Assembly: GCF_900105615.1 (NCBI RefSeq)
Contig: NZ_LT630003.1
Span: forward strand, 1,426,001 to 1,490,000
DNA length: 64,000 nucleotides
Direction of reading: 5' to 3'
Source: Lacrimispora sphenoides JCM 1415
GTDB taxonomy: Bacteria; Bacillota; Clostridia; Lachnospirales; Lachnospiraceae
Shown here piece by piece: positions 1 through 64,000 of the stretch (position 1 is its first letter; each line of letters begins with the position of its first letter). Under the pieces are notes generated by a model that was not told the origin of the DNA, did not search any database, and saw only the letters and a list, made by a program, of their open reading frames with translations. A program made the translations under genes and the position numbers.

Positions 1-277
1 TGGCTACCCCAAGCCCCATCAGGCTTAAATCGGGATGCCTCCGGACATTGGTAATGCCTGATTTTTCTATGCTCGCTTTAGAAGTAAGTGTAAAAAGAGA
101 GGGGAAGTTATCGTAAGGGTACCGTCCCAGGTCACAGGCGTCCATATTGTTTTTCCATATATGCATCAATGAATATTTATCATTTAAAACCGTAAGATTA
201 TTACCCGTATCAAAACCGGGAACTAAAGAATTACTAATGATCAAGTCATAATATTCGTTATCCAATATTTTATTCAT
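1..277 (-). CDS. S8 family (subtilisin-like) peptidase, Csp-type, N-terminal fragment
   Basis: Only the first 92 codons are inside the window; the gene runs off the left edge. The reading frame is open from an ATG at 277 preceded by a GGGGG-type RBS. The N-terminus (MNKILDNEYYDLIISNS...) and the later stretch GRYPYDNFPSLFTLTS match, from memory, the pro-region of the clostridial S8 proteases related to germination proteases CspB/CspBA. The catalytic domain (Asp/His/Ser) is not in view, so activity versus pseudoprotease cannot be judged. Csp proteases cleave the cortex lytic enzyme SleC during germination; that role is inferred from family only. Confidence 0.7.
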   Translation of the reverse strand, partial: MNKILDNEYYDLIISNSLVPGFDTGNNLTVLNDKYSLMHIWKNNMDACDLGRYPYDNFPSLFTLTSKASIEKSGITNVRRHPDLSLMGLGVA

Positions 278-352
278 GCGAATGCCCCCAACCTGCTATT
301 TTAAACGCAGTATATAGTTATCTTATGCATGCATATGGGGGTTCATGAAAGG

Positions 353-898
353 TTACCGTTCTTTGGGGGAGTCAATGCCGCTAAAGGAATTGTAGTAAAC
401 AGTATGGTCTATAGCAAACCGTTTCTCATGAAGAGGGTGAGGAGCGCAGTTTTCTCCGGGATAACCCATGGGAAGCAGAGCAACAGGAATTAAATGTTCC
501 GGAATATCAAATGACGAACGGATGCATACAGGGTCAAAATGACCTACCCAGGTACTGCCTAATCCTAAATCAGCCGCTTCAAGCATCATCTGCGTGGCAA
601 CTATGCTTGCGTCAACTTCTCCCATATCCTTATTGTCGTAAGACCTTTTCCAGCTGACCGTGGAATCATAACATACCAGCAAAGCCAGAGGAGCATGAAA
701 ATGATAGGTGGTGCAGGATTTTAATTTACCAAGATTTTCTTCACTGTCAATGACAAGAATCCGCTGGGGCTGATAATTCACAGCAGTAGGAGCGATTCTT
801 CCGGCTTCCAGGATCAAATCCAGTTTTTCCTTTTCTATTTTCCGGTCGCTGAATTTTCTCATTGAGTAACGTTCTTTTGCCAATTGTAAAAATTCCAT
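353..898 (-). CDS. nitroreductase family protein (FMN-dependent)
   Basis: A 181-residue protein of the usual single-domain nitroreductase length. The N-terminal Y-S-M-R-K-F signature (about residues 11-16) and APTAVNYQPQRILV (about 36-50) are the FMN-phosphate and isoalloxazine-contacting segments of the family; the C-terminal part keeps the GLGSTWVGHF and LLPMGYPGE segments. These enzymes use NAD(P)H to reduce nitroaromatics, quinones or related substrates; the substrate here is unknown. An AAGGAG-type RBS lies just upstream of the ATG. It is a single gene facing the same way as its neighbours, separated from the upstream minus-strand gene by a strong hairpin terminator. Confidence 0.85.
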   Translation of the reverse strand: MEFLQLAKERYSMRKFSDRKIEKEKLDLILEAGRIAPTAVNYQPQRILVIDSEENLGKLKSCTTYHFHAPLALLVCYDSTVSWKRSYDNKDMGEVDASIVATQMMLEAADLGLGSTWVGHFDPVCIRSSFDIPEHLIPVALLPMGYPGENCAPHPLHEKRFAIDHTVYYNSFSGIDSPKER

Positions 899-954
899 AA
901 TAACATCTCCTTCTGTTTTTTATAAGCTTACTATAGCATAAAAAGGAAAATAGG

Positions 955-991
955 AAAAGACGGAACCGGTCCGTAAGGACTGTCCGTCTTT
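955..991 (-). terminator. Rho-independent terminator, bidirectional shape
   Basis: AAAAGACGGA (955-964) pairs with TCCGTCTTTT (982-991), with an inner GGTCC/GGACT extension. T-runs on both strands let it end transcription of the membrane protein at 1003-2061. Confidence 0.8.
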
Positions 992-1002
992 TTCGTGTGA
1001 AA

Positions 1003-2061
1003 TCATCCCAGCGGAGTTGTCTTTCCTGTTACTTCATCGTACTGAGAAGCCACATTGCTGGTTTCATAGTCAAATAAATAGGTGGCTATATAAATCAGGG
1101 TGCTGTCAGGCTGCCGTTTGTATGTCCTGACTGTATAGTAATTTTTTCCTTCGATTTTAGATAATCCAGGAGATGCGATAAATTCGTAAGAGTCGGCAGC
1201 TTCCGCCAGGCCAAGCGTTTCCTGGCTTAGGGAGCGGACGGCATCCTCTGCCTGCTCTATGGTATTGGACGCTTTTGGCTGTTTATCAAAATCCGCAATT
1301 ATCTTTTTCTGCTGATTCCACTGGTCTTTAAAATAGGTGCTCCAGGGCTGGTTTTCTTTACTGGTGGTTACGGTATAGCTGTCAGCTTCGGATTCCAGGG
1401 TAATGGAAAGATAGGAAGCGGAATCTTTAGACGGCCCGGCAAGCTGATAAAACTCTGAGCTTGTCTTAAGGGTCTCGTCTGCAGAAGGCTGTCCGGACTC
1501 TGACTGTTCGGGTTTATCCGTTACGTTAATGAAATTCTTTTTCCCTTCCAGATAATCCATGTAGCTTTTTATATCAGCGGAGGTATCATCCACATGAATA
1601 TACTTGTAACTCGCCCCCGGGCCGGAGGTTCGTGAAGCAGTGCCGGCAGAAGATTCCGCAGGTATATCGTTCTGATCAGCGGGTTCCTTCGTTTCTGTAT
1701 CAGGGCTGGTTTCAGAAGCCTCCAGCTTTTCAAAATCGCGTTCGCCAACAATTTCAGTTACCGAAGAAATATCTTCTTCTTTCGAAAAGTAGTAGGTTGG
1801 CGCTACTCCTGCCTTTTCTTCCGGCTCCCCCTTCTTTTGGGAAGTAAGCAGAATAATGGCCTGAACAGATCCCATAATAACGATCAGCAGGGCGGCTCCC
1901 ATCAATACGAGAACTCTTTTATTTTTAGGTAATAGACCTTTTCCTTTGTCTTTTGGAACTTTGGCCGGTTTTGCTTTATTTTGTTTGTTTTTTACTGCAT
2001 TCCCTTTTTTTGAGGGTGTCTTGGGTATCTTCTCATTTTTGGATTTTATATTTTTTAGCAT
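1003..2061 (-). CDS. membrane-anchored protein of unknown function
   Basis: I do not recognise a family. From the chosen ATG at 2061 the protein is 352 residues: a Lys-rich, Pro-containing cytoplasmic tail of about 50 residues, one hydrophobic segment (VLVLMGAALLIVIMGSVQ, about residues 49-70), then a long polar, Ser/Thr/Glu-rich stretch, and a folded-looking C-terminal half with alternating beta-type segments (YYTVRTYKRQPDSTLIYIATYLFDY). The orientation suggests an extracytoplasmic C-terminal domain. The longer open frame reaching 2169 is disfavoured: an AAGG sequence sits about 9 nt ahead of the ATG at 2061, and the extra 36 residues have no RBS and read through a direct repeat. A second ATG at 2070 is immediately adjacent to the same AAGG and is less likely. 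Confidence 0.65.
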   Translation of the reverse strand: MLKNIKSKNEKIPKTPSKKGNAVKNKQNKAKPAKVPKDKGKGLLPKNKRVLVLMGAALLIVIMGSVQAIILLTSQKKGEPEEKAGVAPTYYFSKEEDISSVTEIVGERDFEKLEASETSPDTETKEPADQNDIPAESSAGTASRTSGPGASYKYIHVDDTSADIKSYMDYLEGKKNFINVTDKPEQSESGQPSADETLKTSSEFYQLAGPSKDSASYLSITLESEADSYTVTTSKENQPWSTYFKDQWNQQKKIIADFDKQPKASNTIEQAEDAVRSLSQETLGLAEAADSYEFIASPGLSKIEGKNYYTVRTYKRQPDSTLIYIATYLFDYETSNVASQYDEVTGKTTPLG

Positions 2062-2137
2062 AAAGTTCATCCTTGTGTAATTATTGATGCAGCCTACAGT
2101 TAAATGGCTGTATGACATCGCTACCCATATATCGGTT

Positions 2138-2174
2138 GATTCCAGACAAAAAATAAGGATTCCAGACAAAAAAT
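2138..2174. repeat. short tandem direct repeat, 17-nt unit, 20-nt period
   Basis: GATTCCAGACAAAAAAT occurs at 2138-2154 and again, identically, at 2158-2174, just downstream of tetR and upstream of the membrane-protein gene. No function is evident. Confidence 0.85.
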
Positions 2175-2181
2175 GATTTGT

Positions 2182-2763
2182 TTAAACAGCAAGGAGCTTT
2201 TGTGCAGTTCCCATGATCATCTTATCCACAAATTCGGCTACCTCTTCCTTTGGCTGCTGCATATCCGTATCAAGCCACTGTTTCAGGACACCGGTCAGTC
2301 CATAAGTGATAAATTCAAGGTAATAGTTCAGGGTTACTTCCCTGGCAGCAGGATACTGCTCCCTGATGATTGTTGTGCCGTTTTTTAAAACAAGGGTATG
2401 GAAGCGGTTTACAAAATCATTGGAGGAGCTGTTCTCAAAAAGGATCTTACATATCTTTTTGTTCTCCTCAATATAATGAATGATTGGTATGACAACGGGC
2501 AGGAGTGAACCCTTTTTAAAGGCATAGCGGCAGTTGCTTACCATATCCTGAAAATCATTTAAGACTTCGGATTCCATTTCCTGTAACAGGCTGTAAGTAT
2601 CTGCATAGTGAAGATAAAAAGTACCCCGGTTTAAATCTGCCAGTTCCGTGATGTCTTTCACGGAAATATTCTTAAAGTCCTTTTTTTCCATGAGTTCAAG
2701 AAGACTTTCTTTCAATAACTTCTGAGTTTTTCGGATGCGGCGATCCTGTTTTTGAGTTTCCAT
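2182..2763 (-). CDS. TetR/AcrR family transcriptional regulator
   Basis: A 193-residue protein with the TetR N-terminal DNA-binding domain: helix-turn-helix about residues 24-46, with ISVKDITELADLNRGTFYLHY as recognisable turn and recognition helices. The C-terminal ligand-binding half is all helical and variable, and resembles the TetR_C subgroup often found beside exporters. The start ATG at 2763 has GGAGG 7 nt upstream. It is transcribed divergently from the MMPL exporter gene, with about 240 bp between them that contain an excellent exporter promoter and an 8-bp palindrome over the expected start point. The simplest reading is a local repressor of the exporter; the inducer is unknown. Confidence 0.9.
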   Translation of the reverse strand: METQKQDRRIRKTQKLLKESLLELMEKKDFKNISVKDITELADLNRGTFYLHYADTYSLLQEMESEVLNDFQDMVSNCRYAFKKGSLLPVVIPIIHYIEENKKICKILFENSSSNDFVNRFHTLVLKNGTTIIREQYPAAREVTLNYYLEFITYGLTGVLKQWLDTDMQQPKEEVAEFVDKMIMGTAQKLLAV

Positions 2764-2910
2764 ATGATTCCTCCAATTGTGTTTCTGGACTTGTTTCTCA
2801 TTTCAGCACCTGAATCTCTGAAATTTATGAACGCTATATCAAAGAGTGTTGAGTATTGTATGAAAAAAGATTTTTTGATTATTAATGAATCTTTCTTCAT
2901 TCATTGATTA

Positions 2911-2949
2911 TTGAAACTTATTTACAAGAGTATTATAATGTACACGTGT
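2911..2949 (+). promoter_or_regulatory. promoter of the MMPL operon with candidate TetR operator
   Basis: TTGAAA (2911-2916) and TATAAT (2934-2939) are separated by 17 nt. The palindrome ACACGTGT (2942-2949) follows the -10 box and would overlap the transcription start, a usual position for a repressor site. That the divergent TetR protein binds it is inference. Confidence 0.75.
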
Positions 2950-3004
2950 TCAAAAGTCAATTAAGGTTCCGTTAAAAGAAAAGTGATGGGTAATGGAGGA
3001 AAAT

Positions 3005-5188
3005 ATGAAAAAAGACAAAAGTTTATTTGATAGAATCGTACATATCATTGTGTTCAAGGGAAAGGAAATAGAGATTTTTTTCTTTCTTACGGCCATCATC
3101 TGTGCAATCTGTTTTCCTTTTGTAAAGGTAAATTACGATTTAAGTAAATACCTGCCGCAGTTTGCCCAGACGAAACAGGCCCTTGATGTGATGGAGGATG
3201 AGTTTGGATATCCTGGAATGGCACGGATCATGGTAGAGGATGTAAGCCTTCCGGAAGCTCAAAAAATAAGACGGCAGATATCGGATCTGGAAGGGGTGGA
3301 TCTGGTCATAGGTCCTGATATGACAACAAATGTCTATATGGGAGCCTCATTTTTGGACCAGGGGATTACCGATATGATGTCTGTGGATGCCTTTTCCATG
3401 GAAGACTATTATCATGATGGGTATGCTCAGATGGATGTAATATTTGAAAATGGTGATGATAGTCCGGTGACCCGGAAAGCGGTAGACGGGATTTATGAAA
3501 TTGTAGGAAAAGACAGAGGCTATTTTGCAGGAAGCGCCGTATCCAGTAAAGAGCGGGAAGAGTCCATAACAAAAGAGATTACCATGGCCATTGGAATGGC
3601 GTTAGTAATTATCTGGGTGATCTTAACTCTTACCACAACATCCTGGATGGAGCCGTTTTTGTTTATTTTCGTCATGATAGTGGCCATCGTTATGAATATG
3701 GGATCCAACCTGATGTTTGGCACCATATCATTTTTTACCTTTTCCACGGCAGCCATTTTGCAATTGGCAGTGTCCATGGATTATTCCATTTTCCTTTTAC
3801 ATACTTTTACGGCAATTAAGGATACCGGCATAGAGATACACGAAGCCATGGAATTGGCAGTAAAGGAATCCTGCAGTTCTATTCTGGCAAGTGGTGCTAC
3901 TACTATTGTAGGATTTCTTGTGATTGCGTTCATGCGTTTTACCATCGGCAAGGACGTGGGTTTTGTGCTGACGAAGGGAATTCTCTGCAGCCTGGCTACC
4001 GTACTGTTCCTTATGCCGACCTTGATCCTGCACTTTAATGATAAGATTGAAAAAACAGCTCATAAACCATTCCTTCCTTCTTTTGACCGGTTTGCAGTGT
4101 TGATGAACCAGATCAGGAAGCCTGTTTTTGTAATTGCCATTTTCCTGGCTGTTCCCTGTTATTTCGGACAGAGCATGAACGTTTTCTACTACGGGGATGA
4201 TGCCATTGGAGCCGGACCTGGAACCAGAGTTTATGAGGATACCAGGGCAATCAATGAGGAATTCGGAAAATCAAACATGATCATCGGAATTGTTCCAAAT
4301 GGATCTGTTGTAACGGAACGGCAGCTGACAGAAGCTTTGGAGGACTTAGATTTTGTAAATTATGCCATGTCCATGGCAGGGACCATACCGAAGGGAATTC
4401 CGGAAAGCTTTCTTCCGGAAAAAGTGTCGGAGCAGCTTCGTAGTGAAAAGTACGCAAGGCTTTTGATTTCCCTAAACACGGTCCAGGAGAGTCCGTATGC
4501 CTTTGAATGCAGCCAAAAGCTGGAACAATTGATCAGGGAGTACTATCCGGAAGATGCCTATGTAATAGGCATGACCCCCACGACGATTGATATCCGTGAC
4601 ATTTTAACGGATGACTACAATAAGGTTTCACTGTTGTCTTTGGCGGGAGTGGCTTTGGTTGTTTTTGCAACCTTCCGGTCTGTTCTGGTACCGATCCTTG
4701 TAATTATACCGATTGAAGTGGCCATTTATTTAAACATGACGTTACCTTATGTACTGGGAGACTACATGGTATACATCGGATACATCATCGTAAGCTGCCT
4801 GCAGCTGGGAGCTACCATTGATTATTCCATCCTGATGACCAATAATTATCTGGGCTTCCGAAAAACCATGAACAATACGGACTCCGCCAAGGCTGCTATT
4901 TCGAAAAGTACCCTTTCCATTCTGACGTCAGGCGGTATCCTTACGGTAGTCGGTTATCTTTTGTATTTTACATCGTCCATACAAGCAATTTCCCAGGTGG
5001 GACGCCTGGTGGGAAGGGGAGCGCTTTTAAGCATGATTTTGGTACTTTCCCTTCTTCCTGCCTTGCTTAGCACCTTTGACAAGCAGATCCAGAATCAGCA
5101 GTTCCGTGCGGCAAAGAGAAGAGAAAAACGACGTTTAAGATATGGAAAAGTGAAAATCAAAGGAGAGAACGATCATGAAGAAGTATAA
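3005..5188 (+). CDS. MMPL/RND family exporter
   Basis: From the ATG at 3005 the protein is 727 residues, with two homologous halves. Each half has one N-terminal transmembrane helix, an extracytoplasmic domain and a cluster of five helices. Both halves keep the Asp-Tyr pair of MmpL-type proton-driven transporters in the fourth helix: LAVSMDYSIF in the first half and LGATIDYSIL in the second. The C-terminal cytoplasmic tail is short and basic (KRREKRRLRYGKVK). The ATG at 3005 is preferred over 2993 because GGAGGA (2995-3000) lies between them. The family exports lipids, drugs or peptides; nothing here shows the substrate. The stop codon overlaps the next gene by 14 bp, so the two products are probably co-translated and work together. 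Confidence 0.9.
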   Translation: MKKDKSLFDRIVHIIVFKGKEIEIFFFLTAIICAICFPFVKVNYDLSKYLPQFAQTKQALDVMEDEFGYPGMARIMVEDVSLPEAQKIRRQISDLEGVDLVIGPDMTTNVYMGASFLDQGITDMMSVDAFSMEDYYHDGYAQMDVIFENGDDSPVTRKAVDGIYEIVGKDRGYFAGSAVSSKEREESITKEITMAIGMALVIIWVILTLTTTSWMEPFLFIFVMIVAIVMNMGSNLMFGTISFFTFSTAAILQLAVSMDYSIFLLHTFTAIKDTGIEIHEAMELAVKESCSSILASGATTIVGFLVIAFMRFTIGKDVGFVLTKGILCSLATVLFLMPTLILHFNDKIEKTAHKPFLPSFDRFAVLMNQIRKPVFVIAIFLAVPCYFGQSMNVFYYGDDAIGAGPGTRVYEDTRAINEEFGKSNMIIGIVPNGSVVTERQLTEALEDLDFVNYAMSMAGTIPKGIPESFLPEKVSEQLRSEKYARLLISLNTVQESPYAFECSQKLEQLIREYYPEDAYVIGMTPTTIDIRDILTDDYNKVSLLSLAGVALVVFATFRSVLVPILVIIPIEVAIYLNMTLPYVLGDYMVYIGYIIVSCLQLGATIDYSILMTNNYLGFRKTMNNTDSAKAAISKSTLSILTSGGILTVVGYLLYFTSSIQAISQVGRLVGRGALLSMILVLSLLPALLSTFDKQIQNQQFRAAKRREKRRLRYGKVKIKGENDHEEV

Positions 5189-7412
5189 TAGAATCCTAAG
5201 TATGGGCCTGGCTGTCATAGTCTCCCTTGAGTCCGTACTGCCGGCCATGGCCTCGCCTGATGTGCCCCAGTATGATGAAACGCTTTATGTGACCATGGAC
5301 CCTTATGGGGAGATCAAGGAAAGCAGCATCGTAAAGAATTACCAGATGAATGGAAACAGCATGGTAGTGGATTACGGTGTTTACGATAAGGTAATGAATT
5401 TAACGGACCATTCGGAGCCTGTGATAGGGGAAGACGGCTCTATCACCTTTTCTCCGGAAGAGACAGGAAACCGGTTTTATTTTGAAGGCCGGACCAAAAC
5501 AGAGAAATCCCAGCTTCCATGGGATATTAAAGTAAGTTATCGTTTAAACGGGGTAGAAAAAAAAGCAGAAGAGCTGGCTGGTGAAAAGGGCCTGATCGAA
5601 GTCAATGTAGATCTGGTTCCCAATCAAGGAGTTTCCGATTATTACCGGAATAACATGGCCCTAATGGCCAGCACAGTTGTAGATATGGATAAAAACTTAA
5701 GCCTGGAAGCGGAAGGCGCTCAGGTGCAGTCCATCGGTAATTTAAATATGGTTGTTTTCTTTCAACTGCCTGGAGAGGAAGGCCATTATTCCATCCGCAT
5801 CGGTACAGATGATTTTAAATTTTCCGGCTTAATTTTTACCATGGTCCCTTTAACAGTTAGCCAGCTTGATAAAATTGAAGATTTAAGAGATGCCAAGGAA
5901 ACCATGGAGGATTCGGCAGATGCAATCAGCGACAGTCTGGATGTGGTTTTAGACTCCATGGGAAACATGCAAAAAGGCATCGCAGATACGGCGGATGGTC
6001 TCAGGGGACTTGACAGGACCAGGCAGATATTTGCCGATTCCAAGGGTAAGGTGTATGAGAATGCGGATGAGGCTCTGGCAGCTCTTGACAATTTGTCCCA
6101 GACTATGAGGCCCTTTTATAACCATACGCAGAATGCCGGAAATGCTTTAAATGAGATCAGGACCCAGACAAATCATATGGTGGGAATTCTTGATGACCTG
6201 TCACCGGATCTTGGAGATCTGCAGGACAGTGTCCGGTATTTAAGAAATGAAGTGGATGACCTGCGGAGAATGGCGAAGGATTCTCAGACGGATATGAAAT
6301 CCCAGGCTTTTATGGGGCAGGTTAAAAAAATAGAAGGACACTTAAATACCCTGACAACGGAGCAGCAGCAGCTGGCAAAGGAACTTGCATCCCTTGGGCA
6401 GTCGCTTCCTAAGCTTGCGGCTCTTAGCAATACCTTAAGTACATCGGCGGCAGGGATGAAAAATACTGACTTACAGGATCTGATCCAGGAGATCCAGGAT
6501 GAAGGCCTGATGGACGAAGACGAGATATCTTCCTATTTGTTTAACGAAAAAGACTACTCTATTCCGGAAATAAATGCTCTTACCGGTTATCTGTCTTCCG
6601 CTTTGGCAACCGACCGTAAGGCCACCCCAAGCAATGGATCCAAGGAAATGCTGGAAGCATCCGCACCTTTAGCAGCGCTTCTTCCGCAGATCGTTAACAG
6701 CGGTGCGGGGCTGACCGGAGATCTGGGGAAAATGCTGGGGATGACCGAGATGCTGATGGCAGACTTACATTCCTTAAGAGGCCCGATAAACGGAGCGATT
6801 AACGGAGTAATTGACATAGCCACTGCTACAGGGAATATCTGTGATACGGCTGATGATCTGATCAACTCTGTGGATGGGTTAAATGGTATTTTAAACCGTC
6901 ATCATGATGAAATGATCGCGACCTTAAATGATATTGGAAAAATGACAGACAGCGCCTCCAGAGGCATTGATTCCATGAACGTATTTTTCCGGTCCCTTGA
7001 AAATCAGATGAAAGTGGTAGGCGATTCCTTAAACAGCAGTACGGAGAAAACCTTAAACGGCCTTGCCGGTACGTTAGATGAGGCAGGGAATGGACTGAAT
7101 CAGACCGAGGTATTGAGAAATGCAAAAAACACCATTAAGGATATGATTGATGACAAATGGGATGAATATACGATAGAAGATACAACCATTTTAAACATTG
7201 ATTTGGAAGCCTCTCCGATGTCCATGACCTCGGCAAAAAATCCGTCTCCCAGAAGCATTCAGATGATTCTGCGTACTGAGGAGATAAAAGATAAACAGGA
7301 CAGTGATGATGTAAAAGTGGATGAAGACTTTCAGCCTGATGGTAATTTTTTCCACCGCGTCGGGAATGTTTTCAAATATATTTGGAGAACTATTACTTCT
7401 GTTTTTAAATAA
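5175..7412 (+). CDS. secreted coiled-coil protein paired with the MMPL exporter
   Basis: 745 residues. A Sec signal peptide (about residues 1-27, with AMAS at the likely cleavage site) is followed by about 200 residues of beta-rich sequence without recognised domain, then roughly 450 residues of helical, heptad-like sequence (LRNEVDDLRRM, MVGILDDLSPDLGDL and many similar L-x-D/G patterns), and a short amphipathic basic tail (FKYIWRTITSVFK). Its coiled-coil part recalls the YhgE/Pip-like proteins that accompany RND/MMPL pumps in Firmicutes, but it lacks their obvious multi-helix membrane domain. The ATG lies inside the end of the exporter gene with AAAGGAG upstream. I infer a periplasm-like adaptor or scaffold for the pump; this is not demonstrated. 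Confidence 0.75.
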   Translation: MKKYNRILSMGLAVIVSLESVLPAMASPDVPQYDETLYVTMDPYGEIKESSIVKNYQMNGNSMVVDYGVYDKVMNLTDHSEPVIGEDGSITFSPEETGNRFYFEGRTKTEKSQLPWDIKVSYRLNGVEKKAEELAGEKGLIEVNVDLVPNQGVSDYYRNNMALMASTVVDMDKNLSLEAEGAQVQSIGNLNMVVFFQLPGEEGHYSIRIGTDDFKFSGLIFTMVPLTVSQLDKIEDLRDAKETMEDSADAISDSLDVVLDSMGNMQKGIADTADGLRGLDRTRQIFADSKGKVYENADEALAALDNLSQTMRPFYNHTQNAGNALNEIRTQTNHMVGILDDLSPDLGDLQDSVRYLRNEVDDLRRMAKDSQTDMKSQAFMGQVKKIEGHLNTLTTEQQQLAKELASLGQSLPKLAALSNTLSTSAAGMKNTDLQDLIQEIQDEGLMDEDEISSYLFNEKDYSIPEINALTGYLSSALATDRKATPSNGSKEMLEASAPLAALLPQIVNSGAGLTGDLGKMLGMTEMLMADLHSLRGPINGAINGVIDIATATGNICDTADDLINSVDGLNGILNRHHDEMIATLNDIGKMTDSASRGIDSMNVFFRSLENQMKVVGDSLNSSTEKTLNGLAGTLDEAGNGLNQTEVLRNAKNTIKDMIDDKWDEYTIEDTTILNIDLEASPMSMTSAKNPSPRSIQMILRTEEIKDKQDSDDVKVDEDFQPDGNFFHRVGNVFKYIWRTITSVFK

Positions 7413-7492
7413 CGGTACATAAGGACCTGTCCCATTTTGAACATGAAGAGAAACCATGGGAAAGAGCATTTAATCCATTATTTAGGCAATTA

Positions 7493-7565
7493 TTGTAACC
7501 ATCATTGATGCAATCAATGTAACCATCGTTCTATCCATCATTGTAACCATCGTTCTATCCTTCAT
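7493..7565. repeat. imperfect 23-nt tandem repeats in a long intergenic gap
   Basis: TGTAACCATCGTTCTATCC occurs at 7519-7537 and 7542-7560 (period 23), with a third degenerate copy (TTGTAACCATCATTG) starting near 7493. The whole 7413-7942 gap holds no convincing gene; besides these repeats it contains a hairpin and the SOS promoter listed next. Confidence 0.8.
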
Positions 7566-7713
7566 TGTATCCAGCTTTGCAAGGTTTCTAAACTCCAGCC
7601 GATTGCTTCAATCAGATGGCGCATGACGGAGCGGAATTTAATGGATATGTGCCGGAATAGCAGATGGTCAACCGCAAGGGGGCGGGGCTTTAAGATTTCA
7701 GGTTTATGAATTG

Positions 7714-7764
7714 GCAGCAGAAAGAGAGAGTATGCATTTCCGCCTCTTTTTCTGCTGCTATTTT
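7714..7764 (+). terminator. long hairpin followed by T-rich tract
   Basis: GCAGCAGAAAGAG (7714-7726) can pair with CTCTTTTTCTGCTGC (7744-7758), followed by TATTTT. It is a plausible terminator for transcripts coming from the exporter operon. Confidence 0.6.
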
Positions 7765-7861
7765 AATATGTATATTTTTTCTTATTTAAAAGATCCTCCA
7801 TATGCTATATCACATTTAGAAATCTCATAAACCCCGGACTATGTTAAATCTATAAAATTCA

Positions 7862-7931
7862 GAACATACATTCGAAAATACTTGAAAAAAAGATTTGCCT
7901 ATGCTACAATAAAAGAAAAGAACGTGTGTTC
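7862..7931 (+). promoter_or_regulatory. SOS-type promoter: -35/-10 plus LexA box
   Basis: TTGAAA (7882-7887) and TACAAT (7905-7910) have a 17-nt spacer. GAACGTGTGTTC (7920-7931) is a perfect match to the Gram-positive LexA/DinR core GAAC-N4-GTTC and sits between the start point and the RBS (GAGGTG, 7932-7937). A second, one-mismatch site GAACATACATTC (7862-7873) lies just upstream of the -35 box. The arrangement predicts LexA repression and induction by DNA damage. Confidence 0.8.
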
Positions 7932-7942
7932 GAGGTGATGAA

Positions 7943-9271
7943 ATGCTGATTCAGGAAGAATTAACGATACAGGAAAAGCTTGAAATATTATCAGATGCCG
8001 CAAAATATGATGTTGCCTGTACCTCCAGCGGAGTGGACCGAAAGGGAAAAGCAGGGACGCTCGGGAATGCGGCGGCATGCGGAATCTGCCATAGCTTTTC
8101 TGCAGATGGCAGATGTATATCCCTTTTGAAAATATTGTTTACCAACCAGTGCATTTATGACTGCAAGTACTGCATCAACCGATGCTCTAACGATGTTGTG
8201 AGAACAGCGTTCACACCTGAGGAGGTGTGCCAGCTGACGATCCAGTTTTACCGCCGCAATTATATTGAAGGGCTGTTCCTCAGCTCGGGAGTCCTTCACA
8301 GTGCGGACTATACCATGGACCTGATTTATCAGACCATTAAAAAGCTGCGGGAGGAATACCATTTTCACGGTTATATCCATGTAAAGGCTATTCCGGGTGC
8401 AGATCCGGTATTGATCGAAAAAACAGGTTTTCTGGCAGATCGTATGAGTATCAATCTGGAACTTCCCACTGCCGACGGACTTAAGAAGCTGGCTCCCGGC
8501 AAAAGCAGGAGCAAGATTCTTACTCCCATGAAGCAGATTCAGAAAGGAATTACGGCTAATCGTTACGAGCTGATGGAATACAAAAAGGCTCCGTCCTTTG
8601 TGCCCGCCGGTCAGAGCACACAGATGATTGTGGGAGCCACTGGGGAAAATGATTTCCAGATGATGATGGTAGCAGAGGCGCTTTATCAGAATTATGATTT
8701 AAAACGGGTTTTTTATTCTGCATTTGTTCCAGTCAATCAGGACAGCAGTCTGCCGGCTCTTCCTGGGGGGCCTCCCCTTTTGCGGGAACACAGGCTGTAC
8801 CAGGCAGACTGGCTCATGCGTTTCTATGGATTTCAGGCGGGAGAGCTGCTTTCCGAAGCTCGCCCTAATTTCAATGTATTTCTGGATCCAAAGTGTGATT
8901 GGGCTTTGCGCCATCTGGAATTATTTCCAGTGGAAGTGAATCGTGCAGACTATTATACCCTCCTGAGAGTTCCCGGAATGGGAGTGAAGTCGGTGAAGCG
9001 TATCGTTGCAGCCAGAAGGAATGGTCCGCTTGATTTTGATGCTTTAAAGAAGATTGGTGTTGTATTGAAGCGTGCGCTTTACTTTATTACCTGTTCCGGC
9101 AGGATGATGTATCCCGTTAAGATTGAGGAGGACTTTATTACCAGTCACCTCGTGGGAGAGGAACATAAAAAAGTATGGGATATCGGCTCATCAGGAACCT
9201 TCCGGCAGCTTTCTTTGTTTGATGACATGAATATACCTGCTTTGACAGATTGGGGAGGAGTCCGTCTATGA
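7943..9271 (+). CDS. putative DNA modification/repair radical SAM protein
   Basis: 442 residues. The radical SAM cluster motif is CIYDCKYC (about residues 70-77), C-x3-C-x2-C, which would bind a [4Fe-4S] cluster and SAM; two more Cys (CGIC, about 50-53) precede it. The C-terminal part has a helix-hairpin-helix DNA-binding element (LLRVPGMGVKSVKRIVAARR, about 336-360), as in DNA repair enzymes. This combination matches the family annotated as 'putative DNA modification/repair radical SAM protein', almost always found next to a DUF4130/uracil-DNA-glycosylase-linked gene, as here. The chemical reaction is not established to my knowledge. The ATG at 7943 has GAGGTG 5 nt upstream. The stop codon overlaps the next start (ATGA), indicating translational coupling, and the promoter carries a LexA box. 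Confidence 0.9.
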   Translation: MLIQEELTIQEKLEILSDAAKYDVACTSSGVDRKGKAGTLGNAAACGICHSFSADGRCISLLKILFTNQCIYDCKYCINRCSNDVVRTAFTPEEVCQLTIQFYRRNYIEGLFLSSGVLHSADYTMDLIYQTIKKLREEYHFHGYIHVKAIPGADPVLIEKTGFLADRMSINLELPTADGLKKLAPGKSRSKILTPMKQIQKGITANRYELMEYKKAPSFVPAGQSTQMIVGATGENDFQMMMVAEALYQNYDLKRVFYSAFVPVNQDSSLPALPGGPPLLREHRLYQADWLMRFYGFQAGELLSEARPNFNVFLDPKCDWALRHLELFPVEVNRADYYTLLRVPGMGVKSVKRIVAARRNGPLDFDALKKIGVVLKRALYFITCSGRMMYPVKIEEDFITSHLVGEEHKKVWDIGSSGTFRQLSLFDDMNIPALTDWGGVRL

Positions 9272-10047
9272 AGACAGTCTATTTGTGTGAGAACAGCGTG
9301 GAAGGCATTCTCAGCGGTGTGTACGCGGCATGGACCAGCAGAAAGGGACATGGGAATGTGAAACTTGGGCTTATAGGGGATGAGGATACTATGGAGCTGT
9401 TCTGCCAGTACGAGGAGGTTCCGATCAATGCCCAGAGTGTTGATAAGGTGGTACAGGCTATCAGAGGGAAGATTTCAGAGGAAGCCTATATTGCCGTATA
9501 CAAGGCTGCGTTAAGTAAGGAAAGAGACCGTGGGGATAAAATATACCGTTTTCTAATTTACGGTTTTCATTATGGTGCAAAAATTGTTCATATGCTTCAG
9601 GTTCAAGAGGTATACGATATATTTCAGATATGCCGTAATATTGATAATGAGACTCATTTGCTTACAGGCTTTGTGCGGTTTGTGGAGATGGAGGGCGATC
9701 TTTTGGTAAGCAGGATCGGACCAAAGAATGATGTACTTGTTCTTCTTGCTCCTCATTTTATGGACCGCCTGTCAGGAGAGAATTGGGTTATCTATGATGA
9801 AAACAGGAAAAAGGCAGTTTTACATCCGGCAATGCGGCCTTGGTTTTTGGTGGATTTAATTTCGCCGGAATGGGAAAGGCGAATGAAAAAAGCGTCGGAT
9901 GAAGACGAATATGAGGAACTTTTTCAGCACTTTAGAAAAAGCGTTTCCATAAAAGAACGGACAAATCCGGTTTGTCAGCGTAATCACATGCCGCTCCGTT
10001 ACCGGGCCTATATGCCTGAATTTTCCCATGGTTTAAAGGATTCCTGA
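9268..10047 (+). CDS. DUF4130 / TIGR03915-type putative DNA repair protein
   Basis: 259 residues from the ATG at 9268, which overlaps the stop of the radical SAM gene and has GGGGAGG upstream; a TTG start six codons earlier would sit on that RBS and is rejected. The sequence carries the DUF4130 features: an N-terminal YLCENSVEGILSGVYAAW segment, a central TGFVRFVEM segment and a C-terminal ERTNPVCQRNHMPLRY. In other bacteria the domain is either a stand-alone partner of the radical SAM protein or fused to a uracil-DNA glycosylase, so a role in the same DNA repair or modification step is well supported by context. No catalytic residues can be assigned. Confidence 0.88.
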   Translation: MKTVYLCENSVEGILSGVYAAWTSRKGHGNVKLGLIGDEDTMELFCQYEEVPINAQSVDKVVQAIRGKISEEAYIAVYKAALSKERDRGDKIYRFLIYGFHYGAKIVHMLQVQEVYDIFQICRNIDNETHLLTGFVRFVEMEGDLLVSRIGPKNDVLVLLAPHFMDRLSGENWVIYDENRKKAVLHPAMRPWFLVDLISPEWERRMKKASDEDEYEELFQHFRKSVSIKERTNPVCQRNHMPLRYRAYMPEFSHGLKDS

Positions 10048-10081
10048 TTATATCTGAATCAGGCGGATGAAGAGAAAAACA

Positions 10082-10110
10082 TTGCCATTTTCCTTTTTTT
10101 CGGTTATCAT
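10082..10110 (+). promoter_or_regulatory. promoter of the yifB-dprA-topA group
   Basis: TTGCCA (10082-10087), 17-nt spacer, TATCAT (10105-10110). The leader carries a 7-bp GC-rich hairpin (CCTGCCC 10194-10200 with GGGCAGG 10210-10216) that lacks a T-tract and ends 23 nt before the start codon. Confidence 0.6.
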
Positions 10111-10239
10111 AAAATCAGGTTCCGGTTCAGGAACATTCCAGATGCGTTTCTGCATGTTTTCCAAGCTTGTTTTAATGAAACAGAATAAATTACCCTGCCC
10201 CGAAGGCGTGGGCAGGAAGAGTGAAAGGAGAGGCAATTT

Positions 10240-11787
10240 TTGTATAGTAAAGTTCATAGTGTGGGAATTAAGGGAGTGGAAGGGGTCCCTATCCTGGTGG
10301 AGGCGGATGTCAGTGATGGGCTTCCGGGTTTTTCCATGGTTGGTTATCTCTCCTCTGAGGTTAGGGAAGCCCAGGACCGTGTAAGAACGGCATTAAGAAA
10401 CTCCGGCTTCCGGCTGCCTGCAAGAAAAGTCACTATCAATCTCTCCCCGGCCGACATACGCAAGGAGGGAACTGCTTTTGATTTGCCCATTGCGGTGGCC
10501 ATACTGGCTGCTTCCGGCATGGTTAAACCTGCCGCTTTATGCAGTTGTGTGATTTCCGGGGAATTGGGGCTAGATGGGGAAATTAAGCCTGTAAGAGGAG
10601 CCCTTTCCATTACTGCCGCTGCAAAAAAGGACGGAAAAATCCAGTGTTTTCTTCCCAGAGAGAACGTCAGGGAGGGCTTAGTAATAGAAGGAATAGAAGT
10701 TATTGGGGTGGATCATCTGAAAGATTTAACGGATCAGTTAAACGACCCGGAGAAGCAAAAAACAGGCTCCTATGAAAATGGGGAGCTGATGGGGCGGCAG
10801 GAAGCTTATGACGTTGATTTTTCAGAGATTGGGGGCCAGCTTTTTCTTAGACGGGCCACGGAAGTGGCTGTGGCAGGTATGCACAACATTCTTTATATCG
10901 GCCCTGCAGGGACCGGAAAGACGATGCTTGCGAAGAGGATTCCAACGATCATGCCGTCTCTGTCAATGGAGGAGGCCGTGGATATATCAAAGATATACAG
11001 TGTATGCGGGCTGCTTTCCAAAGAAGAGCCTTTGGTGGTAAAAAGGCCCTTTCGAAGCCCCCATCATACTATCAGTCCAACGGCTCTTGCCGGGGGAGGA
11101 CGAATACCAAAACCAGGCGAGATCTCCCTGGCATCCGGAGGCGTTCTGTTTCTGGATGAACTACCCGAATTTCAAAGAACTACCATAGAGCTTCTAAGGC
11201 AGCCTCTTGAGGAGAGGAAAATAACTGTTACCAGAATATTCGGTGCCTATGAATTCCCGGCGGACTTTATGATGGCAGCGGCTCTAAATCCCTGTCCCTG
11301 CGGCTTTTACCCGGATCGGACAAGATGCAGATGTTCTGAACTGCAGGTACGCAAATATTTAAGCAGGATATCAAAACCTCTGTTGGACCGGATCGATATC
11401 TGCGCAGAATCCGGGGCCGTCACATACGAAGAGCTGCAGGAGAGAAAAGGCGGTGAATCCTCTGCGGCTATACGGAGACGGATTGAGGACGCAAGAAGGA
11501 TTCAAAAAAAGCGGTTTAAAGGCTGTGGGATATACTTTAACAGTTCCATGAAAAAGCCCCAGATTGAGGTGTCCTGCAGTCTGGGAAACGAGGAGCAGAA
11601 GTTTTTAAAGAAGGTATATGAAAATCTGGGACTCAGTGTGAGAGGCTATGAGAAGATCCTAAAAGTATCAAGAACGATTGCGGATCTGGACGGCTCTGAA
11701 CGGATAAGAAAAAACCATCTGGCAGAAGCGGTAGGACTGCGCAGCATGGAAGGGAAATATTGGGGAGGAATTTATGGACGGTCATGA
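10240..11787 (+). CDS. yifB: YifB/ComM-family Mg-chelatase-like AAA+ ATPase
   Basis: 515 residues. The N-terminal 200 residues form the ribosomal-S5/Lon-protease-like domain of ComM proteins. The AAA+ domain follows, with Walker A GPAGTGKT (about residue 221) and Walker B VLFLDE (about 304-309), and the Mg-chelatase C-terminal region includes the Cys-rich NPCPCGFYPDRTRCRCSE. ComM is a hexameric helicase for branch migration during natural transformation in Gram-negatives; the role in clostridia is inferred. The start is a TTG at 10240 with AAAGGAG 9 nt upstream; homologues start with the same M-Y/F-S-K-V sequence. The 3' end overlaps dprA by 14 bp, joining two recombination/transformation-type genes. 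Confidence 0.92.
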   Translation: MYSKVHSVGIKGVEGVPILVEADVSDGLPGFSMVGYLSSEVREAQDRVRTALRNSGFRLPARKVTINLSPADIRKEGTAFDLPIAVAILAASGMVKPAALCSCVISGELGLDGEIKPVRGALSITAAAKKDGKIQCFLPRENVREGLVIEGIEVIGVDHLKDLTDQLNDPEKQKTGSYENGELMGRQEAYDVDFSEIGGQLFLRRATEVAVAGMHNILYIGPAGTGKTMLAKRIPTIMPSLSMEEAVDISKIYSVCGLLSKEEPLVVKRPFRSPHHTISPTALAGGGRIPKPGEISLASGGVLFLDELPEFQRTTIELLRQPLEERKITVTRIFGAYEFPADFMMAAALNPCPCGFYPDRTRCRCSELQVRKYLSRISKPLLDRIDICAESGAVTYEELQERKGGESSAAIRRRIEDARRIQKKRFKGCGIYFNSSMKKPQIEVSCSLGNEEQKFLKKVYENLGLSVRGYEKILKVSRTIADLDGSERIRKNHLAEAVGLRSMEGKYWGGIYGRS

Positions 11788-12874
11788 GGAACGGGAGTAT
11801 TTATACTGGCTTTGTCATGTTCCCGCTCTGGGAGCGGTAAAAATAAAACGACTTTATGATTCCATCGGAAGCTATAAAGGAATATATAATATAGAAGGAA
11901 AAGAACTGGAACAGTCAGGACTTTTAAAACAGGCGGAAGCTTCCGTTTTTGAGGAGATGAAACGTAAAAAAGATGCTTGTATAGCAGAGCTGGAAAAGCT
12001 GGAAAATAGAGGAATTCATTTTGTTACACCATATGACATAGAATATCCGAAACGGCTTCTTTCAATTTATGGATATCCTATGGGAATCTTTTTTAAAGGA
12101 AAGCTGCCTGATGATGAAAGGCCGGCGGTTTCCATAATCGGAGCCCGAAACTGTACGAATTACGGGAAGCAAATGGCATCCTGCCTGGCCAGGGAGCTTT
12201 CCAGAGCGGGAATTCAGATCATAAGCGGATTGGCATTGGGAATTGACGGTGCAGGGCATCAGGGAGCGCTGGAAGCCGGCGGAGACACCTATGGAGTTTT
12301 AGGCTGCGGGATCAATATTTGTTATCCTAAGGAGAATTATGGATTATATGAACAGATGCCGGTCAGGGGCGGAATCATTACGGAGTTTATGCCGGGTGAA
12401 GCTCCAAGACCTTGTAATTTTCCCATGAGGAACCGGATCATCAGCGGACTGTCAGATGGAATTTTAGTTATTGAGGCACGGGAGAAAAGTGGTTCTTTGA
12501 TCACGGTAAACTTGGGACTTGAGCAGGGAAAAGAAATTTTCTCTCTTCCCGGAAGGGTCACAGATCCCTTAAGTGCAGGCTGCAATCGGCTTATTTCAGA
12601 AGGCGCAGAAATTTTGTTAGGTCCTGATTCTGTGCTGGAATATTTCAAATTGCAGAGTGGTAATATATTAAGAGTTCATGAAAAAAACGAGAACGGACTT
12701 GTCAAAAAAGAAAAAATGGTGTATAGTTGCCTAGATTTGCAACCGAAGAATCTGGAAGAGATTATATCTTTAAGCGGATTGTCTGTCAGTGATTGTTTGA
12801 GCACTCTTCTGGAATTAGAGCTCAAAGGCTGTGTTGTACAGACATCCCATCAATATTATGGTAAGAAACTATAG
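11774..12874 (+). CDS. dprA: DNA-processing protein DprA
   Basis: 366 residues. The Rossmann-like DprA fold is clear: VSIIGARNCTNYG (about 115-127), ISGLALGIDGAGHQGAL, VLGCGINICYPKEN, and the signature FPMRNRIISGLSDGILVIEA with the Arg and Gly residues that contact single-stranded DNA. A winged-helix-like C-terminal domain (residues 310-366) follows. DprA loads RecA on incoming single-stranded DNA. It starts inside the end of yifB with GGGAGG upstream and is followed by topA after only 14 nt, so all three form one operon. DprA is widespread in species not known to be competent; competence here is not implied. Confidence 0.95.
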   Translation: MDGHEEREYLYWLCHVPALGAVKIKRLYDSIGSYKGIYNIEGKELEQSGLLKQAEASVFEEMKRKKDACIAELEKLENRGIHFVTPYDIEYPKRLLSIYGYPMGIFFKGKLPDDERPAVSIIGARNCTNYGKQMASCLARELSRAGIQIISGLALGIDGAGHQGALEAGGDTYGVLGCGINICYPKENYGLYEQMPVRGGIITEFMPGEAPRPCNFPMRNRIISGLSDGILVIEAREKSGSLITVNLGLEQGKEIFSLPGRVTDPLSAGCNRLISEGAEILLGPDSVLEYFKLQSGNILRVHEKNENGLVKKEKMVYSCLDLQPKNLEEIISLSGLSVSDCLSTLLELELKGCVVQTSHQYYGKKL

Positions 12875-12888
12875 GCGAGGAGTTTGGT

Positions 12889-14958
12889 ATGGCGAACTGT
12901 TTAGTAATTGTGGAATCACCGGCAAAGGTAAAAACGATAAAAAAGTTCCTGGGAGCGAATTATGAAGTGGATGCCTCTAACGGACATGTGAGGGATCTTC
13001 CGAAAAGCCAGATGGGAATTGATGTGGAGCATGATTTTGATCCCAAATATATAACAATCAGAGGAAAAGGAGATATCCTGGCCAAACTTAGGAAAGAAGT
13101 GAAAAAGGCCGATAAGATTTATCTTGCGACTGACCCTGACCGGGAAGGAGAAGCGATTTCCTGGCATCTGATGAAGGCATTAAAGCTGGATGAAGTGAAG
13201 GATAAGCAGGTGTACCGGATCAGCTTTAACGAGATTACAAAGAATGCGATAAAGGCTTCCTTAAAAACCCCGAGAACAATTGATATGAATCTGGTAGATG
13301 CCCAGCAGGCCAGAAGGGTTTTGGACCGTATGGTTGGATATATGATCAGTCCCCTACTCTGGGCGAAAGTTAAGAGAGGCTTAAGCGCGGGCAGGGTCCA
13401 GTCAGTGGCATTGCGTCTGATCAGTGACCGGGAGGAAGAAATCAATGCATTTATTCCGGAAGAGTACTGGAATCTGGAAGCCGTTCTAAAACAGGAAGGA
13501 AGCAAAAAGTCTTTAACCGCAAAATTTTACGGTGATAAAGACGGCAAGATTGCTATTGGTAAAAAGGAAGAGCTGGATAAGATACTGAAAGGTCTTGAAA
13601 ATCAGACGTATCAGGTAGAGGAAGTTAAAAATGGAGAAAGAGTTAAAAAAGCTCCCATACCATTTACTACCAGTACCCTCCAGCAGGAAGCATCAAAGGT
13701 ACTTAATTTTTCAACCCAGAAGACCATGCGTCTTGCCCAGCAGCTGTATGAAGGCGTGGAGGTTGCAGGGCATGGAACCGTGGGACTTATCACCTATTTG
13801 AGAACCGATTCCACCAGGATCGCAGAGGAAGCAGATACTGCGGCAAGAGAATATATCGGAAAGCAGTACGGCAGCCAGTACGTAGCAAATGGGGAACCGG
13901 TGAAAAAAAGCAATGCAAAGATCCAGGATGCCCACGAGGCGATCCGTCCTACGGATATTGCCCTTACGCCGGTTATTGTAAAAGAATCCCTGCAACGGGA
14001 TTTATTCAGGCTTTACCAGTTGATCTGGAAACGTTTTACAGCAAGCAGAATGCAGTCTGCCGTTTATGCGACCACTTCAGTCAAAGTAGGGGCAGGAAAC
14101 TATGTCTTCACACTTTCCGCTTCCAAACTGTCCTTTGATGGTTTTATGTCCGTATATGTACAGGAAGATGAAAAGGAAGATACCAATGTATTGCTTGGAA
14201 ATCTGGAAAAGGGAAGCATCCTTAAACTGGATAAACTTGAGAGCGGACAGCATTTCACCCAGCCGCCGGCGCACTTTACGGAGGCCTCCCTTGTAAAGGC
14301 CATGGAAGAACAGGGGATAGGACGCCCAAGTACTTATGCTCCTACCATCACAACCATTATCGCCAGAAGGTATGTGGCAAAGGAAAATAAAAATCTTTAC
14401 GTGACGGAGCTTGGTGAAGTAGTTAACAGTATGATGAAGCAGAGCTTCCCAAGTATCGTGGATATTACGTTCACTGCTAATTTGGAGTACCTTCTTGATA
14501 AAGTGGGAGATGGGTCTGTTCCGTGGAAAACTGTTGTGAAAAACTTCTATCCGGATTTAAAAGAAGCGGTAGACAAAGCTCTTGTGGAATTGGAATCTGT
14601 GACCATCGCTGATGAGGTGACGGAAGAGATTTGCGAAGTGTGCGGACGGAACATGGTTATAAAGTACGGTCCTCATGGCAAATTCCTGGCTTGTCCCGGA
14701 TTTCCGGAATGCAAGAATACAAAGCCTTATCTGGAAAAAATCGGTGTGCCTTGTCCGAAATGCGGAAAAGAGGTAGTAATAAAGAAAACCAAAAAGGGCA
14801 GAATTTATTATGGATGTGAGGCAAATCCTGAGTGTGATTTCATGTCCTGGCAGAAGCCTTCTACCAAAGCCTGTCCAAAGTGCGGTGCTTATATGGTTGA
14901 AAAGGGAAACAAATTACTATGCTCAAACGAGCAATGTGGATATAGCACTGACAAATAG
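12889..14958 (+). CDS. topA: DNA topoisomerase I (type IA)
   Basis: 689 residues. The Toprim domain starts with LVIVESPAKVKTIKKFLG and includes DPDREGEAISWHL, which binds Mg2+. The active-site Tyr lies in GLITYLRTDS (about residue 303). Three four-Cys zinc ribbons close the protein: C-x2-C...C at about 582-610, CPKCGKEVV and CPKCGAYMV. It relaxes negative supercoils. GAGGAG precedes the ATG. A second type IA enzyme (topB) lies near 57 kb. Confidence 0.97.
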   Translation: MANCLVIVESPAKVKTIKKFLGANYEVDASNGHVRDLPKSQMGIDVEHDFDPKYITIRGKGDILAKLRKEVKKADKIYLATDPDREGEAISWHLMKALKLDEVKDKQVYRISFNEITKNAIKASLKTPRTIDMNLVDAQQARRVLDRMVGYMISPLLWAKVKRGLSAGRVQSVALRLISDREEEINAFIPEEYWNLEAVLKQEGSKKSLTAKFYGDKDGKIAIGKKEELDKILKGLENQTYQVEEVKNGERVKKAPIPFTTSTLQQEASKVLNFSTQKTMRLAQQLYEGVEVAGHGTVGLITYLRTDSTRIAEEADTAAREYIGKQYGSQYVANGEPVKKSNAKIQDAHEAIRPTDIALTPVIVKESLQRDLFRLYQLIWKRFTASRMQSAVYATTSVKVGAGNYVFTLSASKLSFDGFMSVYVQEDEKEDTNVLLGNLEKGSILKLDKLESGQHFTQPPAHFTEASLVKAMEEQGIGRPSTYAPTITTIIARRYVAKENKNLYVTELGEVVNSMMKQSFPSIVDITFTANLEYLLDKVGDGSVPWKTVVKNFYPDLKEAVDKALVELESVTIADEVTEEICEVCGRNMVIKYGPHGKFLACPGFPECKNTKPYLEKIGVPCPKCGKEVVIKKTKKGRIYYGCEANPECDFMSWQKPSTKACPKCGAYMVEKGNKLLCSNEQCGYSTDK

Positions 14959-15003
14959 GAAAAAGAATAATTATTAAGAAAATCGAAAATCTTCAAAAAA
15001 CTA

Positions 15004-15032
15004 TTGTTATTTGAAAATAATAATGTTAATAT
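15004..15032 (+). promoter_or_regulatory. codY promoter
   Basis: TTGTTA (15004-15009), 17-nt spacer, TAATAT (15027-15032), in an AT-rich gap after topA. Two loosely CodY-box-like sequences nearby have four or more mismatches and are not counted. Confidence 0.6.
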
Positions 15033-15090
15033 TTAATCATTAGAGGTGTATTTTAGTTTTTCACATAAATTCTTAAGGAGGTTTTCGGCT

Positions 15091-15906
15091 ATGAGCGTAC
15101 AGTTGTTGGACAAAACTAGAAAAATTAACAAATTATTGCATAACAATAATTCGCATAAGGTTGTATTTAACGATATCTGTGAAGTGCTGACCGAGATCCT
15201 GAATTCGAATATTCTTGTGATCAGCAAGAAGGGAAAGGTGCTGGGCATAGGTCTGACACCGGACATCGAGGAGATTCAGGAGCTGATCGCGGACCAGGTT
15301 GGCGGTTATGTTGATACCATGTTAAATGAGCGTTTGCTCAGTATATTATCAACAAAGGAGAACGTTAATCTGGAAACGCTGGGTTTCACTGGTGACAATA
15401 TCAGAAAATACCAAGCTATCATCACACCGATTGATATTGCAGGGGAAAGATTAGGAACCCTGTTCATTTATAAATCCGATTCTCAATACGATATCGATGA
15501 CATCATTTTAAGCGAATATGGCACCACCGTGGTAGGACTTGAGATGATGCGGTCGGTTAACGAAGAGAATGCGGAGGAGACCAGAAAAGTGCAGATTGTC
15601 AAATCTGCAATCAGCACCTTATCTTTTTCCGAATTAGAGGCCATTACTCATATCTTTGAGGAATTGGATGGCAATGAGGGCATCCTGGTAGCCAGCAAGA
15701 TCGCTGACCGAGTAGGGATTACCCGTTCTGTCATTGTCAATGCCCTTCGTAAGTTTGAAAGTGCCGGAGTGATTGAATCCAGGTCCTCTGGTATGAAGGG
15801 AACTTATATTAAGGTACTGAACGATGTGGTGTTTGATGAATTGAAAGTCATAAAGGCCGGAACCATAAAAAATATGCCGGAGCGCCGGGAAATTAAAGAT
15901 ATGTAA
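15091..15906 (+). CDS. codY: GTP-sensing transcriptional pleiotropic repressor CodY
   Basis: 271 residues from the ATG at 15091, which has AAGGAGG upstream; the 15 extra in-frame codons from 15046 are not part of the family and are rejected. The N-terminus SVQLLDKTRKINKLLH, the GAF domain (about 20-155), which binds branched-chain amino acids and contributes to GTP sensing, and the winged HTH (ASKIADRVGITRSVIVNALR, about 205-225) are all present. CodY represses nutrient-scavenging genes in rich conditions, including oligopeptide permeases in other Firmicutes; an opp operon lies 2.3 kb downstream. A hairpin terminator follows. Confidence 0.96.
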   Translation: MSVQLLDKTRKINKLLHNNNSHKVVFNDICEVLTEILNSNILVISKKGKVLGIGLTPDIEEIQELIADQVGGYVDTMLNERLLSILSTKENVNLETLGFTGDNIRKYQAIITPIDIAGERLGTLFIYKSDSQYDIDDIILSEYGTTVVGLEMMRSVNEENAEETRKVQIVKSAISTLSFSELEAITHIFEELDGNEGILVASKIADRVGITRSVIVNALRKFESAGVIESRSSGMKGTYIKVLNDVVFDELKVIKAGTIKNMPERREIKDM

Positions 15907-15921
15907 AGCCATTGTCAGGAG

Positions 15922-15954
15922 AAAAAGGAGCAGAGTGATAGACTGCTCTTTTTT
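15922..15954 (+). terminator. codY terminator
   Basis: GAGCAG (15928-15933) pairs with CTGCTC (15943-15948), followed by TTTTTT. Confidence 0.75.
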
Positions 15955-16089
15955 ATATGGAAGGTTAAGGAAAAACGTTCAGATTTGAATTTATGAATCT
16001 GACGAATATGCTTTCATATCCAGTTGTTTCATCTGTACACAAAATATGGTAGGACATGTTTAATTTGAACACAAAATGTAAAAAAATAC

Positions 16090-16118
16090 TTGCATCGTGT
16101 AAAAAGATATGCTATACT
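16090..16118 (+). promoter_or_regulatory. rpsB promoter
   Basis: TTGCAT (16090-16095), 17-nt spacer, TATACT (16113-16118), leaving a leader of about 100 nt before rpsB. S2-binding autoregulatory leaders exist in other bacteria; I could not confirm a match here. Confidence 0.8.
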
Positions 16119-16228
16119 GGCTAAGCTGATAAAAAACACGTCTGCGGATTCCTGAGGAAGGTGCCGGATACCGGTCTCCCCGGAAGCATAAGAAGCGGGC
16201 GGAAGTAAAACCAAATGGAGGTAATAAC

Positions 16229-16969
16229 ATGAGCGTTATTTCAATGAAGCAGCTTTTAGAAGCTGGCGTACACTTCGGTCATCAGACAAGAAGATGGAAC
16301 CCTAAGATGGCTCCATACATTTACACAGAGAGAAACGGCATCTATATTATTGATCTGCAGAAGTCTGTTGTAATGGTAGATGAAGCTTACAAGGCAGTAT
16401 CCGATATTGCTGCAGAAGGCGGCAAGATCCTTTTCGTAGGAACAAAGAAGCAGGCTCAGGATGCCATCAGATCTGAGGCAGAGCGTTGCGGAATGTATTT
16501 TATTAATGAGAGATGGCTTGGCGGTATGCTTACAAACTTTAAGACAATCCAGTCCAGAGTTGCAAGATTAAAGCAGATTGAGACCATGTCCCAGGACGGC
16601 ACATTTGATGTTCTTCCTAAGAAAGAAGTTATTGCTCTTAAGAAAGAGTGGGAGAAATTAGAGAAGAACTTGGGCGGAATCAAGGATATGAAGAAGATTC
16701 CGGATGCGATTTTTGTTGTAGATCCAAAGAAAGAAAGAATCTGCGTTCAGGAAGCTCATACACTGGGAATTCCGTTAATTGGTATCGCTGATACAAACTG
16801 TGATCCTGAAGAACTTGATTTCGTGATCCCAGGTAATGATGATGCGATAAGAGCCGTTAAGTTAATTGTTGCCAAGATGGCAGACGCAGTAATCGAAGCA
16901 AACCAGGGCGAGGCAGTAGCAGAGGAAGCAGAAGCAGCTCAGGAAACAGAAGAGACTGTAGAGGCTTAA
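16229..16969 (+). CDS. rpsB: 30S ribosomal protein S2
   Basis: 246 residues, standard length. [18 protein letters not shown] near the N-terminus and [25 protein letters not shown] are diagnostic. The C-terminus is an acidic Ala/Glu-rich tail. GGAGG lies ahead of the ATG. A strong terminator separates it from tsf, so tsf expression must come from read-through or its own weak promoter (a TATAAT at 17061-17066 without a clear -35). Confidence 0.98.
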
Positions 16970-16987
16970 TTATTCAGGCGATTGAAT

Positions 16988-17026
16988 GCTTCGACCTGCT
17001 TTGAGAAGCGGGTCGAAGCTTTTTTT
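16988..17026 (+). terminator. rpsB terminator/attenuator
   Basis: GCTTCGACC (16988-16996) pairs with GGTCGAAGC (17011-17019), followed by seven T. It lies between two genes that are normally co-transcribed, so it may attenuate rather than fully stop transcription. Confidence 0.88.
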
Positions 17027-17156
17027 ACTGGAAAAAGGTTCCTGTAATAAAACGGCCTTTTATAATATCGAAATTGAAATGACGCCCTGCGGGCATACCT
17101 TTATTCCCAAAGAGCATGGGCATTAATAATGAAATCAATTGATGGAGGGAAAACAA

Positions 17157-18080
17157 ATGGCAGCAGTTACAGCTGGAATGGTAAAAGAATTAAGAGAGAT
17201 GACCGGCGCGGGCATGATGGATTGCAAGAAAGCTCTTGCAGAAACAGACGGTGATATGGACAAAGCAGTAGAGTTCTTAAGAGAAAAAGGACTTGCAGCT
17301 GCTTCTAAGAAGGCAGGAAGAATTGCAGCAGAAGGTATCGTTACCACGGTTGTATCAGAAGACGGAAAATCTGCAGCAATCGTTGAAGTAAACAGTGAGA
17401 CAGACTTTGTTGCAAAGAACGCTCAGTTCCAGACCTATGTTGCTGAAGTTGCAACTCAGGTGCTTACTTCCCAGGCAACAGATATGGAAGGATTCCTTGC
17501 AGAGCCATGGACACAGGACAACTCCTTAACCGTTGCTCAGGCATTATCCAGCCAGATCGCTGTGATTGGGGAAAATATGAACATCAGAAGATATAAGAAG
17601 ATCGTTACCGAAGGAGTCGTTGTTGATTACATCCACGGCGGCGGAAGAATCGGTGTCCTGATTGAAGCTGATGCAGAAGTAGTGAATGATACGGTAAAGG
17701 AAGCTTTAAAGAATATTGCCATGCAGATCGCTGCATTAACACCAAAGTATGTGAAGAGAGATGAGATTCCTCAGGATTTCATTGATCATGAGATGGAAAT
17801 CTTAAAGGTTCAGGCTAAGAATGAGAATCCGGATAAGCCAGATAACATTCTTGAGAAGATGATTGTAGGTCGTTTAAACAAAGAATTAAAAGAATTCTGT
17901 CTGGTAGATCAGGCTTATGTAAAAGATGGAGATTTAACTGTTGGAAAGTACTTGGAGCAGGTTTCCAAGGAAGTCGGCGGTAAGGTAGATGTGAAAAAGT
18001 TCGTACGCTTTGAGACTGGTGAAGGTCTTGAAAAGAAGGAAGAGAACTTTGCAGAAGAAGTTGCTAGGCAGATGCAGTAA
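17157..18080 (+). CDS. tsf: translation elongation factor Ts
   Basis: 307 residues from the ATG at 17157 (GGAGG 8 nt upstream; the in-frame ATGs at 17139/17142 have no RBS). The N-terminal UBA-like domain and the EF-Tu contact motif ELREMTGAGMMDCKKAL are intact, followed by the two dimerisation-type core repeats. It recycles EF-Tu-GDP. Unlike many Firmicutes, pyrH is not next: an opp operon intervenes. Confidence 0.97.
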   Translation: MAAVTAGMVKELREMTGAGMMDCKKALAETDGDMDKAVEFLREKGLAAASKKAGRIAAEGIVTTVVSEDGKSAAIVEVNSETDFVAKNAQFQTYVAEVATQVLTSQATDMEGFLAEPWTQDNSLTVAQALSSQIAVIGENMNIRRYKKIVTEGVVVDYIHGGGRIGVLIEADAEVVNDTVKEALKNIAMQIAALTPKYVKRDEIPQDFIDHEMEILKVQAKNENPDKPDNILEKMIVGRLNKELKEFCLVDQAYVKDGDLTVGKYLEQVSKEVGGKVDVKKFVRFETGEGLEKKEENFAEEVARQMQ

Positions 18081-18103
18081 TCTTGTAGCAGGATTCTGGG
18101 GGG

Positions 18104-18133
18104 AATCCCATGGGTATCCATGGGATTTTTCTT
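18104..18133 (+). terminator. tsf terminator
   Basis: AATCCCATGG (18104-18113), loop GTAT, CCATGGGATT (18118-18127), then TTTTCTTTT. Confidence 0.9.
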
Positions 18134-18142
18134 TTAAAACAG

Positions 18143-18184
18143 TGTCCGTTTACCATTGACAAATGTTTCCATAACTGACGGACA
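18143..18184 (+). promoter_or_regulatory. opp leader inverted repeat with TTGACA
   Basis: TGTCCGT (18143-18149) and ACGGACA (18178-18184) are perfect inverted repeats flanking a TTGACA (18156-18161). No well-spaced -10 box is visible, so this is either an operator or a leader hairpin; its role is unproven. Confidence 0.4.
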
Positions 18185-18210
18185 TCACTATACCAAAGGA
18201 GTTGAGGAAA

Positions 18211-19128
18211 GTGGCTAAATATATTTTAAAGCGTATCGCTATGGCGATCGTAACCATCTTTGCTGTTGCAACGGTTACTTTCTTTGTCATGAATATGGTG
18301 CCAGGCGGCCCCTTCATGTCAGAGAAGGCCATCAGCCCACAGGCCCAGGCGGCCCTTAATGAAAAGTACGGCCTGGACAAACCGTTAGGCGAACAGTATA
18401 TCACCTATATGAAGGATCTGCTTCACGGCAATTTAGGATTAAGCGTAAAACAGCGCGGCCGTACGGTGAACATGATCATTGAAACTAAATTTCCTGTATC
18501 TGCAAGGATCGGCGGAATGGCAATTCTGACCGCTGTTCTTGTTGGAGTTCCATTAGGCAGTATTGCTGCATTCAAGCGCGGAACCGCAGTTGATAATATT
18601 ATCATTATCTTCAGTACATGCGGAATCGCAGTACCGAGTTTTGTTGTCTGTACTATATTAATGTATATTTTGAGTTTAAAGCTGGGACTTTTGCCTACGT
18701 TTGGACTGGCGTCGTGGAAAAACTACATTATGCCTGTCATGGCTCTTTCCTTTTATCCGTCCTCTTATATCGCACGTCTGATGCGTTCTTCCATGTTGGA
18801 TGTTATGGGACAGGATTACATGAGAACAGCCCGTGCCAAAGGGCTTTCCCAGATGGTCAGCATCTTTAAGCATGCACTTCGTAACGCCATTCTTCCGGTT
18901 GTTACATATTTAGGACCGCTTTTGGCCTATACCGTAACAGGAAGTTTTATTGTTGAAAAGATATTTACGATTCCGGGCCTGGGATCTGAATTCATCGGTT
19001 CCATTACAGGACGTGACTATCCTCTTATCATGGGTACTACGATCTTCCTTGCTACTTTAATGGTTATCATGAATGTGCTGGTCGACGTTGCTTATAAATT
19101 CATCGATCCGCGAATTAATCTGAAGTAA
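18211..19128 (+). CDS. oppB: oligopeptide ABC transporter permease OppB
   Basis: 305 residues from a GTG at 18211 with AAAGGAG 9 nt upstream; a TTG three codons earlier lies almost on that RBS. The N-terminus AKYILKRI and MNMVPGGPF are typical of DppB/OppB proteins; six helices and the EAA-type loop (DYMRTARAKGLSQMVSIFKHALRNAILPV), which docks on the ATPase, follow. First gene of a five-cistron peptide importer, oppBCDF-oppA, with a second oppA behind it. Confidence 0.93.
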   Translation: MAKYILKRIAMAIVTIFAVATVTFFVMNMVPGGPFMSEKAISPQAQAALNEKYGLDKPLGEQYITYMKDLLHGNLGLSVKQRGRTVNMIIETKFPVSARIGGMAILTAVLVGVPLGSIAAFKRGTAVDNIIIIFSTCGIAVPSFVVCTILMYILSLKLGLLPTFGLASWKNYIMPVMALSFYPSSYIARLMRSSMLDVMGQDYMRTARAKGLSQMVSIFKHALRNAILPVVTYLGPLLAYTVTGSFIVEKIFTIPGLGSEFIGSITGRDYPLIMGTTIFLATLMVIMNVLVDVAYKFIDPRINLK

Positions 19129-19144
19129 GGGAAAGGAGAAAGAA

Positions 19145-20185
19145 ATGCCAAAGAATAAATTATCATTACAGCTAAATGTAGAAGACTTTCTCCCGGCAAG
19201 TGATGCAGAAAAAGAAAGCCTGACAGTCATGCGTAAGAGCGTTGGATTTTGGAAGGATGGAATCAGACGCCTTAAAAAGAATAAGATTTCAATGATCAGC
19301 CTTGCTATTATCATTGTTGTATTTATTTTGTCCTTTTTAGTCCCTCAATTCTACCCATATAGGTATGAACAGCAGATCCGTGGAAGTGAAAATCTTGCTC
19401 CCATGCAGTATTCTGAAAAAGAACTGACTGCTATAGAATCGGGAGAGAAAGTATTTCCTCATATTTTAGGAACGGATAACCTGGGTCGTGACTATGCGGT
19501 CCGTGTCATGATGGGAAGCCGTGTTTCCCTGATGGTCGGTCTGATCGCTTCCTGTATCATTTTACTCATCGGATCCCTTTACGGTTCCATCGCAGGCTTC
19601 TTCGGCGGCTGGGTGGATATGATTATGATGCGTATTGTAGATATGATTTATACAGTACCAGATATTTTGATTATCGTTTTGCTTTCCGTTGCATTTGACC
19701 AACCGCTAAAAGCCTTGTCTCAAAGGCCCGGTTTTCAGTGGATCCAGGTCATCGGTGTTAACTTAATCAGTATCTTTGTTGTATTTGCCCTGCTTTATTG
19801 GGTAGGTATGGCACGTATCGTGCGAAGCCAGATCCTGATTTTAAAGGAGCAGGAATATGTAACTGCGGCAAGAGCCCTTGGAGCATCCAGCGGTCATATC
19901 ATTAAGAAACATTTGCTTACAAACTGTATTGGTACCTTAATTGTTACGACTACGCTGCAGATTCCATCTTCAATTTTTACGGAGAGCTTTTTAAGCTTCC
20001 TTGGCCTTGGCGTTGCTGCGCCCATGCCTTCTTTGGGAAGTCTTGCAAGCGCTGCGTTAAATGGTCTGCAAAGTTATCCGCACCGTTTATTTGCACCGGC
20101 ACTTATGATTTCTATCATTATTCTAAGTTTCAACCTGTTGGGCGATGGTCTGCGTGACGCATTCGATCCAAAGCTGAAAGATTAA
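19145..20185 (+). CDS. oppC: oligopeptide ABC transporter permease OppC
   Basis: 346 residues. A long cytoplasmic N-terminus (about 45 residues) precedes the first helix, as in OppC. The conserved GTDNLGRDYAVRVMMGSRVSL and the EAA-type loop EYVTAARALGASSGHIIKKH are present, with six predicted helices. It pairs with OppB to form the membrane channel. The gene starts 16 nt after oppB with AAAGGAG upstream. Confidence 0.93.
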   Translation: MPKNKLSLQLNVEDFLPASDAEKESLTVMRKSVGFWKDGIRRLKKNKISMISLAIIIVVFILSFLVPQFYPYRYEQQIRGSENLAPMQYSEKELTAIESGEKVFPHILGTDNLGRDYAVRVMMGSRVSLMVGLIASCIILLIGSLYGSIAGFFGGWVDMIMMRIVDMIYTVPDILIIVLLSVAFDQPLKALSQRPGFQWIQVIGVNLISIFVVFALLYWVGMARIVRSQILILKEQEYVTAARALGASSGHIIKKHLLTNCIGTLIVTTTLQIPSSIFTESFLSFLGLGVAAPMPSLGSLASAALNGLQSYPHRLFAPALMISIIILSFNLLGDGLRDAFDPKLKD

Positions 20186-20199
20186 GGAGGAGAGATTCG

Positions 20200-21204
20200 A
20201 TGAACGAATATTTGGTTAATATTGAAAATGAACGTCTTTCCTTCTTTACCCCGGCTGGAGAAGTGAAGGCTCTTAATGATGTATCCCTTCATCTTCGTGA
20301 AGGAGAAGTTCTGGGTATTGTAGGTGAGTCCGGTTCCGGTAAGTCCGTAACAGCCTACAGCCTTATGGGACTTACAGCTTATCCTGGACGCATGATTGGC
20401 GGATCCCTTCAGTTTAACGGTCACCAGATTGAGAAGATGACAGAGAAGGAAATGAGAAAGATCCGGGGAAATGAAATTTCTATTATTTTCCAGGATCCCA
20501 TGACCAGTTTAAACCCGGTTTACACAGTTGGAAACCAGATCACTGAAGTGATCATGCTTCATACAAATAAAAATAAACAGCAGGCGAATGAAAGAGCAAG
20601 GGAGCTTCTGACCCTGGTAGGGATCAATGAGCCTGATAAGCGTTTGAAGCAGTATCCTCACGAGCTGTCCGGTGGTATGCGCCAGCGTATCATGATTGCC
20701 ATTGCTCTTGCATGTGAGCCAAAGCTTTTGATCGCTGATGAGCCGACTACCGCTCTGGATGTAACCATTCAGGCACAGATTCTGGAACTGATGATGGAAC
20801 TGAAAGAAAAACTTGGGATGGCGATCATCATGATCACTCATGACCTGGGTGTGGTTGCGAACATGTGCGACCGAATTGCAGTTATGTATGCGGGAAAAGT
20901 AGTAGAATACGGCAATACGGATGATATTTTCTATAATCCAAGCCATGAATATACAAAAGGTCTGATCCGAAGCATTCCTAAGCTTACGGAAAAAGAGCAC
21001 AACAAGCTTGTTCCTATTGAAGGAAGCCCTGTGGATATGTTAAATCCGCCGGCTGGATGTCCTTTTGCGCCCAGATGCCGCGCCTGCATGAAGATTTGCC
21101 TGCGTGAAATGCCGCCGTATACGGATATATCCGATATTCATTATAGTGCCTGCTGGCTGCTTCAGAAGCAGGAGTATGAACAGGCACAGAAGGGAGATGC
21201 ATGA
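20200..21204 (+). CDS. oppD: oligopeptide ABC transporter ATP-binding protein OppD
   Basis: 334 residues. Walker A GESGSGKS, signature LSGGMRQR, Walker [13 protein letters not shown] and the H-loop ITHDLG are intact. The C-terminal oligopeptide/dipeptide-transporter extension includes Cys residues ([14 protein letters not shown]), which in related proteins bind an Fe-S cluster. Its stop overlaps the oppF start (ATGA), so the two ATPase subunits are translationally coupled. Confidence 0.94.
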
Positions 21205-22181
21205 TGGAAAATAAAAATCTTGTAGAGGTGCAGAATTTACAGCAGTATTTCCCTGTTGCCGGTGGCAAGTTATTTGAGAAAAAGGTCGTAAAAGCAGTAG
21301 ATAACGTTTCTTTTGGAATTAAAAAGGGCGAGACTTTAGGACTGGTTGGAGAATCCGGCTGCGGAAAAACTACCACAGGCCGTACTTTGCTCCGGCTTTA
21401 TGAGCCTACCGCAGGAAAGATTTTCTTTGACGGAGAAGATATTACCAAGGTAAACATGCTCCCTTACCGCCGAAAGATGCAGATCGTGTTCCAGGATCCT
21501 TATGCCAGCCTGGATCCCCGTATGACCGTTGGGGATATTATCGGCGAGGCAATTGACATCCATCATCTTGCTTCTAATAAAAAGGATCGTCAGGATCAGA
21601 TCATTTCTGTTCTGTCAACAGTAGGACTTAATTCAGAGCACGCAAACCGTTACCCTCATGAATTTTCCGGCGGTCAGCGTCAGCGTGTGGGTATTGCCCG
21701 CGCTCTGGCAGTAAACCCTCAGTTTATCGTCTGTGACGAGCCGGTATCGGCTCTGGATGTTTCCATTCAGGCGCAGGTTGTCAATATGTTTGAACAGCTT
21801 CAGGAGGAACTGGGACTGACCTATCTGTTTATAGCCCATGATCTTTCTATTGTGAAGCATATTTCCAACCGGATCGGAGTTATGTACTTAGGAAAAATGG
21901 TAGAGCTTGCAGACAGCTATGAACTGACGTTCCACAGCGTACACCCATATACCAAGAGCCTGATTTCTGCCATCCCGATTGCGGATCCCGAAACCAGCCG
22001 TAAATCTAAGAGAATTGTTCTGGAAGGGGATGTACCAAGCCCGGTAAATCCGCCATCCGGCTGCCGTTTCCGTACACGGTGTCCTTATGCGGATGAACTT
22101 TGTGCTGCACAGGAACCGGAGTGGAGAGAGGTTTCTTCCGGTCATTTTGCTGCATGTCACCATCTGGACAAGGTAAACTGA
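21201..22181 (+). CDS. oppF: oligopeptide ABC transporter ATP-binding protein OppF
   Basis: 326 residues. Walker A GESGCGKT, signature FSGGQRQR, Walker B FIVCDEPVSALD, H-loop IAHDLS and the Cys-bearing C-terminal extension (CRFRTRCPYADELC) are all present. It forms the heterodimeric ATPase with OppD. Starts in the sequence ATGATGG; either ATG is possible. Confidence 0.94.
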   Translation: MMENKNLVEVQNLQQYFPVAGGKLFEKKVVKAVDNVSFGIKKGETLGLVGESGCGKTTTGRTLLRLYEPTAGKIFFDGEDITKVNMLPYRRKMQIVFQDPYASLDPRMTVGDIIGEAIDIHHLASNKKDRQDQIISVLSTVGLNSEHANRYPHEFSGGQRQRVGIARALAVNPQFIVCDEPVSALDVSIQAQVVNMFEQLQEELGLTYLFIAHDLSIVKHISNRIGVMYLGKMVELADSYELTFHSVHPYTKSLISAIPIADPETSRKSKRIVLEGDVPSPVNPPSGCRFRTRCPYADELCAAQEPEWREVSSGHFAACHHLDKVN

Positions 22182-22187
22182 TTTTCA

Positions 22188-22216
22188 TTGCCATTTTATA
22201 GTTTTTATGCTATGCT
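22188..22216 (+). promoter_or_regulatory. promoter of oppA copy 1
   Basis: TTGCCA (22188-22193), 17-nt spacer, TATGCT (22211-22216). It gives the abundant binding protein its own transcript beyond oppBCDF. Confidence 0.75.
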
Positions 22217-22289
22217 GAGAATGAATCGGCACAACAAACGTCGGACGTATTGCTGTGCCGATTTAAATATATTCTATAGGAGGGAATTT

Positions 22290-23981
22290 ATGAAAAAAAT
22301 GTCACTTGTATTGGCTGCTGTTATGGCAACCGGCATGATCCTTTCCGCTTGCGGCGGTAATAAATCGGCTGGTCCATCTGAAGGCGGTACTACCAATGCA
22401 GCGAATGGGGAAGCAACTACCCCAGGAGGAGAATCATCTGGAGGTCTTGACCTTGCAGTTCAGGTCGGCCCGAACCCGGAAACCATTGATCCCGCTTTAA
22501 ATAGTGCGGCTGATGGTGCAAACGTGATCGTACATGCCTTTGAGCCTTTACTGATCGTAAATTCAGAGAACAAGATTGTAGGCGGTCAGGCAGAAACCTA
22601 CGATGTATCTGAAGATGGACTTACCTATACCTTCCACCTTCGTGATGGTTTGAAGTGGAGTGATGGTACTCCTCTGACAGCCAATGACTTTGTGTATTCC
22701 TGGAAGAGACTGGCAGATCCTAATACAGCAGCTCCTTATGGGGCAGACATGCTGGGTTATGTAAAGGGCTATGAAGAGGCAGCTGCCGGAGATCCGGATG
22801 CCCTTGGTGTTTCAGCTTCCGATGACAAGACTCTTGTAGTAGAATTATCCGCTCCCTGCGTGTATTTTTCAAAGCTGGTTACTCATGCCTCCATGGTTCC
22901 GGTGCAGCAGACAGTTGTAGATGCAGCTGGGGATCAGTGGTGCTTAAAGCCTGACACTTATATCTCTAACGGACCTTTAAAGATGATTGAGTGGGTACCA
23001 GGCTCTCATATTACTTTTGCGAAAAATGAAAATTATTGGAACGCAGATAAGATCACTTTAAATACTTTAAAATTCGTCCTGATGGAAGATGCTAATGCGG
23101 CTTACAGCGCTTATCAGACCGGAGAAGTATCCATGATTAAGGATGTACCTACAGAGGAGATCCCGGCGCTTAAGGGCAAAGAAGAGTTCCATGTTGAGCC
23201 AGGTATGGGTATTTCCTATATCGATTTCCAGAACCAGAAGGAGCCATTTAACAATCCGGATGTGCGTAAAGCTTTAAGCCTTGCCATTGACCGTGATTAT
23301 CTGGCTAATACCGTTATGCAGGGTATTGGCGCTCCTGCGGCTAACTTTGTTCCACGTGGTGTTTCTGATGCAGAAGGCGGAACCTTCTTTGAGGATGTAA
23401 CACGCAAGAACAACGGTGGTGACTTCTTTAATATTGAAGATCATGAAGCAGATATTGCAAAGGCGAAAGAGCTTCTTGCAAAGGCTGGATATCCTGACGG
23501 AAAAGGCTTCCCTGTTACGGAGTATATGACCAATGATGCTGGCTATAACAAAGCGGTAGCAGAATACCTGCAGAGCTGCTGGAAGGAAAACCTTGGCATT
23601 AACGTAGACATTAAGATCCTTGAGTGGGCAACCTTTACACCTACCCGCCGTGCAGGAGATTATCAGATTGCCCGTGATGCCTGGAGTTTTGATTATGATG
23701 ATCCTTCCAATCTTTTAAACCTGATGATGTCTACAAGCGGCAATAATAATGCTTTGTACAAAAATCCGGAGCTTGACAAGCTGCTCAATGAGGCCAACTC
23801 CACTGCTGATGTTAAAGAGCACTATGAGAAGCTTCATGAGGCAGAAAACATGATCCTTAACGACGCAGCCATTGCACCGCTTAATTACCGGAATGAATTC
23901 TGGCTAAAGGATCCTAAGTTAAAGGGAACATGGTATTCTCCATATGGATACTGGTTCTTCCAGTTTGCTACCATGGACTAA
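22290..23981 (+). CDS. oppA: peptide ABC transporter substrate-binding lipoprotein, copy 1
   Basis: 563 residues from the ATG at 22290 (AGGAGGG upstream); the longer frame from 22188 is rejected because it overlaps the promoter. A lipoprotein signal peptide ends in the lipobox LSAC (about residues 18-21). The mature part is SBP_bac_5 family: PETIDPALNS, TYTFHLRDGLKWSDGTPLT, and the C-terminal WYSPYGYWFF. It binds peptides and delivers them to OppBC. It is followed by its own terminator and a close paralogue. Confidence 0.94.
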   Translation: MKKMSLVLAAVMATGMILSACGGNKSAGPSEGGTTNAANGEATTPGGESSGGLDLAVQVGPNPETIDPALNSAADGANVIVHAFEPLLIVNSENKIVGGQAETYDVSEDGLTYTFHLRDGLKWSDGTPLTANDFVYSWKRLADPNTAAPYGADMLGYVKGYEEAAAGDPDALGVSASDDKTLVVELSAPCVYFSKLVTHASMVPVQQTVVDAAGDQWCLKPDTYISNGPLKMIEWVPGSHITFAKNENYWNADKITLNTLKFVLMEDANAAYSAYQTGEVSMIKDVPTEEIPALKGKEEFHVEPGMGISYIDFQNQKEPFNNPDVRKALSLAIDRDYLANTVMQGIGAPAANFVPRGVSDAEGGTFFEDVTRKNNGGDFFNIEDHEADIAKAKELLAKAGYPDGKGFPVTEYMTNDAGYNKAVAEYLQSCWKENLGINVDIKILEWATFTPTRRAGDYQIARDAWSFDYDDPSNLLNLMMSTSGNNNALYKNPELDKLLNEANSTADVKEHYEKLHEAENMILNDAAIAPLNYRNEFWLKDPKLKGTWYSPYGYWFFQFATMD

Positions 23982-24002
23982 TAAACTGTTATTTATAAAT
24001 TG

Positions 24003-24032
24003 CACCCAGGAATATTTCCTGGGTGTTTTTTT
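24003..24032 (+). terminator. oppA copy 1 terminator
   Basis: CACCCAGGAA (24003-24012), loop TAT, TTCCTGGGTG (24016-24025), then seven T. Confidence 0.92.
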
Positions 24033-24070
24033 ACCCTTCATTTATTCTTTTCTAATATACCATTTTATCA

Positions 24071-24099
24071 TTGCTATTTTGCTATTTTTATGTTATATT
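24071..24099 (+). promoter_or_regulatory. promoter of oppA copy 2
   Basis: TTGCTA (24071-24076), 17-nt spacer, TATATT (24094-24099). Confidence 0.75.
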
Positions 24100-24175
24100 A
24101 AAGAATAAGTCGCTGCAGTAACTGATTAAAGCGTTATTGCGTTGATAGAATATAATTTTATTAGGAGGACGGTTT

Positions 24176-25876
24176 ATGAAAAAAATGTCACTTGTGTTGG
24201 CTGCTGTTATGACCTCCGGTATGATTCTTTCCGCTTGCGGCGGAAATAATACCGCTGGCACGAAAGCAGGTTCTGACACAAACACAACTGCGGCAGCTAA
24301 CGGCGAAACTGCAGCACCCGCGGATGGGACTTCTACCGCACTTGATCTTGCAGTGCAGGTTGGTCCAAATCCCGAGACCATTGATCCGGCACTGAACAGC
24401 GCTGCAGATGGTGCTAATATTATTGTTCATGCGTATGAACCTCTGATGATCGTTGATCCAGAGAACAAGATTGTGGGCGGTCAGGCTGAATCTTTTGATG
24501 TATCTGAGGATGGCCTTACCTATACCTTCCATCTTCGTGATGGCTTAAAGTGGAGTGATGGTACACCGCTGACAGCCGAGGATTTTGTATATTCATGGAA
24601 GAGACTTGCTGATCCTAATACGGCAGCTCCGTATGCAGGAGATATGCTTGGCTATGTAAAGGGATATGAAGACGCAGCATCAGGCAATCTGGATGCTCTG
24701 GCTGTTTCCGCACCTGATGATAAAACCTTTGTGGTTGAGTTGTCTGTTCCCTGTGTATATTTCTCAAAGCTGATCACTCATGCATCCATGGTTCCTGTAC
24801 AGAAGGCTACGATTGAGGCAAATGGCGACCAGTGGACCTTAAAGCCGGAGACCTATGTGAGCAATGGTCCTTTAAAGATGGTTGAATGGGTACCAGGTTC
24901 TCACATTACCTTTGGTAAGAATGAAAATTACTGGAATGCAAGCAAGGTTACTTTAAATACCTTAAAATTCGTCCTGATGGAAGATGCCAATGCAGCTTAC
25001 AGCGCATACCAGGCTGGTGAAGTATCCATGATTAAAACCCTTCCTACGGAAGAAATTCCAACCCTTAGAACTACCGATGATTTCCAGATAGGATCCACCA
25101 TGGGCACATATTATATAAGCTTCCAGACCCAGAAGGAACCGTTTAATAACCCGGATGTGCGTAAAGCGTTGAGCCTTGCCATTGACCGTGATTATGTTGC
25201 CAATACTGTTATGCAGGGAATTTATGCTCCGTCAACAAATTTCGTTGGCCCTGGCATCTCTGATGCAGAAAATGGTTCTTCTTTTGAAGAAGTGACTCGT
25301 AAAAATAATGGCGGCGATTTCTTTAATGTTGCTGATCATGAAGCTGATATTGCTAAGGCAAAAGAACTTCTTGCAAAAGCCGGATATCCAGATGGCCAGG
25401 GATTTCCAACCATTGAATACATGACGAATGACCAGCTGTTCCATAAACCATTAGCTGAGTATTTACAGAGCTGCTGGAAGGAAGCACTGGGAGTTAATAT
25501 GGACATTAAGATCGTTGAATGGTCTACCTTTACACCTACCCGTCGTGCAGGAGATTTCCAGATCGCACGTAACGGCTGGTTATTAGACTATGACGACCCA
25601 TCCAATATGCTGAACTTATTTAAGTCCACCAGCGGTAATAACGATGGTAAGTACAATAACCCTGAAGTTGATAAGAAGCTTGATGAAGCAAACTCCACTT
25701 CTGATGTTGCAAAGCACTATGCATTGCTGCACGATGCAGAGAACATGATTTTAGAGGATTCCGCTATAGCTCCGGTTGCTTATTACAGCCAGCCATGGTT
25801 ACAGGATCCTAAGTTAAAGGGTACATGGTATTCACCATATGGATATTGGTTCTTCCAGTATGCTACCATGGAATAG
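24176..25876 (+). CDS. peptide ABC transporter substrate-binding lipoprotein, copy 2
   Basis: 566 residues, a tandem paralogue of the preceding OppA; the two align end to end without large gaps and are mostly identical by eye. The signal peptide and lipobox LSAC are the same; the linker after the lipobox (Gly/Thr/Ala-rich) and parts of the ligand-facing region (for example TTDDFQIGSTMGTYYISFQ versus the copy 1 sequence) differ. Separate promoter and terminator allow independent regulation, and divergence in the binding lobe suggests a different peptide preference (inference). AGGAGG precedes the ATG. Confidence 0.93.
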   Translation: MKKMSLVLAAVMTSGMILSACGGNNTAGTKAGSDTNTTAAANGETAAPADGTSTALDLAVQVGPNPETIDPALNSAADGANIIVHAYEPLMIVDPENKIVGGQAESFDVSEDGLTYTFHLRDGLKWSDGTPLTAEDFVYSWKRLADPNTAAPYAGDMLGYVKGYEDAASGNLDALAVSAPDDKTFVVELSVPCVYFSKLITHASMVPVQKATIEANGDQWTLKPETYVSNGPLKMVEWVPGSHITFGKNENYWNASKVTLNTLKFVLMEDANAAYSAYQAGEVSMIKTLPTEEIPTLRTTDDFQIGSTMGTYYISFQTQKEPFNNPDVRKALSLAIDRDYVANTVMQGIYAPSTNFVGPGISDAENGSSFEEVTRKNNGGDFFNVADHEADIAKAKELLAKAGYPDGQGFPTIEYMTNDQLFHKPLAEYLQSCWKEALGVNMDIKIVEWSTFTPTRRAGDFQIARNGWLLDYDDPSNMLNLFKSTSGNNDGKYNNPEVDKKLDEANSTSDVAKHYALLHDAENMILEDSAIAPVAYYSQPWLQDPKLKGTWYSPYGYWFFQYATME

Positions 25877-25897
25877 TAAGGATTATCTGAATTTTAG

Positions 25898-25936
25898 AAA
25901 GCATCCGGGAATTATTTTCCGGGTGCTTTGCTTTTG
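25898..25936 (+). terminator. oppA copy 2 terminator
   Basis: AAAGCATCCGGGAA pairs with TTTCCGGGTGCTTT (two wobble pairs), then GCTTTT. Confidence 0.8.
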
Positions 25937-25969
25937 CCAGGTCTTTATTCCCTGCCTGCAAACTTCCTC

Positions 25970-25998
25970 TTTCCAACCCTAGGAAAGTATGTTATAAT
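25970..25998 (+). promoter_or_regulatory. promoter of the pyrH-frr... operon
   Basis: TTTCCA (25970-25975), 17-nt spacer, extended -10 TGTTATAAT with TATAAT at 25993-25998. Confidence 0.75.
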
Positions 25999-26036
25999 CT
26001 CCTAAGACAATACAAAAGTACAGGAGAGTTAAGGCT

Positions 26037-26738
26037 ATGAATCCAAGACGTGTATTATTAAAGCTCAGTGGCGAAGCTCTTGCTGGTGCGAATAAGACGG
26101 GCTTTGACGAAGCGACTGTTAAAGAGGTCGCGCGGCAGGTTAAAATATCCGTGGATGCAGGTGTCGAAGTAGGCATTGTTATTGGCGGAGGTAACTTCTG
26201 GAGAGGCAGAACCAGCGATGCCATTGACCGTCCTAAGGCGGATCAGATCGGCATGCTTGCTACAATAATGAACTGCATTTATGTTTCAGAGATTTTCCGT
26301 AATGCCGGGATGAGTACACAGATACTGACCCCGTTTGAGTGTGGTTCCATGACAGAACTTTTTTCCAAGGACAGAGCTAACCGGTATTTTGATGAGGGCA
26401 AAGTTGTATTTTTTGCCGGAGGAACAGGCCATCCTTATTTTTCAACCGATACAGGCATTGCGCTTCGCGCCATTGAAATGGAGGCAGATTATATTTTACT
26501 GGCAAAATCCATTGACGGCGTATATGACAGTGATCCAAAGACAAATCCCAATGCTGTTAAATATGAGGAGATTTCCATTCAGGAGGTCATCGAGAAGCAG
26601 CTTGGTGTCATTGATTTAACGGCTTCCATCATGTGTATGGAAAATAAAATGCCCCTTGCGGTATTTAGCTTAAATGAAAAAGATGGCATTGCCAATGCAA
26701 TGCAGGGAAAAATAAACGGTACCATAGTTACCGCATAA
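26037..26738 (+). CDS. pyrH: UMP kinase
   Basis: 233 residues, amino acid kinase fold. The Gly-rich GGGNFWRGR, DQIGMLATIMN and LLAKSIDGVYDSDPK segments are diagnostic of bacterial PyrH. It phosphorylates UMP to UDP with ATP. First gene of a long operon with short gaps running toward polC. AGGAG lies upstream of the ATG. Confidence 0.97.
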   Translation: MNPRRVLLKLSGEALAGANKTGFDEATVKEVARQVKISVDAGVEVGIVIGGGNFWRGRTSDAIDRPKADQIGMLATIMNCIYVSEIFRNAGMSTQILTPFECGSMTELFSKDRANRYFDEGKVVFFAGGTGHPYFSTDTGIALRAIEMEADYILLAKSIDGVYDSDPKTNPNAVKYEEISIQEVIEKQLGVIDLTASIMCMENKMPLAVFSLNEKDGIANAMQGKINGTIVTA

Positions 26739-26752
26739 ACCAGGAGGACGAT

Positions 26753-27307
26753 ATGCAGGAGAGTTTACAGGTTTACGAAGACAAGATGAACAAGACATTA
26801 AAAGCGCTGGAGAATGACTATATGACAATCCGCGCAGGACGTGCCAACCCGCATGTGCTGGATAAAATAAGAGTGGATTATTATGGTACACCGACTCCTA
26901 TCCAGCAGGTCGGCAACATTTCTATTCCGGAAGCCCGTATGATTGTGATCCAGCCATGGGAGAAGAGCCTGTTAAAGGCAATTGAAAAGGCAATTCTCAC
27001 TTCTGAATTGGGAATCAACCCCACCAATGACGGCAATGTAATCCGCCTTGTATTTCCGGAGCTTACTGAGGAACGCAGAAAAGATCTGGTTAAGGATGTT
27101 AAGAAAAAAGGAGAGGCTTCCAAGGTCGCTATCCGTAACATCCGCCGTGATGCCAATGACTTATTTAAAAAGCAGTTAAAGGCAGAGGAAATTTCTGAAG
27201 ATGAACAGGCAGAGGCTGAAGACAAGATTCAGAAGCTGACAGACAAGATGATCGCCCAGGTAGACAAAATGATTGAAGAAAAGTCAAAGGATCTTCTTAC
27301 AGTATAA
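26753..27307 (+). CDS. frr: ribosome recycling factor
   Basis: 184 residues, standard length. RAGRANPHVLDKIRVDYYGTPTP and the long helical arm ending in DKMIAQVDKMIEEKSKDLL are typical. It splits post-termination ribosomes together with EF-G. It sits 14 nt after pyrH with AGGAGG, the classic pyrH-frr arrangement. Confidence 0.97.
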   Translation: MQESLQVYEDKMNKTLKALENDYMTIRAGRANPHVLDKIRVDYYGTPTPIQQVGNISIPEARMIVIQPWEKSLLKAIEKAILTSELGINPTNDGNVIRLVFPELTEERRKDLVKDVKKKGEASKVAIRNIRRDANDLFKKQLKAEEISEDEQAEAEDKIQKLTDKMIAQVDKMIEEKSKDLLTV

Positions 27308-27320
27308 AAATCTTGAACAA

Positions 27321-27347
27321 GGGCAGGCATTTTGCCTGTCCTGTTTT
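27321..27347 (+). terminator. hairpin after frr
   Basis: GGGCAGGCA (27321-27329), loop TTT, TGCCTGTCC (27333-27341), then TGTTTTAT. Probably partial termination, since uppS follows in the same direction. Confidence 0.7.
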
Positions 27348-27487
27348 ATATATCAGGAATTGGAATTCCCTGATTTATAAAACAGCGCTCCGTTAGGATG
27401 CGCACTCTGCGCTAAGGAAGTATGGTTACTAAAGCAACCGCGCTCCGGCGCAAGAGTCTGCTTTGCAGACTCTTTATTCTGTTTTAA
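27341..27487 (+). repeat. stacked hairpin element between frr and uppS
   Basis: CTGTTTTATA (27341-27350) pairs with TATAAAACAG (27376-27385) around an inner ATCAGG/CCTGAT-type stem. The TAAAACAG arm can alternatively pair with a further CTGTTTTA (27479-27486). Between these lie GCGC-rich short stems (GCGCTCCGGCGC near 27440-27451) and a perfect terminator-like stem AAGAGTCTGC-TTT-GCAGACTCTT (27452-27474). No ORF. It could be a leader/attenuator for uppS or a small mobile palindromic repeat. Confidence 0.75.
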
Positions 27488-27502
27488 AAGGAGCGGCATT
27501 AT

Positions 27503-28225
27503 ATGGACAAAACGAATGAGAATATGGTGATTCCGGAGCATGTCGCTATTATATTGGATGGCAATGGCAGATGGGCAAAAAAGCGTGGGCTTCCAAGAAG
27601 CGTGGGCCACAAGGAAGGATGCGTGACCGTAGAAAGAACAGTAGAGGATGCAGCAAGGCTTGGAATTAAGTATTTAACGGTTTATGGTTTTTCAACGGAA
27701 AACTGGAAACGTACTTCAGATGAAGTTGGAGCCTTAATGCAGCTGTTCCGCTATTATATGGTCAGGCTTTTGAAGATCGCCAAAGCCAATAATGTGCGTG
27801 TAAAGATGATCGGTGATAGGGATCGGTTTGACAAGGATATTATAGAGGGAATCGGTAAACTGGTGGAAGAGACGAAAGATAATACAGGTCTTACCTTTAT
27901 CATTGCTGTTAATTACGGCGGCCGTGATGAGATTGTTCGCGCTGCCAGGAAACTCATGAAGGATTCGGCAGAAGGAAAGCTTTTGCCGGAGGATATGACG
28001 GAAGAAGTTTTTTCTTCTTATCTGGATACAGAAGGACTTCCGGACCCGGATCTTCTTATACGCACCAGCGGGGAGCTTCGGCTTTCCAATTATCTGCTGT
28101 GGCAGCTGGCCTATACGGAACTCTATGTTACGGATTGCCTTTGGCCTGATTTTAATATGGAAGAAATGAAAAAGGCAATTGCAGCGTACAATAGTAGGGA
28201 ACGAAGATTCGGGGGAGTGAAGTGA
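27503..28225 (+). CDS. uppS: isoprenyl transferase (undecaprenyl diphosphate synthase)
   Basis: 240 residues, cis-prenyltransferase family. ILDGNGRWAKKRGL (about 15-28, catalytic Asp in DGNGRW), VYGFSTENWKR, and the C-terminal IRTSGELRLSNYLLWQLAYTEL are present. It extends farnesyl-PP with eight isopentenyl units to make the cell-wall lipid carrier. AAAGGAG lies upstream. It is grouped with cdsA, dxr and ispG, which supply lipid precursors. Confidence 0.96.
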   Translation: MDKTNENMVIPEHVAIILDGNGRWAKKRGLPRSVGHKEGCVTVERTVEDAARLGIKYLTVYGFSTENWKRTSDEVGALMQLFRYYMVRLLKIAKANNVRVKMIGDRDRFDKDIIEGIGKLVEETKDNTGLTFIIAVNYGGRDEIVRAARKLMKDSAEGKLLPEDMTEEVFSSYLDTEGLPDPDLLIRTSGELRLSNYLLWQLAYTELYVTDCLWPDFNMEEMKKAIAAYNSRERRFGGVK

Positions 28226-28244
28226 TTCGGAGGGAGGAAACACC

Positions 28245-29045
28245 ATGTTTACAACCAGACTGATAAGCGGAGTCATTCTCGTTATCATAGCTCTTTTTAC
28301 AGTTGGAAGTGGGGGAGTATTGCTTTTTGCCACAACCCTTTCCATATCTATGATTGGTTTGTTTGAGTTGTATCGCGTGATGAAGATACAGAAAAACCCA
28401 TTGGGATTTATGGGCTATTTAACGGCCCTGTCCTATTATGGGCTGCTGTGGTTTCATGGAGAGCAGTTTATGATGCTCATGTTCATTGCATTTTTGATGA
28501 TTCTTATGAGTATTTATGTATTTGCCTTTCCTAGGTATCAGATGGAAGAGGTGACGGTGGCCTTTTTTGGAGTTTTTTATGTTACAGTCATGTTGTCTTA
28601 TCTTTATCAGGTCCGTGCCATGGCAGACGGGAAATATCTGGTGTGGCTGGTATTTTTAAGCTCATGGGGGTGTGATACCTGTGCTTATTGCGTGGGTATG
28701 CTCATAGGAAAGCACAGGCTGGCTCCTGTACTCAGTCCTAAAAAGTCTATAGAAGGGGCAATCGGCGGAGTGGCCGGCGCAGCTCTTCTGGGTATTCTTT
28801 ATGCAACTCTTTTTGGAGGATCCATGACAGAGATCCGCAATCCCCAGGCAGCCTGTGGACTGGCTTGTGCCATTGGAGCGGTAATCTCCCAGGTTGGGGA
28901 TCTGGCTGCATCTGCAATCAAACGCAATCATCAGGTAAAGGATTATGGAAAATTGATTCCGGGCCATGGGGGAATTCTGGACCGTTTTGACAGCATGCTC
29001 TTTACGGCACCTGCCATTTATTTTGCGGTAACATTTTTACGTTAA
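28245..29045 (+). CDS. cdsA: phosphatidate cytidylyltransferase
   Basis: 266 residues, about eight membrane helices. The C-terminal CDP-diglyceride synthase signature SAIKRNHQVKDYGKLIPGHG-GILDRFDS is intact. It makes CDP-diacylglycerol from phosphatidate and CTP. Starts 20 nt after uppS with GGAGGGAGG. Confidence 0.95.
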   Translation: MFTTRLISGVILVIIALFTVGSGGVLLFATTLSISMIGLFELYRVMKIQKNPLGFMGYLTALSYYGLLWFHGEQFMMLMFIAFLMILMSIYVFAFPRYQMEEVTVAFFGVFYVTVMLSYLYQVRAMADGKYLVWLVFLSSWGCDTCAYCVGMLIGKHRLAPVLSPKKSIEGAIGGVAGAALLGILYATLFGGSMTEIRNPQAACGLACAIGAVISQVGDLAASAIKRNHQVKDYGKLIPGHGGILDRFDSMLFTAPAIYFAVTFLR

Positions 29046-29103
29046 AAGATTATTTGGCTTAAAAATTGGTAAATTGGAAAAGAAAAGGAGTAAGCAGCAT
29101 AAG

Positions 29104-30246
29104 ATGAGGAAAATAGCAATCCTGGGTTCAACGGGATCCGTCGGGAAACAAACTCTGGAGGTGGCTGAAAATCAAAAAGATATAGAAGTGACCGCCTTGG
29201 CGGCAGGCAGTAACATCCGCCTGTTAGAGGAGCAAATCAGAAAATTTCATCCAAAGATCGCATGTGTATGGAGAGAAGATAAGGCCAGGGAGCTGGCGGC
29301 ATCGGTAAAGGATTTGCCGGTCCGCATTGTTTCCGGAATGGAAGGCCTTATGGAAGCAGCCACAGAAAGCTCTGCAGAAATTGTGGTCACTGCCATCGTT
29401 GGTATGATTGGAATCCGTCCTACCATCGCGGCTATTGAGGTGGGAAAGGACATTGCTCTTGCCAACAAGGAAACCCTTGTAACTGCCGGGCACATCATTA
29501 TGCCTTTAGCAAAGGAACGGGGAGTAAAGATTCTCCCTGTGGACAGCGAGCACAGCGCCATTTATCAGTGCTTAAACGGAGAAGATAAAAAAGCCATACA
29601 TAAGATCCTTTTGACAGCGTCAGGCGGTCCTTTCCGGGGGAAAACCAGAAAAGAGATGGAGTCAGTCCAGGTGGAGGATGCGTTAAATCATCCCAACTGG
29701 TCTATGGGCAGGAAAATTACCATTGATTCCTCCACTATGGTCAATAAAGGCCTTGAAGTGATGGAAGCAAAATGGCTTTTTGGAGTGGAAATGGACCAGG
29801 TAGAAGTGGTAATCCAGCCTAAGAGCGTGATTCATTCCATGGTGGAGTTTGAGGATGGAGCAGTCATGGCCCAGCTTGGAACGCCGGATATGAAGCTTCC
29901 GATCCAGTATGCACTTTTCTATCCGGAGCGGAGATTTCTTCCCGGAGATCGTCTGGATTTCTGGACCATAAATCAAATAACTTTTGAAAAACCGGATATG
30001 GTAAATTTTCCAGGTTTAAAATTGGCATATATTGCCGGGAAAGAAGGCGGAACACTTCCAACAGTTTTCAATGCTGCCAATGAACGGGCAGTTGCCAAAT
30101 TTTTAAACAGAGAAATTTCATATCCAACCATAACTGATATGATAGAGGGAGCTATGAACGGGCATACTGTAAAAGAGAATCCAACAGTAGAGGAAATTCT
30201 TGAAGCAGAGGCTGCAGCTTATGAATATATAGAAAGCAGGTGGTAA
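29104..30246 (+). CDS. dxr: 1-deoxy-D-xylulose 5-phosphate reductoisomerase
   Basis: 380 residues from the ATG at 29104; the frame is open upstream to a TTG at 29074 but homologues begin with the M-R/K-K-I-A-I-LGSTGS sequence. NADPH site GSTGSVGKQTLE, metal/substrate motifs LANKETLV, PVDSEHSAIYQCL and the loop HPNWSMGRKITIDSSTMVNKGLEVMEA (split by the hairpin domain) are present. The RBS AAAGGAG lies 13 nt upstream, somewhat far. Second step of the MEP isoprenoid pathway; ispG is two genes downstream. Confidence 0.96.
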   Translation: MRKIAILGSTGSVGKQTLEVAENQKDIEVTALAAGSNIRLLEEQIRKFHPKIACVWREDKARELAASVKDLPVRIVSGMEGLMEAATESSAEIVVTAIVGMIGIRPTIAAIEVGKDIALANKETLVTAGHIIMPLAKERGVKILPVDSEHSAIYQCLNGEDKKAIHKILLTASGGPFRGKTRKEMESVQVEDALNHPNWSMGRKITIDSSTMVNKGLEVMEAKWLFGVEMDQVEVVIQPKSVIHSMVEFEDGAVMAQLGTPDMKLPIQYALFYPERRFLPGDRLDFWTINQITFEKPDMVNFPGLKLAYIAGKEGGTLPTVFNAANERAVAKFLNREISYPTITDMIEGAMNGHTVKENPTVEEILEAEAAAYEYIESRW

Positions 30247-30247
30247 A

Positions 30248-31306
30248 TTGTCCAGCGTTATCGTAGCGATTCTGGTTTTTGGGCTGATCGTATTAATTCA
30301 TGAATTAGGGCATTTTTTATTCGCGAAAATGAACGGAATCGCGGTGGTTGAGTTTTCAATCGGCATGGGACCAAGATTGGTCCGTTTTAAGAAAGGTGAG
30401 ACTATTTATTCCATAAAGGCGCTGCCCTTGGGCGGTTCCTGTATGATGCTGGGAGAAGATGAGGAAAATCCCGATGAGCGGGCATTCCAGAATAAATCAA
30501 TTCCGGCCCGGATGTCAGTAATTGCAGCCGGTCCTATCTTTAATTTTATTTTAGCTTTTTTCCTGGCTGTACTTCTGGTAGGGATGAACGGATATGATAC
30601 GACCTATATTAAGGAAGTAACCGAAAATTCGCCTGCTTATGAGGCAGGGATCCAGCCTGGGGATAAGCTGCTCCGGATCAATGGGGAAAGTGTATCCATG
30701 TATCGGGATTATATTCTTTATAAGCTTTTAAAGCCAGAAGAGAAGATGAATCTTGTAGAATATTCCAGAGTGGATCCAACGACCGGAACTGAAAGCATTC
30801 ATTCTGTTTCTGTTAATCCGCAGTATTCAAAGGAAAGCGGGAAATATCTGATTGGTATTATCATTGCTCCTGAGAATAAAAAGGCTGCCTCTATTGGCGA
30901 GCTGGTAAAATACGGTTACATGGAAATGGAATACGATGTGAAGCTGACAGTAAAAAGCCTTGGCATGCTCTTTACCGGTAAGGCAAGTGTCAATGATTTA
31001 AGCGGTCCGGTGGGCATTGTAGTCATGATTGATGATTCTGTTAAGGCTGGACTTACGGTCAGTGTTGTAGCGGCACTTATGAATGTAATCAGCATGTGTA
31101 TTCTGCTGAGTGCAAACTTAGGCGTTATGAATCTTCTTCCGATCCCTGCCCTTGATGGAGGGAGGCTTTTGTTTCTGATTATTGAAGCCATCAGAGGCAA
31201 GCGTATGGATCCGGAGAAGGAGGGCCTGGTTAATTTGATCAGTATGGCTGCCCTTATGGCCCTCATGATTTTTGTGGTGTTTAACGATATCAGCAGGTTT
31301 ACGTGA
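30248..31306 (+). CDS. rseP: RIP metalloprotease RseP (site-2 protease)
   Basis: 352 residues from a TTG at 30248, one base after the dxr stop codon, with AGGTGG upstream. Zinc motif HELGH (about residues 18-22) in the first helix, a PDZ domain (about 110-200; AYEAGIQPGDKLLRINGE) and the LDG motif PALDGGRL in the third helix are complete. It cleaves membrane-embedded anti-sigma factors or signal-peptide remnants; substrates are not identified here. The position between dxr and ispG is the conserved one. Confidence 0.95.
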   Translation: MSSVIVAILVFGLIVLIHELGHFLFAKMNGIAVVEFSIGMGPRLVRFKKGETIYSIKALPLGGSCMMLGEDEENPDERAFQNKSIPARMSVIAAGPIFNFILAFFLAVLLVGMNGYDTTYIKEVTENSPAYEAGIQPGDKLLRINGESVSMYRDYILYKLLKPEEKMNLVEYSRVDPTTGTESIHSVSVNPQYSKESGKYLIGIIIAPENKKAASIGELVKYGYMEMEYDVKLTVKSLGMLFTGKASVNDLSGPVGIVVMIDDSVKAGLTVSVVAALMNVISMCILLSANLGVMNLLPIPALDGGRLLFLIIEAIRGKRMDPEKEGLVNLISMAALMALMIFVVFNDISRFT

Positions 31307-31331
31307 GAAAACCATAATTACTCAGGCGGGC

Positions 31332-31410
31332 CAAAGGAATATGCATGCATGTTCCTTTGATGTCTGCCGCAATAACCGGATGGAACTCGCACAGCGGGTT
31401 GCTTCCGGTT
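31332..31410 (+). other. two hairpins between rseP and ispG
   Basis: CAAAGGAA (31332-31339) pairs with TTCCTTTG (31352-31359); AACCGGA (31374-31380) pairs with TCCGGTT (31404-31410). Neither has a long T-tract, so RNA processing or mild attenuation is more likely than termination. Confidence 0.55.
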
Positions 31411-31438
31411 TTGAGGTATATGCAGAATGGAGGAACGT

Positions 31439-32494
31439 ATGAGCAGAGAGAAAACAAGAGTAATCCGCATCGGAGACAGGGTAATCGGCGGAGGAAATCC
31501 GGTCCTGATCCAGTCTATGTGCAATACGAAAACACAGGATGTGGCTGAAACAGTAAGCCAGATTAAAGCCCTGACAGAGGCTGGCTGCGATATCATCCGG
31601 GTTGCGGTGCCGGACATGGAAGCGGCTGCTGCCTTAAAGCAGATAAAGAAGCAGATCTCCATTCCACTGGTAGCGGATATTCATTTTGATTACCGGCTTG
31701 CCATCGCTTCCATAGAATCCGGAGCGGATAAGATCCGGATTAACCCAGGGAATATCGGATCGGCCGACCGGGTCCGGGCGGCTGTGGAAAAGGCCAGGGA
31801 ATATGATATTCCCATCCGGGTAGGTGTAAACAGCGGTTCCCTTGAAAAGAATCTGATAGAGAAATACGGCGGGGTGACTGCAGAAGGTATTGTGGAAAGC
31901 GCACTTCAAAAAGTACGGATGATTGAGGAACTGGGATATGAAAAACTTGTCATCAGCATTAAATCTTCCAATGTGCTCATGTGCGTCAAAGCTCATGAAC
32001 TGATTGCCAGGCAGTCGGATTATCCACTTCATGTGGGAATAACCGAAGCGGGCACTTATGTCTCCGGGACAATCAAATCCTCGGTAGGTCTGGGAATCAT
32101 TCTTCATGAAGGTATCGGAGATACCATCCGTGTATCTTTAACAGGAGACCCGGTGGAGGAAGTGAAGACCGCAAAGCTGATTTTAAAGACACTTGGTTTA
32201 AGAAAGGGCGGTGTAGAAGTAGTATCCTGCCCGACCTGCGGAAGGACCAGGATCGATCTGATCTCTTTGGCAAACCAGGTGGAAAAACTGGTTTCAGAAT
32301 TCGACCATCTGGATATTAAGGTAGCTGTTATGGGCTGCGTGGTAAATGGACCTGGAGAAGCCAGGGAAGCGGATCTTGGAATTGCGGGAGGAATCGGAGA
32401 AGGCCTCTTGATGAAAAAAGGAGAGATTATCCGTAAGGTACCGGAAGATGAACTGCTTCAGGCCCTAAAGGAAGAGCTTATGAAGATGCAATAG
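31439..32494 (+). CDS. ispG: (E)-4-hydroxy-3-methylbut-2-enyl-diphosphate synthase
   Basis: 351 residues from the ATG at 31439 (GGAGG 5 nt upstream; the ATG at 31427 overlaps that RBS). N-terminal TIM barrel and C-terminal [4Fe-4S] domain with CPTCGRTRIDL (two Cys), then AVMGCVVNGPGEA (third Cys) and the conserved Glu. Penultimate step of the MEP pathway. Followed after 8 nt by polC. Confidence 0.96.
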   Translation: MSREKTRVIRIGDRVIGGGNPVLIQSMCNTKTQDVAETVSQIKALTEAGCDIIRVAVPDMEAAAALKQIKKQISIPLVADIHFDYRLAIASIESGADKIRINPGNIGSADRVRAAVEKAREYDIPIRVGVNSGSLEKNLIEKYGGVTAEGIVESALQKVRMIEELGYEKLVISIKSSNVLMCVKAHELIARQSDYPLHVGITEAGTYVSGTIKSSVGLGIILHEGIGDTIRVSLTGDPVEEVKTAKLILKTLGLRKGGVEVVSCPTCGRTRIDLISLANQVEKLVSEFDHLDIKVAVMGCVVNGPGEAREADLGIAGGIGEGLLMKKGEIIRKVPEDELLQALKEELMKMQ

Positions 32495-32502
32495 GTGATA
32501 GA

Positions 32503-35500
32503 ATGTCAAAAAGATTTTTGGAGGTTTTTCCAAGTTTACATATTACAGAGGAATTACGGGAGCTTTTAAATCTGGTGGAAGTGGAGAAGGTCACTTTAGG
32601 CAGGGATAGAAGCTCTATTCGTATTTACCTTATGAGCCCGAGGCTCATACATAAACAAAATATTTACGGGCTGGAAAAGGGAATCAAGGACCAGCTGTTT
32701 CCCTCGAAGCGGATTACCATAAAGATTATCGAACGCTTCCGTTTATCGGGCCAGTATACGCCACAGAAGCTGTTAAAGGCCTATAAGGACAGCCTTTTAA
32801 TGGAACTTAAAAATTACAGCATTATTGAATACAACATGTTCCGAAAGGCGGAATTCCAGTTTCCTGAACCGGATCTTCTTAAGATGACGGTGGAGGATAC
32901 CATAGTTACCCATGAAAAGGCCGGAGACTTAAAACGAGTGCTGGAAAAGATTTTCCATGAACGGTGCAGCATGCCGGTAGAAGTCCAGTACGAATATGTG
33001 GAACCCAAGGAAAATGAGCTGGCAAAGCAAAAAGAGCTTCAGATGCAGCGGGAGGTGGCGGAAATTGTAAGCCGTACCTCCTTTGCGATACAGAATGATG
33101 AAGACCGGATAGAGTATGGTACCGGGGCCGGCGGGGGAGCTGGCGGTCCCTCCATGGCAGATGGCATTTCTTTGGATGCCATGACTGCAGAATATACGGC
33201 TTTCGCTCCGGCAGACCAGGCTTCCCAGGCTCCTGCACCTGCGCTGCGTATGGGAGGGAAGAAGGAAGCTGCTAAGACCGGAGATTCAGATTCCGGGAAA
33301 AAGGAGTGGAAGGATTATAAAAAGGGCGGCGGCTCCTACGGACGCCGTTCGGACAACCCGGATGTATTATACGGCCGTGACTTTGACGGGGAAATTATAG
33401 AGATTGAAAAGATTGATGGTGAGATCGGGGAAGTTGCCATCAGAGGCAAGATTTTAACTGTGGACAGCAGAGAGCTGAGAAGCCAGAAGACCATTATGAT
33501 CTTCGATGTGACGGATTTTACAGATACGATCACGGTGAAAATGTTTGCCAGGGAAGAGCAGATTGACGATTTAAAAGCTGCAGTGGTGCAAGGAAGCTTT
33601 ATACGCATCAAGGGCGTTACCACCATTGATAAATTTGACGGTGAGCTGACGCTCGGATCAGTGGTTGGAATTAAGAAATCCGAGGATTTTACCGGTAAGC
33701 GGGTGGATAACAGCCTTGAAAAGCGGGTGGAGCTCCATTGTCATACAAAAATGAGCGATATGGATGGCGTATCAGAGGTCAAGGATATCGTAAAACGGGC
33801 AAAGAGATGGGGAATGCCTGCGATTGCCATAACCGATCACGGCTGTGTTCAGGCCTTCCCGGATGCAAATCATGCTCTGGATAAAGGAGATCCCTTTAAA
33901 CTGATCTATGGCGTGGAAGGGTATCTGGTAGATGATTTAAAGCAGCTTGTGGAAAATTCCAGAAACCAGGGCCTGTCGGACTCCTATGTAGTATTTGATA
34001 TCGAGACAACAGGGTTCAGTTCTTCCAGGAACCGGATCATCGAAATCGGAGCGGTAAAGGTAATTAATGGGATCATTACGGATAAATTCAGCACCTTTGT
34101 GAATCCGGACGTACCCATTCCTTTTGAGATCGAGCAGCTTACAGGCATCAATGACAATATGGTTCTTCCTTACCCCAAAATCGATGAAATACTGCCGCAG
34201 TTTCTGGAGTTTTGCGGGGATTCCGTCCTTGTAGCTCATAATGCATCCTTTGATGTGGGCTTTATCGCCTATAATGCATCCAGGCTTAACCTGGCTTTTG
34301 ATCCAACAGTCATTGACACGGTGGCGCTTGCAAGGCTTCTCCTTCCGAAACTTAACCGTTATAAGCTGGATACAGTTGCAAAGGCGCTTAATATTTCTCT
34401 GGAGAACCATCACAGAGCGGTAGACGATGCAGGTTGTACAGCTGAAATATTCGTGGCATTTGTGAAAATGATCCGGGAACGGGGCGTGGAAACTCTTGAC
34501 GAGCTTAATGGTCTAAGCGCCATGACGGCGGATATGATTAAAAAGCTTCCTACCTACCATGTGATCATATTGGCTGCCAACGATGTGGGGAGGGTAAATC
34601 TTTACCGTTTGATTTCTTATTCCCACATTAATTACTATGCAAGAAGACCCAGGATTCCCAAAAGCGTTCTTAATAATTACCGGGAAGGACTGATAATAGG
34701 CTCCGCCTGTGAGGCAGGAGAATTGTATCAGGCCCTCCTTCGGGGAGTTTCCGACGCAGAGGTTGCAAAGCTGGTTCACTTTTATGACTATTTGGAAATA
34801 CAGCCTTTGGGAAACAATGCATTTATGCTTCGGGATGAGAAAAGTTCAATAAAGTCGGAGCAGGATTTAATCGACATCAACAAAAGGATCGTAAGCCTGG
34901 GTGAGCAGTTTGGAAAACCAGTTTGCGCCACTTGTGATGTTCACTTTCTGGATCCGGAGGATGAGGTTTACCGTAGGATCATTATGACAGGCCAGGGCTT
35001 TAAGGATTCCGACGATCAGGCACCTTTGTACTTGCGTACCACTGAGGAAATGCTGAAGGAATTTAAATATCTGGGGCCAAATAAGGCGGAAGAGGTAGTC
35101 ATTAAAAATACAAGAAAGATTGCCGATATGTGCGAGAAGATTTCTCCGGTTCGCCCGGATAAGTGTGCTCCCGTCATTGAGAATTCCGATGAAGATTTAC
35201 GAAAGATCTGTTATGACAGGGCTTATGCCATCTATGGAGAAACCCTTCCGACAATTGTTACGGAGCGTCTGGAGAGAGAGCTTCATTCCATCATTTCCAA
35301 TGGGTTTGCTGTTATGTATATTATCGCTCAGAAACTGGTTTGGAAATCCAATGAGGATGGGTATCTGGTAGGTTCCCGAGGCTCTGTCGGTTCATCCTTT
35401 GTAGCTTATCTGTCAGGAATTACGGAGGTAAACTCCTTAAGCCCACATTATTATTGTGCGTCCTGCCATTATTATGATTTTGATTCAGAAGAAGTAAAAC

Positions 35501-37062
35501 AGTTCTCCGGTATGGCGGGATGTGATATGCCGGATAAGGTATGCCCGGTGTGCGGACGTCCGCTGGCAAAAGACGGATTTGATATTCCATTTGAAACCTT
35601 CCTGGGCTTTAAGGGAGACAAGGAGCCGGATATTGACTTAAACTTCTCCGGTGAGTATCAAAGTAAGGCTCATGACTATACAGAGGTCATTTTCGGCAAG
35701 GGCCAGACGTTCCGGGCAGGGACCATTGGTACCCTGGCAGATAAGACTGCCTTTGGATATGTAAAAAATTATTATGAAGAGCATGGGGTGAGAAAGCGCA
35801 ATTGCGAGATCAGCCGGATCGTGCAAGGCTGTGTTGGAGTCAGGAGAACCACCGGACAGCATCCGGGCGGAATTATCGTACTTCCTCATGGAGAGGAGAT
35901 CTATTCCTTTACTCCGGTTCAGCGGCCTGCCAATGATATGACCACCATGACGGTAACCACCCATTTTGATTACCATTCCATTGACCACAACTTACTGAAG
36001 CTTGATATTCTGGGACACGATGATCCTACCATGATCCGTATGCTTCAGGATTTAATTGGGTTTGATCCGGTAAAGGATATTCCCCTGGACAGCAAGGAGG
36101 TCATGTCGCTGTTTCAGGACACCTCTGCCTTAAAAATCACGCCGGAGGATATCGGAGGATGTAAGCTTGGAGCCCTCGGGGTTCCGGAGTTTGGTACGGA
36201 CTTTGCCATGCAGATGTTGATTGACACGCAGCCCAAGTATTTCTCTGACCTGGTACGTATTGCCGGTCTTGCCCATGGTACGGATGTGTGGCTGGGCAAT
36301 GCCCAGGCCCTGATTCAAGAGGGAAAAGCTACCATTCAGACAGCAATCTGTACCCGCGACGATATCATGGTTTATTTAATATCAATGGGAATCGAAGAGG
36401 GACTGTCCTTTTCCATTATGGAGAGCGTCCGAAAGGGAAAAGGGTTAAAGAAGGAGTGGGAGGAGGAGATGACCGCCCACGGAGTTCCGGACTGGTATAT
36501 CTGGTCCTGTAAAAAGATCAAGTACATGTTCCCTAAGGCCCATGCGGCCGCCTATGTTATGATGGCCTGGCGTATTGCCTATTGTAAGGTGTTTTATCCT
36601 CTGGCTTATTATGCCTCCTTCTTTAGTATCCGTGCCAACGGCTTCAGCTATGAGCTGATGTGCCAGGGACGGGATAAGCTGGAGTATTATCTGGCCGACT
36701 ATAGGAAGCGGATCGACACTCTTTCCAAAAAAGAGCAGGACACCCTAAGGGATATGAGAATCGTACAGGAGATGTATGCCAGAGGATATGACTTTATGCC
36801 CATCGATATTTACCGGGCAAAGGCAAGGCATTTCCAGATCATTGACGGCAAACTGATGCCGTCCTTAAGCAGTATCGACGGATTGGGTGAAAAAGCAGCT
36901 GATGCCGTCGTGGATTCGGTAAAGGATGGAGCTTTCCTGTCAAGGGAAGATTTCAGAAACAGGACAAAGGTCAGTAAGACCGTCTGTGATCTGATGGGAG
37001 ACTTAGGACTTCTTTTTGAACTCCCGGAATCCAATCAGCTGTCCTTGTTTGATCTGGGTTAA
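32503..37062 (+). CDS. polC: DNA polymerase III alpha subunit, PolC type
   Basis: 1519 residues, at the long end for PolC. Order: N-terminal domain (1-180) and a Gly/Ala-rich low-complexity linker (about 200-280); OB fold (about 290-390); PHP domain beginning ELHCHTKMSDMDG (about 409); embedded DEDDh 3'-5' exonuclease with VFDIETTGF (about 497), HNASFDVGF and HRAVDDAGCT; rest of PHP; a four-Cys zinc site (CASCHYYDF and CPVCGRP, about 985-1020); palm with EPDIDLNF (about 1040); fingers and C-terminal PKAHAAAYVMMAWRIAY. It is the essential replicative polymerase of low-G+C Gram-positives and keeps intrinsic proofreading residues. Last gene of the operon; tRNAs follow. Confidence 0.97.
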   Translation: MSKRFLEVFPSLHITEELRELLNLVEVEKVTLGRDRSSIRIYLMSPRLIHKQNIYGLEKGIKDQLFPSKRITIKIIERFRLSGQYTPQKLLKAYKDSLLMELKNYSIIEYNMFRKAEFQFPEPDLLKMTVEDTIVTHEKAGDLKRVLEKIFHERCSMPVEVQYEYVEPKENELAKQKELQMQREVAEIVSRTSFAIQNDEDRIEYGTGAGGGAGGPSMADGISLDAMTAEYTAFAPADQASQAPAPALRMGGKKEAAKTGDSDSGKKEWKDYKKGGGSYGRRSDNPDVLYGRDFDGEIIEIEKIDGEIGEVAIRGKILTVDSRELRSQKTIMIFDVTDFTDTITVKMFAREEQIDDLKAAVVQGSFIRIKGVTTIDKFDGELTLGSVVGIKKSEDFTGKRVDNSLEKRVELHCHTKMSDMDGVSEVKDIVKRAKRWGMPAIAITDHGCVQAFPDANHALDKGDPFKLIYGVEGYLVDDLKQLVENSRNQGLSDSYVVFDIETTGFSSSRNRIIEIGAVKVINGIITDKFSTFVNPDVPIPFEIEQLTGINDNMVLPYPKIDEILPQFLEFCGDSVLVAHNASFDVGFIAYNASRLNLAFDPTVIDTVALARLLLPKLNRYKLDTVAKALNISLENHHRAVDDAGCTAEIFVAFVKMIRERGVETLDELNGLSAMTADMIKKLPTYHVIILAANDVGRVNLYRLISYSHINYYARRPRIPKSVLNNYREGLIIGSACEAGELYQALLRGVSDAEVAKLVHFYDYLEIQPLGNNAFMLRDEKSSIKSEQDLIDINKRIVSLGEQFGKPVCATCDVHFLDPEDEVYRRIIMTGQGFKDSDDQAPLYLRTTEEMLKEFKYLGPNKAEEVVIKNTRKIADMCEKISPVRPDKCAPVIENSDEDLRKICYDRAYAIYGETLPTIVTERLERELHSIISNGFAVMYIIAQKLVWKSNEDGYLVGSRGSVGSSFVAYLSGITEVNSLSPHYYCASCHYYDFDSEEVKQFSGMAGCDMPDKVCPVCGRPLAKDGFDIPFETFLGFKGDKEPDIDLNFSGEYQSKAHDYTEVIFGKGQTFRAGTIGTLADKTAFGYVKNYYEEHGVRKRNCEISRIVQGCVGVRRTTGQHPGGIIVLPHGEEIYSFTPVQRPANDMTTMTVTTHFDYHSIDHNLLKLDILGHDDPTMIRMLQDLIGFDPVKDIPLDSKEVMSLFQDTSALKITPEDIGGCKLGALGVPEFGTDFAMQMLIDTQPKYFSDLVRIAGLAHGTDVWLGNAQALIQEGKATIQTAICTRDDIMVYLISMGIEEGLSFSIMESVRKGKGLKKEWEEEMTAHGVPDWYIWSCKKIKYMFPKAHAAAYVMMAWRIAYCKVFYPLAYYASFFSIRANGFSYELMCQGRDKLEYYLADYRKRIDTLSKKEQDTLRDMRIVQEMYARGYDFMPIDIYRAKARHFQIIDGKLMPSLSSIDGLGEKAADAVVDSVKDGAFLSREDFRNRTKVSKTVCDLMGDLGLLFELPESNQLSLFDLG

Positions 37063-37064
37063 CA

Positions 37065-37083
37065 GGGGGAATAAGATTCCCCC
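37065..37083 (+). terminator. hairpin after polC
   Basis: GGGGGAAT (37065-37072), loop AAG, ATTCCCCC (37076-37083). The tail is TTAGG, not T-rich, so termination may be inefficient. Confidence 0.5.
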
Positions 37084-37175
37084 TTAGGCCCGGGGCTTTT
37101 CCGTATAAGTAGTAACAGAAATTTATTGAAATTTTTCCAGAATTTTAAAATAATAAAAAAATTTTGAAAATAAGG

Positions 37176-37204
37176 TTGACATCCGCTGGGATATGTATTA
37201 TACT
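37176..37204 (+). promoter_or_regulatory. tRNA-Pro/tRNA-Glu promoter
   Basis: Consensus TTGACA (37176-37181), 17-nt spacer, TATACT (37199-37204), 12 nt before the mature tRNA end. Confidence 0.9.
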
Positions 37205-37216
37205 ACCTAACGTAAT

Positions 37217-37290
37217 CGAGGCGTGGCTCAGTTTGGTAGAGCGCTGCGTTCGGGACGCAGAGGTCGCAAGTTCGAATCTTGTCGCCTCGA
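37217..37290 (+). tRNA. tRNA-Pro (anticodon CGG)
   Basis: 74 nt. Acceptor CGAGGCG pairs with CGCCTCG; anticodon stem CTGCG/CGCAG encloses TTCGGGA, giving CGG for codon CCG; T-arm contains TTCGAAT. CCA is not encoded. Confidence 0.95.
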
Positions 37291-37316
37291 TTCTGTATCA
37301 ATAATATGCTGTAAAT

Positions 37317-37388
37317 GGCCTATTGGTCAAGCGGTCAAGACGCCGCCCTCTCACGGCGGAAACCCGAGTTCGATTCTCGGATAGGTCA
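37317..37388 (+). tRNA. tRNA-Glu (anticodon CTC)
   Basis: 72 nt. Acceptor GGCCTAT pairs with ATAGGTC; anticodon stem CCGCC/GGCGG encloses CTCTCAC, giving CTC for codon GAG; T-loop TTCGATT. CCA is not encoded. Co-transcribed with tRNA-Pro. Confidence 0.93.
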
Positions 37389-37392
37389 TACT

Positions 37393-37423
37393 AAAAACCT
37401 TCAGGAGCAGCCTGGGGGTTTTT
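37393..37423 (+). terminator. tRNA operon terminator
   Basis: AAAAACC-TT-CAGG pairs with CCTG-GG-GGTTTTT. Confidence 0.8.
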
Positions 37424-37535
37424 GCGTTAAGTGGGACAGTTTTAAAATAGGAGCGCTGTTATTTTTTGATTGATGTATAAAACGATTAGGAATACATAGG
37501 TTTGTCATAGATAAAGAATATAGGAGGAGCCTGTT

Positions 37536-38081
37536 ATGAAGAAGATTGCAGTAGTATATCAATCAAAATATGGAGCGACCAGAAAATATGCGGAATGGAT
37601 CGCCGAGGAATTATCCTGTGATCTGTTTGAAGGTAAAGATATAAAGGCGAGTGATCTGGAACCGTATAATACCATCATTTTAGGCGGCGGCCTTTATGCC
37701 GGGGGCGTCAACGGGATTAAGATATTAACAAAGAACTTCTCTAAGTTCTCCAACAAGAATCTGGTAATTTTCACTTGCGGACTGGCTGATCCTTCCGATA
37801 CAGTCAATACGGATCATATTAAAAAGAGCCTGTATAAGGATCTTACCGAAGAAATGAAGGATAAGATCAAAGTATTCCATTTACGCGGGGCCATGGATTA
37901 TTCCAAACTCAGTCCCATACATCGGTCAATGATGGCTCTTGTCTGCAAGATGACCGCAAAAAAGGACCAGAATTCTTTGACAAACGAAGACAAAGAGATG
38001 CTGGCAAGCTACGGAAAAAAGGTTGATTTTATAAATAAAGAAACGATATTGCCACTTATAAATTATATACGGAGTTTATAA
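37536..38081 (+). CDS. flavodoxin-domain protein
   Basis: 181 residues. The FMN phosphate loop YQSKYGATRKYAEWIA (about residues 8-23) and the LGGGLYAGGVNG segment (about 50-61) place it in the HemG/flavodoxin_5-like group of small FMN proteins. These act as electron carriers or quinone/porphyrinogen oxidoreductases; the role here is unknown. AGGAGG precedes the ATG. A diguanylate cyclase gene follows after 16 nt, so they are probably one transcript. Confidence 0.85.
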   Translation: MKKIAVVYQSKYGATRKYAEWIAEELSCDLFEGKDIKASDLEPYNTIILGGGLYAGGVNGIKILTKNFSKFSNKNLVIFTCGLADPSDTVNTDHIKKSLYKDLTEEMKDKIKVFHLRGAMDYSKLSPIHRSMMALVCKMTAKKDQNSLTNEDKEMLASYGKKVDFINKETILPLINYIRSL

Positions 38082-38097
38082 GCATTACGGGGTTAAA

Positions 38098-38979
38098 ATG
38101 GATAATATTTCGCTGGATGAGATAAAAGACAAATTGGACTTTTTTTATAAAATGTATGATATCGTACGTTTGGTTGATCCGCTCCACAAAAGGGTGCTGG
38201 ATTACCGCCAGTCATCTTTAACCGGGACACCGGATGTATGTTATCATTATTGGGAAAACAACAGGATTTGTGATAACTGTATTTCCATTAGAGCTTATCA
38301 GGAAAATAAAAGCTTTGTAAAAATGGAAAAAAGCAGGGAAGAGGTTCTTCTTGTAACAGCTATTCCCATTGATAACGCCGATCGTCCGGCGGTACTTGAG
38401 CTGTTAAAAAATGCTACCGACACAATGCTCGTGGGGAACGGTGATTATAACCAAGGAGAAATATTTTCCCGCTTTATAAAGGAGCTTAATGATGCGGCAG
38501 TGAGAGACCCCCTTACAACCCTTTATAACAGGCGTTTTGTGGATGAGCGCCTTCCGGTTGATATTATAAATGCTTTGTTAAGGCATAAGCCATTGTCCGT
38601 ATGCTTTATTGATCTTGATAATTTTAAAGCAATTAACGACCTTTATGGGCATAAGGCGGGGGATTCAACGATCAAAGAAGCAGGCGAAGTCATTGCCCGG
38701 AATATTTCTCATGATGATGTTTGGGCTGCGAGATATGGAGGAGATGAGTTCCTTCTTTGCCTGAGCGGCGTTGAAGAAGACCAGGCACGTGCAATTGCTG
38801 AATGCATACAAAGGGAAATTGAACAGATGCCGTTAAGCCAGGCTGTAAAAGGGGGGCCACTTTCCATCTCTTTTGGGATAGAGACCATGAAGGACTTTCC
38901 TGTGACTGCGGAGGAGCTTATACGCAGGGCGGATGAAAAGATGTATAAAGCAAAAAAGGAAAAAAGCTCGGATATATGA
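38098..38979 (+). CDS. diguanylate cyclase (GGDEF) with N-terminal Cys-containing sensor domain
   Basis: 293 residues. The N-terminal 130 residues look PAS-like and contain CYHYWENNRICDNC (about residues 42-55), three Cys that could bind metal or sense redox state. The GGDEF domain begins near residue 135 (DPLTTLYNRRFVDERL) and has an intact active site RYGGDEF (about 214-220), so it should make cyclic di-GMP. No RxxD inhibitory site is visible at the usual place before GGDEF. No membrane helix, so it is cytoplasmic. Coupling to the flavodoxin gene suggests a redox cue, which is inference. Confidence 0.9.
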   Translation: MDNISLDEIKDKLDFFYKMYDIVRLVDPLHKRVLDYRQSSLTGTPDVCYHYWENNRICDNCISIRAYQENKSFVKMEKSREEVLLVTAIPIDNADRPAVLELLKNATDTMLVGNGDYNQGEIFSRFIKELNDAAVRDPLTTLYNRRFVDERLPVDIINALLRHKPLSVCFIDLDNFKAINDLYGHKAGDSTIKEAGEVIARNISHDDVWAARYGGDEFLLCLSGVEEDQARAIAECIQREIEQMPLSQAVKGGPLSISFGIETMKDFPVTAEELIRRADEKMYKAKKEKSSDI

Positions 38980-39001
38980 TAAAATAAGATTAATAAATGA
39001 G

Positions 39002-39030
39002 AAAAACCATCCTGTATAAGGATGGTTTTT
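39002..39030. terminator. bidirectional terminator between convergent genes
   Basis: AAAAACCATCC (39002-39012) pairs with GGATGGTTTTT (39020-39030), serving the cyclase (+) and flotillin (-) genes. Confidence 0.9.
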
Positions 39031-39042
39031 CTTTTTCTGTTT

Positions 39043-40590
39043 TTACTCTTTATCTGTGCTTTCAGCAATATCCTTGCTGATGTTTGCAACAATTACTTCG
39101 CTTGCCGGTTCATTTATATTTGTACCATCAGGAATTCCAGTAATATTTACATTTCTGGTTACCTTGGCATCATATGTATTTGCCTTCATGATCTCTGTAA
39201 TATCCAAACCGGTTGTTTCTTTTACAGACTCAATCGTCTTAGCTAAGACAGCTGGTACATAGCTCCCCATGGAAGTTACACCTGTATCACCATTTCCGCT
39301 GTCAATAATAGTAACCTTATCAATTGCAGCTAATGGTTCTGCAATTGCCTTTGCCATCTCTGGCAATGCCTGCACAATCATTTCCATCATCGCGGCCTGC
39401 CCGTATTTCTTCATTGCGTCCGCTTTTTTTTCCATTGCTTCCGCCTCTGCAAGTCCCTTTGCCTGAATAGCAGCAGCTTCTGCTTCACCTTTGGCTTTAA
39501 TACCTTCGGCTTCCTGGAGCATAGCAAATTTTTCTGCTTCCGCCTGGGCTTTTCTTGCTTCTGCCTCTTTTTCCTGCTCGTATTTCTTTGCTTCCGCTTC
39601 ACGCTGCCTTCTTGCCAAGTCAGCGGAAGCTTTCTGTTCTACCGCATAGCGTTCTGCATCGGCTTTTTTATTAATTTCGGCTTCCAAAGTCTGCTGCATA
39701 ACGGCAACTTCTTTGTTCTTTAATTCTGCTTCCCGCTCTGTTTTTGCAATCTGGGCATTTACCGTAGCAGTCTGAACTGTTTTTTGCTGTTCCTGGTTCT
39801 GAATTTCATAGGCTGCATCCGCTTCCGCACGTTTTGAGTCAGATTCTTTCTTTAATTCAGCCTTCCTGATCTCAAGTTCATTATTCTTCTGGGCGATTTC
39901 TGTTTGAGCGAGTACTCTTGCATCATTAGAGGCTTTATCCGCTTCTGCCTGGGCAATAGCAATGTCTCTTTCCGCCTGAGCTTTTGCAATAGAAGCGTCT
40001 TTCTTGATTCTTGCCGTATTGTCGGCACCAAGATCCTTAATAAGGCCATTCTCATCGGATATATTCTGGATATTGCATGATACAATTTCAATCCCAAGTT
40101 TTTTCATATCTTTTGATGCTTTTGCCATTACCTGATCGGAGAAGGAATCTCTGTCAGTATTGATCTCTTTTAAAGTAAGAGTACCGATAATCTCACGCAT
40201 ATTACCCTGAAGAGAATCCTGTAAGTCCTGGGTAATCTGATCCTGGTTTTTATTTAAGAAGTTTTTAGCAGCTAATTTGATTCCTTCTTCCGTTGGCTCA
40301 ATTCTTACTTTCGCAACAGCGTCCACATTCACGTTGATGAAATCATTGGTTGGCACAGATTGTTCAGTCTTGATATCCACCGTCATCTGACCAAGGTAAA
40401 GCTTATCTAATCGTTCAAGAAATGGGATTTTAATTCCGGCGCGTCCAATTAAAATCTTTGGCTCTTTTTTCAATCCTGAAATAATGAATGCCCTGTCTGG
40501 CGGTGCCTTTACATATCCGCTTGCTAAGATACCGAGCAGGACAATTACAGCTGCAGCAGTAAGAACGAATGGTAAAATGATCTCTAACAT
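39043..40590 (-). CDS. flotillin family (SPFH/band 7) membrane-microdomain protein
   Basis: 515 residues from the ATG at 40590 (AAAGGAG 6 nt upstream; a TTG five codons earlier overlaps that RBS). One N-terminal helix (about residues 4-26), then the SPFH domain (about 30-190) and a very long Ala/Glu/Lys-rich coiled coil (about 190-400) typical of flotillins such as YuaG/FloT, and a C-terminal MMEMIVQALPEMAKAIAEPL segment. Flotillins oligomerise and organise functional membrane microdomains. No NfeD partner gene is adjacent, which is usual in many Firmicutes. It lies next to the accessory region. Confidence 0.92.
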   Translation of the reverse strand: MLEIILPFVLTAAAVIVLLGILASGYVKAPPDRAFIISGLKKEPKILIGRAGIKIPFLERLDKLYLGQMTVDIKTEQSVPTNDFINVNVDAVAKVRIEPTEEGIKLAAKNFLNKNQDQITQDLQDSLQGNMREIIGTLTLKEINTDRDSFSDQVMAKASKDMKKLGIEIVSCNIQNISDENGLIKDLGADNTARIKKDASIAKAQAERDIAIAQAEADKASNDARVLAQTEIAQKNNELEIRKAELKKESDSKRAEADAAYEIQNQEQQKTVQTATVNAQIAKTEREAELKNKEVAVMQQTLEAEINKKADAERYAVEQKASADLARRQREAEAKKYEQEKEAEARKAQAEAEKFAMLQEAEGIKAKGEAEAAAIQAKGLAEAEAMEKKADAMKKYGQAAMMEMIVQALPEMAKAIAEPLAAIDKVTIIDSGNGDTGVTSMGSYVPAVLAKTIESVKETTGLDITEIMKANTYDAKVTRNVNITGIPDGTNINEPASEVIVANISKDIAESTDKE

Positions 40591-40649
40591 AATTTCTCCT
40601 TTCAATCATAAAAAGTTTCAATTGCATCGTGTAAGTAATTCTTTATATG

Positions 40650-40722
40650 AAGAAAAAACCTCGTAAAGTTTTTATAAAGCTCCCGGGGGGACTCGCCCCC
40701 CCCCCGACTCACGCATTACGAA
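40650..40722 (-). repeat. degraded duplicate of tRNA-Thr 3' half plus terminator (att-like)
   Basis: AAGAAAAAACCTCGTAAA (40650-40667), AAAGCTCCCGGGGGGACTCG (40676-40695) and CACGCATTACGAA (40710-40722) match the intact tRNA-Thr gene and its terminator at 47237-47313 in the same order. The T-arm here is broken by a C-run. The match begins at the anticodon loop, the usual crossover point of tRNA-targeting tyrosine recombinases. Confidence 0.9.
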
Positions 40723-40836
40723 AACTGTTTTTCTACATTGTGATTGGTAGAAAAATGGGAAAAACCTCGAATTTACAATGTTTTTTCGATTTTTAATTTG
40801 CTGTATTTGTTGCTTTTTCAAGCGATTTTGCCGTAT

Positions 40837-40856
40837 GTAGTGGGAAAGTAGTGGGA
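40837..40856. repeat. paired direct repeat near integrase end (arm-site-like)
   Basis: GTAGTGGGA at 40837-40845 and 40848-40856, period 11 nt, between the integrase stop and the att-like copy. Compare GTTAGTCA at 47172-47179 and 47183-47190 (also period 11) at the other end. Confidence 0.6.
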
Positions 40857-40879
40857 TGAAAAACTGCTTTCCCGCTGCT

Positions 40880-41740
40880 TTATACAACTTGTTCTTCGGA
40901 CTTTGGAGCAGGGCAAAGAACATTTTCCATAATATTAGCCGCTTCCTGATTTTTGCTTTTGAAGTAGTAGGAATAGATATTTAGGGTTGTAGTTGGATCG
41001 GCGTGACCAAGAACCCCGGCGACTGACTTAAGTTCAGCAGCAATATCCATTACAAAAAGGGGGACCACATGGAGTTCCTGAGGAATGAGTCTTAGTGTCC
41101 TTAATATAAATTTCTCCATCTACACTGGCCGTGGATTTATCGATATTAACGGTACAGGTTTTAAAGTCCAGGTCTTCCCAAGTAAGGGAAATTGTTTCGT
41201 CACGCCGGTTGCCTGTAAAAAGGGAAAGAACAAAGAATAATTGCCATTTAAGTGGAAGTTTCCATGTTTGACTATATTCACGGACTGTTTATATAGTACC
41301 GTCTTTTCTTTTACATTTATGTTCTTTGCGCTTTATGTCTATTTCATTCTCTAATGCCCATAGAAACCATTTTGTCTGTTCATTGGTAAAATAGTCAACC
41401 TTATATTCTTTGGCGGCTTTCTGACGGCCTCTGCGCTTCCCAGAGTATATAAGAGGATTAATACTAAGCATTCCTTCGAAAACAGCGTAGGAGACATAGT
41501 ACTGATAACAGACTTGTCTTTTGTGATTGTACCATTAGAGAGACCACCGGGTTTGTTATCCAGGCGGATGCCGTCCTGACGGAGGATTTTAGAATATTCC
41601 TTCATGGTGTGGCCGTAGAATCTGGCAGCAAATTTCTGAACCTCTTTTTCGATTCTATCCTCATTCCATGTTTCTTTTGGTGTAAAGGTGCGGCTGATTT
41701 CAAATTTCGAATTCCTCCGGATCTTTTGAAATTTCATTAT
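40880..41740 (-). pseudogene. tyrosine recombinase (phage/ICE integrase), multiply frameshifted
   Basis: Pieces of one integrase appear in order in different frames: an N-terminal segment KFEISRTFTPKETW (near 41700), the core-binding domain (TITKDKSVISTM, then after a -1/+1 shift INPLIYSGKRRGRQKAAKEY), a catalytic part LFTGNRRDETISLTWEDL with the first catalytic Arg (near 41200), GEIYIKDTKTHSS (near 41110), then a damaged stretch where the H-x-x-R box should be, and finally VLGHADPTTTLNIYSYYF with the catalytic Tyr (near 40960). At least two frameshifts and a lost or scrambled box make it non-functional. The gene's 5' end is missing and merges with the 3' end of the repressor gene. Confidence 0.88.
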
Positions 41741-42140
41741 AATAATCCATCGGTTTATTTCCATGCCATTCTTCGCTTAAAAAAATTTTTTCAAGCATAT
41801 TGTACACAGCATCTTTTGCACTTGGTTCGAGTGCCATAAATTCCCGGATAATAATACGATCTCTTTCTGTTAATCCCTTTGCCTTTGTGTATTCATCAAG
41901 GGAAAAGGTGCCTGGTTCAATAAATTTTGGGGCCAAGCCTTCTAATATCCAATTTTCATTAACATTAAATTCTCTGCACATTAGTTTTATGAGAGATAAT
42001 TTTTGATCTGGCCTAGCAAGTCGGTTTAATTCTATGTTTCCAATAACATCTCTAGTTACCCCTAAACGATCGGCAAAAGCTTCTTGAGACATTTTTAAAT
42101 CCTTTTTTCTTAATTCTTTAATTCTATCATGCATTTCCAT
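41700..42140 (-). CDS. XRE-family (phage CI-like) transcriptional repressor
   Basis: 146 residues from the ATG at 42140. The HTH covers about residues 6-60 (MSQEAFADRLGVTRDVIGNIEL). The rest is helical, with no LexA/S24 peptidase domain. It ends in EEWHGNKPMDYYNEISKDPEEFEI-type sequence, seen in small clostridial phage/ICE repressors. A consensus promoter with an overlapping operator lies directly upstream. The frame is intact, so it may still be made even though the element is decayed. A GTG four codons upstream abuts the RBS GGGAG and is less likely. Confidence 0.85.
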   Translation of the reverse strand: MEMHDRIKELRKKDLKMSQEAFADRLGVTRDVIGNIELNRLARPDQKLSLIKLMCREFNVNENWILEGLAPKFIEPGTFSLDEYTKAKGLTERDRIIIREFMALEPSAKDAVYNMLEKIFLSEEWHGNKPMDYYNEISKDPEEFEI

Positions 42141-42178
42141 TTGGTGTATCACTCCCTTTCTTGAAAAACCCTGATTTG

Positions 42179-42281
42179 AGTATACATTTGCAAAATGAGT
42201 TTGTCAACACAAAAAAGGTAAGTAAATCGCATTAAAATGTTGACAAACACATTTATAAGTGAAAATATCAGTTTACCAACA
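42179..42281. promoter_or_regulatory. repressor control region: minus-strand promoter and three operator-like sites
   Basis: On the minus strand TTGACA (42202-42207) and TATACT (42179-42184) are 17 nt apart and drive the repressor. GTTTGTCAACA (42199-42209) overlaps that -35; its perfect inverse TGTTGACAAAC lies at 42238-42248; a variant GTTTACCAACA lies at 42271-42281. The second copy also contains a plus-strand TTGACA for the divergent genes. The layout is that of a phage-type switch. Confidence 0.8.
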
Positions 42282-42324
42282 CAAACATTGAATGAAAATC
42301 AAAAAATAAAGGAGGGTTAGCAAG

Positions 42325-42492
42325 GCTGATACAATTTATAGCATTAAAGTATTACCGGAAGTTGATAAAATTGCGGCGCTGCTCATGAACACTGATGATA
42401 AGCAACGCGATCTAATGCAGCTTGTTATCCAGAGTGTGAACTTGGGAATTGCATTAGGTAAGGGAGATGTGGAAAGCATTGATCCCAAGTAA
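42325..42492 (+). pseudogene. small phage-type ORF, start codon missing
   Basis: An open frame of 55 codons (ADTIYSIKVLPEVDK... ending VESIDPK) follows GGAGGG at 42311-42316, where a start should be, but no ATG/GTG/TTG is in frame near the expected spot. It is the first gene divergent from the repressor; function unknown. Confidence 0.5.
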
Positions 42493-42510
42493 TAAAGGAG
42501 GGAACGTAAA

Positions 42511-42621
42511 ATGAGTGAACAAACTGTGCCGAGAATGCGCACGATCCATATTGGAGTACCGGGACCTAGATGCATCGAAGTACAATTTTTATATCATCAT
42601 GGAGAGAGTGCAGGTAAGTGA
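42511..42621 (+). pseudogene. excisionase/DNA-binding protein stub
   Basis: After AAAGGAGGG, an ATG opens MSEQTVPRMRTI, the typical beginning of small Xis-like MerR/helix-turn-helix proteins in clostridial elements. After about 12 residues the family sequence is lost, at the point where an IS110 fragment in the opposite orientation begins. The frame stops after 36 codons. Confidence 0.6.
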
Positions 42622-42745
42622 TGAGGTTATCTAAATCACTTTCAACATGATGAATATCATAGGGTTTGGCGAGTATTTCACCATCAGAATTAAGAATAGC
42701 AACGGTATTTTTTGATTTGGATACATCAATACCAACAGCAATCAT
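42566..42745 (-). pseudogene. IS110-family transposase, N-terminal fragment
   Basis: Reading from the ATG at 42745 the 59-codon frame begins MIAVGIDVSKSKNTVAILN, the DEDD RuvC-like start of IS110/IS1111 transposases with the first catalytic Asp in GIDVSK. It ends in a stop after DDIKIVLRCI, so the Ser-containing Tnp domain is lost. GGAGG lies upstream of the ATG. Only the left part of the IS remains. Confidence 0.85.
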
Positions 42746-42978
42746 GGTATTCCTCCTTGGTAAATTATTATGATTGGGTCCAACATCTCAAATATCTATT
42801 CATGTTCGTTAGTGACCCGGGAGCTTTACCTGCGGGCGTGGAGTCCCAATTAAAATTACGTTAGCCAATCAACCTCATCATAACAAAAAATAAGAATAGG
42901 GTAAATTCCCTACTCTTATATAGTACGAATTAGTATTTAACCTTAAAGGGGCGAAAACCTATGGTTTCCACCCCTGGG
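42746..42978 (-). mobile_element. non-coding left end of the IS110 fragment and adjoining hairpins
   Basis: IS110-type elements carry a structured non-coding RNA (bridge RNA) upstream of the transposase. Here the upstream 230 nt hold no ORF but show pairing: TTGGGTCC (42774-42781) with GGAGTCCCAA (42840-42849); TAAGAATAGGG (42891-42901) with CCCTACTCTTA (42908-42918); and GGGG-C-GAAAACC (42948-42959) with GGTTTC-CA-CCCC (42963-42974). Where the IS ends and the phage sequence resumes is not clear. 42979-43284 contains only short unassignable frames. Confidence 0.55.
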
Positions 42979-43284
42979 GTACACAATACAATCATGATCA
43001 GGAAGTACTGCAGAACATCATATCAAGATCCAGGGCGAAAAAGTAATAATGAGGTGTTCTTTCTATGAAAGATGTACAAAGACTTTCCCCTACGGTTGAT
43101 ATTCTGTTCAATAATAATATATGTATTTTACATAAAAAATGTGAACAAGCTGTACAAAACCTTCTGACCTGACGGAAGAACCAGGGTAAATACGGTACAA
43201 ATGGATTACATTATCTTTCACTGGGTATGCTAAGTGAAAATATTAATAGAGGCATATCCAGTGGCCCAAAGAAAGGAAGACAGG

Positions 43285-43434
43285 ATGATTAAGAAAGTGA
43301 TAAAAACAGCAACCACATTATTTAAAGTATCTGTACTGTATGTAGTTGCTATGGCAGTATTCATGACACTAGGATTTACTATATCAAGGCCGGTATTTGA
43401 CTCTAAAAGTGATGTATGTGGTGACGATGATTAG
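43285..43434 (+). CDS. small single-span membrane protein
   Basis: 49 residues from the ATG at 43285 (GGAAG upstream): a basic start (MIKKVIKTATT), one hydrophobic helix (about residues 11-33), and an acidic end (CGDDD). I do not recognise it. It could be a holin-like remnant, since it precedes the lysis amidase remnant, or a chance ORF. Confidence 0.4.
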   Translation: MIKKVIKTATTLFKVSVLYVVAMAVFMTLGFTISRPVFDSKSDVCGDDD

Positions 43435-43459
43435 TTATTTAATGAATTTGTTCTTGCTT

Positions 43460-43965
43460 AGCCTGGGAATTGAAATGTGTGTAAGAAATAGCAGTGGAAA
43501 TCTGGCAGACACAAGCCGGGACTGGCACTTTGAAGATGCAGCGGTTCAGAAGGCCATAGTGCCAACCAAAGAGCTGATGACAAAATATAATATACCTGCG
43601 GACCTGGTGATCCGCCATTATGATGTAACTGGGAAGATTTGTCCAAATCCATACGTTTATAATCATACAAAGTACACCTGGAAGGCATTTAAGGCGGCCC
43701 TTGTAACTCCTGCTATATATACTCTGGGCTGGAACCATGATAAAAACGGCAGGTGGTATGCTAATTCCAAGACTACGTATTATAAGTCCTGCTGCAAATC
43801 ATCAATGGCCATAAATACAGTTTTAATCCAGATGGGTACGCACTCACTGGCTGGCATGTGATTGATGGACAGGATTTTTACTTAGAACCGAGAGCAGGTC
43901 ACCCACTAGAATGTGCGCTGTATGTATCAAATCATGATGGGGTACAGGGACCGGGAAGGTTTTAA
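43460..43965 (+). pseudogene. phage N-acetylmuramoyl-L-alanine amidase with cell-wall-binding repeat, truncated and frameshifted
   Basis: The frame from 43460 gives LGIEMCVRNSSG...DWHFEDAAVQKA...VIRHYDVTGKICPNP, the C-terminal half of an amidase_2 domain with the zinc-ligand His and Cys-containing segment, then GWNHDKNGRWYA, a choline-binding-like repeat. Near 43797 the frame shifts and continues INGHKYSFNPDGYALTGWHVIDG... to a stop at 43963-43965. The N-terminal half is replaced by unrelated sequence. This was the lysin of the former prophage. Confidence 0.85.
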
Positions 43966-44066
43966 TCCTGCCTGTATCCTTTATAAATTTCTTTATTTAT
44001 TATGAAACAAGCACTTATCTATTCGGATATATATATAAATATATTAGAAATATAAATAAAGGGATC

Positions 44067-44873
44067 ATGAATATGTATTATGATTATCAATATGGCAATT
44101 TATATTCAAGAGGAAATATTTATTCTGGCATGAACTGGATACCTACACTAGAAGAAAACAGAGCGGATTATAAGCTTTTTGAAAATCAAATTACAGTTCC
44201 AACAGGCCCGACAGTTCCAACAGGCCCGACAGTTCCAACAGGTCCGACAGTTCCAACAGGCCCGACAGTTCCAACAGGTCCGACAGTTCCAACAGGCCCG
44301 ACAGCTCCGACAGCTCCAACAGGTCCCACATTTCCAGGCTTTCCAGGGCTCAAATTACCAACAGGTCCTATGACTCCAACAGGCCCTATGACCCCAACAG
44401 GTCCTATGATCCCAACAGGTCCTATGGTCCCAACAGGTCCTATGACCCCAACAGGTCCTATGACCCCAACAGGTCCTATGATCCCAACAGGTCCTATGGT
44501 CCCAACAGGTCCTATGACCCCAACAGGTCCTATGACCCCAACAGGTCCTATGACCCCAACAGGTCCTATGACCCCAACAAGTCCTATGATCCCAATGGCT
44601 TCTGCAACTACAACAGCGGCTAGACTGTGGGAGTTTGAAGATATTGAGTCACAAGAATCGCTACCTTCGTTACCAAGTACAATAGTTTCAATTATAGAAG
44701 ATTGCATGAATGATATGATTTATGTTTGGATGAAAGATGGAGATAATTTTTGGCTGATTCCAAGAAGCAGTACACAGAGAGCCGTTTCTGGATATCGATG
44801 GGATCAAAACTTAACATGGTATAATGAGGAAATCAGCTACACCGATATTTATAGCGTTACTTGTGTTTCTTAA
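44067..44873 (+). CDS. Pro/Thr/Gly hexapeptide-repeat protein, spore-surface type
   Basis: 268 residues. N-terminal 45 residues ([20 protein letters not shown]) are conserved-looking and non-repetitive. Residues about 45-175 are hexapeptides: six copies of VPTGPT, a break (FPGFPGLKL), then a run of (T/I/V)PTGPM units arranged in a longer order that itself repeats. The C-terminal 90 residues form a Trp/Tyr-rich domain ([30 protein letters not shown]). Similar N- and C-terminal modules around Pro-rich repeats recur in Lachnospiraceae proteins; a spore-coat or exosporium role is inference. No signal peptide, consistent with assembly from the mother cell. The start has AAAGGGA upstream; ATG at 44067 or 44073. 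Confidence 0.8.
44200..44590 (+). repeat. 18-nt coding minisatellite (hexapeptide repeats)
   Basis: About 20 tandem 18-nt units of the type CCAACAGGTCCTATGACC, near-identical at DNA level, in two blocks separated by a 48-nt break. A 72-nt higher-order block (T,T,I,V order of the first residue) occurs twice. Such arrays change length by slippage or recombination. Confidence 0.92.
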
Positions 44874-45076
44874 AACACTGCACTCCTGGATCAGAACGGA
44901 GGCTGAAGTATCCATGATTAGCAGAGTAGGCCTTTGCTCAACGATAAAAGGCGTCATTGCATCCAAGAATAATGGTGGCATGTCTAATAATATATTCTAT
45001 ATTAGTTACAATATACTAAGGGCCAATATACTGCATATAATATATTGTTATTGTTATTTTGTTTTACTCCTATTTT

Positions 45077-45112
45077 AAGGGCTCCAGTATTCCAAACTGG
45101 GGCCCTTTATTC
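45077..45112 (+). terminator. terminator-like hairpin downstream of the repeat-protein gene
   Basis: AAGGGCTCCAGT (45077-45088) pairs with ACTGGGGCCCTT (45096-45107), then TATTC. The rest of 44874-45076 is AT-rich with no gene. Confidence 0.65.
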
Positions 45113-45130
45113 TACTCATTCAAAAAATGC

Positions 45131-45158
45131 ACATCTCGTCTATCCGTCCCATATAATA
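45131..45158 (+). promoter_or_regulatory. candidate sigma-K/E-like sporulation promoter of the Cys-rich gene
   Basis: CATATAATA (45150-45158) fits the mother-cell sigma-K -10 pattern CATA-N3-TA, with AC (45131-45132) 17 nt upstream, one nt longer than usual. The 15-mer CATATAATATATTGT at 45150-45164 is an exact repeat of 45034-45048. Confidence 0.45.
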
Positions 45159-45190
45159 TATTGTGAATAATGATTATGAGGTATTTTATA

Positions 45191-45388
45191 ATGGGTTGCT
45201 CTAACATTGGTGGCAGAAATAATTGTAGATGCAGATGTGAATGTAAATGCGAATGTGAACGTGAACGTGTTGATCCTTGCGCGGAAGAAAGAAGAAGATG
45301 CTACTGTGAAGGTTTCCGCGATGGATGCAATTGTGCACCATGTTGCGGAAGAAATGAAGAAAGACGCGAAAAAAAATGGGATTGCTAG
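45191..45388 (+). CDS. small Cys-rich protein, candidate spore coat protein
   Basis: 65 residues from the ATG at 45191 (AGGT 9 nt upstream); the frame is open seven codons further but without RBS. It has 14 Cys, arranged as alternating CRCRCECKCEC near the N-terminus and CYC...CNCAPCC later, with many Arg and Glu. No signal peptide. Cys- and Arg/Glu-rich small proteins of this kind are typical of disulfide-cross-linked spore coats or metal-binding peptides; I cannot name the family. It is followed by a strong terminator and preceded by a sporulation-like promoter. Confidence 0.75.
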   Translation: MGCSNIGGRNNCRCRCECKCECERERVDPCAEERRRCYCEGFRDGCNCAPCCGRNEERREKKWDC

Positions 45389-45396
45389 TTAATATA

Positions 45397-45427
45397 AAAT
45401 GGCGGGTGTTGGAACCCGCCATTTATT
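45397..45427 (+). terminator. terminator of the Cys-rich gene
   Basis: AAATGGCGGGT (45397-45407), loop GTTGGA, ACCCGCCATTT (45414-45424), then ATTT. Confidence 0.9.
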
Positions 45428-45529
45428 TAAGAGCATCATATTAAAGAGAACACCCATCGAAAAAATCGACAGGTGCACCGTCATTTTATACAGAAGTACC
45501 CGGTTCCGGCGGACCAACAGAAACAACGC

Positions 45530-46204
45530 CTACAGACAGACATCCCCTGTATTGGTATAAGCGGGAATCCACCCTGCAAGCAGGCCAGATACCTTGTCTA
45601 TAAAAAAGTGAGAAATACTTCCTACAATAAGAGCAGCGATCACTGTTCCCTCCCTGATTCCCAGCACGCTGCCTGTCACAAGTACAGACACAATCACAGC
45701 ACTGATAACAATACTCAGGTCAAATCCGGTCTTAACCCTGCCGAACCTCCAGCCTGTAAGCCCTGCTATCACCCTTACCAGACCTTCTCCAGGCAGGATA
45801 AGCACATTGGGAATCACTTCAAGTGATATTCCAAAGCCTAAGAATACACAGCCTGAGAGCAGCATCAGAGCCTCACCCAGATAATTTCCCACCTTACAAA
45901 AGGAGAGCAGATACATCCATACGTCAATGCACAGGGAAAACAGAAGTGCGGCAGGAAGCTGCAAAAGCTGGATCTTCTTAAAGGTTTTTCCCAAAAGAAC
46001 TGCCTGAAGTAGAAACATAGCAAAATTAACCATCATTGTAAATACGCCCAGGCTCTTAGGAAAGATAAAGGTCAACACAAAAGCAAGGCTTGTAATCGGT
46101 GATGTACCAAGCCCTGCTTTCGTTATAAGGCTGATTCCCAATGCACTGAATATAACTCCTGCAATAAACAGTCCATAACGTTTAAACATGTCTGAATTTT
46201 TCAC
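45530..46204 (-). CDS. YczE/YitT-like multi-span membrane protein
   Basis: 224 residues from a GTG at 46204 (GGGGAG 7 nt upstream). Five to six hydrophobic helices; KRYGLFIAGVIFSALGISLITKAGLGTSPI at the start (split around Gly) and IPNVLILPGEGLVRVIAG and RVKTGFDLSIVI later match the YczE/YyaS family of integral membrane proteins. Molecular function is unknown for most of the family. It stands alone between the Cys-rich gene and a MarR remnant; such genes are often next to MarR regulators, so the two may once have been linked. Confidence 0.8.
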   Translation of the reverse strand: MKNSDMFKRYGLFIAGVIFSALGISLITKAGLGTSPITSLAFVLTFIFPKSLGVFTMMVNFAMFLLQAVLLGKTFKKIQLLQLPAALLFSLCIDVWMYLLSFCKVGNYLGEALMLLSGCVFLGFGISLEVIPNVLILPGEGLVRVIAGLTGWRFGRVKTGFDLSIVISAVIVSVLVTGSVLGIREGTVIAALIVGSISHFFIDKVSGLLAGWIPAYTNTGDVCL

Positions 46205-46407
46205 AAGCAAACTCCCCTTATTTTTTTTGTGTTATTTAAATATTTTATTCAATAATCTTATCACTTAGGATTCACACCTGCAATGGACATTGTTACTTAA
46301 ATTCCATATGAAAATTCGGCATTGTGCATAATTAATTTTAGTATACCTAAAAATTTTTTAGTTTTTTATATCCTGTTTTATCACATTATTACAGGATGGA
46401 GGCCAAA

Positions 46408-46550
46408 TCAGCCTCCCCCGGACATCATACGGGCAAGATAATTCCCAAAGGTCTCCTGTTCTTCCGGGCTGAGGCAGTCAAAATATCAGTACGCTTCTGC
46501 TGCCCGGATTTGCCCTTCTCCGCCAGTTTCACCATTATCACGCGTCTGTC
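46408..46550 (-). pseudogene. MarR-family regulator, C-terminal remnant
   Basis: On the minus strand two frames give KLAEKGKSGQQKR and then DCLSPEEQETFGNYLARM followed by a stop at 46408-46410, which is the end of a MarR protein (dimerisation helix). The DNA-binding part is gone and a frameshift separates the two pieces. Confidence 0.65.
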
Positions 46551-46558
46551 TTACTCAG

Positions 46559-46867
46559 ATGGTTTTCCCAGAAGTTCTGGATAGGGAGTTGCCGGAAGGT
46601 ATGGTCTATGATGAGGAAAAAATCATGGTAAACTTTGACGAAAGCTTTTGCCATTTTTCAGATGTATCAGCCAAGATTTTTACGCAAGATATTTATGATG
46701 CTTATCAAACTTTTTGCATGAGACAAAAAGTGCAGGCCATTGCTGTGGTGAGACCCTGTTTGCTGATGGGACAAAGCTGGAAGTCTGTGCCAATAAATAT
46801 ACAATTGTCTGGAAAAAATCTGTTGGAAGATGGGAAAACAGGATGTCTGAAAAGATTGAAGCTGTAA
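46559..46867 (+). other. unidentified reading frame, probably a fragment
   Basis: A frame of 102 codons with sequence such as LDRELPEGMVYDEEKIMVNFDESF and FTQDIYDAYQTFCMRQKVQAIAVV looks protein-like (charged/hydrophobic alternation), but the last third runs out of frame over an IS1182-like piece. I do not recognise the family and no clear RBS precedes it. Confidence 0.35.
46750..46858 (+). pseudogene. IS1182-like transposase fragment
   Basis: ETLFADGTKLEVCANKYTIVWKKSV matches the conserved D-G-T-K-x-E-A-x-A-N-K-Y-T block of IS1182-family transposases; only about 36 residues remain. 46940-47170 downstream contains no recognisable gene. Confidence 0.7.
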
Positions 46868-47171
46868 ATCCGATGGATTCTGTCAGCCAAATGCAGATGG
46901 AATTGCTACTTTCAGTGAACGCGGATATCGCGTATTAGACAGGTTGGATGGAGAAACGGTGCTCATTTTCTTCAAGTGACAATGGCAATTAAAGATTTGA
47001 ATAATAATTAATATGAACTCCTGTAAAAGATGAAGTTAAAAATAAAGTAGACAAGATATATTACTAATTGCCTACTTTTATTTTGTCTATCGAATACAGA
47101 CGTAAATTGCTATTTTGTATAGCATGGTATTATTGTAAAATTTTTAAGCCTATTATATATAGAAGAAAAAC

Positions 47172-47190
47172 GTTAGTCAAAAGTTAGTCA
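47172..47190. repeat. paired direct repeat near tRNA-Thr (arm-site-like)
   Basis: GTTAGTCA at 47172-47179 and 47183-47190, period 11, about 50 nt from the duplicated tRNA segment. Confidence 0.55.
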
Positions 47191-47239
47191 TTTGAATAAA
47201 AACAGATCTCCTGAAAAAAAAGTTTACCTTTTAAACAAG

Positions 47240-47264
47240 AAAAAACCTCGTAAAAACGAGGTTT
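47240..47264 (-). terminator. tRNA-Thr terminator
   Basis: Minus strand AAACCTCGT-TTTT-ACGAGGTTT followed by a T-run; the degraded copy at 40650 has lost this pairing. Confidence 0.88.
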
Positions 47265-47270
47265 CTTTAA

Positions 47271-47343
47271 AGCTCCCGGGGGGACTCGAACCCCCGACCC
47301 ACGCATTACGAATGCGTTGCGCTACCAACTGCGCTACGGAAGC
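47271..47343 (-). tRNA. tRNA-Thr (anticodon CGT)
   Basis: 73 nt. Acceptor GCTTCCG pairs with CGGGAGC (one wobble); anticodon stem ACGCA/TGCGT encloses TTCGTAA, giving CGT for codon ACG; T-loop TTCGAGT. Its 3' half is duplicated at 40.7 kb, marking it as an integration target. Confidence 0.95.
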
Positions 47344-47380
47344 AATCCGGTTATAATATTATAAGGTCTGAACCTTTGAT

Positions 47381-47409
47381 AGTATAACAGCTATATGGTA
47401 AAAAATCAA
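47381..47409 (-). promoter_or_regulatory. tRNA-Thr promoter
   Basis: Minus strand TTGATT (47404-47409), 17-nt spacer, TATACT (47381-47386). Confidence 0.8.
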
Positions 47410-47637
47410 CCCCTACTTGAAAAAAAACTTAAATTGCGTAAGGATTGCCAAATTCCCCATAAAAAGATATAATTAGTAAAAGAATCCATGAGAAAGCGCC
47501 TATTTATAAGGAGTTTTTTACGCAAAATTGCGGAAAGAGTCAGCCGGAAAATAAGATCGTTTTTATAATTAAATATATGTGGTCATTGATGAGACTATTA
47601 TTAATAAAGGAGAAACCCTGTCACTAAGGAGGTCAGG

Positions 47638-47934
47638 GTGCGGGTGAATGCGATGGAAAAATGGGGTGAAATTAGAAAGCATGTTTATGTCAGCGGACGG
47701 GTCCAGGGGGTGGGATTCCGCTTCCGAACCCAGCAGCTTGCCCGGGGCCTTAACCTTACCGGCTGGGTGAGAAACTTAGATGACGGGCGGGTGGAAATGG
47801 AACTGCAGGGGCGGGAAGAAGAAATAGACCGCCTGTTCGACCATTTAAGGCAGGATCGTTACATTATGATTGACAGCTTCCAGGCGGCAGAGATCCCGCC
47901 AGTGAAAGAAAGCGGATTCCGGGTAAGGTATTAA
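47638..47934 (+). CDS. acylphosphatase
   Basis: 98 residues from a GTG at 47638 with AAGGAGG 5 nt upstream (an ATG at 47653 is an alternative). VSGRVQGVGFRFRTQQLA carries the phosphate-binding loop and catalytic Arg, and GWVRNLDDGRVEMELQG the catalytic Asn. It hydrolyses acyl phosphates; the physiological substrate is unclear in most bacteria. It ends just before the promoter of the mntP riboswitch. Confidence 0.93.
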   Translation: MRVNAMEKWGEIRKHVYVSGRVQGVGFRFRTQQLARGLNLTGWVRNLDDGRVEMELQGREEEIDRLFDHLRQDRYIMIDSFQAAEIPPVKESGFRVRY

Positions 47935-47944
47935 GTGAGAAAGA

Positions 47945-47974
47945 TTGACATCGGCTGCATACCCATGTTATACT
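47945..47974 (+). promoter_or_regulatory. mntP promoter
   Basis: TTGACA (47945-47950), 18-nt spacer, TATACT (47969-47974), beginning 10 nt after the acylphosphatase stop codon. Confidence 0.88.
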
Positions 47975-47990
47975 ACCAACACAACAGAAT

Positions 47991-48085
47991 AGCTCATGAG
48001 GGAGTAGTTTGCGCGGACTGCCGCGTGTCAAGTCAACATACTGACCATGATGGTCTGGCTTGTCTTAAAAAACGAGACTCATGTA
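47991..48085 (+). ncRNA. yybP-ykoY (Mn2+) riboswitch aptamer
   Basis: The conserved GGGAGTAG follows the 5' P1 strand CATGAG (47995-48000), whose partner CTCATG lies at 48078-48083; GTCAACATACTGACC (from 48032) matches the second conserved Mn-sensing segment. The downstream gene is mntP, a manganese exporter, the classic target. Mn2+ binding should stabilise P1. Confidence 0.88.
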
Positions 48086-48115
48086 TAGCCCAGGCTATAC
48101 ATAGGTCTTTTTCTT
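48076..48115 (+). terminator. riboswitch expression-platform terminator
   Basis: ATGTATAGCC (48081-48090) pairs with GGCTATACAT (48093-48102), extended by GAC/GTC, then TTTTTCTTT. It uses the 3' strand of P1 (CTCATG), so aptamer folding and termination are mutually exclusive: Mn2+ should allow read-through. Confidence 0.8.
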
Positions 48116-48128
48116 TATATTGGCTCAA

Positions 48129-48163
48129 GTATAACCTGACAGGGTTGTACGGGAGTCTTTTTT
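48129..48163 (+). terminator. second hairpin before mntP
   Basis: GTATAACC (48129-48136) pairs with GGTTGTAC (48143-48150, with one G-U), followed by GGGAGTCTTTTTT. GAGTCT could instead pair with AGACTC (48075-48080) in the P1 3' strand, giving an alternative long-range terminator. Confidence 0.5.
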
Positions 48164-48196
48164 GTTGAATAAACGATTTAGTACGGAGGAAGTAAA

Positions 48197-48829
48197 ATGA
48201 ACTTAGTTGAACTCTTTATTCTTGCTGTGGGGCTATCTATGGATGCATTTGCCGTGGCGATCTGCACCGGGCTGACAATGAAGAAAACAACCGTAAAAAA
48301 GGCAATGATTGTCGGTCTGTACTTTGGTATATTCCAAGCTGTTATGCCGCTTATGGGATATTTTGCAGCCACATGGTTTGCGGACAAGATTATCTCCTAT
48401 GACCATTGGATCGCGTTTGCATTGCTCTGCTTTCTTGGCGGTAGAATGATTTTTGAAAGTTTTAAAGGAGGGGGATGTCCTGACAGAGTCTGTCCGGTTG
48501 AAACGTGCAAAGACAGAAACTGCCCCGGAGGAAAGCGGCCTGAAAACAAGGAAGCCACTTTAAAGCCCGACGAGATGCTGCCCCTTGCCCTTGCCACGAG
48601 TATAGACGCTCTGGCTGTGGGCGTGTCCTTCGCCTTCCTTCAGGTCAACATCGTTCCGGCGGTTTCTTTTATCGGGATTACAACATTTGCCTTATCCATG
48701 ATCGGTGTTAAAATAGGAAATGTATTCGGCACAAGGTTCAAATCGAAAGCGGAGCTGGCCGGAGGTATTATATTAGTTTTAATTGGTTTGAAAATATTGC
48801 TTGGCCATTTGGGGATTATTCCTTTGTAA
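48197..48829 (+). CDS. mntP: manganese efflux pump MntP
   Basis: 210 residues, six helices in two repeats, each with the D-A family motif: LSMDAFAVAI (about residue 14) and TSIDALAVGV (about 136), where the Asp residues are needed for Mn transport. The loop between the halves (about residues 90-120) has the unusual sequence GCPDRVCPVETCKDRNCPGG, four Cys that typical MntP proteins lack, perhaps a metal-binding regulatory site. GGAGG precedes the ATG and a Mn riboswitch controls the transcript. 48830-49018 downstream shows no gene. Confidence 0.93.
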   Translation: MNLVELFILAVGLSMDAFAVAICTGLTMKKTTVKKAMIVGLYFGIFQAVMPLMGYFAATWFADKIISYDHWIAFALLCFLGGRMIFESFKGGGCPDRVCPVETCKDRNCPGGKRPENKEATLKPDEMLPLALATSIDALAVGVSFAFLQVNIVPAVSFIGITTFALSMIGVKIGNVFGTRFKSKAELAGGIILVLIGLKILLGHLGIIPL

Positions 48830-49018
48830 AATGAAGAGGGGATATGTATGGAGAATGTTTGGAAAAATTAGCACATAGAAATGGGATATGTTATCATAGT
48901 TACATGGAGCAATCGGGTTACTGCAAGGGCGTTGGCCTTCCATCATACATAGATGTGAGGTGGTGCGGTATATTCCGTAATTTTTCTTTAGCATTTATCA
49001 AGTTGTATCAAGCAAAAA

Positions 49019-49057
49019 AAAGAAGACTTTCCAAGTTATTTTGGAAGTCCTCTTTTT
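49019..49057 (-). terminator. tRNA-Gly terminator
   Basis: GACTTTCCAA (49025-49034) pairs with TTGGAAGTC (49041-49049, one bulge), with a T-run on the minus strand from the A-tract before 49021; it may also serve mntP. Confidence 0.75.
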
Positions 49058-49063
49058 GTTTAG

Positions 49064-49134
<71 letters not shown>

Positions 49135-49158
49135 ATAATATCATTCGATACGTTTTAT

Positions 49159-49188
49159 ATTATAGCATAGGGTATTGGAAAAGTTCAA
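49159..49188 (-). promoter_or_regulatory. tRNA-Gly promoter
   Basis: Minus strand TTGAAC (49183-49188), 18-nt spacer, TATAAT (49159-49164). Confidence 0.8.
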
Positions 49189-49226
49189 TACTTTTTTATG
49201 AATTTAGCAAAAAAAATGCCAGAAAC

Positions 49227-49256
49227 TTGCCAAAACTGGAAAAGGCATTGTATAAT
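49227..49256 (+). promoter_or_regulatory. promoter of the type II topoisomerase pair
   Basis: TTGCCA (49227-49232), 18-nt spacer, TATAAT (49251-49256). Confidence 0.8.
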
Positions 49257-49289
49257 GGGAAATGATAATACCAGATGTGGAGGAGTAAC

Positions 49290-51209
49290 ATGGCAAAAGC
49301 ACAGTATAATGCGGATAGTATTACCGTATTGGAAGGCCTGGAGGCGGTTCGTAAACGTCCGGGCATGTATATAGGCAGTGTTGGGACAAAGGGATTGAAC
49401 CATTTGATTTATGAGATTGTAGATAACGCGGTGGACGAGCATCTTGCCGGTTACTGCAGTCAGATTTGGGTCACCCTGGAAGCAGATGGATCCTGTACCG
49501 TAAAGGATGCAGGACGTGGAATTCCGGTGGAGATGCACAAAAAGGGAATATCGGCAGAGCGAGTCGTACTGTCTACCCTTCATGCAGGCGGTAAATTTGA
49601 TAATGACGCCTACAAGACCAGCGGCGGCCTGCACGGAGTCGGCTCCTCGGTTGTGAACGCCCTGTCTGCCCACATGAAAATTAAAATATATAAGAATGGT
49701 CTGATTCATTACGACGAATATGAGCGGGGCATACCAACGGTAGAACTGGTGGATGGCCTGCTTCCCACGTTAGGAAAAACAAAAGAGACAGGAACAGAAA
49801 TCAACTTCCTGCCTGACGGGGAGATTTTTGAAAAGATCCGTTTTAAAGCGGAGTGGCTGAAAAGCCGTCTTCATGAAACTGCGTATTTGAATCCGGATCT
49901 TCATATCACCTATGTGAATAAAAGGCAGGGAGAAGAGGAAACCGTCATTTATCATGAACCCGATGGAATCATCGCCTATGTAAGAGAATTAAATGCCGGA
50001 AAGGATGCAATTCACGATCCCATCTATTTTAAGGGAACCCTGGATAAGGTTGAAGTGGAGGTTTCCCTGCAGTTTGTGGATACCTTTGAAGAGAATATCC
50101 TGGGCTTTTGCAACAATATTTTCACCCAGGAAGGGGGAACCCACCTGGCGGGATTTAAGACCCGCTTCACTCAGATGATCAATAACTATGCCAGAGAACT
50201 GGGGATTTTAAAAGAAAAGGATGCCAACTTTACAGGAGCCGATACGAGAAACGGTTTAACAGCCGTAGTGGCAGTAAAGCATCCGGATCCCATTTTTGAA
50301 GGACAAACCAAGACAAAGCTTGCAAGCGCCGATGCCACAAAGGCGGTATTCACTGTGGCAGGAGATGAGCTGCAGCGATATTTTGACCGGAATCTGGAAG
50401 TCTTAAAAGCAGTCATCGGCTGCGCGGAAAAGTCTGCAAAGATCCGTAAAGCAGAAGAGAAGGCAAAGACAAACATGCTTTCTAAGTCAAAATTTTCCTT
50501 TGACAGCAACGGAAAGCTTGCAAACTGCGAAAGCAGGGATGCAAAAGAATGTGAAATTTTTATCGTAGAGGGAGATTCTGCGGGCGGTTCCGCGAAAACG
50601 GCACGTAACAGACAGCATCAGGCCATTCTTCCGATCCGAGGAAAGATATTAAACGTAGAAAAGGCCTCTATGGACAAGGTTCTGGCCAATGCGGAGATCA
50701 AGACCATGATCAATACCTTTGGCTGCGGCTTTTCCGAAGGATACGGCAATGATTTTGATATTTCAAAGCTGCGGTATCATAAAATCATTCTCATGACCGA
50801 TGCCGATGTAGATGGAAGCCATATCGACACCCTTCTTCTCACCTTTTTGTACCGGTTTATGCCGGAGCTAATTTATAACGGCCATGTGTTTATAGCCATG
50901 CCGCCTCTGTTTAAGGTAGTTCCAAAGCGGGGAGAAGAACAGTACCTTTATGATGAAAAGGAGCTGGAGCGCTACCGCAGGACCCATACGGGAGAATTTA
51001 CCCTGCAGCGGTATAAGGGACTTGGAGAAATGGATGCAGAACAGCTGTGGGAAACCACTCTGGACCCTGAAAGGCGGGTGCTGAAACAGGTGGAAATCGA
51101 AGATGCCCGTATGGCTTCGGAAATTACCGAAATGCTCATGGGAAGCGATGTGCCTCCAAGGCGGCAGTTTATCTATGAGCATGCGGATGAAGCTGAGATT
51201 GACGCGTAA
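49290..51209 (+). CDS. parE: type IIA topoisomerase ATPase subunit, ParE-like (GyrB family)
   Basis: 639 residues from the ATG at 49290 (GGAGGAG upstream). GHKL ATPase with GLEAVRKRPGMYIGS, DAGRGIPVEMH and GGLHGVGSSVVNAL; Toprim domain with VEGDSAGGSA, LPIRGKILNVEKA and DADVDGSHI. GyrB and ParE cannot be separated with certainty by motifs alone; the partner gene lacks the GyrA box and has a Glu at the ParC position of the quinolone region, so I favour topoisomerase IV. It decatenates daughter chromosomes. The start has a strong promoter. Confidence 0.85.
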   Translation: MAKAQYNADSITVLEGLEAVRKRPGMYIGSVGTKGLNHLIYEIVDNAVDEHLAGYCSQIWVTLEADGSCTVKDAGRGIPVEMHKKGISAERVVLSTLHAGGKFDNDAYKTSGGLHGVGSSVVNALSAHMKIKIYKNGLIHYDEYERGIPTVELVDGLLPTLGKTKETGTEINFLPDGEIFEKIRFKAEWLKSRLHETAYLNPDLHITYVNKRQGEEETVIYHEPDGIIAYVRELNAGKDAIHDPIYFKGTLDKVEVEVSLQFVDTFEENILGFCNNIFTQEGGTHLAGFKTRFTQMINNYARELGILKEKDANFTGADTRNGLTAVVAVKHPDPIFEGQTKTKLASADATKAVFTVAGDELQRYFDRNLEVLKAVIGCAEKSAKIRKAEEKAKTNMLSKSKFSFDSNGKLANCESRDAKECEIFIVEGDSAGGSAKTARNRQHQAILPIRGKILNVEKASMDKVLANAEIKTMINTFGCGFSEGYGNDFDISKLRYHKIILMTDADVDGSHIDTLLLTFLYRFMPELIYNGHVFIAMPPLFKVVPKRGEEQYLYDEKELERYRRTHTGEFTLQRYKGLGEMDAEQLWETTLDPERRVLKQVEIEDARMASEITEMLMGSDVPPRRQFIYEHADEAEIDA

Positions 51210-51221
51210 GGAGAAGGAGTA

Positions 51222-53456
51222 ATGGCAGAAAAAATCATTAAAACAGAATATTCCGAGGAAATGCAGAAGAGCTACATGAATTATTCCATGAGCGTGATCA
51301 CGGCCAGAGCGATCCCGGATGCAAGAGATGGATTAAAGCCAGTACAGCGGCGAGTATTATATGACATGAGCGAGCTTCGATTAAACCATGATAAGCCCCA
51401 CCGGAAGTCGGCACGTATCGTGGGCGATACCATGGGTAAATACCATCCCCATGGAGACAGTTCCATTTACGAAACCTTGGTAGTTATGTCCCAGATATTT
51501 AAAAAGGGGATGCCTTTAGTCAATGGCCACGGAAACTTCGGTTCCATTGAGGGAGACGGAGCGGCAGCCATGCGTTACACGGAAGCCAGGCTGGAAAAAT
51601 TCGCAGAGGAAGTCTATTTAAAGGACTTGGATAAGACGGTTGATTTTGTCCCCAATTACGATGAAACAGAAAAAGAACCGGAAGTCCTTCCTGTACGGGT
51701 TCCAAACCTGCTGATCAACGGGGCGGAGGGGATTGCAGTAGGTATGAGCACCAGCATTCCTCCCCATAACCTGGGTGAAGTCATAGATGCGGTCCGTGCG
51801 TATATTGATAATCAGGATATTACCATAAAGGAATTAATGGAATATTTGCCCGGACCGGATTTTCCCACAGGCGGCATTATTGCCAACAAAAGTGATCTGC
51901 CTGCCATTTACGAAACCGGTGTAGGAAAGATCAAGCTCAGAGGAAAAATAGAAGTAGAGCTAGGAAAACGGAAGGCAGATAAGGATAAACTGTTAATCAC
52001 AGAGATCCCTTATACCATGGTAGGAGCCGGAATTAATAAATTTCTGATGGATGTGGCAGACCTGGTTGAGAGTAAAAAACTTACGGATGTGGTGGATATT
52101 TCCAACCAGTCCAACAAAGACGGGATCAGGATCGTTCTGGAACTGAGAAAGGATGCGGATGTGGAGAAAATCCGCAACATCCTTTATAAGAAAACAAAGC
52201 TGGAAGACACCTTTGGAGTCAACATGCTGGCCATTGCAGGCGGGCGCCCAGAAACCCTGGATTTAAGGGGAATCCTTAAAAATTACCTGGATTTCCAATA
52301 TGAAAATGCCACCAAAAAATACCAGACCCTTCTGGAAAAAGAGCTGGAAAAGAAAGAGATCAGGGAAGGCCTTATAAAAGCCTGTGACGTCATTGATTTG
52401 ATCATCGCAGTTTTGAGAGGTTCCAAGAACCTAAAAGACGCAAAGAACTGTCTGATGACCGGAGATATCTCCAATATAAACTTCCGGGTTAAGGGATTTG
52501 AAGAGGATGCGAAGAAGCTGTGCTTTACGGAAAAACAGGCGGGAGCCATTCTGGAAATGCGCCTCTATAAGCTGATAGGCTTAGAGATCCTCCAACTGGA
52601 AAAGGAGTATAAGGAAACGCTGGCTAAAATCGCTGAATATGAAAAAATCCTGTCCAGCCGCAAAAACATGGATGCGGTCATTAAAAAAGACTTGTACAAT
52701 ATCAAAGCCGAATATGCGACTCCAAGAAGAACTCTTATTGAGGATGGCAGGGAAGCAGTTTATGAGGAAGATGCAGTTGCCGTATCAGAGGTCACCTTTG
52801 TCATGGACCGTTTTGGCTACTGTAAGGTGCTTGATAAGAATACTTATGAAAGAAACAAAGAAACCATTGAAACAGAGAATCCTTATGTGGTAAACTGTTT
52901 GAATACGGATAAAATATGTATCTTTACCAATACAGGAAACTTACATCAGGTGAAGGTTCTGGATATACCAGGCGGCAAGCTGCGGGATAAGGGTACGCCC
53001 ATTGATAATTTAAGCAAGTTTGATGGGACCAGGGAAGAAATCATATATCTGGGCCATGCACAAAGCTTCAAGGGCCGTAAATTTTTGTTCGCTACCAGAC
53101 AGGCCCTTGTAAAACTGGTACCGGGAGAGGAATTTGAAACAAATAACAGGACCGTGGCGGCCACTAAGCTTCAGGACGAAGATCGTGTCATCAGCGTTCA
53201 GCTTGTTGGCGGACAGACGGATGTTGTGCTGCAGACCTCGGCAGGTGTATTTTTACGTTTCCAGACAGAAGAGATTCCTGAGATGAAGAAGAATGCAAGA
53301 GGCGTGCGGGGAATCAAGCTGGCACCCGGCGAGGAGTTAGAGACCGTGTATCTTTTAGGCGAGGATCCTATCATTCATTACAAGGAAAAAGAGGTTCATT
53401 TAAACCGGCTGAAGATTGGAAAACGTGACGGAAAGGGCAGCAAGGTGCGCCTTTAA
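51222..53456 (+). CDS. parC: type IIA topoisomerase DNA-cleavage subunit, ParC-like (GyrA family)
   Basis: 744 residues, shorter than typical GyrA. Catalytic Tyr in [11 protein letters not shown] (about residue 117); the quinolone-resistance region [20 protein letters not shown] has the sensitive-type Ser and a ParC-like Glu. The C-terminal beta-pinwheel lacks the QRRGGKG GyrA box that gyrase needs for wrapping; the nearest sequences are ARGVRGIKL and [12 protein letters not shown]. It starts 12 nt after parE with GGAGAAGGAG. Confidence 0.88.
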
Positions 53457-53616
53457 TGCTTTACTCCAGCATACATTTTGAAGAAATGTGTGCGTATGGC
53501 GGACGAATGTATTTTTCTGGCGAATAAATATTGATTTTTTTTTCACTTTGTTATAGGATAGTTAAGAATTTAGCATATGATAAGATTACAAAATGAAAAG
53601 AAAAGAGGAGAAAGCG

Positions 53617-54705
53617 ATGGAAAAAAGATTGCGAGTTGGCGTTTTAGGAGCAACCGGTATGGTGGGACAGAGATTTATTTCTCTTCTGGAGAATCATCCA
53701 TGGTATGAGGTGGTGACAGTGGCAGCAAGTCCACGTTCTGCCGGCAGAACTTATGAGGAAGCAGTAGGCGGCCGTTGGAAAATGACCACTCCAATGCCTG
53801 AGACCGTAAAGAATCTAATTGTCATGAATGTTAATGAAGTGGAAGCGGTTGCTGCCAGTGTTGATTTTGTATTCAGCGCTGTGGATATGACCAAGGAAGA
53901 AATAAAAGCCATTGAGGAAGCATATGCAAAGACCGGAACACCGGTCGTGTCAAATAACAGTGCCCATCGGTGGACACCGGATGTTCCTATGGTGGTGCCT
54001 GAGATCAATCCTGAGCATTTTGAAGTCATTGAGGATCAGAAAAAGCGTCTGGGCACAGACCGTGGATTCATTGTGGTAAAACCCAACTGCTCCATTCAAA
54101 GCTATGCTCCTGTTTTGACAGCCTGGAAGGAATTTGAACCCTATGAAGTGGTGGCTACGACCTATCAGGCAATCTCCGGAGCCGGAAAGACCTTTAAGGA
54201 CTGGCCGGAGATGGTAGAAAATATCATTCCTTATATCGGAGGAGAAGAAGAAAAGAGCGAGCAGGAGCCTCTTCGCCTCTGGGGAAAGATTGAAAACGGA
54301 GAGATCGTAAAAGCCAGTGAACCGGTCATCACCTGCCAATGCATCCGGGTACCCGTATTAAATGGACATACGGCGGCTGTATTTGTAAAATTCCGCAAAA
54401 AGCCTACCAAAGAGGAATTGATTGACCGCATAGTGAATTTTAAGGGTCTTCCGCAGGAACTTGAGCTTCCAAGCGCTCCCAAGCAGTTCATACAGTATCT
54501 GGAAGAGGATAACCGTCCACAGGTTACCCTTGATGTGGATTTTGAAAAAGGAATGGGAATTTCAGTAGGACGTTTAAGAGAAGATTCGGTTTACGATTAT
54601 AAATTTGTGGGTCTGTCCCACAACACGGTCCGCGGAGCGGCCGGCGGTGCGGTTCTCTCAGCAGAGCTTTTAACCGCAAAGGGATATATCAAAGCCAAAG
54701 AATGA
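53617..54705 (+). CDS. asd: aspartate-semialdehyde dehydrogenase
   Basis: 362 residues from the ATG at 53617 (GAGGAG upstream; the ATG at 53593 precedes that RBS). NADP site GVLGATGMVGQRF, catalytic Cys in VKPNCSIQSY (about residue 156), substrate motif AISGAGKTFKDWPEM. Length and the IPYIGGEEEKSEQEP insertion place it in the archaeal/fungal-type ASADH subgroup common in clostridia. It reduces aspartyl phosphate to the semialdehyde for lysine/DAP, threonine and methionine. 53457-53616 upstream shows no convincing riboswitch or promoter. Confidence 0.95.
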   Translation: MEKRLRVGVLGATGMVGQRFISLLENHPWYEVVTVAASPRSAGRTYEEAVGGRWKMTTPMPETVKNLIVMNVNEVEAVAASVDFVFSAVDMTKEEIKAIEEAYAKTGTPVVSNNSAHRWTPDVPMVVPEINPEHFEVIEDQKKRLGTDRGFIVVKPNCSIQSYAPVLTAWKEFEPYEVVATTYQAISGAGKTFKDWPEMVENIIPYIGGEEEKSEQEPLRLWGKIENGEIVKASEPVITCQCIRVPVLNGHTAAVFVKFRKKPTKEELIDRIVNFKGLPQELELPSAPKQFIQYLEEDNRPQVTLDVDFEKGMGISVGRLREDSVYDYKFVGLSHNTVRGAAGGAVLSAELLTAKGYIKAKE

Positions 54706-54716
54706 TTGGATCATAG

Positions 54717-54742
54717 AGCTCTCGACTGAAAGGGAGAGAGCT
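54717..54742 (+). terminator. weak hairpin after asd
   Basis: AGCTCTC (54717-54723) pairs with GAGAGCT (54736-54742), then TTAAGT; short T-tract. Confidence 0.45.
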
Positions 54743-54772
54743 TTAAGTAAAAAGGTATATGGAGGAAGGAAA

Positions 54773-55834
54773 ATGGCATACAAGAAAGAGCTTTGGGGAA
54801 ACATGCCCGATGGAAGGGAAGTGTATTTGTATACACTGGTAAATAGAAACGGAGTTTCCGCTTCTTTCACAAATCTGGGTGCAGTTTGGGTCAATATGAA
54901 TGTACCTGACAGGGATGGGGCTGTGGTTGATGTGGTCCTGGGATTTGACAGCGCGGAGGAATATCTTTTAAATCCGCCTCATTTTGGAGCTCCCATCGGA
55001 AGGAATGCCAACCGTATTGCAGGTGCGAAATTCACTATTAATGGAAAAGAGTACAAACTGGAACCTAATAATGGGCCTAACAATCTTCATAGCGGCCCGG
55101 ATCTTTACCAGAGCCGTCTTTGGGACAGTGAGGCGGAGGAAAATGATCTTGGAACCAGTGTCAGCTTTTCTCTGTTTTCACCGGATGGAGATCAGGGATT
55201 CCCAGGGAATGCTAACATTACAATAACCTATACGCTTACACCGGATAACAGCCTTGATATTTCCTACCATATGATCTGCGATGCAGATACCGTAGCAAAC
55301 TTTACCAATCACAGTTATTTTAACTTAGATGGACATAACGGCGCAGATGCCATGAAGCAGCGTGTCTGGATTGATGCAGATACATATACAAGGGCGGATG
55401 AAGGTTCGATTCCCACCGGGGAGTTCACCACGGTTAAGGGAACTCCTATGGACTTCACTGTGATGAAACCTATTGAGCAGGATATCAACGAGAACTATGA
55501 GGCGCTGATATTCGGCGGAGGTTATGACCATAACTGGGTCTTAAACCACCCCCAAGGTGAGGTTTCCCTGTGTGCCGCATCGGAATCAGATAAGACAGGC
55601 ATCCGGATGGAGGTATATACAGACCTTCCAGGAATACAGTTCTACACTGCAAACTTCTTAAAAAATGGAATGACGGGCAAAGGCGGAGCGGTATACGAAA
55701 AGCGTTGCTGCTATTGCTTTGAAACCCAGTATTATCCTGATTCCGTAAACAAACCGGAATTCCAGTCTCCAGTCTTAAAAGCCGGCGAAGAATATAAGAC
55801 AACAACCATTTACAAGTTTTCTAATATAAAATAG
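54773..55834 (+). CDS. galM: aldose 1-epimerase (galactose mutarotase family)
   Basis: 353 residues, beta-sandwich GalM family. FGAPIGRNANRIAGAKF (substrate-binding Asn-Arg), FTNHSYFNLDGHNG (catalytic His), GGGYDHNWVLN and the C-terminal EKRCCYCFETQYYPDSVN with the catalytic Glu are all present. It interconverts anomers of hexoses. GGAGG lies before the ATG. The neighbours are not sugar genes, so substrate range is open. Confidence 0.92.
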   Translation: MAYKKELWGNMPDGREVYLYTLVNRNGVSASFTNLGAVWVNMNVPDRDGAVVDVVLGFDSAEEYLLNPPHFGAPIGRNANRIAGAKFTINGKEYKLEPNNGPNNLHSGPDLYQSRLWDSEAEENDLGTSVSFSLFSPDGDQGFPGNANITITYTLTPDNSLDISYHMICDADTVANFTNHSYFNLDGHNGADAMKQRVWIDADTYTRADEGSIPTGEFTTVKGTPMDFTVMKPIEQDINENYEALIFGGGYDHNWVLNHPQGEVSLCAASESDKTGIRMEVYTDLPGIQFYTANFLKNGMTGKGGAVYEKRCCYCFETQYYPDSVNKPEFQSPVLKAGEEYKTTTIYKFSNIK

Positions 55835-55856
55835 AAATGAGCAGGTAAAATAAACC

Positions 55857-55888
55857 AGGGACGCAGAATACTGCGCCCCTGCTCTTTT
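55857..55888 (+). terminator. galM terminator
   Basis: AGGG-A-CGCAG (55857-55866), loop AATA, CTGCG-C-CCCT (55871-55880), then GCTCTTTT; an outer GAGCAGG/CCTGCTC pair can extend it. Confidence 0.8.
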
Positions 55889-55912
55889 GTGAAAGGACAT
55901 CTAGGTGTACAT

Positions 55913-56803
55913 ATGAATAAACAGGACGGAAAAGGGATTAAGGCATTATCTGCCTTGGGTCTGATTATAACAACCATCATATGGGGCAGCGGCTTTGTTG
56001 TGATGAAGAATTCGGTGGAAGTGGTTACTCCGGCTTACTTGCTGGCTTTACGTTTTACCATTGCGTCTGTTGCACTGGTAGCCGTATTCTGGAAGCGGGT
56101 GAAAAAAATCAGTAAATCGGATGTGATGTGCGGCGGACTTTTAGGCGTGTTTTTGTTTGTCAGTTATTTTTTTCAGACCTATGGGCTTAAATATACCACT
56201 GCCAGTAAAAATGCATTTATCACCACATTGTACGTGATCCTGGTGCCATTTCTTCATTGGTTTTATAACAGAAAAAAGCCTACCAGAAACAATGTGGCAG
56301 CAGCAGGTATCGCAGTGCTGGGACTTGCGCTGCTGTCCCTGGAGGGAGACTTTTCCGTGAATATTGGGGATTTGATGACTTTGGTTTGCGGCTTTTTCTT
56401 CGCGTTTCACATTGTTTTTATTGATCGTTATACCGAAGACCATGATCCCATTATCCTGACTGTGATCCAGATGGCCATGGCCGCAATCTTAAGCTGGGTA
56501 ATTGCTCCGCTTTTGGAAGGTTCCTTAGATGTAACCGTGATTAACACTTCTATGATGACCGGTCTGCTGTATCTGGGAATCTTTTGCACGATGATCTGTT
56601 TTCTTCTCCAAAATGTGGGACAAAAGCATCTGACTCCCAATACTTCCTCCATTATTTTATCCTTTGAAGCTGTATTCGGCCTGACGTTTTCCGTTCTGTT
56701 TTTGGGGGAGCAGGTGACGATAAAACTGGCTGCAGGATGTATGCTGATGTTCACCTCCGTCCTCTTATCTGAATATAAAAGGAAAGGTTCCGCAAAGCCA
56801 TAG
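55913..56803 (+). CDS. EamA/DMT-family transporter
   Basis: 296 residues from the ATG at 55913 (AGGTG 5 nt upstream; a GTG at 55889 is an alternative). Ten hydrophobic helices in two EamA repeats; WGSGFVVMKNSVEVVTPAYLLALRF in repeat one (split here at Gly) and NTSSIILSFEAVFGLTFSVLFLGE at the end of repeat two are typical. Members export amino acids or metabolites; the substrate cannot be told. Transcribed alone between a terminator and the topB promoter. Confidence 0.9.
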   Translation: MNKQDGKGIKALSALGLIITTIIWGSGFVVMKNSVEVVTPAYLLALRFTIASVALVAVFWKRVKKISKSDVMCGGLLGVFLFVSYFFQTYGLKYTTASKNAFITTLYVILVPFLHWFYNRKKPTRNNVAAAGIAVLGLALLSLEGDFSVNIGDLMTLVCGFFFAFHIVFIDRYTEDHDPIILTVIQMAMAAILSWVIAPLLEGSLDVTVINTSMMTGLLYLGIFCTMICFLLQNVGQKHLTPNTSSIILSFEAVFGLTFSVLFLGEQVTIKLAAGCMLMFTSVLLSEYKRKGSAKP

Positions 56804-56816
56804 TTATCAGAAAGAT

Positions 56817-56845
56817 TTGCCATTCATGAATTTTAGTGTTATAAT
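56817..56845 (+). promoter_or_regulatory. topB promoter
   Basis: TTGCCA (56817-56822), 17-nt spacer, TATAAT (56840-56845). Confidence 0.82.
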
Positions 56846-56880
56846 GAACAGGTTACTATCATAAGGCGGTAGGGAGATAT

Positions 56881-59007
56881 ATGTCGAAATCGTTATACAT
56901 TGCAGAAAAACCAAGTGTGGCCCAGGAGTTTGCCAATGCTTTAAAGGCGAATGGAAGGCGCAGGGATGGATATATAGAATCGGATCAGGTGATCATAACC
57001 TGGTGCGTAGGGCATCTGGTAACGATGAGCTATCCGGAAAGCTATGATCCAAAATTCAAACGGTGGAGCCTATCCACCCTTCCTTTCCTTCCAAAGGAAT
57101 TTAAGTACGAGGTGATTCCAAGTGCTGAAAAACAATTTAAGATTGTAAGCAGCCTGCTCAACCGTCCTGATGTGGATACCATTTATGTATGCACGGACTC
57201 CGGGCGGGAAGGAGAGTACATATACCGCCTGGTGGCGCAAATGGCAGGAGTGGGGGACAAGAAGCAGAAACGTGTGTGGATTGATTCCCAGACTGAGGAT
57301 GAGATTTTACGAGGCATCCGGGAAGCAAAAGATGAATCCGAATACGATAATCTTTCAGCCTCAGCCTATTTAAGGGCGAAGGAAGATTATCTCATGGGAA
57401 TTAATTTTTCCCGATTGCTTACACTAAGATATGGGCAGCATATTTCCAATTACTTAAAAAGCGGGAAGAATACGGTAATATCCGTCGGCCGGGTCATGAC
57501 CTGTGTCATGGGGATGGTGGTGCGGAGAGAGCGGGAGGTCCGGGACTTTGTTAAAACTCCGTTTTACCGTGTAATCGGAACCTTTTCCAGAGAGGATGCA
57601 GCGAACCCCGAATTATCGGGTATGGATTTTGACGGTGAGTGGAGAAGTGCTCCAGGATCCAAATATTTCGAATCCCCGTTCCTTTATAAGGAAAACGGCT
57701 TTAAGGAACGAAAATATGCGGAAGAGCTGATAAACACCCTGTCTCTCATGGATCCCATGGAAGGAACCGTTGCTTCCATAGAAAAGAAAAAGGAAACAAA
57801 GAATCCCCCCTTGCTTTACAATCTGGCTGAGCTTCAGAATGACTGTTCCAGAATGTTTAAGATCAGTCCTGATGAGACCTTAAAGCAGGTTCAGGAGCTT
57901 TATGAGAAGAAACTGGTCACTTACCCAAGAACTGATGCCAGAGTTTTATCTACGGCGGTTGCAAAGGAGATCCATAAGAACATAGCCGGGCTTAAGGGCT
58001 TTGAACCTTTGGCAGAAGCAGCAGCAGAAGTTATGGAGAAGGGCTCTTTTAAGACCATTGAAAAAACCAGATATGTCAATGATAAACAGATAACGGACCA
58101 TTATGCCATCATACCCACCGGCCAGGGTCTTGCCGCGTTGAGGGGGCTGTCTCCCCTGGGATTGAAGGTTTATGAAGTCATAGCAAGAAGATTTATAAGT
58201 GTCTTTTATCCCCCGGCTGTTTATCAGAAATACGCTCTGGAGCTTGTGGCGGATACAGGAAACCCCGCTGCAGATCCTGCCCAGAATCAGGAGCTTATAA
58301 AAGAACATTTTTATGCCAATTTCCGGGTCATGCTGGAAGCGGGCTATTTAAAAGTGGCAGAGGTGTCCTGGGGAAAAAAGAAGCAGCAGGATGAAGGAAA
58401 TGGTGAAGCGCCTTCAGAGGACAACGGACAAGAGGAGAACAACCAGGAATCCTCTCAGAATCAAATGGATAACCCCGCATTCGTTGCCATGCTTGGCACC
58501 CTGAAAAAGGGAATGAAGCTTCCTCTTAAAAAGCTGACGATTAAGGAGGGAGAGACCTCCCCTCCCAAGCGTTATACATCCGGTTCCATGATCTTAGCCA
58601 TGGAAAACGCCGGACAGCTTATAGAAGATGAAGAGCTCCGAGCCCAGATAAAGGGAAGCGGAATAGGAACCAGTGCTACCCGGGCTGAGATTTTAAAAAA
58701 GCTGTGCAATATCAAGTATCTTTCCTTAAACAGCAAGACCCAGGTAATTGTTCCCACTCTTTTGGGAGAGATGATTTTCGACGTAGTCAATGCTTCCATC
58801 AGACAGCTTCTTAATCCGGAATTGACGGCAAGCTGGGAAAAAGGGCTGACTTACGTAGCCGAGGGGTCTATAACCCCGGATGAATATATGCAGAAGCTGG
58901 AGAATTTTGTTGCCGGGCGGACCGCAGGAGTTTTAAGACTCAACAATCATTACGATCTGCATGGTGTATTTGATGCTGCGGCAGCTAATTATAAAAAACA
59001 AAAATAG
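56881..59007 (+). CDS. topB: DNA topoisomerase III (type IA)
   Basis: 708 residues. Toprim start LYIAEKPSVAQEFANAL, metal motif CTDSGREGEYIYRL, active-site Tyr in LVTYPRTDAR (about residue 340), and the C-terminal GIGTSATRAEILKKL. No zinc ribbons, unlike topA. A low-complexity Glu/Asn/Gln stretch (about residues 497-532) interrupts the C-terminal half and probably forms a flexible loop. It resolves recombination and replication intermediates. Probably co-transcribed with the next two genes (gaps of 11 nt each). Confidence 0.94.
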   Translation: MSKSLYIAEKPSVAQEFANALKANGRRRDGYIESDQVIITWCVGHLVTMSYPESYDPKFKRWSLSTLPFLPKEFKYEVIPSAEKQFKIVSSLLNRPDVDTIYVCTDSGREGEYIYRLVAQMAGVGDKKQKRVWIDSQTEDEILRGIREAKDESEYDNLSASAYLRAKEDYLMGINFSRLLTLRYGQHISNYLKSGKNTVISVGRVMTCVMGMVVRREREVRDFVKTPFYRVIGTFSREDAANPELSGMDFDGEWRSAPGSKYFESPFLYKENGFKERKYAEELINTLSLMDPMEGTVASIEKKKETKNPPLLYNLAELQNDCSRMFKISPDETLKQVQELYEKKLVTYPRTDARVLSTAVAKEIHKNIAGLKGFEPLAEAAAEVMEKGSFKTIEKTRYVNDKQITDHYAIIPTGQGLAALRGLSPLGLKVYEVIARRFISVFYPPAVYQKYALELVADTGNPAADPAQNQELIKEHFYANFRVMLEAGYLKVAEVSWGKKKQQDEGNGEAPSEDNGQEENNQESSQNQMDNPAFVAMLGTLKKGMKLPLKKLTIKEGETSPPKRYTSGSMILAMENAGQLIEDEELRAQIKGSGIGTSATRAEILKKLCNIKYLSLNSKTQVIVPTLLGEMIFDVVNASIRQLLNPELTASWEKGLTYVAEGSITPDEYMQKLENFVAGRTAGVLRLNNHYDLHGVFDAAAANYKKQK

Positions 59008-59018
59008 GAGATTATAAA

Positions 59019-59702
59019 ATGAAAAAAGAAGATATGACAAACCAGGACTTATTTGATACTACCCATACGATAGCAAAATTATTATTTGAACAGACTACTT
59101 ACCCATGGGAAATCATCCCGAAAATCAGTGAATTCATCGTTTCCCTGGGAGAGCGCCTTCCAAAGGATGAGTTTGTTCACGTGGGAAAAGCGGTATGGAT
59201 CCATAAATCCATCAATCTTCCGCCAACAGCATGTATGGGTGAGCATGTAATCATCTGTAAGGGTGCACAGATCCGTCATTGCGCATTTATCAGAGGCAAC
59301 GCCATCATTGGAGAAGGTGCTGTAATAGGAAACTCTTCTGAAATTAAGAACTCCATTCTTTTTGATGGTGTACAGGTTCCTCATTATAACTATGTAGGAG
59401 ATTCCATCTTAGGCTATAAGTCTCATATGGGTGCTTCTTCTTTGGCTTCCAACGTAAAATCTGATAAGTCTTTGGTTACGGTTCATGCAGAAGACGGGGA
59501 TATTGAGACCGGTCTTAAGAAATTCGGTGCGATCATAGGTGATTTCACAGAAGTTGGCTGTGGTGCAGTCTTGAATCCAGGTACCGTAATCGGGCCAAAA
59601 TCCAATATTTATCCTCTTTCCTGCGTCAGAGGCTGTGTAGATGCTAACTCCATCTATAAGAATCAGGGTGAAATCGTAGAGAAAAAAATGATTGAGGAAT
59701 AA
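59019..59702 (+). CDS. left-handed beta-helix (hexapeptide) protein, GlmU C-terminal-like
   Basis: 227 residues. An N-terminal helical part (about 1-50) is followed by hexapeptide turns (VIICKGAQIRHCAFIRGNAI split by repeats of I/V-x-x-x-x-x) and NYVGDSILGYKSHMGASS, the acetyl-CoA-site-like segment of GlmU. The uridylyltransferase domain is absent, so although such proteins are often labelled UDP-GlcNAc pyrophosphorylase, an acyltransferase or sugar-nucleotide binding role is more likely. GGAG before the ATG; 11 nt after topB. Confidence 0.85.
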   Translation: MKKEDMTNQDLFDTTHTIAKLLFEQTTYPWEIIPKISEFIVSLGERLPKDEFVHVGKAVWIHKSINLPPTACMGEHVIICKGAQIRHCAFIRGNAIIGEGAVIGNSSEIKNSILFDGVQVPHYNYVGDSILGYKSHMGASSLASNVKSDKSLVTVHAEDGDIETGLKKFGAIIGDFTEVGCGAVLNPGTVIGPKSNIYPLSCVRGCVDANSIYKNQGEIVEKKMIEE

Positions 59703-59713
59703 GGAACAGTATA

Positions 59714-61042
59714 ATGGATAAACAACACACTGCGGCGAAAAACGGAACCTTTGGTTCGCGGATCGGATTTATTCTCGCCTCTGTTGGCTCTGCGGTAGGT
59801 ATGGGAAACATTTGGATGTTTCCCTACCGCCTGGGCCAGTATGGGGGAGCCGCTTTTTTACTGGTGTATTTTGGCTTTGTTTTTTTGTTTGGCATGGTCG
59901 GTCTTTCCGGTGAGTTTGCCTTTGGAAGGCTGACCGGGACAGGCCCTATTGGTTCCTACGACTATGCCATGAAGACCAGAGGAAAAAAAGGAGGCGCCTT
60001 TATTGGAGCAATTCCCTTAATCGGGTCTTTTGGCATTGCCATTGGCTATGCCATCATTGTAGGCTGGGTTCTTAAGTACCTGTTCGGGGCTTTAAGCGGC
60101 GTGATGATGAATACGGATGCAACGGTATACTTTTCCAGCATGACAGGAAAATTTGGCAGCGTGCCCTGGCATTTCCTTGTGGTAGTCCTTACTGTGGCTG
60201 TTCTCGCAGGTGGGGTATTAAAAGGGATTGAAAAAGTGAATGCGATCATGATGCCGTCTTTTTTTATCCTGTTTGCGATCATTGCGGTCCGGGTCTTTTT
60301 TCTTCCAGGCGCTTTGGCAGGCTATGAATATCTGCTGGTTCCCAGATGGGAGTACTTACTGAAACCGGAAACCTGGGTGATGGCCATGGGACAGGCATTC
60401 TTTTCCTTATCCATTACAGGCTCCGGAATGGTCATTTACGGCAGTTATCTGGATAAAAAAGAAGATATACCAAAGGCAGCCGTCACCACTGCATTACTTG
60501 ACACGGTTGCTGCGCTTTTGGCTGGTTTTGCAATCATTCCGGCGGTATTTGCTTTCCAGATGGACCCTGCAAGCGGCCCGCCTCTTATGTTCATCACAGT
60601 ACCAAAGGTCTTTTCCATGATTCCGGCAGGAAGATGGGTGGCAGTGCTGTTTTTCCTTTCCGTATTGTTTGCAGGGGTGACTTCTCTGGTAAACATGCTT
60701 GAGGTGTGCTCAGAGGCTGTACAGACCCACTTGCACTTTTCACGTAAGAAGGCTATTTTTTTGGTAGGGGCAGCGGTGTTTATTCCAGGACTCTTCATAG
60801 AATACGAGCCTTATATGGGATTCTTTATGGATCTGATTACAATATACGTAGTTCCATTTGGCGCCGTTTTATGCTCTATTATGATTTACTGGGTCTTAAA
60901 AGACGGAAAGATCATGGAAGAATTAAACAGGGGAAGGAAGAAGCCTTTAGGGGCGGCTTATCTTTTTACTGCAAAATACATCTATGTTTTTCTTGCTGCG
61001 TTAGTGTTCGCACTTAGCATCCTATATAAAGGAATCGGATAA
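59714..61042 (+). CDS. sodium:neurotransmitter symporter (NSS/SNF) family transporter
   Basis: 442 residues, about eleven helices, the bacterial short form. Signature RIGFILASVGSAVGMGNIWMFPYRL (split here) in helix 1 holds the unwound Gly-Met-Gly-Asn substrate/Na+ site; SFGIAIGYAIIVGW and SLSITGSGMVIYGSYL (helix 6) complete it. The family imports amino acids with Na+. A weak GGAAC precedes the ATG, which may lower expression relative to the upstream gene. Confidence 0.92.
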   Translation: MDKQHTAAKNGTFGSRIGFILASVGSAVGMGNIWMFPYRLGQYGGAAFLLVYFGFVFLFGMVGLSGEFAFGRLTGTGPIGSYDYAMKTRGKKGGAFIGAIPLIGSFGIAIGYAIIVGWVLKYLFGALSGVMMNTDATVYFSSMTGKFGSVPWHFLVVVLTVAVLAGGVLKGIEKVNAIMMPSFFILFAIIAVRVFFLPGALAGYEYLLVPRWEYLLKPETWVMAMGQAFFSLSITGSGMVIYGSYLDKKEDIPKAAVTTALLDTVAALLAGFAIIPAVFAFQMDPASGPPLMFITVPKVFSMIPAGRWVAVLFFLSVLFAGVTSLVNMLEVCSEAVQTHLHFSRKKAIFLVGAAVFIPGLFIEYEPYMGFFMDLITIYVVPFGAVLCSIMIYWVLKDGKIMEELNRGRKKPLGAAYLFTAKYIYVFLAALVFALSILYKGIG

Positions 61043-61054
61043 AATATAGTCAAA

Positions 61055-61106
61055 AAGAAACGCACTTTGAAGCGGCAGGATATGCCGGATCAAGGTGCGT
61101 TTTTAA
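61055..61106. terminator. bidirectional terminator
   Basis: AAACGCACTTTGA (61058-61070) pairs with TCAAGGTGCGTTT (61090-61102), then TTTAAG; serves the symporter (+) and upp (-). Confidence 0.85.
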
Positions 61107-61124
61107 GTGGTCTTTAGTTGTCTG

Positions 61125-61766
61125 CTATTTTGTACCGAAGATTCTGTCTCCTGCATCTCCCAGACCAGGACAGATATAGGCGTTATCATTTAACTGGCGG
61201 TCCAGATGTCCGATGTAGATCTGAATGTCCGGATGTGCCTCACGGAGTCTCTTTAAGCCTTCCGGAGCTGCGATAATAGCCATGAATTTGATGTTTCTTC
61301 CGCCATGCTGTTTGATGAAATCTACAGCGGCTACTGCGGAACCGCCTGTTGCCAGCATAGGATCTGTCACAACAATGGTTCTCTGCTCGATTGGGCTTGG
61401 CAGCTTACAATAGTATTCGTGAGGCTCATGGGTAACTTCATCCCGGTACAGGCCGATGTGGCCTACTTTTGCAGAGGGAACCAAAGCCAGGATTCCGTTG
61501 ACCATACCCAGTCCTGCACGAAGGATAGGAACGACAGCCATTTTTTTACCGGCAATCATAGGAGTCATGCAGGTCTCAATAGGAGTTTCCACCTCTACAT
61601 CCTGTAAGGGGAGATCTCTTAAGGCCTCAAATCCCATCAGCATTGCAATTTCTTCGATGAGGGCACGGAACTCATTGGTGCCTGTCCTCTTATCTCTTAA
61701 AATAGAGATCTTGTGCTGAATAAGCGGGTGAGTAAAAACGGTTACATTGTCCATTGAAAAGTCCAT
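61125..61766 (-). CDS. upp: uracil phosphoribosyltransferase
   Basis: 213 residues. PRPP-binding [20 protein letters not shown] (about 127-146) and the C-terminal uracil-binding [17 protein letters not shown] are diagnostic. It converts uracil and PRPP to UMP. The start at 61766 has AAAGGA 12 nt upstream. Directly upstream on the same strand is a collapsed uracil permease, so an ancestral permease-upp salvage operon now keeps only the enzyme; the promoter lies before the pseudogene. Confidence 0.96.
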
Positions 61767-61794
61767 AATTGTTTTAAATCCTTTCTTTATTCTC

Positions 61795-62259
61795 TTAGAG
61801 TATCAGGGTTTCCGGTAATATGAGGTTCATGAGAACAACGATTATGACTGCTAGAAACAGACCTTAGCTGTTTCTTGTAATAGAGTCTGCTATAACATTA
61901 AGTTCTCCAAGCTGTGCGAATCCAGGTTCGAATATCAGAATCAGTCCAACGATGGTCTGGCCCTCAGGGCGAAAATAATTCCACCCTGTACTAAAGGTAC
62001 GTTTCCTGGGATCACGGTTCCTTCCGGCCGGATAACTGCGGTGGCAGCGGCCAGAAAAGTAAAGGAGGAACCAAGAAATACAGGAACTCTAAATTTAGTA
62101 CAGCAGTGGAATATTAAGTTGCCGTCGCTTGCTGAAAATAATGCCAACGATAGATTGTGACCTGTCATTTAGGGTATGCACGGTTGCAACGAAGATGACG
62201 AACATATGTCTGATACTGAGCAGATAATCTCGGGTTGTCAGTTTTGCGTTGTTACTCAT
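61795..62259 (-). pseudogene. uracil/xanthine permease (UraA-like), deleted and frameshifted
   Basis: Starting at the ATG at 62259 (GGGGT upstream) one frame gives MSNNAKLTTRDYLLSIRHMFVIFVATV, the N-terminus of UraA-type permeases; another frame gives LIFHCCTKFRVPVFLGSSFTFLAA, the conserved second/third helix; then VPLVQGGIIFA; and finally AVIIVVLMNLILPE with a stop at 61795-61797, the C-terminal helix. About 155 codons remain of some 430, in at least three frames. Confidence 0.88.
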
Positions 62260-62292
62260 TTTTCTACCCCATTTCTTTTTATTTTCCGTACT

Positions 62293-62321
62293 ATTCTAAC
62301 AGAGAAAGAGGTAAAAGGCAA
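62293..62321 (-). promoter_or_regulatory. promoter of the permease-pseudogene/upp transcript
   Basis: Minus strand TTGCCT (62316-62321), 17-nt spacer, TAGAAT (62293-62298). Confidence 0.75.
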
Positions 62322-62330
62322 CTATTTTTC

Positions 62331-63176
62331 CTATTTTGTCTCAGGAGTATATTTTATCAGCGCAAAATCACCCAGGCTATGAGGCACCGGAATGGAAATA
62401 ATTATGGTACCGCTATCTTCATAGCTAAAGGATTCCGGAAAGACAGGAGTGTTGCCTGAGGATGCTGATTCCAAGGGAAAATCCGCTTTTTGGAACATTT
62501 TGGCATATGTCTCCATGCCGATTTGAACAAAATAAGGAATTAAGGCTTTTGCAAGTTCAGGAGATGCATCATAGAGCTGACAGTCATCAGAACGGATGTA
62601 TTCAGCCAGCGCATTGGGATCTGCATAATCCGTGAGTCTTATATCCTTAGCCAGAGACATATCAACCGTGTTAGTAAAAAACACATTGACCGGATGCGCA
62701 GCTCCATCCCCGGAAAAGAGTCCGGTGTATATAACTGTGACGCGCTTCCTGTCTACGGAGTTTACCTTGGCTGTAAGGGACAGGCTGTCCTTTTCTACAT
62801 TGACGGAATAGGCTTTTAATATCTCTAAAGCATTGCTTTTTAACAGGTCGTTTATTTTTTCTTCCATGGCCCCATCTACCAATCCGGAGACAGCCGGATA
62901 CTGAATGGAAACATTTCCATCCTTATAGGTGTGGAGGGCAGCGGTGATGCCGGCGGCGGCAGAGGTGTTCTTGCCCGATTCCTTTTGCTGAGCCTGGGTA
63001 TCCGGGTTTTCGATCTTTACAGGTTCCGGTGCTTCTGTGGCAGAGGACATGGATTCTCCTGTTACAGCAGTGGTAGTGGCTGGCACGTCGGTTTTAACAT
63101 AATTCTTTTGTCCGCAGCCGCTTAAAATCAGGGTGCAGCCGATGAAAAGGGCTGGGATAACAGTATTTCGTTTCAT
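62331..63176 (-). CDS. lipoprotein with RsiV-like (DUF3298/DUF4163) domain
   Basis: 281 residues from the ATG at 63176 (GGGAGG upstream; the frame start at 63194 is inside the RBS region). Lipobox LSGC (about residues 18-21), a Thr/Ser/Glu-rich linker to about 75, then a domain with IQYPAVSGLVDGAMEEKINDLL and, at the end, PESFSYEDSGTIIISIPVPHSLGDFALIKY, typical of the extracellular DUF4163/DUF3298 region of RsiV and related surface proteins. In RsiV this domain binds lysozyme; whether it does here is unknown. No sigma factor or anti-sigma helix is attached. Confidence 0.82.
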   Translation of the reverse strand: MKRNTVIPALFIGCTLILSGCGQKNYVKTDVPATTTAVTGESMSSATEAPEPVKIENPDTQAQQKESGKNTSAAAGITAALHTYKDGNVSIQYPAVSGLVDGAMEEKINDLLKSNALEILKAYSVNVEKDSLSLTAKVNSVDRKRVTVIYTGLFSGDGAAHPVNVFFTNTVDMSLAKDIRLTDYADPNALAEYIRSDDCQLYDASPELAKALIPYFVQIGMETYAKMFQKADFPLESASSGNTPVFPESFSYEDSGTIIISIPVPHSLGDFALIKYTPETK

Positions 63177-63341
63177 AGGATTACCTCCCTTCATTTTTGC
63201 TGATTTTTTTACAGTATATCACAAATATTGCAGTTGCGCCCGTGAATTTCCCCGAATTAAGAAAAAGTATAGGAAAATTTGGAAGTAAGGTATTGCAGAA
63301 AATGCCGTAAGATACGAAGATGTACAAGCCGCAGAATAGAG

Positions 63342-63384
63342 AAAAGGCCCTGGAAAACTGAATGTTTCAGCTTTCCAGAGCCTT
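63342..63384 (-). terminator. tRNA-Leu terminator
   Basis: AAAAGGCCCTGGAAA (63342-63356) pairs with TTTCCAGAGCCTT (63372-63384, one mismatch); T-run on the minus strand. Confidence 0.82.
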
Positions 63385-63404
63385 GCTCCCTGCCAAGGGT
63401 GTAG

Positions 63405-63487
63405 TGCCGGCAGTGGGACTTGAACCCACACGATGTTGCCATCAACGGATTTTGAGTCCGCCTCGTCTGCCATTCCGACATGCCGGC
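63405..63487 (-). tRNA. tRNA-Leu (anticodon CAA)
   Basis: 83 nt, with the long variable arm of class II tRNAs. Acceptor GCCGGCA pairs with TGCCGGC; anticodon stem GCGGA/TCCGT encloses CTCAAAA, giving CAA for codon TTG; T-loop TTCAAGT. Confidence 0.94.
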
Positions 63488-63507
63488 CTTTCCTTACAAC
63501 GCTCATT

Positions 63508-63536
63508 ATTTTATCATAGGATTTTCCATTTGGCAA
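63508..63536 (-). promoter_or_regulatory. tRNA-Leu promoter
   Basis: Minus strand TTGCCA (63531-63536), 17-nt spacer, TAAAAT (63508-63513). Confidence 0.8.
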
Positions 63537-63558
63537 GTGTTTTTTTGCGATTATTAAA

Positions 63559-63587
63559 TTGAAAATGAGCAAAATATATTGTATGAT
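63559..63587 (+). promoter_or_regulatory. promoter of the zinc-finger protein gene
   Basis: TTGAAA (63559-63564), 17-nt spacer, TATGAT (63582-63587); back to back with the tRNA-Leu promoter. Confidence 0.78.
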
Positions 63588-63621
63588 AGACAAAAGATAT
63601 AATTAAGGAGGTGTCTGGACC

Positions 63622-63969
63622 ATGACATGTAAGGAAGCAGAACGTCTGGTTATGCCATACATCAATGATGAACTGACAGATGAAGAGCTGTGTGAATTTC
63701 TGGAACATATGGAATCCTGCCCGGATTGCCGGGAGGAACTGGAAATATACTTTACTGTGGACGTGGGAATCAGGCAGCTGGATTCCGAAACGGGGAATTA
63801 TAATATAAAAGGAGCACTGGAGGCCGCCATAGAACAGTCCAGACAAAGGCTTCAGGTGATACAGTGTATTAAAATTGCCAGGTATGCGGTGGCTACGGTA
63901 AGTGTAATGGCACTGTTTTTTACGGTCCTTCTGCAATGCCGGATCTGGCTGCAGTGGGGCTTAGTATGA
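63622..63969 (+). CDS. zf-HC2 (ZAS-type) anti-sigma-factor-like membrane protein
   Basis: 115 residues. The N-terminal MTCKEAERLVMPYIND and HMESCPDC (H-x3-C-x2-C, about residues 29-36) form the zinc-binding anti-sigma domain; one transmembrane helix follows near the C-terminus (about 88-106) with almost nothing outside. AAGGAGG precedes the ATG. ZAS proteins hold ECF sigma factors inactive, but no sigma gene is visible upstream and its own promoter starts the transcript; a partner may be beyond the right edge or elsewhere. Confidence 0.8.
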   Translation: MTCKEAERLVMPYINDELTDEELCEFLEHMESCPDCREELEIYFTVDVGIRQLDSETGNYNIKGALEAAIEQSRQRLQVIQCIKIARYAVATVSVMALFFTVLLQCRIWLQWGLV

Positions 63970-64000
63970 TGGAAGAAAGTGCCCAATGAGTATACCTAGT

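Follow-up and report, generated by a model that had tools for sequence, protein, structure and literature searches.

A radical SAM/DUF4130 gene pair of Lacrimispora sphenoides as a predicted LexA-controlled SOS operon, and its relatives in other clades

Described systems and the locus compared with them

For the CAC3343-CAC3344 pair of Clostridium acetobutylicum, control by LexA was predicted from footprinting and expression data, in one species and with expression measured under butanol/butyrate stress, not DNA damage (PMC3828012, 2013); the orthology of that pair to the one described here rests on annotation. The regulatory idea is therefore not new. A COG1573-COG4277 operon has been described as SOS-regulated in Bacteroidetes, in a paper that cites earlier reports of the same combination in Verrucomicrobia and Alphaproteobacteria and presents it, likewise, as a two-gene LexA operon, but with a uracil-DNA glycosylase family protein (PMC8565304, 2021). 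In contrast, the pair studied here has no glycosylase domain, none is present in the host, and DUF4130 stands alone. PMC3765255 also mentions DUF4130, in the company of glycosylases and of radical SAM proteins that resemble SplB, and our search of the open-licence literature on DUF4130, UdgX/radical SAM, the TIGR accessions and COG4277 found no experiment on the pair.

So far, the role proposed for TIGR03916/TIGR03915 has been based on their link with a glycosylase domain; LexA control in clades with different LexA recognition is separate evidence for a role in the DNA-damage response. We take COG4277 to be the radical SAM/HhH family of our protein, and the Bacteroidetes operon apparently matches the type of operon found here. 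New in this work are a switch of motif between clades, two preferred spacings of the boxes and a six-cysteine array in the radical SAM protein, together with a predicted RecJ/Cdc45-like fold of DUF4130 lacking a catalytic motif and crosslinking-type UdgX signatures in the alpha- and betaproteobacterial fusion proteins.

The operon (Table 1) lies in a stretch of 64,000 nucleotides, hereafter the window, and is followed by yifB and dprA. The sequence-only reading had claimed a promoter with a 17-nt spacer, a perfect GAAC-N4-GTTC core between the start point and the ribosome-binding site, a second site with one mismatch further upstream, and a translationally coupled gene pair, and all of these were found at the locus: the −35 element TTGAAA (7882-7887) and the −10 element TACAAT (7905-7910) are 17 nt apart, and the start of the DUF4130 gene overlaps the radical SAM stop codon through ATGA. 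Promoter-like matches in the examined stretch are at chance level (6 found, 5.9 expected). Further upstream, at 7500-7570, there are short direct repeats around TAACCATCGTTCTATCC, which are the source of two TAACCATCGTTC matches to the LexA core with one mismatch.

Table 1. Predicted features of the operon and their positions in the window
Feature	Position	Strand	Remark
Distal LexA-like site GAACATACATTC	7862..7873	+	one mismatch to the core; precedes the proximal box by 58 bp
Sigma-70-type promoter TTGAAA-N17-TACAAT	7882..7910	+	10/12 matches; TG before −10
Proximal LexA box GAACGTGTGTTC	7920..7931	+	perfect GAAC-N4-GTTC; predicted from sequence
Ribosome-binding site GAGGTG	7932..7937	+	abuts the 3' edge of the proximal box
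Radical SAM ORF (TIGR03916), 442 aa	7943..9271	+	ATG at 7943
TIGR03915/DUF4130 ORF, 259 aa	9268..10047	+	ATG at 9268

LexA boxes in the host, in Bacillota and in other clades

Perfect GAAC-N4-GTTC cores are rare in the 5.3-Mb host genome, which has 44 of them, two in the window, where the second (21921) falls inside an ABC-transporter ORF. All 44 were inspected, and by a mechanical test 13 lie outside any ORF of at least 120 aa, among them one in the lexA/yneA-like divergent region, which has three one-mismatch cores besides, one that is 15 bp from the recA ATG, one that is 38 bp ahead of the first possible start codon of uvrB, and that of the radical SAM/DUF4130 pair. In NCBIfam searches, the host LexA scored 237.2 bits (cut-off 110.95) and RecA 561.1 bits on a cut fragment (cut-off 325.3); UvrB, also a cut fragment, reached 514.6 bits, under its cut-off of 743, and YneA 57.4 bits, slightly under the cut-off of 60, hence the label "yneA-like". 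Because the same motif stands at lexA/yneA-like, recA and uvrB, the LexA circuit of the host uses GAAC-N4-GTTC, so that the operator in the promoter of the pair matches the host's own motif, as had been anticipated for its lexA and recA promoters.

Other sites of the host genome deserve mention in their own right. Two perfect cores stand 69 bp apart (L086:1001-1012 and 1070-1081; host C1:3283600 and 3283669), with no candidate ORF of at least 60 aa starting within 150 bp, and may mark an SOS gene for a small RNA or a peptide. Another (L088:932-943; host C1:1999131) precedes by a few bases the possible start of an ORF of about 90 aa, a candidate SOS gene. Near lexA, beyond the yneA-like gene, there is an ORF for an EF-G/ribosomal-protection-like GTPase (L087:1345-2701), cut by the end of the stretch, that scored 330 bits to tet_protect (cut-off 775).

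The box was expected to recur in orthologous promoters, and it does. TIGR03916 scored over its cut-off in 87/150 Lachnospiraceae genomes, at 88 places, 85 of which were fetched (three partial ones were omitted); four loci whose start was not located were dropped, leaving 81 upstream regions of 200 bp. A core with at most one mismatch was found in 79/81, a perfect one in 42/81 and two or more cores in 61/81, against means of 4.77, 0.16 and 0.11, respectively, in dinucleotide shuffles. In the same 81 regions, GAAC ranked first among the 256 possible half-sites, and enrichment was seen for a half-site spacing of 4 only. Control regions of the same loci (n = 81) gave 1 perfect core and 5 within one mismatch at −400..−200; for +200..+400, within the gene, the counts were 1 and 21, and for +600..+800 they were 0 and 4. 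Among named genome records, a core within one mismatch was present in 46/47 mostly Lachnospiraceae loci and in 22/33 others; these loci lie partly on the same contigs as the Lachnospiraceae set (e.g., L103 and L031), and the two sets are therefore not independent.

In a wider sample of Bacillota, TIGR03916 was over cut-off in 65/299 genomes, and 63 upstream regions were usable after two had been dropped (short or masked); the window locus itself is counted both in these 63 and in the 81 above. Cores with at most one mismatch were present in 46/63 and perfect ones in 18/63, the remaining 17/63 having no core within one mismatch. In the main TIGR03916 subfamily of this sample the cores are mostly one-mismatch only (11/34 perfect). 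The motif within one mismatch also occurs upstream of lexA in 20/22 Bacillota loci (220 bp; a raw count, beside the shuffle-controlled counts for the pair), these being what was left of 30 loci from 27 genomes after eight had been dropped for lack of an ORF by the search pattern. Twenty core-less upstream regions were read by eye; several have two-mismatch sites and others nothing recognisable. The orthologues L153, L154, L162 and L170 (Gemmiger, Faecalibacterium and Ruthenibacterium) have no GAAC-N4-GTTC within one mismatch, and there the LexA motif or the control itself may have changed. In a low-scoring TIGR03916 subfamily of the Bacillota (L311-L323), a core within one mismatch is present in 12/13 and lies, by eye, between −35 and −10 in 8/13.

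Two distances between boxes recur. After identical sequences had been removed, 155 upstream regions remained, in which neighboring cores with at most one mismatch were 24-30 bp apart in 36/119 cases and 54-63 bp apart in 42/119, whereas random pairing of positions gives 7% and 12%, respectively. The two boxes of the window, 58 bp apart, fall in the longer class, and cores at −81 to −84 are also found in the relatives L005, L017, L024 and L091.

Outside the Bacillota the motif is replaced by others. In 21 loci from plasmid and phage collections, hand-picked to span genera and thus not random (60 of the 158 plasmid records were listed), GAAC-N7-GAAC stands upstream in 13/13 alphaproteobacterial loci (0.035 in shuffles) and CTGT-N8-ACAG in 3/3 betaproteobacterial loci (0.01 in shuffles), sequences which we take to be the LexA boxes of Alpha- and Betaproteobacteria. 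Neither group has the motif of the other or GAAC-N4-GTTC in these 13 and 3 upstream regions; elsewhere in the loci, the alpha-type site turned up once more across the 13 alphaproteobacterial loci and twice across the 3 betaproteobacterial loci. One Lachnospira record carries GAAC-N4-GTTC, and in the Acinetobacter, Fusobacterium, Spirosoma and Gemmatirosa records none of the three motifs is matched perfectly; in the Fusobacterium record (2.1 Mb) there was neither a LexA match nor a box upstream. It appears, then, that relatives in other clades carry their own clade's version of the SOS switch. Given the rarity of the core, its conservation, the host regulon and the change of motif, LexA control of the radical SAM/DUF4130 operon is very likely, with nearly as much support as sequence can give.

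The two proteins and the UdgX fusion

The radical SAM protein belongs to TIGR03916 (rSAM_link_UDG) with 698.9 bits, against a curated cut-off of 343.5, and its place in the radical SAM superfamily is given by the CX3CX2C motif (C70/C74/C77) and the predicted fold; the Pfam Radical_SAM match (26.1) is under the cut-off of 29.5, as is that of the helix-hairpin-helix near residues 330-363 (21.9; cut-off 27). C26, C49 and C58 are conserved too and complete the six-cysteine array, in a region that is poorly modelled (pLDDT <50). Lipoyl synthase and HydE are solved radical SAM folds close to it, a likeness that shows no function, and our protein differs from both in the spacing of its cysteines and in the C-terminal helix-hairpin-helix. 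Spore photoproduct lyase (SplB) is not among the 50 fold matches listed, an absence that excludes nothing.

Its partner scored 236 bits to TIGR03915 (curated cut-off 112.25) and 168 bits to the Pfam DUF4130 family (cut-off 27), and sequence search returned no solved relative at E<1. The predicted fold resembles RecJ/Cdc45 and is the one feature that may hint at a relation to the DHH/DHHA1 phosphoesterases (RecJ, NrnA); Cdc45 is a non-catalytic part of the replisome. A catalytic DHH nuclease was rejected, since no Asp or His is common to at least 75% of 26 sequences in the N-terminal half (residues 1-110) and there is no Pfam DHH match.

Wherever the annotation of an alpha- or betaproteobacterial locus extends to the next gene (11 loci), that gene is annotated as a UdgX family protein, and in the two fusions scanned TIGR03915 and TIGR03914 were both over cut-off in one protein. 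GEQPG was present in 8/8 fusion proteins inspected; the R-loop ends, by eye, in His in 8/8 (exactly KRRIH in 3/8), and motif B is HPS/HPT in 6/8 and HPA in 2/8. PMC10359453 names these motifs of UdgX and its covalent attachment to abasic DNA, and the fusions share with the UdgX described there the GEQPG and the His-ending R-loop. In contrast to these fusions, the host genome has no TIGR03914 match, so that a host UdgX was discarded as a partner of the pair, and DUF4130 is without UdgX in the Acinetobacter, Spirosoma and Bacillota loci. The pair must therefore work without UdgX there, and a uracil or abasic lesion does not follow for the host.

Proposed mechanism and alternatives

The reading that we favor, with good confidence, is that of a LexA-repressed SOS operon whose two products act jointly on damaged DNA. 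In the undamaged cell, LexA would occupy the proximal box (about +3 to +14, for a transcription start 7 nt past the −10 element) and block transcription, perhaps with the help of another dimer on the distal site, 58 bp away; upon damage, cleavage of LexA, stimulated by RecA, would free the promoter. The products would be an iron-sulfur radical SAM enzyme, whose helix-hairpin-helix would bind DNA, and its DUF4130 partner; we infer that the two jointly use radical chemistry on damaged DNA. That the pair serves in handling damaged DNA is likely, though a shade less firmly indicated than LexA control. The alpha- and betaproteobacterial partner carries a fused UdgX, a type of glycosylase that turns uracil into an abasic site and bonds covalently to that site, and a damaged or deaminated pyrimidine would therefore be the likeliest lesion in those clades.

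A more far-reaching version, taken as a whole, is tentative: an SOS enzyme of wide occurrence, which has stayed under LexA in clades with at least three recognition sequences, might repair a lesion not yet recognised, with a second iron-sulfur cluster on the N-terminal three-cysteine site of the radical SAM enzyme, DUF4130 as a non-catalytic RecJ/Cdc45-like subunit and UdgX, where present, as a covalent lesion sensor. If true, spore photoproduct lyase would be joined by a second kind of radical SAM enzyme that repairs DNA. LexA control in clades with differing recognition makes the question of the lesion testable, and the lesion, if found, would establish a new chemistry of DNA repair by radical SAM enzymes.

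Among the alternatives, the one that survives best accepts LexA control and replaces lesion repair by the modification of DNA or RNA, or by an aid to translesion synthesis during SOS. It is rather unlikely. In its favor, no family member with tested activity was found in the literature searched, and the predicted fold of DUF4130 resembles RecJ/Cdc45; against it, the UdgX fusion in Alpha- and Betaproteobacteria and the helix-hairpin-helix motif suggest that the substrate is damaged DNA, and we would still place repair before other modification. Much less probable is that the box marks a mobile or phage-derived module induced by damage and not core repair. Relatives were indeed found on 158 plasmid records and 10 phage-collection records, but 142/158 of the former are typed as non-mobilizable and some records of both kinds look chromosomal (plasmid records of 2-4.6 Mb; glyQ/glyS beside the Acinetobacter copy), while the frequency of TIGR03916 in the family (87/150 genomes), the neighboring yifB and dprA, and the lack of a PADLOC match for the pair, for which anti-phage defence was also discarded, speak against such a module. 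A chance or non-functional match to the LexA box, an idea to which the unenriched one-mismatch sites of the whole window lend something (26 found with at most one mismatch, 19.7 expected), is highly improbable and is ruled out as mere chance by the conservation of the box, the half-site ranking, the spacing controls and the change of motif between clades.
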